Shown here: positions 1 to 26,237 of the stretch, in pieces
Layout of the letters: each line of letters opens with the position of its first letter
Position numbering within the stretch: position 1 is the stretch's first letter
Virus record (IMG/VR): IMGVR_UViG_3300029319_000425
Location: 1 to 26,237 of that record
Length of the DNA: 26,237 nt
Source of the DNA: a virus
Reading direction: 5' to 3' (one strand)
The notes under the pieces: model-generated
The model's input: only the letters and a program-made list of their open reading frames with translations
The model's database searches: none
Told to the model about the DNA's origin: nothing
Translations under genes and position numbers: made by a program

Positions 1-1083
1 TTTTATATAACGATTGAAGGTGGTAACCGACACGACTCTACTGAAGAAATTTATAATCAATACCCAATGTATCGTAAAAAAAACCTTAATATAGTAGTTG
101 TTGAGAGTATAGACCGAAAAGAAATGCACGAACTTTATTTAAATTTAGCTGGTGGTAAAGCTCCAAATGACCAAGAGAAAAGAACTGGTATTTATGGTAA
201 GGTATCTGATGTGGTTAGAAAGACATCAGAGGGTTTGGTTTCAATGTGGGATAAAGTGAAAAATATAACAAAAGAAAGAATGGATGATGATTTAATGATA
301 GCTATGATAATGAATTATGTTACCAATGGTAGTTTTGGAAAACACCCAATTACTGGTAAGAAAGGAGCAGAAGTTCTTGATTCTTTATATGAGACAAGTG
401 AATATGATACTAAAAGGTTCAACTATGTTACTGATAACTTAAAGATGTTTTGGGACAATGTAACAAAGTGGGAAATGATTACGAGTAAACAACCTAAAGT
501 AATAATTTATTTACTAACGGTATTATTTTCAGAGTTCCAAAATAAATACAAAATATCTAAGAAAAAGAAATTTATCAATGAGTTTTTTGAGTATTTTATT
601 GATGTGTACGAATATGACCACGATAAAAATGGTGAAACTAGAATTAGGTTTAAAAATGGTGACGGTAGTTATACTTACAAAAACTTACTAGGTAATATGT
701 TAATGAACTTATCAATACTTGATGAAGTAGAATTTTTAGTTAGGTCTGAACTTATACCAATATTAGAAAATAAGGATGTAATAGTGCCAATTAATACTGA
801 AGAATTTACACTTAGTCATCGTAAAGAGTATATCGGAAAAAATAAGTTTAAGAAAAATGGTAATTTATTTGTCACTATTAGAACTAACAATAGGGAGTTG
901 ACCTTGTTACCTGGTGAATCAGAATTCAAAGATGTTAGTATAACCGAAGCATTTTCAAATAGATGTGAGTTAGACCACATTGTACCCAAATCTAAAGATG
1001 GAAAAACCATAATGAAAAACGCTGAATTAACATCTAAAGAATACAATAGAAAAAAATCTGATAAGGAATTAAATGAAAACTAA
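1..1083 (+). CDS. DUF262 (ParB/Srx-like) plus HNH endonuclease, 5'-truncated
   Basis: The frame is open from base 1, so the gene begins upstream; the ATG at 67 is internal. The first codons read ITIEGGNRHDST, the position of the DUF262 nucleotide/DNA-processing motif (usually DGQQR). About 35 residues on comes YLNLAGGKAPNDQEKR, the typical DUF262 'LN.GG.pLn.qE.R' motif. The middle is helical and unrecognised. The C-terminus is an HNH nuclease core: CELDHIVPKS, then KNAELTSKEYNRKKSDK. DUF262 combined with an HNH-type domain is the architecture of GmrSD-like type IV restriction enzymes, which cut modified DNA, but many phage DUF262-HNH proteins have no known target. It overlaps the next gene by 11 bp and heads an apparent 7-deazaguanine cassette. 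I am confident of a nuclease; whether it attacks host DNA, rival phage DNA or something else is unknown. Confidence 0.75.
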   Translation, partial: FYITIEGGNRHDSTEEIYNQYPMYRKKNLNIVVVESIDRKEMHELYLNLAGGKAPNDQEKRTGIYGKVSDVVRKTSEGLVSMWDKVKNITKERMDDDLMIAMIMNYVTNGSFGKHPITGKKGAEVLDSLYETSEYDTKRFNYVTDNLKMFWDNVTKWEMITSKQPKVIIYLLTVLFSEFQNKYKISKKKKFINEFFEYFIDVYEYDHDKNGETRIRFKNGDGSYTYKNLLGNMLMNLSILDEVEFLVRSELIPILENKDVIVPINTEEFTLSHRKEYIGKNKFKKNGNLFVTIRTNNRELTLLPGESEFKDVSITEAFSNRCELDHIVPKSKDGKTIMKNAELTSKEYNRKKSDKELNEN

Positions 1084-1453
1084 CATAGTATGTAGATTAC
1101 AAGTAGAGGGTATTCATAATTGGTCTGAAGCAAGTAAGTTTGAACCAACGATGAAGTATCTTGAACACCCACATAGACATATGTTTCACATTGAAGTCAA
1201 GAAAGAAGTTTTTCATGATGACAGAGACGTGGAGTTTATTGTGTTTAAAAGAAAAATAAAAAAGTATCTTGAGAAAAAATATTACTCACCAGAATATGAT
1301 TGTTGTGATTTTGGTGGACAATCTTGTGAGATGTTAGCTCACGAATTATATACAGAATTTGATTTGTGTCATTGTTCAGTATTTGAAGATAATGAAAATG
1401 GAGCTGAAGTAACGGGATACGTTGATACATTTTGGAGTTCAACAACAGTATGA
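1073..1453 (+). CDS. QueD/PTPS-like T-fold protein, catalytically divergent
   Basis: A 126-aa protein of the tunnelling-fold 6-carboxytetrahydropterin synthase (QueD) / 6-pyruvoyl-tetrahydropterin synthase family. The zinc ligands appear kept: H15 (in GIHNWSEA) and H34/H36 (in HPHRH, where QueD has HGH). A pterin-anchoring glutamate equivalent is probably E86 in SCEMLAHEL, and E105 in VFEDN sits near the usual C-terminal Glu. However, no cysteine lies ahead of the HRH motif, where QueD has its catalytic Cys, and the D-H-H stretch of the catalytic dyad is replaced by a Cys-containing segment (YDCCDFGG). It may therefore be a repurposed paralogue rather than a real QueD. From memory, a phage QueD paralogue called DpdL has been proposed as a 7-carboxy-7-deazaguanine decarboxylase; I cannot confirm that this belongs there. 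It lies four genes from a DpdA-like gene and overlaps the following gene as ATGA. Confidence 0.75.
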   Translation: MKTNIVCRLQVEGIHNWSEASKFEPTMKYLEHPHRHMFHIEVKKEVFHDDRDVEFIVFKRKIKKYLEKKYYSPEYDCCDFGGQSCEMLAHELYTEFDLCHCSVFEDNENGAEVTGYVDTFWSSTTV

Positions 1454-1857
1454 GTAAAAAAGTTTATATAAGTTGGGAAGGATATGATAGTTATATTGAT
1501 TCCATAACAAATTGGGTAAAAACGAGTGATTTAAATTTGGGAGCTGTATATGGATTGCCTCGTGGTGGCTTACCCATAGCAGTATCTTTATCTCACAGGT
1601 TACATTTACCATTATTAATGGATTACTACGATAGAAAAATCGTAACTGATAAAAAGATATTGGTGGTGGATGATATAGCTGACACAGGCCATACTTTGAA
1701 AGATTTTGAAAACAAACACAATATAATTTGTACATTTCATTATCATGAACAATCAATAATAGAACCAGATTATTGGATACATAAAAAAGATGATGATTGG
1801 ATTGTATATCCGTGGGAACTCAATGATAGTGATGAAATACAGGATTATTTAAAATGA
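1450..1857 (+). CDS. Purine phosphoribosyltransferase, Gpt/xanthine-guanine type
   Basis: 135 aa from the ATG that overlaps the upstream stop codon (ATGA). A longer TTG reading from 1432 is possible, but GGAG at 1434-1437 looks like the ribosome binding site for the ATG. The type I PRTase PRPP loop is clear at residues 70-83 (ILVVDDIADTGHTL), and YGLPRGGLPIAVSLSHRL (34-51) matches the N-terminal PPi loop and helix of bacterial Gpt. The VYPWE near the C-terminus (119-123) recalls the WIEQPWD-type end of xanthine-guanine PRTases that binds the base. The family converts guanine, xanthine or hypoxanthine plus PRPP into the nucleotide. The inferred role is salvage of the guanine that DpdA releases when it swaps bases in DNA; processing of a 7-deazaguanine base is an alternative. 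It is shorter than E. coli Gpt (about 150 aa) but seems complete. Confidence 0.8.
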   Translation: MSKKVYISWEGYDSYIDSITNWVKTSDLNLGAVYGLPRGGLPIAVSLSHRLHLPLLMDYYDRKIVTDKKILVVDDIADTGHTLKDFENKHNIICTFHYHEQSIIEPDYWIHKKDDDWIVYPWELNDSDEIQDYLK

Positions 1858-2846
1858 AAATAATTTATTTACCATTAGAACATATAGAATCAAGATACAC
1901 AACAGCTCTCGATAGAGACATTGTAAATTATCTTGACAACAATAACATTGATTATGTAAGAATTTATCCTGATATTCCAACTCCTACACAAATGAAAGCT
2001 GGTAGTTTTTTAGATGCTGAGTTCACAATACGATTCAAAGCAGAACAAATAGCTGAAGTAGCTAGATTGTATCGTGAAGATGAAATAAACTCAGGTGATA
2101 TCGTTTGGTCATCTGATTTATGGCATCCAGGTTTACCCGAAAGTATAGCCTATATGAATTACTTTGCCAACAAAGATGTCAAGTTAAGAGGATTGATTCA
2201 TGCTGGTTCATTCACCGATACAGATTTTGTTCGTGATATGGAAAGGTGGGCTAAAAACTTTGAAGATATTTTATTTGACGTTAGTGATAGAATTTTCTGT
2301 GGTAGTGAATTTATCAAACAAGATATTATCAAGAAAAGAATAATTCAACCTGATAAATTACAAGTAACAGGTTTTCCATTAGACTTGAAAAACTTAGACA
2401 AGTATAGAATGAAACACAAAAAAGAAAACATAGTTTTATTTAGTGCCAGAAATGTTGATGAAAAACAGCCTTGGTTGTTTCAACAAATGAAAGATAGATT
2501 AGAATCCAAAACACAATGTCAATTTATAAACACTCAAGAGTTGGATTTAAATAAAGATGAGTTTTACAAACTAATATCTAAGTCCAAGATTATGGTGAGT
2601 TTTGCTCTACAAGAAAATTTTGGTTTTAGTATGTTGGAGGCCAGATACTTGGGTTGTAAAGTAGTTGTACCAAATAGATTGGTATATCCTGAGTTATATC
2701 ATTCGGATGATTTATATAATACATTTGATGAGGCATGTAGTATGGTTGAGGATAAATTAGAAAATTGGGATAGTGAATTAGGTTATTTTGATGAGGATGA
2801 TAGTATGACATTTCATGATTGTTTTGAAAAATGGTTTAGGAGATAA
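1854..2846 (+). CDS. GT-B glycosyltransferase, GT4-like
   Basis: A 330-aa protein with a two-Rossmann GT-B pattern. The N-terminal half starts MKIIYLPLEHIE and contains GLIHAGSFTD. The C-terminal half has a beta-strand start IVLFSARNVDEKQPW (about residue 193) and the nucleotide-sugar site FALQENFGFSMLEARYLG (about 248-265), the E-x7-E signature of GT4-type enzymes, followed by VVPNRLVYPELY. No membrane segment or signal peptide is seen, so it is cytoplasmic. The start overlaps the PRTase stop (ATGA), and the dpdA-like gene begins 1 bp after its stop, so it is embedded in the modification cassette. Phages use such enzymes to glycosylate modified DNA bases, as T4 does for hydroxymethylcytosine. 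Sugar transfer to a 7-deazaguanine or to a protein or glycan is equally open. The family is clear; the acceptor is unknown. Confidence 0.82.
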   Translation: MKIIYLPLEHIESRYTTALDRDIVNYLDNNNIDYVRIYPDIPTPTQMKAGSFLDAEFTIRFKAEQIAEVARLYREDEINSGDIVWSSDLWHPGLPESIAYMNYFANKDVKLRGLIHAGSFTDTDFVRDMERWAKNFEDILFDVSDRIFCGSEFIKQDIIKKRIIQPDKLQVTGFPLDLKNLDKYRMKHKKENIVLFSARNVDEKQPWLFQQMKDRLESKTQCQFINTQELDLNKDEFYKLISKSKIMVSFALQENFGFSMLEARYLGCKVVVPNRLVYPELYHSDDLYNTFDEACSMVEDKLENWDSELGYFDEDDSMTFHDCFEKWFRR

Positions 2847-2847
2847 A

Positions 2848-4053
2848 ATGGGTAAGATAGGTAATTTCAGATACTTTCCATCATTTTCTGTTGGTGGGTT
2901 TGGTGACCAACTGAGAAAAGATTTTAAATTTAAGAGTGGATTTAGTTGTAGATTCTATTCAAAAGAATTTCCAAGTAAATACAGACATACAGATTTCTTA
3001 ATATCAGCTGGTCACTTTATAAAAAATAATACAGACCTTTACGATTTACATGGTTTCACTAAAGATAATTTAGTAATGGGTGATTCAGGTGGGTTTCAGA
3101 TTGCCTCAGGTGCTCTCAAGTGGGACAAAAAATTATTACCTAAATCTTTTAAGTGGTTGGAACACAATTCAGACATATCTATGAACTTGGATATCCCACC
3201 TCGATTAAAATATGAGGGAAAGTTCCAAGAGTGTTTGGATATAAGTATAGAAAATTTTAAATACTTCGCTGATAATCAAAGTGGTAAAACAGAATTTCTA
3301 AATGTTATACAAGGTAATAACCGAGAAGAATATAAAAAGTGGTATGATGAAGTCAAACACTTTCCATTTCAAGGTTGGGCCATCGGTGGAGCCTCTGGTA
3401 ATCCATATAGGTTCACAAGTGGTTTATGTGCTTTGTTGATGGGTAAAGAACACCTTGACGATACTAAAAAGACATTACACGTTTTGGGAACATCAAGGAT
3501 TACAGATTTGTATTTGTTAATACAATTACAAAAGTCATTAGAGGAAGTGGGTTCTAAAATAATGGTAACTACTGATAGTTCTTCACCTGATAGAGCTGTG
3601 GTATTTGGTACATACTATTCTGGTTATAGTATGAAGAGAGCTTCTTGGGAAGGTATTGGGTTTCCAAATGTAGCTAACCACGAAGATTTAGTCAAAGATT
3701 TTGTCAATCTTAAAAATCCATCATTTCCAATTATAAATGAGTTTGATGTTGAATTATCGAAACACGTTGACTTTACTGATATAGAAGATGGGCGAGCTTA
3801 CACAACAGGCATGAGACTACATAATTTTTATTTCTTCAAAGATGTAATTGACAGAATAGAATCGATAGTTTATGCTCATGATTTTATCCTTGAACAAACT
3901 GTCTCGAAAGACTTGTACAATATGTTACACTCGATTGATGAAATGGTAAAGAGTGACAATCCAAATATGGTATTTGAAAAATATAGTCACCTTTATACAA
4001 AATTAAGTAATACAAAAAGACAATCACAAATAAAAACACATTCATTTTTTTAA
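2848..4053 (+). CDS. dpdA: DpdA-like DNA guanine transglycosylase (TGT superfamily)
   Basis: 401 aa starting at the ATG with AGGAGA just upstream; an earlier in-frame ATG (2815) lies inside the glycosyltransferase gene and lacks a site. TGT-superfamily landmarks occur in order: VMGDSGGFQIASG at 77-88 (the base-binding Asp is D79), MNLDIPP at 112-118, NVIQGN at 152-157, WAIGG at 177-181, HVLGTSRITDL at 211-221, and VTTDSSSP at 240-247, whose D243 is the likely nucleophile. tRNA TGTs carry a C-x-C-x2-C-H zinc site near the C-terminus; none is visible here (only C34, C129 and C194), and there is no PUA domain. Both facts point away from tRNA and towards the phage DpdA group, which exchanges guanine in DNA for a 7-deazaguanine base. 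The neighbouring QueD-like gene supports this. The exact DpdA subfamily cannot be set by eye. Confidence 0.82.
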   Translation: MGKIGNFRYFPSFSVGGFGDQLRKDFKFKSGFSCRFYSKEFPSKYRHTDFLISAGHFIKNNTDLYDLHGFTKDNLVMGDSGGFQIASGALKWDKKLLPKSFKWLEHNSDISMNLDIPPRLKYEGKFQECLDISIENFKYFADNQSGKTEFLNVIQGNNREEYKKWYDEVKHFPFQGWAIGGASGNPYRFTSGLCALLMGKEHLDDTKKTLHVLGTSRITDLYLLIQLQKSLEEVGSKIMVTTDSSSPDRAVVFGTYYSGYSMKRASWEGIGFPNVANHEDLVKDFVNLKNPSFPIINEFDVELSKHVDFTDIEDGRAYTTGMRLHNFYFFKDVIDRIESIVYAHDFILEQTVSKDLYNMLHSIDEMVKSDNPNMVFEKYSHLYTKLSNTKRQSQIKTHSFF

Positions 4054-4068
4054 TAGGAGAAAATAGAA

Positions 4069-4842
4069 ATGATACAATTTACACCTGAACAAATACAAGA
4101 TAATTGGAATGAGTTGATAAAACTTATCGAGGATACTTTTGATGGTGAAAGAAAAGACAAATTATTAGAAATGTACAAACATTTTGAAGATAGGATGTGT
4201 GTGGCTCCAGCCTCAGGTACAGAACACTTTCACTTATGTACACCTGGTGGTTATGTAAAACACATATTAAACATCGTTCATTACAGTAAAGAGTTTTACA
4301 AGGTATGGAAAGACAATGGAGCTATGGTTGATGACTATACTGAAGAAGAACTTGTATTCGCGGCTCTTCATCATGATTTAGGAAAAGTTGGAGATTTGGA
4401 AGATGATTATTATATACCAAATGACTCTGAATGGCATATCAAGAATCAAGGTAAGTATTATGTTAATAATCCTGAATTACAATTTATGACTCCACCAGAT
4501 AGAGGTATTTGGTTACTGAATCAATTCGGTATAAAAATGACAATGATGGAGATGATTGGAATAAAACTTACAGATGGTATGTATGATGATGGTAATATAC
4601 AATATCTGAAAGCATATGCTCCTGAGAAAAAATTAAAATCAAATATGCCTCTTATACTACATCAAGCAGATATGGCCACCACACGAATCGAATACGAAGA
4701 TTGGATAAGAGCTAATAAAAAAGAAGAAATAAAAGTTCAAGGTAGAGTTGAGAACATTAAGAAAGCTGTAACGATGGAAGAGACTTCAGAACAATTGACA
4801 CAAAAATCAAAAGACTTATTCAACGAGTTATTTGGTGAATAA
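4069..4842 (+). CDS. HD-domain metal-dependent phosphohydrolase
   Basis: 257 aa with a clear ribosome binding site (AGGAGA at 4055-4060). The HD fold covers about residues 55-210: H65 in GGYVKHILNIVHYS, H102-D103 in ALHHDLGKVGD, and D201 in ILHQADMATTRIEYE, i.e. the H...HD...D metal set. The C-terminal 45 residues are charged and helical. The family hydrolyses phosphate esters, among them dNTPs and cyclic or signalling nucleotides. In several phages with altered DNA bases an HD enzyme removes a competing dNTP (for example dATP hydrolysis by DatZ in Z-genome phages). A similar nucleotide-pool role here is only a guess, because DpdA acts after replication. Homologues of this type are common in marine T4-like phages. 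The gene sits between dpdA and a GNAT gene that starts inside its end. Confidence 0.8.
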   Translation: MIQFTPEQIQDNWNELIKLIEDTFDGERKDKLLEMYKHFEDRMCVAPASGTEHFHLCTPGGYVKHILNIVHYSKEFYKVWKDNGAMVDDYTEEELVFAALHHDLGKVGDLEDDYYIPNDSEWHIKNQGKYYVNNPELQFMTPPDRGIWLLNQFGIKMTMMEMIGIKLTDGMYDDGNIQYLKAYAPEKKLKSNMPLILHQADMATTRIEYEDWIRANKKEEIKVQGRVENIKKAVTMEETSEQLTQKSKDLFNELFGE

Positions 4843-5317
4843 AATAAATCAAATATTGAATTATGCTACAATGAATGATTACAAACAAATCATGGATGTA
4901 TTTAAATTACACAAATCATACTTTCCACACATTCGTGGAGATAAAGTAAAAAGAATGATTGAGAGTAAAAATATAGTATGGGAAAATGGTGTGTTAATAA
5001 CTTGGAATCATTACAAAAGAAAACAAAAAGTTGGAGACTACCAAGCTCAAAAAGGTGATTGTATTTTACATCAGATAGCGGCTGCCAAACAAGGAGATGG
5101 CAGTGCTAAAAAAGTATTTGAGAAATTTATTTGGGATGGTAATAAATACAGAGATGTGATTCTTTCAGTTAGAAGTGAAAATCATAGAGCAAGAGGTTTT
5201 TATGAAAAATATAATTTCAAAGTTGTTAGTGACATTGAGTGGGGAACAAAACAAAAAATAAAAGGAAAAGTTTATTTATTAGAACAAAAAATATTAGGAA
5301 TTAAAAAATGGTTATAG
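4832..5317 (+). CDS. GNAT-family N-acetyltransferase
   Basis: 161 aa from a GTG start that overlaps the HD gene by 11 bp. An ATG at 4871 exists, but the GTG keeps the first GNAT strand and helix (INQILNYATMNDYKQIMDVF), so I prefer it. Motif A, the acetyl-CoA loop, is LHQIAAAKQGDGSAKKVFEKF, in which QGDGSA stands for Q/R-x-x-G-x-G/A. Motif B is VRSENHRARGFYEKYNFKVV, the usual 'N..A..FYek.GF'. It is an ordinary-length, soluble GNAT. The substrate is not deducible. In phages such enzymes are either protein acetyltransferases or part of base hypermodification, and the position beside dpdA makes transfer to a modified base or to a host protein two open options. Confidence 0.8.
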   Translation: MVNKINQILNYATMNDYKQIMDVFKLHKSYFPHIRGDKVKRMIESKNIVWENGVLITWNHYKRKQKVGDYQAQKGDCILHQIAAAKQGDGSAKKVFEKFIWDGNKYRDVILSVRSENHRARGFYEKYNFKVVSDIEWGTKQKIKGKVYLLEQKILGIKKWL

Positions 5318-5559
5318 AAATAATATTGGGATTGATTGTTATCACAGAGGGTTATGTAATTTGGAACTTAATGAAAAAAACAGAATTATTAGAGACATGG
5401 GTGGAGAATTTTACAAATACAATACAATCAGTAACACAAGATTTAGATGTTATAGATGCGAAAGGTAGTTTTGAATCGGATGACGAAACAGGAGCAATCT
5501 TTAAACAAATAAAACAAACAGTAAAACAATTAGAAAGTTATATAGGAGAAGAACAATAA
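5308..5559 (+). CDS. Small membrane-anchored protein, function unknown
   Basis: 83 aa with one N-terminal membrane helix (IIEL-type segment, residues 3-20: IEIILGLIVITEGYVIWN) and a hydrophilic helical tail with an acidic centre (FESDDETGAIF) and a predicted amphipathic C-terminal helix. It overlaps the GNAT gene by 10 bp, and its stop overlaps the sigma-factor start (TAATG), so translation of the three is probably coupled. There is no lipobox or cleavage site. I do not recognise it, but its fixed spot directly before the late sigma gene hints at conservation with it. Confidence 0.7.
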   Translation: MVIEIILGLIVITEGYVIWNLMKKTELLETWVENFTNTIQSVTQDLDVIDAKGSFESDDETGAIFKQIKQTVKQLESYIGEEQ

Positions 5560-6323
5560 TGAACACAACTAAAGTATCAGGTTCAAGTAAACCAAAACCA
5601 ATGATGAAAAGAAAACGAAAGAAGAAAAGTAAGATTTATTTTGGAACACCTGTTCAAAATGCAATCATAAGATATAATGATAATGTAGATAAACCAAGTG
5701 TTCAAAATAAAATTTATAAAGAACATATACAATTTGCTTTTAATAAATTAGCTGAAAATCTAATTCACACTTTTAAGTTTTATTATTTTGATTATCCAAT
5801 TGAAGAGGTCAAACATGAGGTGGTTGCTTTCTTAGTTATGCAGATGCCTAAATACAAACCAGATAAAGGTCGTGCCTTTTCATATTTTTCTGTTGTTGGT
5901 AAAAATTGGTTAATACTTCACAACAATAATAATTATAAAAAGATGAAGATACATGACCAATTAGATGTATTGGATTACAAAAGAAATCTTACCTCTGAAG
6001 CTTCTTTAAGTGAGGCTGACGAATTCAATATGGAGTTTGTTGAACAGATGTTAGATTATTGGGATAACAATATTACAAATATCTTTCGTAGACAAAAAGA
6101 TATACTTGTTGCTGATTCTGTTTTAGAATTATTTCGTAGACGAAGAAATATAGAAAACTTTAATAAGAAGGCTTTGTATATTATGATTCGTGAAATGACT
6201 GGTTCTAATACTCAACATATTACACGAGTGGTAAATCAAATGAAAAATTATTATTTCAATATGATGAATGAGTTTTCCACAAATGGTAAAATAGATACTT
6301 CTAATACAGGTTCTATTTTTTAA
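5559..6323 (+). CDS. 55: Late transcription sigma factor, gp55-like
   Basis: 254 aa. After a basic N-terminal tail (KRKRKKKSK, 18-26) the helices at about 50-120 match sigma region 2 of the T4 gp55 type: an EVVAFLVMQMPKYKPDKGRA stretch followed by FSYFSVVGKNWLI, the 'alSYFt..a.N' signature. The C-terminal half (155-235) is helical and polar with RRRR at about 194-197. It is longer than T4 gp55 (185 aa). Gp55 proteins direct RNA polymerase to late promoters with the short box TATAAATA and need the sliding clamp. The gene is last in the left operon and stands directly before the tRNA, the promoter-like boxes at 6849-6920 and the virion genes, which fits its role of switching on late expression. 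Confidence 0.8.
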   Translation: MNTTKVSGSSKPKPMMKRKRKKKSKIYFGTPVQNAIIRYNDNVDKPSVQNKIYKEHIQFAFNKLAENLIHTFKFYYFDYPIEEVKHEVVAFLVMQMPKYKPDKGRAFSYFSVVGKNWLILHNNNNYKKMKIHDQLDVLDYKRNLTSEASLSEADEFNMEFVEQMLDYWDNNITNIFRRQKDILVADSVLELFRRRRNIENFNKKALYIMIREMTGSNTQHITRVVNQMKNYYFNMMNEFSTNGKIDTSNTGSIF

Positions 6324-6329
6324 ATAATT

Positions 6330-6418
6330 GAGTGTTCTTTAATGGTACTCGAGCGCCGTCCGCTAGAAAGTGCGGACTCCATGTCGAAATTGGGTGTGGG
6401 ATAAGTTAAAGGCACTCT
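6330..6418 (+). ncRNA. Candidate structured RNA upstream of tRNA-Ala
   Basis: No ORF spans this stretch, and it is much more GC-rich than its surroundings. A closing helix pairs GAGTGTTCTTTAA (6330-6342) with TTAAAGGCACTC (6406-6417), 12 pairs with one bulged C and two G-U pairs. Inside, a hairpin pairs GTCCGC (6358-6363) with GCGGAC (6372-6377) around an 8-nt loop. A weaker TCCAT/TTGGG arm with a GTCGAAA loop resembles a T-arm. The outer 7 bp could be a tRNA acceptor stem, but no T-arm precedes its 3' strand, so it does not fold as a normal tRNA. It could be a processed leader, a degenerate tRNA or a new small RNA. Its 3' edge is 3 nt before the tRNA, so it is probably cotranscribed. Confidence 0.4.
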
Positions 6419-6421
6419 AAT

Positions 6422-6494
6422 GGGGCTGTAGTTCAGTTGGGAGAACGCCTCCCTTGCACGGAGGAAGTCGCAGGTTCGAGTCCTGTCAGCTCCA
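6422..6494 (+). tRNA. tRNA-Ala (anticodon UGC)
   Basis: A 73-nt cloverleaf. The acceptor stem is GGGGCTG/CAGCTCC (one G-U), the D arm GTTC-AGTTGGGA-GAAC, and the anticodon arm CCTCC-CTTGCAC-GGAGG with TGC at positions 34-36. The variable loop is AAGTC and the T arm GCAGG-TTCGAGT-CCTGT. The discriminator base is A (6494) and no CCA is encoded (ACAA follows), so the host CCA-adding enzyme must finish it. All stems are intact. It lies between the late sigma gene and a bidirectional terminator and is the only tRNA in the window. Confidence 0.95.
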
Positions 6495-6500
6495 CAAATA

Positions 6501-6534
6501 AAAAGGGGAAAATCAATTAAGACTTTCCCCTTTT
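6501..6534. terminator. Bidirectional hairpin terminator
   Basis: AAAAGGGGAAA (6501-6511) and TTTCCCCTTTT (6524-6534) form a perfect 11-bp stem with a 12-nt loop. The A/T flanks give a U-run in either direction, so it can end the rightward sigma-factor/tRNA transcript and also the leftward transcript of the minus-strand gene. Confidence 0.8.
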
Positions 6535-6538
6535 GTGG

Positions 6539-6561
6539 TTTAATAGTGTAGGACTATTAAA
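6539..6561 (-). terminator. Second hairpin behind the minus-strand gene
   Basis: TTTAATAGT (6539-6547) pairs with ACTATTAAA (6553-6561) over 9 bp with loop GTAGG. It lies 11 bp past the stop of the minus-strand gene and just before the bidirectional terminator. It is AT-rich, so a 3'-end stabiliser or weak terminator is more likely than a strong stop. Confidence 0.5.
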
Positions 6562-6572
6562 CTATTCCGTAC

Positions 6573-6794
6573 CTACTTACGAAATAAACCCACCAACACC
6601 AATAAGGCGACGAGTCCAGCGAAACCAGATTCGCCAAACTTATTTATGATTGATGTCAGGTTACCAATAACGTTGACGCCAAAGATACCACTTCCAAAGA
6701 TTACTTCAGAAACAGCACCTATTGCTACAAAGGACATGAGTAGATGAGCTAAATCATCAACATATCCTTTTACCATTGTTATTATTTCCTTCAT
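6573..6794 (-). CDS. Small two-helix membrane protein, solitary minus-strand gene
   Basis: 73 aa, the only gene in the window on the minus strand that I accept. GGAGG (6805-6801 on the minus strand) lies 6 nt from the ATG, the strongest ribosome binding site seen here. Two hydrophobic helices are visible (about 13-35, LAHLLMSFVAIGAVSEVIF, and about 56-71, GFAGLVALLVLVGLF), joined by a Gly/Asn-rich link, with a basic end (RK). The leader carries a hairpin and TATAAATA boxes, and two hairpins follow the stop, so it is a self-contained transcription unit. I do not recognise the family. Possible roles are a holin or antiholin, a superinfection-exclusion peptide, or a small virion or membrane protein made in large amounts. 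Confidence 0.82.
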   Translation of the reverse strand: MKEIITMVKGYVDDLAHLLMSFVAIGAVSEVIFGSGIFGVNVIGNLTSIINKFGESGFAGLVALLVLVGLFRK

Positions 6795-6819
6795 GGTTAT
6801 CCTCCGTTAGTTAGAAATA

Positions 6820-6840
6820 TGAGAGTAAAAAATACCCTCA
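6820..6840 (-). promoter_or_regulatory. 5' leader hairpin of the minus-strand gene
   Basis: TGAGAGTA (6820-6827) and TACCCTCA (6833-6840) form an 8-bp stem (one G-U) with a five-base loop. On the minus strand it falls between the TATAAATA boxes and the ribosome binding site, so it would cap the 5' end of the mRNA and could protect it from decay. Confidence 0.55.
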
Positions 6841-6848
6841 TTAATAAT

Positions 6849-6920
6849 TATTTATAATAGGAATAATAAATTTTGATATATATTTATATATTATCATTTT
6901 TGGGTTGTAAACTATTTATA
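6849..6920. promoter_or_regulatory. Three TATTTATA boxes at exact 32-bp spacing (late promoter candidates)
   Basis: TATTTATA occurs at 6849-6856, 6881-6888 and 6913-6920, start to start 32 bp each time. The complement is TATAAATA, the consensus box of T4-type late promoters, pointing at the minus-strand gene (55, 87 and 119 nt before its start). The box at 6913 also lies 24 bp before the rightward gene at 6944, so orientation is not certain. A gp55-like sigma factor is encoded nearby. Apart from the boxes, the stretch 6795-6943 is AT-rich and contains no gene that I can see. Confidence 0.6.
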
Positions 6921-6943
6921 TATGACTAACGTTTAGGTAAATC

Positions 6944-7339
6944 ATGAGTATAGACTACGAAATTTTCGAGGGGAAATCTTTATCATCTCTCTTCGAGGAT
7001 ATTTACAAAAATACAGAATATAACAGAAAACAACTTGATGTATTGACAAAAGAGTTAGTTCAATTCATCAAAGATGGTGACACTGCCGTACAAATAGTTC
7101 CGATGATAAAAGAGTATCTTGAAATCAATGTAAAAAATGATGACCAACTTGTAAAGATGGCTGGTATAGTACAAAGGTTGATATCTGCCGAAAGTAAAGC
7201 TGGTTCTGAAGATGAGTATGGTTTATCAGAGGAAGAAAAAACACAATTACTCTCTGGTATAGAAGATACCATTAAAGATATTCAAATAGAATCAGATAAT
7301 ATACACAATAAAATTGAAAAGAGTACAAAGGTAAATTAG
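6944..7339 (+). CDS. Conserved helical phage protein, probably baseplate-associated
   Basis: 131 aa, acidic and almost wholly helical, with an N-terminal SLSSLFEDIYKNTEYNRKQL segment and a C-terminal coiled-coil-like stretch (TQLLSGIEDTIKDIQIESDN). It has no membrane helix or signal. It is the first gene of the rightward structural block, and its TAG is directly followed by the ATG of the gp5-like hub gene, so it may be a chaperone or small hub component of the baseplate. I do not recognise a family; the function is inferred only from position. Confidence 0.65.
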   Translation: MSIDYEIFEGKSLSSLFEDIYKNTEYNRKQLDVLTKELVQFIKDGDTAVQIVPMIKEYLEINVKNDDQLVKMAGIVQRLISAESKAGSEDEYGLSEEEKTQLLSGIEDTIKDIQIESDNIHNKIEKSTKVN

Positions 7340-8605
7340 ATGAGTAGGAGAGTGAAGAGAAATGTAGATGTTAACACATCGATACCTTTAGATCGTTTAG
7401 CTACACCAACTCAAATTAGTTCTTATATAAAAAGGATTGTAAATGCCTCTCAATATGATTTTTATGAAACTGAGGCTCTCGAAGTTGAAAGTGTTATCTT
7501 AAATGAAACTCTAAATCACGGAGCTGTGTTGGGGACTTTCATAGATAATCCTGACCAAGAAATAATGGGTGGTATAGTTTTACCATTAATGGCCAATATA
7601 ACAAATATACCATTAGTTGGAGAGCACGTTGTCGTGGTGGAGTACAACGAACAACATTATTATACAAGTATAATCAATAGAAAAAATAACGTAAATGAAA
7701 ATTCTATACCTGGTGTTTCGACTGGTTATGTACAAAATACTAAATACGGTGAGACTTTTAAAAGACAAGACATCAGAAAAGTAAAAGTAAATGAAGGTGA
7801 TATAGTTTATGAGGGTAGGTTTGGTAACACGATAAAATTTGGTTCTAATGTGAAAAACCAATCACCCAATATTAGAATACGAGCTGGTCAACAAGAACCA
7901 CCAGAGGATTTTGGAGCTGTCGTAGAAGAAAATATTAACGAAGATAAAAGTTCTATATATTTATCTACAGATGAGACTATAGAACTTGATGGTTTAGGAG
8001 CTAGAAATAAGTTCCCAGCCGAGTCTGTAAAAGGAAATAGTATCGTGATGAATTCAGACAAAATATTCTTAAATAGTAAAAATGGAAATTTTAATGTGAG
8101 AGCTTCTGAAAATCTAATTTTACAAGGTGATGAAATTTTTATACATGCTAAAAGTGGTAATACCATTAAGATGGGTGATCCGAGGTCACAATTCATACCA
8201 ACATTAAATAGTGATGTCATAAATAAATTAATGAAAGACATAATGTTGACTCTAAAAGATGGTTTTGGAGCTATAGGTAAGGCAACTAATCCAGCCACTC
8301 TCGTGATAGCCGCTAAAGATATAGCTACAATTGTTGCTAAACGAGTACCAAATATAATAGATGTAGTGACCAATGAAAAATATTTAAATAAACAAATAAT
8401 GATAGCCAATCCAAATTTCAAAATACCAGAATTTTCAACTGGTAGTGGTAAAAAGAAAAAGAAAACATTACAGAGTAGTGCTGAGGATAGTGGAGCTGGT
8501 TTATCAACCAAAACATCAGACGGTAAATTCGACGCTGATAATATAGAAAGACCATCAAAAAGAGATGAAAGTGGTGAACGTAATGTTGGGCCAAGAAGAT
8601 ATTAA
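7340..8605 (+). CDS. Baseplate hub protein, gp5-like OB-fold, no lysozyme domain
   Basis: 421 aa. An N-terminal OB-fold region (about 70-118) reads IMGGIVLPLMANITNIPLVGEH and continues into VVVVEYNEQHYYTSIINR, the pattern of the gp5/VgrG-type hub OB domain. A second beta-rich part has YEGRFGNTIKFGS (about 154-166) and strands such as IYLSTDETIEL, IFLNSKNGNFNVRASENL and IFIHAKSGNTIKMG, resembling the short beta-repeats leading into a spike. The C-terminal 70 residues are low-complexity and basic or polar (GKKKKKTLQS). T4 gp5 carries a lysozyme domain; none is seen here. It lies between a small helical gene and the gp25/gp6-like genes, so it is probably the central hub or spike below the tail tube. 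Confidence 0.75.
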   Translation: MSRRVKRNVDVNTSIPLDRLATPTQISSYIKRIVNASQYDFYETEALEVESVILNETLNHGAVLGTFIDNPDQEIMGGIVLPLMANITNIPLVGEHVVVVEYNEQHYYTSIINRKNNVNENSIPGVSTGYVQNTKYGETFKRQDIRKVKVNEGDIVYEGRFGNTIKFGSNVKNQSPNIRIRAGQQEPPEDFGAVVEENINEDKSSIYLSTDETIELDGLGARNKFPAESVKGNSIVMNSDKIFLNSKNGNFNVRASENLILQGDEIFIHAKSGNTIKMGDPRSQFIPTLNSDVINKLMKDIMLTLKDGFGAIGKATNPATLVIAAKDIATIVAKRVPNIIDVVTNEKYLNKQIMIANPNFKIPEFSTGSGKKKKKTLQSSAEDSGAGLSTKTSDGKFDADNIERPSKRDESGERNVGPRRY

Positions 8606-8619
8606 AAATAGGAGTAATC

Positions 8620-9063
8620 ATGAATAAAAAACAGTTTATGAAAATAATAACAGAAGTAGTACGTAAGGAAGTCAAAAAAGAAGTACAAAAGATATTTATA
8701 AAAGAAGAAACTTCTAACCGATTATCTGATATTGTTCCTGAGGTTTCAGAACCTAAAGAAACAGTTCAATACACTAAAAACAAAAGTCTCAATGATGTTC
8801 TTAATGAAACAGTTGGACTTTCTAAATCCGATAGACAAGAAGGTGAATATCCGACTTTAGGTGGTGGGGCTTTCGATTCCTCAAGAATGTCTGAATTAAT
8901 GGGATATGGGAAACCAGAGGAAGCTAAACGAGATATGGTTGCTGTCGATAGTTTACAAAAAGCTGGTGTGAGGGTTGACCAAGTACCAGAACACCTTACA
9001 AAGGCTCTAACAAGAGATTATAGTAGTTTAATGAAAGCCATAGATAAGAAAAAGGGGAAATAA
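8620..9063 (+). CDS. Conserved phage structural-block protein, unknown
   Basis: 147 aa with a good ribosome binding site (AGGAG). The N-terminus is a charged helix (RKEVKKEVQKIFIKEE); the middle is disordered and contains GEYPTLGGGAFDSSRMSEL; the end is basic. It is too small and polar for a tail-tube protein. Position between the hub gene and the gp25-like gene suggests a baseplate accessory or a hub-spike connector. I do not recognise it. Confidence 0.65.
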   Translation: MNKKQFMKIITEVVRKEVKKEVQKIFIKEETSNRLSDIVPEVSEPKETVQYTKNKSLNDVLNETVGLSKSDRQEGEYPTLGGGAFDSSRMSELMGYGKPEEAKRDMVAVDSLQKAGVRVDQVPEHLTKALTRDYSSLMKAIDKKKGK

Positions 9064-9066
9064 AAA

Positions 9067-9495
9067 ATGGCTGAAAGTGCAAGAGAGATAGATTTAAATC
9101 CAAGAACTTATGTGGGGTTATCTTTTCCATTGAGAAGTGACAATAACAATGATTTTGCTCTTACAAAAAATTCATTGGAACAATCTAGACATAATTTAAA
9201 AAATTTATTATTGACTCATGTTGGTGAGCGAGTAGGTCAACCTGAATTCGGTAGTAACCTACGAGCTCTTTGTTTTGAGCCAAATGATAATAATCTACCT
9301 GAAAAAATAGAGGAAGATGTCAGAATGTCAGTAGAGAAATGGTTACCCTATATTGACATACAAACCGTAGACACGTTGACCGATGAGGCTGAACAAAATA
9401 AGGTGTTTGTAAAAATAACTTATACTACTACTTTGAATCCTGAAACTTTAAATTCAATTACACTAGACTCAAGCTATACAGCCACAACTTATTAA
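9067..9495 (+). CDS. 25: Baseplate wedge subunit, gp25/gpW-like
   Basis: 142 aa, the usual length for gp25-family proteins (T4 gp25 132 aa; P2 gpW similar). It has SLEQSRHNLKNLLLTHVGER and then VGQPEFGSNLRALCFEP, the family core 'l..ll.t..GeR...peFGs.l...lFe'. A C-terminal beta-strand pair follows (VFVKITYTTTLNPETLNS). Gp25 sits at the inner baseplate and nucleates sheath assembly; it is closely associated with gp6. The gp6-like gene follows immediately, the order found in T4 and P2 (W-J). Confidence 0.92.
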   Translation: MAESAREIDLNPRTYVGLSFPLRSDNNNDFALTKNSLEQSRHNLKNLLLTHVGERVGQPEFGSNLRALCFEPNDNNLPEKIEEDVRMSVEKWLPYIDIQTVDTLTDEAEQNKVFVKITYTTTLNPETLNSITLDSSYTATTY

Positions 9496-9507
9496 TAGGA
9501 AAATACA

Positions 9508-11496
9508 ATGGCCCGTACAACAGTAAAAAAGAATGTAGTAAAAACAGTAAATTATCTGAACAAAGATTTTAATGATTTCAGAAATAATTTAATCGAGTTT
9601 GCTAAACAATATTTTCCAAATACTTATAATGATTTTAATGAAGCTTCACCTGGTATGATGTTTATTGAAATGGCTGCTTACGTTGGTGATGTTCTATCTT
9701 ATTATATAGATTCCCAATTTAAAGAATCACTATTAGCCTATGCTGAAGAGAAAAGAAATGTGTATAACATAGCTCAGTCATTTGGATATACTCCAAGAGT
9801 AACTTCCGCAGCTGATGTAGTTTTGGATGTATTTCAAACAGTACCGGCTTTGAATGATAGTGCAGATTTGAGATATGGTTTGACAATCAAAGCGGGAAGT
9901 ACTATTGTGGCAACTAGTAATGGAACTACTTTTCGTACTTTAGAGGATGTTAATTTTAAATCAGAGGACATTTCAAATAAAATGGAAGTGTCAATTTTTG
10001 AAACTGATAGTGGAGTCCCTACGAAATTTTTATTAAAAAAACAAGTAAAAGCACAAAGTGGAGCTATAGTCACAGAGTATTTTGATTTTGGTTCACCAGA
10101 GAAATATTCACAATTAAAATTATCAAATGAAGATGTAATTGAAATTATATCTTGTACAGATAGTGATGGTAATTTGTGGTATGAGGTCGATTCATTAGCT
10201 AGGGACACAGTATTTGATGAAATGGAAAATAATACTACAAACGATCCTATATCAGCAATTGATGGTGAAACAGCTCCATATATTTTAAAATTGAAGAAAA
10301 CAGCTCGTAGATTCACAACCTTTATTGACGAGAATGATAAGGTAGTTCTGAGATTTGGAGCTGGTGTATCTGATAATCCTGATGAAGAGGTGATACCAAA
10401 CCCAACTAGTGTTGGTTCAAGTCTACCTGGAAGTCCTAGTTATTTAACAACAGCTTTCGATCCTAGTAATTTTCTTAAAACAAGAACATTCGGATTAGCG
10501 CCCGCCAACACAACACTCAGTATAAAATATGCTTTTGGTGGTGGTCTTGATGACAACGTACAATCTGAAACAATTACTGATGTATCAAGTATTACTTTTG
10601 AAATCAATGACAGTTTATTATCACCCACACTAGTACAGAGTGCTAAAGATTCAGTTGCCTTCACTAATCCAGAACCAGCAAAGGGTGGTTCTGCTGGACA
10701 AACAGTCAGAGAGGTTCGAGAGAGTGCATTGGCTCACTTTCAAGCTCAACAACGTAATGTCACCAAAGAAGATTATATTGTGAGAGCATATTCTTTACCT
10801 GCCAAGTTCGGAAGTATAGCTAAAGTTCATTTTGTTCAAGATGACCAATTAAATAAATCCGAGGATGTAGCTGATTTAGAAAGGGAAATTACAGAAGAGG
10901 ATATTGGCACTACAGTAGGTGAATTACAAGCAGGTAGAATACCCAATCCTTTAGCTATGAATATGTACAGTCTAGGATACAATTCTAATAAAAAATTAAC
11001 AACATTAAGTGATACTGTTAAAAATAATCTCAAAACCTATTTGTCACAATACAGAATGGTAACTGATGCTATAAATATAAAGGATGCTTATATTATTAAC
11101 ATAGCTATAAATTTTGGAATATTAACAAAAGTTGGATTTAACAAACAAGATGTTCTGTTGAGATGTGTTGAAACGGTAAAAGATTTTTTTGATATTGACA
11201 GATGGCAAATAGGACAACCCATTACACTATCAGATATAGCTTATGAAATATCTTTAGTCGATGGCGTAGCTACAGTTGTCCCACCATCAAACAGTAATCC
11301 AAATAATTTACCCATTGTGGTTGAAAATAAATACAGCATAGCAGAAGGTTACTCAGGTAATTTTTATGACATTACCTCGGCTCTTAAAGAGGGTGTGTTA
11401 TATCCATCATTAGATCCAAGTATCTTTGAAATTAGATATCCCAATACAGATATTAAAGGAAAAGTACTTGGTGATAATCTAGGTGTAGGGAGTTAA
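9508..11496 (+). CDS. 6: Baseplate wedge protein, gp6/gpJ-like
   Basis: 662 aa, close to T4 gp6 (660 aa). The N-terminus has NYLNKDFNDFRNNLIEFAKQ and FNEASPGMMFIEMAAYVGDV, the start motif of phage gp6/J proteins ('d.n.f..aspg..liellAyvgd.lsyyid'). The middle beta-region contains FGAGVSDNPDEEVIPNP, and the C-terminal half has VREVRESALAHFQAQQRNVT and KEDYIVRAYSLPAKFGSIAK, typical of the J-type core. The end (IFEIRYPNTDIKGKV) is beta. Gp6 dimers form the inner ring joining the wedges and interact with gp25 and gp7. It is complete, with no frameshift. A TATAAATA at 11070-11077 is inside this gene and is probably chance. Confidence 0.92.
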   Translation: MARTTVKKNVVKTVNYLNKDFNDFRNNLIEFAKQYFPNTYNDFNEASPGMMFIEMAAYVGDVLSYYIDSQFKESLLAYAEEKRNVYNIAQSFGYTPRVTSAADVVLDVFQTVPALNDSADLRYGLTIKAGSTIVATSNGTTFRTLEDVNFKSEDISNKMEVSIFETDSGVPTKFLLKKQVKAQSGAIVTEYFDFGSPEKYSQLKLSNEDVIEIISCTDSDGNLWYEVDSLARDTVFDEMENNTTNDPISAIDGETAPYILKLKKTARRFTTFIDENDKVVLRFGAGVSDNPDEEVIPNPTSVGSSLPGSPSYLTTAFDPSNFLKTRTFGLAPANTTLSIKYAFGGGLDDNVQSETITDVSSITFEINDSLLSPTLVQSAKDSVAFTNPEPAKGGSAGQTVREVRESALAHFQAQQRNVTKEDYIVRAYSLPAKFGSIAKVHFVQDDQLNKSEDVADLEREITEEDIGTTVGELQAGRIPNPLAMNMYSLGYNSNKKLTTLSDTVKNNLKTYLSQYRMVTDAINIKDAYIINIAINFGILTKVGFNKQDVLLRCVETVKDFFDIDRWQIGQPITLSDIAYEISLVDGVATVVPPSNSNPNNLPIVVENKYSIAEGYSGNFYDITSALKEGVLYPSLDPSIFEIRYPNTDIKGKVLGDNLGVGS

Positions 11497-11499
11497 TAA

Positions 11500-12648
11500 A
11501 TGCATATTTTTACATTTGCCGAAAAAGACACGACACTATATGAAGTTAGTGGTAGTATGAATTCTGGTCTAGATGAAATTCTTGAAATCAGAAAAGACAT
11601 TAGTGATACTGGTGATTCTATAAATGTTTCTCGTATATTGATAAAATTTGATTTGGGTGAGATATCCCAATCTATTCATAATAATATTATTACCAATCCT
11701 AGATTTTTCTTAAATTTATACGATGCCAAACCTACAGCTTTAGCCACGACACAAAGTTTATATGCTTATCCTGTTAGTCAGTCATGGACAATGGGTGGTG
11801 GTCGTTCATACGATAATCCAATTGATGATGAGGGTTGTAGTTGGTTTTACACAGATGGTGAAATAGCTGGAACTCTATGGGGTATAACATCTGGCTCATC
11901 AAACGACCTAACAGGTTCTTCAACACAAATAAGTTCCTCAGGTGGTTCTTGGGTTACTGGAAGTGGATATGAGGGTAAATTAGATTTTGACCATAAAACT
12001 ACTGATTTTAGAATGGATGTTACCGATATTGTAAATAAATGGTTAGATGCTGAAAACATTTTGGAAAATCATGGATTTATGGTTAAGAGAAGTGGTAGTG
12101 TTGGTAACTTTAACACCGGTAGTGAAGAGGGTAACACAGATAAATTAGGTAACTTTTCATTTTTCTCATCAGATACACACACTAAATATCCACCAACTTT
12201 AGAGACTGTTTGGTTTGATTCCAAGTGGGACACAGGATCTTTAGATCCATTAACATCTGCTAACCTTGAGGATATGGTCATTTACATGAAAGGATTAAGA
12301 CCTGAGTATAAAGAGAATTCAAAAGTAAAGTTTAGAGTTGTTGGTAGAGAAAGATATCCAACCAAAACATACTCAACAACACCTGATAATCTAACAGTAA
12401 AATATCTACCGAGTGGTTCATCTTTTTACTCTATAAAAGATGCTGAAACACATGATGTTATTGTTCCATTTAGTACATCATCATTGATAAGTTGTGATAG
12501 TAGTGGTAATTATTTTAATCTAGATTTGGATGGATATCAACCCGAAAGATACTACACACTAGAGTATAGAGTACAAAGTGGTAGTGATACACCAGATGAA
12601 ACAGACCAATTTTTTGATGAGGGATTTACATTCAAGGTTTCCATATAA
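11500..12648 (+). CDS. Structural protein with DNRLRE-like jelly-roll domain
   Basis: 382 aa. The first about 250 residues follow the pattern of the bacterial DNRLRE/CBM96-like domain: ISRILIKFDL-type strands, FFLNLYDAKP, then SWTMGGGRSYDNPIDDEGCS and WFYTDGEIAGTLWG, and FRMDVTDIVNKWLD with MVKRSGS, equivalent to 'DVT.lv..Wl....n.Gf.l'. The C-terminal third is beta-rich (KFRVVGRERYPTKTYSTTPD, TLEYRVQSGSDTPDETDQ). Such domains bind or display carbohydrates on cell surfaces; in a phage baseplate the protein may be a wedge or short-fibre component. It lies 3 bp after gp6 and overlaps the next gene by 1 bp. The family call rests on pattern only. Confidence 0.6.
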   Translation: MHIFTFAEKDTTLYEVSGSMNSGLDEILEIRKDISDTGDSINVSRILIKFDLGEISQSIHNNIITNPRFFLNLYDAKPTALATTQSLYAYPVSQSWTMGGGRSYDNPIDDEGCSWFYTDGEIAGTLWGITSGSSNDLTGSSTQISSSGGSWVTGSGYEGKLDFDHKTTDFRMDVTDIVNKWLDAENILENHGFMVKRSGSVGNFNTGSEEGNTDKLGNFSFFSSDTHTKYPPTLETVWFDSKWDTGSLDPLTSANLEDMVIYMKGLRPEYKENSKVKFRVVGRERYPTKTYSTTPDNLTVKYLPSGSSFYSIKDAETHDVIVPFSTSSLISCDSSGNYFNLDLDGYQPERYYTLEYRVQSGSDTPDETDQFFDEGFTFKVSI

Positions 12649-13379
12649 TGCCGTACACACAAGAAGAATTACAAGATGTCGATTTCTATCGTGAGTTTAT
12701 AGATAAAAATAGAAGTGATTACTTAGAAAGAATAGTAAAGAATGCTTCACCAGAAAATGAGGAATTAAGACCTTTTAGAAGAAGTGATGGTACAATTGTT
12801 TCGTTTGAAAGTATTGACAATGGATTAGATTTAGTTGATGCTAATTTAAATGATAATGTCTATAGTGCTTTCACATCAGCTCTCAACAACGGAGCTGGTA
12901 TTCGTTTATATAATTTTTTAAATGCTGATTTCAATGCATACATGGAGGGGTTATTGGACACACCTGGAGCCGGAGCTGAATCGTTAGGAGAGGCTTACTC
13001 ATCTGGAGAAATACCAGATCAAGCTACTGTGAGTGATGTAAAACAATACATAAGAGAATTGGTCACAAGTAAACCTTATAACAGACGATATCCTGAATAC
13101 ACCAAAGATAACAAATTAGAAAATATCATAGATAGAAGTATTTCAGAATTATCTATTGATGCCTTTGCTGAAACATTACCGTCAAATATTGTAAATGGTG
13201 ATGTGATAGTGATTAATGATCCTGAGGATTCTAGAATATGGTTGGTAGAAAACAATCAAAAAAGAATATTTCCAGATATAAATTCTTTTATTGGAACATC
13301 ATATGGATTTCAACAACAAAAAACTTTAACTTTATCTGAACTTAACTCAATACCAGATGGAGAACCCGTAGAAATATAA
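12648..13379 (+). CDS. Baseplate or tail protein, unknown, with a KR-type C-terminal repeat
   Basis: 243 aa, starting in the stop codon of the preceding gene (TAATG). The first 180 residues are mixed helix and beta without recognisable motifs. The end (about 200-243) reads WLVENNQKRIFPDINSFIG and then TLSELNSIPDGEPVEI, the 'yLvenGkKR.ip....F...g....v..sel..ip.G' unit often found at the end of surface glycosidases and S-layer proteins. It is soluble and has no signal peptide. The next gene again overlaps by 1 bp, so 11500-14854 form a translationally coupled set. The role as a baseplate appendage is inferred from position. Confidence 0.6.
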   Translation: MPYTQEELQDVDFYREFIDKNRSDYLERIVKNASPENEELRPFRRSDGTIVSFESIDNGLDLVDANLNDNVYSAFTSALNNGAGIRLYNFLNADFNAYMEGLLDTPGAGAESLGEAYSSGEIPDQATVSDVKQYIRELVTSKPYNRRYPEYTKDNKLENIIDRSISELSIDAFAETLPSNIVNGDVIVINDPEDSRIWLVENNQKRIFPDINSFIGTSYGFQQQKTLTLSELNSIPDGEPVEI

Positions 13380-14854
13380 TGGCTAGATTAAATGAAAAAG
13401 ATAGAGAACTAACAGCCACTGGACAAACTATAGATTTGTCATCAAATAAGTATGCCTATCTAGGTGGTGAATTTTTAACAAATCCAAATGATTACATAGA
13501 ACTTTTAATTTACGATTTAAATAATAATTTTTTAGAAAGTGCTGTTGTGAATGAAGAAGATTATTTATATGATTCAGACAAAGGTGTGACATTGAAAACG
13601 GGTTCTATACTTAGAAAAATGGGATATGATAGAGGAAAGTTTGTTGTCAAGTATAATTTTTTAAGAAGAGTAGCTGGTTCTTATGAAAATGTTGCCGTTG
13701 ATGCTAACAATCGTGTGGTTGAAGATTATATAGAAGGTGAGACAAGATTAAAAGAATTCAAATATTTCATACACGAGATATCCCCCTCAAGGTCGGAATT
13801 AAGACTTGTACCACAAAATATCAATAATGAACTATACCTGAATGAATTCTATGATATGCAAAGAACTAATAAAAGGATTAACACTGGTAATTCAGTTATT
13901 GGTTTTGAACCAGCAACAGACGGTGATAATTTAGGTACAGATACAGATCCGAGTGTATACACAAGTAAAACAATAAAGGTAAAAAATGTTGATAGTGGGA
14001 CAGATCCCTTGAGTGATGGTTTTTTATTTGATAGAAAAATGGTCAATGCTACACTTACTGTGCCAGGAGCTTTTATCACGGCATACATACCACCACCTGT
14101 GGTTTATCGAGATGGTGACCAACCAACTGGCACTACAGAAACCGAAGCAGACGTACTACAACCAAGTTTTTTTATTGAAAGTCAAGAAGGGGTATATCAT
14201 CAAGGTGGGATGGGTAATGGAGCTCCAGACTTAACACTCACACCATATTTTACTACGTTCAAGTCATTTGATGACGTAGATACAGCATTAGATGGTGAAC
14301 TTGTGAATCCAAGTTTCAATACAAGTAATGGTAGTTCAGGTGTGCTTTATGTTCCTGATAAACCAAAGACACTAAAAAATATATATGGTCTTAATATCAA
14401 TTATTTCAAACATTTATTCTACGAGGTACATAATGATAAAACCGCTACCGTTGTTTTCACCAGTAATAGTGCTTTACCAGATGTTCCAACAAAATACACT
14501 TGGCAAATAACTGGTTGGGATTATGATACTAGTAATGGTAGTTATGGTGAAGGTTATTGGGAATTAGATGGAAATATTGGTGGAACAGAACCAGAACTTG
14601 ACGGTGATTTTTACATTATACCACAAACATCTGCCGGAACAAATTATGCTCATTGTGTAGATGAGTTGGCCTCTCCACATATTGCTGAATTTGAATATGA
14701 TGGTCTAGAAGATACTCCCACAGGTTGTAGTTTGGCTGTCAAGTTTATTGGTGGACATTGTTCATTCGGAATAATGTTAACAATAGAACAAGGCACAGCC
14801 AACACCAAAACCATACACTATCCTGCTTTAATTCGTACCACCTGGAAGGATTAA
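13379..14854 (+). CDS. Large structural protein, probably baseplate or fibre connector
   Basis: 491 aa, all beta-like and acidic. The N-terminal part reads TIDLSSNKYAYLGGEFLTNP, then LIYDLNNNFLESAVV, RKMGYDRGKFVVKYNFLRRV and FKYFIHEISPSRSELRLVP. This 'HEISPSR.E.RL' strand pattern recurs in marine phage tail proteins that I remember only generally. From about residue 200 to 300 the sequence is proline/threonine-rich and loop-like. The last 190 residues (YFKHLFYEVHNDKTATVVF, WQITGWDYDTSNGSYGEGYW) look like a separate beta-domain. There is no coiled coil or signal. The following gene starts 2 bp later. No specific function can be named. Confidence 0.6.
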   Translation: MARLNEKDRELTATGQTIDLSSNKYAYLGGEFLTNPNDYIELLIYDLNNNFLESAVVNEEDYLYDSDKGVTLKTGSILRKMGYDRGKFVVKYNFLRRVAGSYENVAVDANNRVVEDYIEGETRLKEFKYFIHEISPSRSELRLVPQNINNELYLNEFYDMQRTNKRINTGNSVIGFEPATDGDNLGTDTDPSVYTSKTIKVKNVDSGTDPLSDGFLFDRKMVNATLTVPGAFITAYIPPPVVYRDGDQPTGTTETEADVLQPSFFIESQEGVYHQGGMGNGAPDLTLTPYFTTFKSFDDVDTALDGELVNPSFNTSNGSSGVLYVPDKPKTLKNIYGLNINYFKHLFYEVHNDKTATVVFTSNSALPDVPTKYTWQITGWDYDTSNGSYGEGYWELDGNIGGTEPELDGDFYIIPQTSAGTNYAHCVDELASPHIAEFEYDGLEDTPTGCSLAVKFIGGHCSFGIMLTIEQGTANTKTIHYPALIRTTWKD

Positions 14855-14855
14855 T

Positions 14856-17800
14856 ATGGCTGTTCCACTTTTTCCATACAATATTCCAATTCAAGGATTG
14901 ACTGAAGAGAACTCAGTATATTATGGTTCTTATGTCACACCCATTACATTAAGATTGAGAATGGATGACATAGCCAACTATTATGGTCTAAATTTTGATG
15001 AAGCGGAAGGTGGTCGAGTTGATTGGGAAGTGACTGATGTTAGTGGAAACGTGATTTGGACTCTTGAAGCTGAAGGTGGTTATGGAAATAATAATCAACA
15101 AGTCACTCTTGATTTTACTACTTATTCAGGTGTGGATTCAACAATACCTAATAGATACTATGTAAGACCAATTATTTCTTTTTATGTTGGAGGTCGTAGC
15201 ACAGGTGGGCCATTTGCTCTAGATCCATTAACAATCAACATGACAGTAGAATCAGTCAATGACGGTCAAGGTGAACAAGACAGAGGCACTCCAATCTATG
15301 GTTCTTATGTCACACAAATTACGGATTTTATATCACCAACAGAGGTAAAGGTCAATCAAACATTTAACGAATTTTTAGAGAAATATGGAAATCAAGAACC
15401 AGAAATTGTAATCGATCCATTAAACAATTTCAGAAATGTCAATATCATATATAAAAATAATGATAAAAGAGATTTAAACACTTATGTTCATCTCGGTGAT
15501 GACAAACTTCAATTAATTACAAATATCAAAAGTGATAATGTAACATTTCCAGATTTACCATATTCAGCTATTTTAAAATTATACGAACCCTTATCAGAAG
15601 ATGTAACTGAAAAAGATAATGTTTATATTGTTAGAGAAATACTACCACAATTTACCGAGACAATCGAGTTAATACCATATGATGAACCTGAAGAATTATT
15701 AGTGTTGAAAATACCTGATACACCTGCTGAAGATTCACCAATAACTAAAAGAGAAGTTTCCTTAAAGAATTTCGATGATTTAGTCACAACAGATGCTAAA
15801 CTAAAAGATAATATTATTGACAAATATATAAGTGGTAGTGAAAAACCAGTTGAATTAAGTGTAGATTATTCACAATACGAAAATTATGTAAATTTTTCTT
15901 CAGCTCAAAAAAGGTTAGAAAATTTTAAATACAAAATAGAACAAATCGAGGAAAATACAGCCTTGAGTGCTTCTTTTGTTGGAGTGGTAAGTGGTAGTGA
16001 TGAAAGCCTAAAATATGCAAGAATAATAAGAAACATAAAAAATAATTTTGATGGATATGAAAACTATCTATATAATACTGTGTCCACTTATACCACTAGT
16101 TCGATGGGTGAATTCTTTGATGCTTCTTGGCCAAAAACTGGTAGTGGAACTTACAATGATCCTTTTGTACCAGTCAGTTCATCAAATTCTGATTTCATAT
16201 CTTGGTATGGTTCTATACCAAGTAAAACAGGTCAGATTTATAGTGCTTCTTTATACGATATAGAAAATCCAAATAGATTAGTCAATTTATTACCACAACA
16301 CATCGGTAATGATGTGGAGAACTCTCAATTCATAGATTTTACAGATATGATTGGTCAACAATTTGATGAGTTGTGGTCTTATATAAAATCACTTACCGAC
16401 ATAACAGATAGAAGATTAGATTTATCCGAGGGATTTTCAAAAGATTTAATTTACAATTTAGCTAAATCTTTAGGATGGAGTGCCCAAGATGGTAAAGATT
16501 TATTAGATTTGAGTCAAGCTGGATTTGGTCAAAAGTTAGAGGGAGCTGGGTATTCACTATATACATCTGGTTCTTTAGACTCACCAGTTGAAAGTGATGT
16601 GTCCAAAGAGATTACCAAAAGACTTATAGCTAGTATGCCTTATCTTCTAAAGGCCAAGGGTACTGTTGGTTCAATTAAAGGTTTATTGAATTGTTATGGT
16701 ATTCCATCCACTATATTAAGAGTTAGAGAATATGGTGGACTACAAGAACCAAAACAAAGAGATGCATTTGAAATATCGAGAAGGTTTACTAAAGCATTAG
16801 GTTTTAGAGGAGCACAATATGTTTCTAGTAGTTGGGCTAATGATACTACTTCAAATAGAAAACCAGACACCGTAGAATTACGATTCAGGTCTGTAAACAG
16901 TTCAGACCAAACCCTTATACAAAAAGATGACCGTTGGGCCATAAGTCTAAAGGATAATGGTTCAGCTGATGATTATGGAAGTGTATCATTTATATTGTCT
17001 GGTTCTGGTGGTCAAAAAGAAGTTAGTTCATCAGCCTTACCAATATATGATGGAGATTATTACTCTGTTATGTTACAAAAAAGAAAAGTTGAAACTAATT
17101 TATTTCCAAATCCATCATTTGAAGTCGGTAGCGGAGCAGGTTTATACAATCCACCATTTGTAACCCAATCATTCGGAAGTACAGCTGTCAATGGTGATAT
17201 AGAAATTGTAAGTAGTTCCAATGTAGCTAAGGTAGGAGCCAAAAGTTTACGACACAGAAACACAGCTCAGACTGGTACATCATATACTATATTTTTTAAT
17301 AATCCAAATTCAATATCTGAAGATTACGGTACAGCTAGTGGCTCTGTTACGAATGCCTCTATTGGTGAAACTTTTACCTTTTCGGCTTTCGCTAAAGTTT
17401 CTTCGAGTCTTGTCGATTCTTTAGGTCGTTTAAGAATTTTTGAATTAGATTCCGATGAAGAAGTGGTAAATTGGGATGAAGATGATCCTGATGCCGACCA
17501 ACAAAGTATCACAGCTCTTGGTGGTATAGGTAGTTCTGAAGTTGTGGGTTTAAATGAAACTGAATGGAGAAAGGTCACAGTTACAAAAACTATAAGATTT
17601 CCACAAACTTCAAAACTTGGTGTAAGATTTGAAAACCTCAAACCAAACTCAGCCATATATTGGGATGATGTTTCCTTAGAAAGAAGTTTGATAAATACAG
17701 ACAGTATAAAAGATGCCTTTAGTTATAATTTATTTGTAAAAAAATACGAAGCAGGTTTAGATAGAATAATACATTCATCGAACACTTCTTTATTGATATC

Positions 17801-19256
17801 GGGTTCAAACTCAGCTTCTCAGTCATACAATGCCTCTTGGACTGGTAGTGGTGATTTATTTATAGGTGGTAAACCCTCTGTTGAATTTGGAGCACAATTG
17901 ACTGGTTCACTAATGGAGTTTAGAATATGGAATGAGCCATTAGAAGAAAGACATTTCAATGTACACGTTGAAAATCCAAAATCATACATTGGTAATTCAC
18001 CATCTTCATCATATTATTCATTGGTCACTAGATACTCATTTGATGATAACACCACTTTGTCCAACGGTGATACAATCAGAGATGTTAGTTCAAATCAAAC
18101 TTTTACCACCGCTGGCTCAGCTTTTGGTTTTGGTGGATTAAATACATTTGAGAATGTCGAGGATAAAACAAAAACTTTAATACCAAATTATGGGCCTAAT
18201 AGAAGAAGTTCAACCAAAATAAGGATAGAAAATAATGTGTTGAGTGGTAGTTCTGCTTTGTTAAGTGTAAATAAAAGATACGATTTAAGTTCAAATGATT
18301 TTTCACCTTTGGACTCACCCAAACTTGGATTATATTTTTCACCGACTGATGTTGTAAACGAAGATATTATATTCTCTTTTGCTAATTTAGATTTCAACCA
18401 GTATCTTGGAGATCCGAGAGATAATTTTAAATTACTATATCCTGAATTAAAAGATACTGCCAATCAGTATTTTCAAAAATACACTAGTAAAAATAATTTT
18501 TGGGATTATATGAGACTAATAAAATACTATGACCAAACAATTTTTAAACAAGTCCGAAAGTTGATACCTGCTAGGGCGAAACCACATTTAGGGACTGTTA
18601 TTGAACCAAATATATTTGAAAGGTCGAAGGCACCTATACAAAGAAATAATCCGTCTTTTACTATGCCAAAATATGAGAAAACTATTAATCTTACAAATTT
18701 TCATTACAATGACGACGCCAACAACGAGGTTAGTGAATCTGTATTAAAAATAGTAACTGATTATCCAACCTTTGAGGGAGAAATAGATAAAAGTGTTCGT
18801 GATTTTGAATTACCGTCTTTATATAAATTCGATTTTAATGAAAACTATGAGGATATAGCCACTTATGTTACGGCGTCAGCTAAATTTGGTGGCCCGGATC
18901 GTGTGTTTCAAGAGGCAACAGGTTCTATAATTATGGATAATAGATTATCTGATAGAAATTTAGAGGTAAAATTTTTCTATACTAGTTCTATAGACTTTGA
19001 TAGGAGTCAAAGATATACACTAGATAATTTCAAACATTTTTACACATCAAAATCCTTACATCCAACTGATTTAGACACAGAATATCAAAACACAACAGCT
19101 TTGAAAAGGTTGTTTTTTGAGGGTGTAAAGAATACAAAATCAACGACACTTGATGGTGATTATCCAGTAGTGATTAGAGTGACCGCTCCAACTGTAGCTG
19201 TACCAATAGATAGTGCAGACAGTAATTTGAACATCGTTGATGATAATCTTAAATAA
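14856..19256 (+). CDS. 1466-aa baseplate/tail protein with gpI/gp7-like domain and nested jelly-rolls
   Basis: The largest gene here. Residues about 1-120 form a beta domain with YYGSYVTPIT, and a near-repeat YGSYVTQIT occurs near 150. Residues about 500-625 are helical: FDELWSYIKSLTDITDRR, DLIYNLAKSLGWSAQDG, SMPYLLKAKGTVGSIKGL and YGIPSTILRVREYGG. The KGT helix-turn is the hallmark of P2 gpI-like tail proteins, which correspond to part of T4 gp7; the order gp25-gp6-this protein supports that reading. From about 675 a LamG/concanavalin-like domain begins (WAISLKDNGS...VMLQKRK, to 744) and resumes at about 955-1050 (DLFIGGKPSVEFGAQLTGSL, MEFRIWNEPL). Between them sits a separate CBM4_9-like jelly-roll (NLFPNPSFEVGSG...IYWDDVSLERS). 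The rest is beta and unrecognised. Likely a wedge and surface-binding protein. Confidence 0.75.
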   Translation: MAVPLFPYNIPIQGLTEENSVYYGSYVTPITLRLRMDDIANYYGLNFDEAEGGRVDWEVTDVSGNVIWTLEAEGGYGNNNQQVTLDFTTYSGVDSTIPNRYYVRPIISFYVGGRSTGGPFALDPLTINMTVESVNDGQGEQDRGTPIYGSYVTQITDFISPTEVKVNQTFNEFLEKYGNQEPEIVIDPLNNFRNVNIIYKNNDKRDLNTYVHLGDDKLQLITNIKSDNVTFPDLPYSAILKLYEPLSEDVTEKDNVYIVREILPQFTETIELIPYDEPEELLVLKIPDTPAEDSPITKREVSLKNFDDLVTTDAKLKDNIIDKYISGSEKPVELSVDYSQYENYVNFSSAQKRLENFKYKIEQIEENTALSASFVGVVSGSDESLKYARIIRNIKNNFDGYENYLYNTVSTYTTSSMGEFFDASWPKTGSGTYNDPFVPVSSSNSDFISWYGSIPSKTGQIYSASLYDIENPNRLVNLLPQHIGNDVENSQFIDFTDMIGQQFDELWSYIKSLTDITDRRLDLSEGFSKDLIYNLAKSLGWSAQDGKDLLDLSQAGFGQKLEGAGYSLYTSGSLDSPVESDVSKEITKRLIASMPYLLKAKGTVGSIKGLLNCYGIPSTILRVREYGGLQEPKQRDAFEISRRFTKALGFRGAQYVSSSWANDTTSNRKPDTVELRFRSVNSSDQTLIQKDDRWAISLKDNGSADDYGSVSFILSGSGGQKEVSSSALPIYDGDYYSVMLQKRKVETNLFPNPSFEVGSGAGLYNPPFVTQSFGSTAVNGDIEIVSSSNVAKVGAKSLRHRNTAQTGTSYTIFFNNPNSISEDYGTASGSVTNASIGETFTFSAFAKVSSSLVDSLGRLRIFELDSDEEVVNWDEDDPDADQQSITALGGIGSSEVVGLNETEWRKVTVTKTIRFPQTSKLGVRFENLKPNSAIYWDDVSLERSLINTDSIKDAFSYNLFVKKYEAGLDRIIHSSNTSLLISGSNSASQSYNASWTGSGDLFIGGKPSVEFGAQLTGSLMEFRIWNEPLEERHFNVHVENPKSYIGNSPSSSYYSLVTRYSFDDNTTLSNGDTIRDVSSNQTFTTAGSAFGFGGLNTFENVEDKTKTLIPNYGPNRRSSTKIRIENNVLSGSSALLSVNKRYDLSSNDFSPLDSPKLGLYFSPTDVVNEDIIFSFANLDFNQYLGDPRDNFKLLYPELKDTANQYFQKYTSKNNFWDYMRLIKYYDQTIFKQVRKLIPARAKPHLGTVIEPNIFERSKAPIQRNNPSFTMPKYEKTINLTNFHYNDDANNEVSESVLKIVTDYPTFEGEIDKSVRDFELPSLYKFDFNENYEDIATYVTASAKFGGPDRVFQEATGSIIMDNRLSDRNLEVKFFYTSSIDFDRSQRYTLDNFKHFYTSKSLHPTDLDTEYQNTTALKRLFFEGVKNTKSTTLDGDYPVVIRVTAPTVAVPIDSADSNLNIVDDNLK

Positions 19257-19303
19257 TAAAATGATAAAAAATATACATTATAGATATTTATTTTTAGAAA
19301 AGT

Positions 19304-19329
19304 TATATAAATGTATAAATCGTTGGAGA
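19304..19329 (+). promoter_or_regulatory. Late-promoter-like boxes and RBS before 19337
   Basis: The 80-bp gap contains TATAAATG (19306-19313) and TATAAATC (19314-19321) in tandem, both one base from the T4 late box TATAAATA, on the coding strand, 16-24 bp before the start. GGAGA (19325-19329) is the ribosome binding site. A GATATTTATTT stretch at about 19283-19293 echoes the 6849-6920 boxes. It would start a new late transcript for the appendage proteins. Confidence 0.5.
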
Positions 19330-19336
19330 CAATAAC

Positions 19337-20035
19337 ATGGGATTTTTAGACAATTCGAGTATTACAGTTGATGCCATCTTAACAAAAAGAGGTAGAGAAA
19401 TTTTATCTGAGGGTGGTGATTTAAATATAGTAAAATTTGCTTTGAGTGATGAAGAAGTAGATTATGGGTTATATGATGTGACTCATCCAAACGGAACTGA
19501 TTCTTATGGCGCAGTAATAGAAAATATGTCATTATTAGAAGCTACACCAAACAGAACAAATTTTAGAAGTTTTTTGGTGGACACTTCACTAGCTGGAGCT
19601 AAGGTAAATGTGGACACTTTGACTTATACAAATGTTGACACTAATTCAAATATAGCTATAAACCCAGCTACCATTGGGGCTCCAGCTGAATCATATACAT
19701 TCACAATTGAAAATACAAACATTGTTAAGTTCGCTAACGCTGTAGATTCAACATCTGTGACGGCCCCCTCAGTCAATTTAGTAGCACAATCTATAAGTAC
19801 TTCTGCTACAACCACAGTAGCTATAACTGGTAATACTAGTGGTATCACTAATGTCGTTACTATATCAGTAAAAGCTGATGCATCTTCTGATACCGATCCT
19901 ACAGGACCTAAGAGAAAGAAAAAGAAGAAAAGAATCAGAAAAAGAAGAAGAAGTTCATTTTCTCAAAGAATGGCTGAATCTTTTAATCAAAGCACAGGTG
20001 GTGGTTCAACTGGTGGTCGTGGTAGTAGTTATTAG
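19337..20035 (+). CDS. Virion structural protein with Ig-like region and arginine/lysine tail
   Basis: 232 aa. The N-terminus is MGFLDNSSITVDAILTKRGR, followed by KFALSDEEVDYGLYDVTHPN, DSYGAVIENMSLLEA and FRSFLVDTS. It resembles virion proteins recurrent in marine T4-like phages, though I cannot name the position in the particle. Residues about 115-180 look like a bacterial Ig-like beta domain rich in Thr/Ser/Val. At 192-205 a striking basic run appears (KRKKKKKRIRKRRR), then a polar glycine tail (GGGSTGGRGSSY). The first domain is complete, so the basic tail is not a frameshift remnant; it may bind nucleic acid, LPS or an acidic partner. Confidence 0.7.
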   Translation: MGFLDNSSITVDAILTKRGREILSEGGDLNIVKFALSDEEVDYGLYDVTHPNGTDSYGAVIENMSLLEATPNRTNFRSFLVDTSLAGAKVNVDTLTYTNVDTNSNIAINPATIGAPAESYTFTIENTNIVKFANAVDSTSVTAPSVNLVAQSISTSATTTVAITGNTSGITNVVTISVKADASSDTDPTGPKRKKKKKRIRKRRRSSFSQRMAESFNQSTGGGSTGGRGSSY

Positions 20036-20061
20036 AAATAAACAATTAAGGACAATAAATT

Positions 20062-21102
20062 ATGTTTAGAGATTTTACAGATAATGATACAAGCACAGAT
20101 ATAGGAATCGTTACCTCTGGTGTGTGGCAAGATGGGGCTTCAAATATAACAACTTTTTTTAGTTCATCAACACAATATACAAACACTGGTGATTACAACA
20201 TTGATGTATACAGATATAATCCAGGTACTAATGCTTCAGCATCTGTACAATTTGGTGTCGTGTATGGTCATAGTCAAGGTAGTGGTTCTTTAGGATTAAA
20301 AGGTGCGACTGGTGATAGAACAACAGCTGCTATATTCGGACAACTTAACAATTTGATAAATCCACCACAAACAACAACTTTTACATTTCAAAATAATACC
20401 ACATCTAAACAAGTCTATGCTATAGTTTTGAATAGAGCTAGGATGAGAGAAGCTATAGAACCTGGTGGTTGGGAACTTCATCTAAGTGCTAGTTTCCAAA
20501 ATGGTACACCTAGTGGAACTAAAATAAAACTAATAGACGACTCATCAACAAACAATGGTGGCAATACATTTCAAAGAAATTTTGCTCCTGAGTATAATGT
20601 TGTTAGTGGAACGTTAATTGGTGGTACAACTATAAAGACAGCGGCTTCAGCTGAAGATTCAACTCAAGGTTCATACGGAACTTTCTATCCGAGTTTAGGG
20701 GTTATTTTGTTAAATCCAGAGAGACTCTCAGGAGCTGGATTACATTTAATTACTAATAGTGGTTCAAATACCGACAATAGAAATAATAGAAAACTTTTTG
20801 ATTGTATTGTGGGTGGTGGTTATTTTCAAATGAAACGTAAAGAAGAAATAACCTCTCAACATTATTTTGTAAGAGCAACAGCTAATCAATTTAATGCTAC
20901 AACTAATGAATCTTTTTATACTGAGTCTGTGGCTGGAGTCAAGAAAGTAATTGCTGGTTTAGCCACGGATCCTAAAACTTATATAACTAGTGTTGGTTTA
21001 TATAATGAGGATAGTGAATTATTAGCTATAGCTAAATTAAGTCAACCAATCTTAAAATCTACATCGAGAGAAGCTCTTATCAAAGTAAAACTCGATTTTT
21101 AA
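20062..21102 (+). CDS. Virion appendage protein, paralogue of the next gene
   Basis: 346 aa, beta-rich, without signal peptide. It starts MFRDFTDNDTSTDIGIVTSG. The C-terminal half contains FDCIVGGGYFQMKRKEEITS, HYFVRATANQFNATTNESFY and YITSVGLYNEDSELLAIAKL, ending KSTSREALIKVKLDF. The last 100 residues align by eye with the end of the next protein (FCSIGENEFQHTNNRSL, TTIGLYNNSNELLAIGKT, MALSFVVRFD). Shared C-terminal assembly domains with different N-terminal parts are typical of neck or tail-appendage proteins of marine T4-like phages. The role is inferred: attachment to the particle through the common C-terminus. Confidence 0.72.
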   Translation: MFRDFTDNDTSTDIGIVTSGVWQDGASNITTFFSSSTQYTNTGDYNIDVYRYNPGTNASASVQFGVVYGHSQGSGSLGLKGATGDRTTAAIFGQLNNLINPPQTTTFTFQNNTTSKQVYAIVLNRARMREAIEPGGWELHLSASFQNGTPSGTKIKLIDDSSTNNGGNTFQRNFAPEYNVVSGTLIGGTTIKTAASAEDSTQGSYGTFYPSLGVILLNPERLSGAGLHLITNSGSNTDNRNNRKLFDCIVGGGYFQMKRKEEITSQHYFVRATANQFNATTNESFYTESVAGVKKVIAGLATDPKTYITSVGLYNEDSELLAIAKLSQPILKSTSREALIKVKLDF

Positions 21103-21114
21103 TAAGGTTCTAAA

Positions 21115-22260
21115 ATGGTATTCAAGAATCTTGAATCTTCAGACATATTAATTTCACCATTTGAGGTTCATAAAACATTTACTCTAAATGATGCTGATAG
21201 TGGAAGTGGTTTATACTCATTTCAAATAACGAAAGGCACTGATGCCACTCAATACAATTGGAACGTAGACGACGCTGATAAAACTGAAATATCAGCAAGT
21301 ACTTTTTATAGTTTACCAAATTATTATGTTATCAACAATATGTTTTATAGAGATTTAAAACAAATGTATGAAGTTCAACCATTTGAAGATGGTGATGGGG
21401 GAATCGGTTATGTTCATGTTGAACCAGATGAGGTAGATTATATAGCAGCTGTTCCAACATCTTCTGATGCTGTATTAACCTATACTGAAACTAGAAATTT
21501 ATATGATACACCAAATGATAATTATCAAATGGAACTACGTAGACCATATACTAGACAATTAAGAGATACAGCTAATGTTATTTCTATCCCTCAAGAACTA
21601 TATGGAGAATCAGTCAAACGAGAGTCAGTTAGGATTGTTGATGATAGCACTGATGTAACTATAAGATTACAAGATGATGGCCGAGGTAATTTATATGATA
21701 TAGCTCATAGTGCTAGTTTTGCTCGTAGAACACCAAATGCCGTAACTAGTGGTAGTATAGTCGGTAATGTTTTTTATGATTATGGTTTGATAGTCATAAC
21801 CGATACAGGTTCGTATAGAGATGTAGGAATAAAAAATGGAACAGATGGATTTTCTGTACAATTTGATTCCACTCAAACTATTTATGAACGTGAATATTTT
21901 TGTTCCATAGGAGAAAATGAGTTTCAACACACGAATAACAGAAGTTTAAAAGTAGGACAGAGTGGGAGTGTTTCTTTTTCAGGTAGTGCCTATACTGATG
22001 ATATTTACAAAAATTCTATCTATGATGAATACCCATATGACCTAACAGGTTTTAGTACTAGTTCTTATAAAAATTCAAAATATGAAATTGGTACTGAATT
22101 GATAGGAGAAGCTACACATTCACATTTCGCCACTTATGTCACTACAATTGGATTGTATAATAACTCTAATGAACTATTGGCTATAGGTAAAACAGCCAAA
22201 CCAATCAAAAATGATAAAGATATGGCTTTAAGTTTTGTTGTTAGATTTGATACTAATTGA
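21115..22260 (+). CDS. Virion appendage protein, second paralogue
   Basis: 381 aa. The N-terminal 200 residues (MVFKNLESSDILISPFEVHK, NYYVINNMFYRDLKQMYEVQ) differ from the preceding protein. The C-terminal part carries the shared module, with FCSIGENEFQHTNNRSL, YVTTIGLYNNSNELLAIGKT and KDMALSFVVRFD. In the central part AHSASFARRTPNAVTSGSIV and YDYGLIVITDTGSY form regular beta strands. The pair arose by duplication or domain swapping. The gene follows 12 bp after its partner. It ends at TGA 22258-22260. Confidence 0.72.
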   Translation: MVFKNLESSDILISPFEVHKTFTLNDADSGSGLYSFQITKGTDATQYNWNVDDADKTEISASTFYSLPNYYVINNMFYRDLKQMYEVQPFEDGDGGIGYVHVEPDEVDYIAAVPTSSDAVLTYTETRNLYDTPNDNYQMELRRPYTRQLRDTANVISIPQELYGESVKRESVRIVDDSTDVTIRLQDDGRGNLYDIAHSASFARRTPNAVTSGSIVGNVFYDYGLIVITDTGSYRDVGIKNGTDGFSVQFDSTQTIYEREYFCSIGENEFQHTNNRSLKVGQSGSVSFSGSAYTDDIYKNSIYDEYPYDLTGFSTSSYKNSKYEIGTELIGEATHSHFATYVTTIGLYNNSNELLAIGKTAKPIKNDKDMALSFVVRFDTN

Positions 22261-22294
22261 TATTTATTACCGTAAAAATTTCATTAAAAAGGAG
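22259..22294 (+). promoter_or_regulatory. Possible promoter and RBS before the envelope cassette
   Basis: The 41-bp gap starts with GATATTTATTA (22259-22269), a TATTTAT core like the boxes at 6849-6920, then GGAG (22291-22294) 7 nt before the ATG. It may begin a separate transcript for the exported proteins. The promoter part is weak; the ribosome binding site is clear. Confidence 0.35.
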
Positions 22295-22301
22295 AAAACA
22301 G

Positions 22302-23603
22302 ATGTTAAAGAAAATTATTATTGGGATAATACTGTCCTCATCTTTGTTTAGTCAGAACTTTGTAACTAACTTTTTTAAGTATTCCACAGCTTATTCAAGT
22401 TTTAGTTTAAATGCTCCTCGCTATCAAGACGATAGGTTTGCCATTATTGGTGGTCTATCTACAGGTGATTTACAAGTAGAAAGAACCGAGAGAGATTTGA
22501 AACCAGATTTTCAAACATCCTTTGGACTTCGTAAAATTGGTAGATTTCAATATGAACCAAAACGAGGTGTAAAGGGAGCTGGTAAAGGTGGAGTATGGTA
22601 TGACGGTTCAGAACAAAATGCTAACGAAAGTGCTACATTTGGGCCTGTTAAAGGATGGGAGTATTTAGTTAAATATTCTGAAGGTAGACAATGGGGAGAC
22701 GATTATGTCAATCAAGAATATTGGTTAAGATATATCGGTGATTGGTTAATGGTCAAAGTAGGTATTACTGAGTTGGGATTAGAAAATATCAACTATGTAC
22801 AAGGTGACTTACGTGTACACCTAACACCAGATGTTTTACAAAACAAATTTCACGTATCTGTTGGATTTAAACATAGACAACATCCAGTCTATGGATTTGA
22901 TGCCATGGTATTAGACACAACTTGGTATAGAGGTGCTTGGTGGCAGTTCGCTGAAAAGGCATTTGGTATAGATGACAATATGTGGTATCAAGAAGATATG
23001 TTAGAAGGGTATGATAATGATGGAAATCCAATTTGGAAACATGACGAATTATTAGAGTTGATAAATGGTGAATGGGTTCAAGTCGAAGGTGACGGGCCTT
23101 TTTGGAATGGTCGTGGAGAATATTGGGGACACGATTGGTTGTGGAGAGATGAAGGTGGTAGAATTTTCGCATATACCGATAGGGAATATTTCATATATCA
23201 CTTTCCAGGTATGTTAGAAAATTACATTGACGATGTTAAGAAAAACTTAGGTAATCAAAATGAAACCTCATTGGTAATTGGTGTAGATTTTTATCATTAC
23301 GCTGAGAACTGGTGGTTACACACTTGGGGTAATTGGTTACCAGTCCACTATGGCCATACAACACATTCTTATCATAATGCTACTCACTATGGAAAACATC
23401 TAGATGAAGGAAAAGAACCTTATGATTTTATGTTCATGAAATCAATGTGGATGGATTGGAATGATTACGATATGGGTGCGATATTTGGTGTAAAGATACA
23501 AGATAATCTTGGAGTCTTTGCTGAGGGAAGATATTTGTATTATTGGGAACGACCAGCTTACGATATCAAATTAGGAGTTAACTATCAATTTATGGGATTT
23601 TAA
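22302..23603 (+). CDS. Exported outer-membrane-barrel-like protein
   Basis: 433 aa from the ATG with GGAG 7 nt upstream; a TTG at 22257 would overlap the previous stop and spoil the signal. The start MLKKIIIGIILSSSLFSQNF is a signal peptide with cleavage after FSQ or nearby, the style of Bacteroidota or Marinimicrobiota. The mature part is rich in Trp, Tyr and His, with alternating strands (YWLRYIGDWLMVKVGITELG, KFHVSVGFKHRQHPVYGFD) and a central acidic loop region with repeated W/Y (about 225-290). The C-terminal strand FAEGRYLYYWERPAYDIKLG ends in F, a usual signature for outer-membrane beta-barrels. No porin family is recognised. In a phage it might block a receptor, alter the envelope, or be an acquired host gene. 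Confidence 0.72.
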   Translation: MLKKIIIGIILSSSLFSQNFVTNFFKYSTAYSSFSLNAPRYQDDRFAIIGGLSTGDLQVERTERDLKPDFQTSFGLRKIGRFQYEPKRGVKGAGKGGVWYDGSEQNANESATFGPVKGWEYLVKYSEGRQWGDDYVNQEYWLRYIGDWLMVKVGITELGLENINYVQGDLRVHLTPDVLQNKFHVSVGFKHRQHPVYGFDAMVLDTTWYRGAWWQFAEKAFGIDDNMWYQEDMLEGYDNDGNPIWKHDELLELINGEWVQVEGDGPFWNGRGEYWGHDWLWRDEGGRIFAYTDREYFIYHFPGMLENYIDDVKKNLGNQNETSLVIGVDFYHYAENWWLHTWGNWLPVHYGHTTHSYHNATHYGKHLDEGKEPYDFMFMKSMWMDWNDYDMGAIFGVKIQDNLGVFAEGRYLYYWERPAYDIKLGVNYQFMGF

Positions 23604-23604
23604 C

Positions 23605-24171
23605 ATGAAGAAATTATTACTATTGTTTTTTGTATTATTATTTAGTTGTGAAGATAACACTTCAGAAGAAAACGTATCAACTGAACCATTTATGCAAATG
23701 TGGGTAAATGGTGATCCTATAGATCCATTTACTTATTATGGTTCAATAACAACCTTTGGGCAAAAATCAGTTGGGGAAGATGGTAAGATTAAAAAATTAC
23801 TTGTATTTCACTTTCAAAGAGAAGTCGGTAGAGTATTACCTGAATTAGAACACTATGCTACAATATGGTATGACAAAAACGGTGAGGACAACGATAACCT
23901 AATAGATGCTGGTTTGTATTTAAATTATGGAAGTGAGGATACTTTAGATAGAGAACAATCAATTAATTTAGAAATTATTGGTAGTCAAGACTACACTAAT
24001 TTTGGTCAGGCAGAAATAACCGAAATCAAAGATAATAAAATTTCAGGTGTGGTAAATGGTCAATTCTACAATCCATATAGAGATGAATTACAGATAGCAT
24101 TATTGATATTTGAAAATATAGAAATAGGTATGGATCCAGAGGGAACATTTTACACCGGAGATGAATCATAA
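23605..24171 (+). CDS. Lipoprotein, function unknown
   Basis: 188 aa with a signal peptide ending in LLFSC (C15) followed by EDNTSEEN, a standard lipobox; the acidic residues after Cys suit outer-membrane or surface export in Bacteroidota-type hosts. The mature protein is beta-rich (MQMWVNGDPIDPFTYYGSIT, YATIWYDKNGEDNDNLIDAG) and has no transmembrane helix. It starts 1 nt after the stop of the barrel-like gene, so the two are probably a pair. It could be a partner of that protein, a superinfection-exclusion lipoprotein, or an outer spanin; the last is unsupported by length or Pro content. Confidence 0.72.
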   Translation: MKKLLLLFFVLLFSCEDNTSEENVSTEPFMQMWVNGDPIDPFTYYGSITTFGQKSVGEDGKIKKLLVFHFQREVGRVLPELEHYATIWYDKNGEDNDNLIDAGLYLNYGSEDTLDREQSINLEIIGSQDYTNFGQAEITEIKDNKISGVVNGQFYNPYRDELQIALLIFENIEIGMDPEGTFYTGDES

Positions 24172-24174
24172 CAT

Positions 24175-24825
24175 ATGAATGGTGACATCAAAATCGGTAA
24201 GTTGTTGTGTGATGAAGATATCATTACTAAAAGACAACTCAACAAAGCCCTACAAGTTCAGGTAAAGGGAGATAAACGCACTCTTGGTGAAATACTCGTT
24301 GATATGGGGTTTTGTGATTTTGATGATATTACTAATGCTCTCCTAAACAACGACTCAGATACACAAAAACATGAAGAGAAACACCAAGAGATTCACCAAG
24401 AACCTATAGAATTAAAACCTGAAGTAAAGGACATACCACCTGTCAAAAAACCAAAGAAAAAAAAACCTATAGAACTAAGTGAAGATAAAGTTTTAGATAC
24501 AAAATTTACATTATCTGTACAAACAATGATAGCTGCTGGAACAGGTTTAGCATCACTAATCGGTATGTGGTATACTCTACAAGGCGAAATCGAAGAGGCT
24601 AAAGAACTTCCAAAGATAGATATAGAAAAAATTTTTACAGATGAATACCCATCCAAACCCGATGGTCACAATTGGCCTCGGTCTTATGAACAATACAAAA
24701 ACCAAGTCGGAGGTCTACAGGAAGATATGGATGCTGTATATGATGTCTTAGATGAGTATGAAGAACTCATCAAAGAATTACAAAAAGATATTAAAGACCT
24801 TGAACGTAGAAAAAGGGATAAATAG
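24175..24825 (+). CDS. Membrane protein with tandem MshEN-like domain and coiled coil
   Basis: 216 aa. Residues 5-29 read KIGKLLCDEDIITKRQLNKA, then LQVQ, and 36-58 TLGEILVDMGFCDFDDITNA. These two copies follow the '.LG..L...G......L...L..Q' signature of the GspE/MshE N-terminal (MshEN) c-di-GMP-binding domain, though the first G is D15 and the leading Arg is K6 or T36, so binding is uncertain. A charged linker (60-112) has KPKKKKP, then a membrane helix (about 114-136, LSVQTMIAAGTGLASLIGMW), then a coiled coil (180-216). The N-terminus should be cytoplasmic and the coil periplasmic. Possible roles are a signal receptor at the membrane or an unusual inner spanin next to the lipoprotein and holin-like genes. 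Confidence 0.7.
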   Translation: MNGDIKIGKLLCDEDIITKRQLNKALQVQVKGDKRTLGEILVDMGFCDFDDITNALLNNDSDTQKHEEKHQEIHQEPIELKPEVKDIPPVKKPKKKKPIELSEDKVLDTKFTLSVQTMIAAGTGLASLIGMWYTLQGEIEEAKELPKIDIEKIFTDEYPSKPDGHNWPRSYEQYKNQVGGLQEDMDAVYDVLDEYEELIKELQKDIKDLERRKRDK

Positions 24826-24834
24826 GAGTTTGTT

Positions 24835-25209
24835 ATGAGATACTTATTGACATTGTTGTTTTTGTCTATTACATTTAGTCAAGGTGTGAATGACAAAAAT
24901 TTCAAAGAAAAAATCAATGGTGGCACCGTCATCGTAGTATTCACGTCAGATTGGCAAGAACAGGACTTAGATAGTAAAATATTAAAAGGTATAGAAGGAT
25001 ATCAAGACACTAGGATATTAAACGTAAAGAGTGAGGAGGCTCCAAAGGTTGTTAAGAAATTAAGATTTAGGAATTTTCCATCAATTGCCTTATTTTTTGA
25101 TGGTAGTAAAAAAGAGACTTGGAAAGCCGATATGGATGGTGAGGTTGATTGTTCCTCTAAGGAAATCAAACGTGCCATAGATGATATGTTAGCAGAGGAT
25201 GTTTTCTGA
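24835..25209 (+). CDS. Exported thioredoxin-fold protein lacking the CxxC motif
   Basis: 124 aa with AGGAG upstream. The signal peptide MRYLLTLLFLSITFSQ ends in FSQ. The mature part follows the thioredoxin fold: TVIVVFTSDW (31-40), where W-C-x-x-C is expected but WQEQD (40-44) is present, then RILNVKSEEAPKVVKKLRFR, and the cis-Pro FPSIALFFDG (81-90) that is diagnostic of the fold. A lone Cys (C106) is far away. Without the redox cysteines it cannot be a normal disulphide oxidoreductase; it may be a binding or chaperone module in the periplasm. It overlaps the next gene by 1 bp. Confidence 0.75.
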   Translation: MRYLLTLLFLSITFSQGVNDKNFKEKINGGTVIVVFTSDWQEQDLDSKILKGIEGYQDTRILNVKSEEAPKVVKKLRFRNFPSIALFFDGSKKETWKADMDGEVDCSSKEIKRAIDDMLAEDVF

Positions 25210-25520
25210 TGGACAAGGATTTAGTGACTAACGACCACTTACAAAACCAAAAACATTATATTAATACCAAACTAATAGATATCATGGAATACAGACAATC
25301 ACGTAAGTGGTATGTCAGTATAGCGGTTGTGGGGTTATTTTCTTTTATACTTGCATTGATGATTTATTTTATGGCTATGGGTAAGGATGTTACAGATGGT
25401 TGGAAAGAAATATTATTGTTAATGTTAGGTGGTTTTGTTGGTTCATTCGCTAAAGTAATTGATTTTTGGTTTAACAATCAAGAAAATGATAACAAACTAC
25501 TAGAACACGCGGATGATTAA
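25209..25520 (+). CDS. Holin-like two-helix membrane protein
   Basis: 103 aa starting on the last base of the preceding stop (TGATG). Two membrane helices are seen (about 34-57, WYVSIAVVGLFSFILALMIY, and about 68-88, ILLLMLGGFVGSFAKVIDF), then a polar C-terminus (FNNQENDNKLLEHADD). The end pattern 'GSF..vi.fWF..q...k' resembles phage holin-like proteins with the 'G...v..ywfGss.gs..K' end. Size and topology suit a holin, which would form the inner-membrane lesion that triggers lysis. No endolysin is next to it, so the call is moderate. Confidence 0.62.
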   Translation: MDKDLVTNDHLQNQKHYINTKLIDIMEYRQSRKWYVSIAVVGLFSFILALMIYFMAMGKDVTDGWKEILLLMLGGFVGSFAKVIDFWFNNQENDNKLLEHADD

Positions 25521-25522
25521 AT

Positions 25523-26170
25523 ATGAATATTGCAACTATAGCTGGTCACTTGGCCTTTGGTCTTATAGCATTTTCTTTTCTAGTAAAAGATATTCTATGG
25601 TTACGTATAGTATCTATTTTAGCTAGTTTATTTTCTGTATTCTACAATTGGGTAATTCCAATTGAACCAATGTGGATTCCAATAGGTTGGAATTTTGTAT
25701 TTGTTGGTTTAAATTTATATCATATAGCTATAATTATTTATGAAAAAAGACCAATCAAGATGGCTCCAAAAGATAAAGAATTATACGAAACTTTATTCAA
25801 AGATTTAAGTCCTGTGGAATATCTAAAAATTAGTAAAGTAGCTCAATGGAAAAAATATAAGTCTGGTGAGACTATAATAAAACAAGAACATTTAGTACCA
25901 GATTTAATTTTAATTTATAATGGAACAGTTGATGTCGTAGTGGATAATAAAAAAGTAGCAGAATTAAAGGATGGTCAGTTTGTTGGGGAAATGAGTTTTC
26001 TCACAGAAAAATTAGCTACAGCTACTTGTATAGTAAAACACAATACCGAATGTTTGGTTTGGAAACAACCAGAGTTTAAAGAATTGTTGAAAAGAAATCC
26101 ATCACTTTACTATACAATTCAGTCTTTACTTAGTAATCAATTAGTTAGTTATAGTAATAAACAAAAATAG
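25523..26170 (+). CDS. Popeye-like membrane protein with cyclic-nucleotide-binding domain
   Basis: 215 aa. Three membrane helices occur in the first 75 residues (about 4-22, 26-44, 52-73), followed by a cNMP-binding fold (about 85-205): KYKSGETIIKQ, LILIYNGTVDVVVD, then the phosphate-binding cassette GQFVGEMSFLTEKLATATCI (151-170). The Glu of the cassette (E156) is kept, but the Arg that usually contacts the cyclic phosphate is replaced in LATAT, as in Popeye-type domains. The architecture, three helices plus CNBD, resembles bacterial Popeye homologues; CNBD-plus-membrane-helix effectors also occur in Pycsar anti-phage systems. In a phage it may sense or sequester cyclic nucleotides, but whether it binds cAMP/cGMP/cCMP cannot be read from sequence. 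Confidence 0.78.
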   Translation: MNIATIAGHLAFGLIAFSFLVKDILWLRIVSILASLFSVFYNWVIPIEPMWIPIGWNFVFVGLNLYHIAIIIYEKRPIKMAPKDKELYETLFKDLSPVEYLKISKVAQWKKYKSGETIIKQEHLVPDLILIYNGTVDVVVDNKKVAELKDGQFVGEMSFLTEKLATATCIVKHNTECLVWKQPEFKELLKRNPSLYYTIQSLLSNQLVSYSNKQK

Positions 26171-26180
26171 AATACTTTTA

Positions 26181-26188
26181 TATTTATA
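26181..26188. promoter_or_regulatory. TATTTATA box before the last gene
   Basis: The same box as the three at 6849-6920, 22 bp ahead of the ATG at 26210, in the 39-bp gap behind the Popeye-like gene. TATTTAT cores thus occur in all four longer gaps in front of rightward genes (6944, 19337, 22302, 26210). Confidence 0.4.
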
Positions 26189-26209
26189 TGTAAGTAGTGG
26201 AGAACACAA

Positions 26210-26237
26210 ATGATTAAAATGAAAAAATTAATGGAAG
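26210..26237 (+). CDS. Start of a phage gene, truncated by the window end
   Basis: ATG at 26210 with GGAGA (26199-26203) upstream, and the frame stays open to the end (MIKMKKLME). Too short to identify. Confidence 0.6.

Follow-up and report, generated by a model that had tools for sequence, protein, structure and literature searches.

What is encoded by the tightly packed genes at the start of the viral record IMGVR_UViG_3300029319_000425, and do all of them serve one purpose? The window analyzed here is the entire IMG/VR record of 26,237 bases. Its first 4.8 kb contain six plus-strand open reading frames whose neighbors overlap or lie only a few bases apart, and all six members of the operon described at positions 1–4842 in a first-pass annotation made from the sequence alone were found. 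That annotation had read the genes as a DNA 7-deazaguanine modification cassette joined to a DUF262-HNH nuclease. Gene identifications were made with Pfam, PHROG, and NCBIfam scans, profile alignments, profile–profile comparison, AlphaFold models and fold searches, and sequence searches of the PDB. The cassette at 1073–4842 is real and very probably belongs to a DpdA-type DNA modification pathway; the nuclease at 1–1083 lies outside the conserved cassette. The six genes are:

1–1083, plus strand: 3′ part of an HNH nuclease gene (Cas9-type HNH fold)
1073–1453, plus strand: QueD-fold (QueD-like) protein
1450–1857, plus strand: Gpt-like purine phosphoribosyltransferase (PRT)
1854–2846, plus strand: GT4-type GT-B glycosyltransferase (GT)
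2848–4053, plus strand: TGT/DpdA-type transglycosylase (TGT)
4069–4842, plus strand: HD-motif putative phosphohydrolase

The QueD-like protein matches phrog_17812 (8.5e-24). Its AlphaFold model (pLDDT 90) matches Escherichia coli QueD (Foldseek, 4.5e-5), and alignment with canonical phage QueDs using hhalign gives 1.4e-6, which together support the proposed identity as a PTPS-fold protein, though there is no reliable match in Pfam. Three zinc-site histidines (H15, H34, and H36) are retained, as is E105, the equivalent of the base-binding Glu. Leu30, which is invariant, occupies the position of the catalytic Cys; the Asp-His region is missing or does not align, so that the catalytic Cys and the Asp-His dyad required of a QueD/PTPS enzyme are not found.

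The transglycosylase was confirmed as a member of the TGT superfamily possessing the catalytic aspartates: it matches Pfam TGT over the cut-off (1.1e-6), the DSGGFQ motif (Asp79) and Asp243 are invariant, and DSGG-Q is found in 61/61 members, 58 of which are missing the CxCxxC zinc Cys motif. Its earlier description as DpdA-like is borne out at the level of the TGT family, but the matches to DpdA models are weak (0.02 for NCBIfam and 0.0019 for PADLOC), and hhalign found no significant match to the single 9g DpdA sequence. Relatives that are 91% (contigs L003 and L004) and 69% (L005) identical are all located in 7-deazaguanine operons. For the GT, the Pfam match is below the cut-off (4.6e-5) and a profile search of PDB sequences produced no match, and the fold was instead assigned by fold search, the AlphaFold model matching the GT4 enzymes BshA and MshA at 7e-11 (Foldseek). 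R199, K204, and the E-x7-E motif (E254, E262) are invariant in 29 sequences, and the protein therefore combines the GT-B fold with the E-x7-E motif and basic donor-phosphate residues of GT4 enzymes, in agreement with the original assignment as a GT-B glycosyltransferase. The Gpt-like identity of the PRT was likewise confirmed, by Pfam (3.2e-9) and by the purine PRT structure 1vdm in the PDB (1.6e-8), and it contains the PRPP motif VVDDIADTG. The last protein of the cassette exhibits the HD-like motif expected from its designation as an HD hydrolase (HHDLGK) and has homologs annotated as phosphohydrolase, but Pfam offers no match; it belongs to phrog_5889 (5.2e-12), a family of unknown function. 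The HD gene follows the TGT only in close relatives, i.e., L003 to L005 and most of the L026–L037 group.

Because the window begins inside the gene preceding the QueD-like gene, FolE, QueD, and QueE most likely lie just outside the record. The best explanation of the window is that it holds the downstream half of an operon for hypermodification of phage DNA, with FolE, QueD, QueE, and GalE absent from the fragment. Contig L003 contains, in order, QueD, a gene of unknown function, QueE, a small membrane protein, FolE, a helicase-like gene, QueD-like, PRT, GT, TGT, and HD, and thus exhibits all three of the linked genes FolE, QueD, and QueE that are cut off in the window. L004, which begins inside QueE, has FolE and QueE upstream of the cassette. 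The order in L005 is QueD, QueE, membrane protein, FolE, QueC, TGT, and HD, with QueC occupying the place of the QueD-like, PRT, and GT genes before the same TGT-HD pair.

A search with the GT detected 60 IMG/VR loci (51–100% identity), giving, with each contig counted once and the window included, 61 GT-bearing IMG/VR contigs. The QueD-like gene is present in 59 of these, a TGT of the window type in 46, FolE in 46, QueE in 44, and PRT in 41, and QueC is present in none. When the count is restricted to the 28 loci flanked on each side by 5.5 kb or more, QueD-like, FolE, and QueE are each found in 28/28, TGT in 26/28, PRT in 25/28, canonical QueD in 12/28, and QueC in 0/28. A DNA transglycosylase is nevertheless encoded in 28/28 of the well-flanked loci, 26 being of the window type and two (L040 and L043) of the phage 9g DpdA type. 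Fifteen GT loci are without the window-type TGT: nine carry a homolog of 9g DpdA beside the cassette, and in the remaining six the cassette is near a contig end or poorly flanked. The three of these nine transglycosylases that were tested belong to phrog_887, the family of 9g DpdA (3e-29 to 3e-32), and phage 9g DpdA scores 5e-61 against a model that was started from the L040 protein and refined iteratively on the collected ORFs; 9g DpdA was itself among the sequences searched, so that it may have entered the model. The GT therefore travels with two separate types of DNA transglycosylase. The proposal of a DNA 7-deazaguanine cassette that includes a transglycosylase is supported.

The phages PA5oct, ACP17, X1, Phosso, and BUCT-ZZ01 are cultured. 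Neither their complete genomes nor a 250-kb record yielded QueC (PF06508) over the cut-off; X1 has one weak, sub-threshold PF06508 match. The GT, TGT, QueD-like, QueE, and FolE genes are located in one region in ACP17, X1, and BUCT-ZZ01; TGT, GT, QueD-like, PRT, and QueE are together in PA5oct; and QueD-like, GT, FolE, and QueE are together in Phosso, the TGT of which is encoded at another site in the genome. The QueC-less, GT-bearing DpdA variant is widespread and is found in several unrelated phage groups, including cultured jumbo phages. Among GTDB genome contigs (84,980 species), a scan with two short GT patterns, which could miss distant copies, returned a single GT match, with the order DpdA1, QueD-like, GT, QueD, QueE, and FolE. 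The GT is almost confined to viruses.

A gene for a GalE-like UDP-glucose 4-epimerase starts between −44 and +9 nt from the end of the GT gene in 19 loci, and the one member tested matches a PDB UDP-glucose 4-epimerase at 9e-56. Such an arrangement would be expected of a GT that, in the lineages concerned, takes UDP-galactose or a related UDP-sugar as its donor. There is no GalE in the window record, and the window lineage may draw on a host sugar nucleotide. An apparent GalE in PA5oct (L006, 10143–10661) was dropped as a weak, partial match only.

We infer from these observations a QueC-less DpdA pathway ending in a sugar-bearing deazaguanine, which taken as a whole is a likely, though by no means certain, explanation of the cassette. 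FolE, QueD, and QueE would turn GTP into 7-carboxy-7-deazaguanine (CDG). There being no QueC, the phage does not make preQ0, and the absence of QueC together with the presence of QueE suggests CDG as the natural substrate of the QueD-like protein. The latter would convert CDG in place of QueC, probably through decarboxylase or comparable lyase activity, to give 7-deazaguanine or a related base. CDG decarboxylation in the strict sense is one candidate chemistry, on which our judgment falls slightly to the doubtful side. A protein named DpdL was reportedly predicted by Cui and colleagues in 2023 to be a CDG decarboxylase in QueC-less phages. It resembles the present case in acting on the QueE product in phages without QueC, as we propose for the QueD-like protein, and differs in that the DpdL prediction is not known to include a GT.

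In the subsequent steps of the pathway, the TGT/DpdA-type enzyme would swap guanine in replicated DNA for the base produced by the QueD-like protein, and the GT4 enzyme would then place a sugar from a nucleotide sugar on the inserted base, this sugar being of the galactose type in GalE-coupled lineages. One guanine would be freed at each modified site by base exchange, with which a guanine-salvage role for the PRT fits; we propose that the PRT is a guanine recycler, returning the released guanine to GMP and on to the GTP supply of FolE. Restriction enzymes would be blocked by so bulky a guanine bearing a sugar. The model is weakest at the sugar acceptor, which is not obvious if decarboxylation is correct: decarboxylated CDG has no obvious hydroxyl, and so the sugar would have to be attached to a carboxylate, to an amine, or to carbon 7, unless the QueD-like protein yields a different product.

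The same gene content could serve a QueC-less DpdA pathway that leaves 7-deazaguanine or CDG unglycosylated in the DNA, with the GT (and GalE) directed at a host surface glycan, a phage protein, or another such target. Simple deoxy-7-deazaguanine and deoxy-7-carboxy-7-deazaguanine are said to have been found in phage DNA, also by Cui and colleagues in 2023, and GT4 enzymes, to which the fold matches point, act mostly on glycans or small molecules. The QueD-like gene is also present in phages phiST, MA9V-3, D479, and Roos, where the GT gave no match. However, the GT occurs with the QueD-like gene and a transglycosylase in many unrelated types of phage, with two types of DpdA, and is essentially without copies outside viruses, which makes an unrelated target unlikely. 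Decoration of the base by the GT had been a guess in the first-pass annotation, and the conserved linkage makes it a much stronger one; we consider it probable that the modified base or DNA is the target of the GT.

A route in which the polymerase incorporates a ready-made deazaguanine nucleotide, synthesized by the PRT and processed by the HD protein and kinases, would account for the frequency of the PRT in well-flanked loci, for the HD protein in close relatives, and for a putative kinase gene that adjoins the QueD-like gene in phiST. Such a route is nonetheless improbable, because the transglycosylase encoded in every well-flanked GT locus indicates base exchange in finished DNA, and because the PRT is missing from 3/28 of these loci. 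That the genes raise queuosine in host tRNA instead of modifying phage DNA, as the TGT-family membership of the transglycosylase and the sharing of FolE, QueD, and QueE with the queuosine pathway might suggest, is very improbable, given that without QueC there would be no preQ0 or preQ1, that nearly all TGT members are missing the CxCxxC motif, and that the same slot is filled by a 9g-type, DNA-modifying DpdA in other lineages.

There remains the nuclease, which had been interpreted as the restriction half of a modification-plus-restriction unit, the phage marking its own guanines and a DUF262-HNH nuclease destroying other DNA. In favor of this, the nuclease and QueD-like genes share 11 nt, a junction that recurs in the near-identical contig L002, where the 3′ end of the nuclease gene is visible. 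Since the window is the complete 26,237-base record, the 5′ end of the gene was lost at the contig end, and the HNH end alone is secure (HNH_4, 1.1e-5). The HNH part of the earlier assignment stood, but the DUF262 part did not: searches of the window and of 27 related records gave no match to Pfam GmrSD_N (PF03235, DUF262), and neither did the full-length nuclease relative from cyanophage Sf-FS3, the N-terminus of the window copy being partly cut off. The partial protein has no match in PADLOC. Apart from the 3′ remnant in L002, the nuclease profile matched none of the other 60 GT-bearing IMG/VR contigs, so that the nuclease is present in 1/61, the window itself, and in L003 and L004 its slot is occupied by the helicase-like gene. 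An IMG/VR scan for nuclease relatives returned only the near-identical contig. The only other phage relative, that of Sf-FS3, is located among unrelated genes, in a genome where the profile of the cassette transglycosylase matches nothing. This outcome is one that the first-pass annotation had itself named as refuting the nuclease link. Its rarity among GT contigs, the replacement of its slot in relatives, the different setting of the Sf-FS3 copy, and the absence of GmrSD_N identify the nuclease as a mere neighbor, which looks to adjoin the cassette by chance, and it was ruled out as a member of the system. The likeness to the GmrSD/BrxU type IV restriction enzymes (DUF262-HNH) resides in the HNH end, and the differences are that GmrSD_N was not detected and that the nuclease shows no conserved association with the cassette. 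A modification-plus-restriction unit is already contradicted by synteny, and we give it hardly any weight.

The phages with DpdA described in earlier work carry QueC, with only isolated cases lacking it (Hutinet 2019, PMC6884629). The pathway of phages 9g, CAjan, and nt-1 shares with the present loci the FolE-QueD-QueE genes and a TGT-superfamily phage DNA transglycosylase, including a direct homolog of 9g DpdA in some GT loci. It differs in that here no QueC and no amidotransferase was seen, and in that the present loci encode a QueD-like protein, a PRT of the Gpt type, a GT4 enzyme, and, in 19 of them, GalE. A bacterial Dpd restriction-modification cluster, in which dpd restriction genes accompany DpdA (Thiaville 2016, cited in PMC12783734), has in common with our cassette a TGT-like DNA transglycosylase; relative to the cluster as outlined in that account, no dpd restriction genes were recognized here, and the neighboring nuclease is not a conserved companion of the cassette.

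If the pathway ending in a sugar-bearing deazaguanine is correct, it would represent a novel type of DNA base. In phage DNA, sugar-bearing bases are known among the pyrimidines, such as the glucosyl-hydroxymethylcytosine of T4, where the alpha- and beta-glucosyltransferases add the sugar to hydroxymethylcytosine DNA, and others; we know of no sugar on guanine in phage DNA. The T4 enzymes resemble the proposed GT in being phage GT-B enzymes that add sugar to a modified base after replication, and they differ in that here the fold and motifs are of the GT4 type, closest to BshA and MshA, and the base is a deazaguanine without an obvious hydroxyl. Among the papers that could be searched, no report of a glycosylated phage deazaguanine was found, and the novelty is accordingly provisional. 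For 7-deazaguanine bearing a sugar (in GalE-coupled lineages probably galactose) as an undescribed DNA hypermodification made by a recurrent QueC-less DpdA pathway, we consider the case evenly balanced. The pathway would also explain the loss of QueC in GT-bearing phages, and it would add two new enzymes, a base glycosyltransferase and an unusual QueD-fold enzyme, as well as a possible target for type IV restriction.

PRT-like sequence is also found inside genes annotated as FolE in phages MMDA13, PaMx25, and VpKK5, and in phage immuto, the record of which annotates a DpdA, a PRT gene is located between QueE and FolE.

Alignment A5 covers the phage canonical QueD proteins of these operons, including that at L003:1506-1943 (a related locus whose transglycosylase is 91% identical to that of the window). 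In many of them one or two of the zinc-ligand histidines are gone, while the catalytic Cys and the Asp-His dyad are retained in these His-depleted proteins. This is the reverse of the pattern in the QueD-like paralogue, which keeps the zinc-type histidines, has Leu in place of the catalytic Cys, and is missing the Asp-His region. It is conceivable that the canonical QueD and the QueD-like protein form a joint enzyme. Where the QueD-like gene finishes (region 1411-1453), the window contains a 37-base stretch that is absent from both L004 and the near-identical L002, and the encoded C-terminus is therefore longer than in those two loci.

Further genes were noted in the window and in other phage loci:

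window 4832-5317, GNAT-like acetyltransferase gene, overlapping the HD gene
window 6422-6495, one tRNA-Ala (tgc) gene (Rfam)
L013:4373-5716 (phage BUCT-ZZ01), second GT-like gene, immediately preceding the transglycosylase
L047:11157-11666 and relatives, unnamed ~170-aa family recurring beside the cassette, between FolE and QueE
L047:5470-5946 and relatives, unnamed ~160-aa family recurring beside the cassette, 3' of the TGT gene
L012:8275-9219 (Faecalibacterium phage Roos), 9g-type DpdA, immediately 3' of the QueD-like gene

Only the window and L002 were found to carry the GNAT-like gene, and the tRNA-Ala gene is the sole Rfam match in the window. A search for the glycosyltransferase in phage Roos gave no match.

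Like the window, the L002 contig breaks off at the nuclease gene, and the 34 bases with which it begins resemble an inverted, slightly differing copy of the nuclease 3' end (L002:1-36 versus window 1049-1082). This hints that the sequence is present in a further copy or that the assembly forks here.
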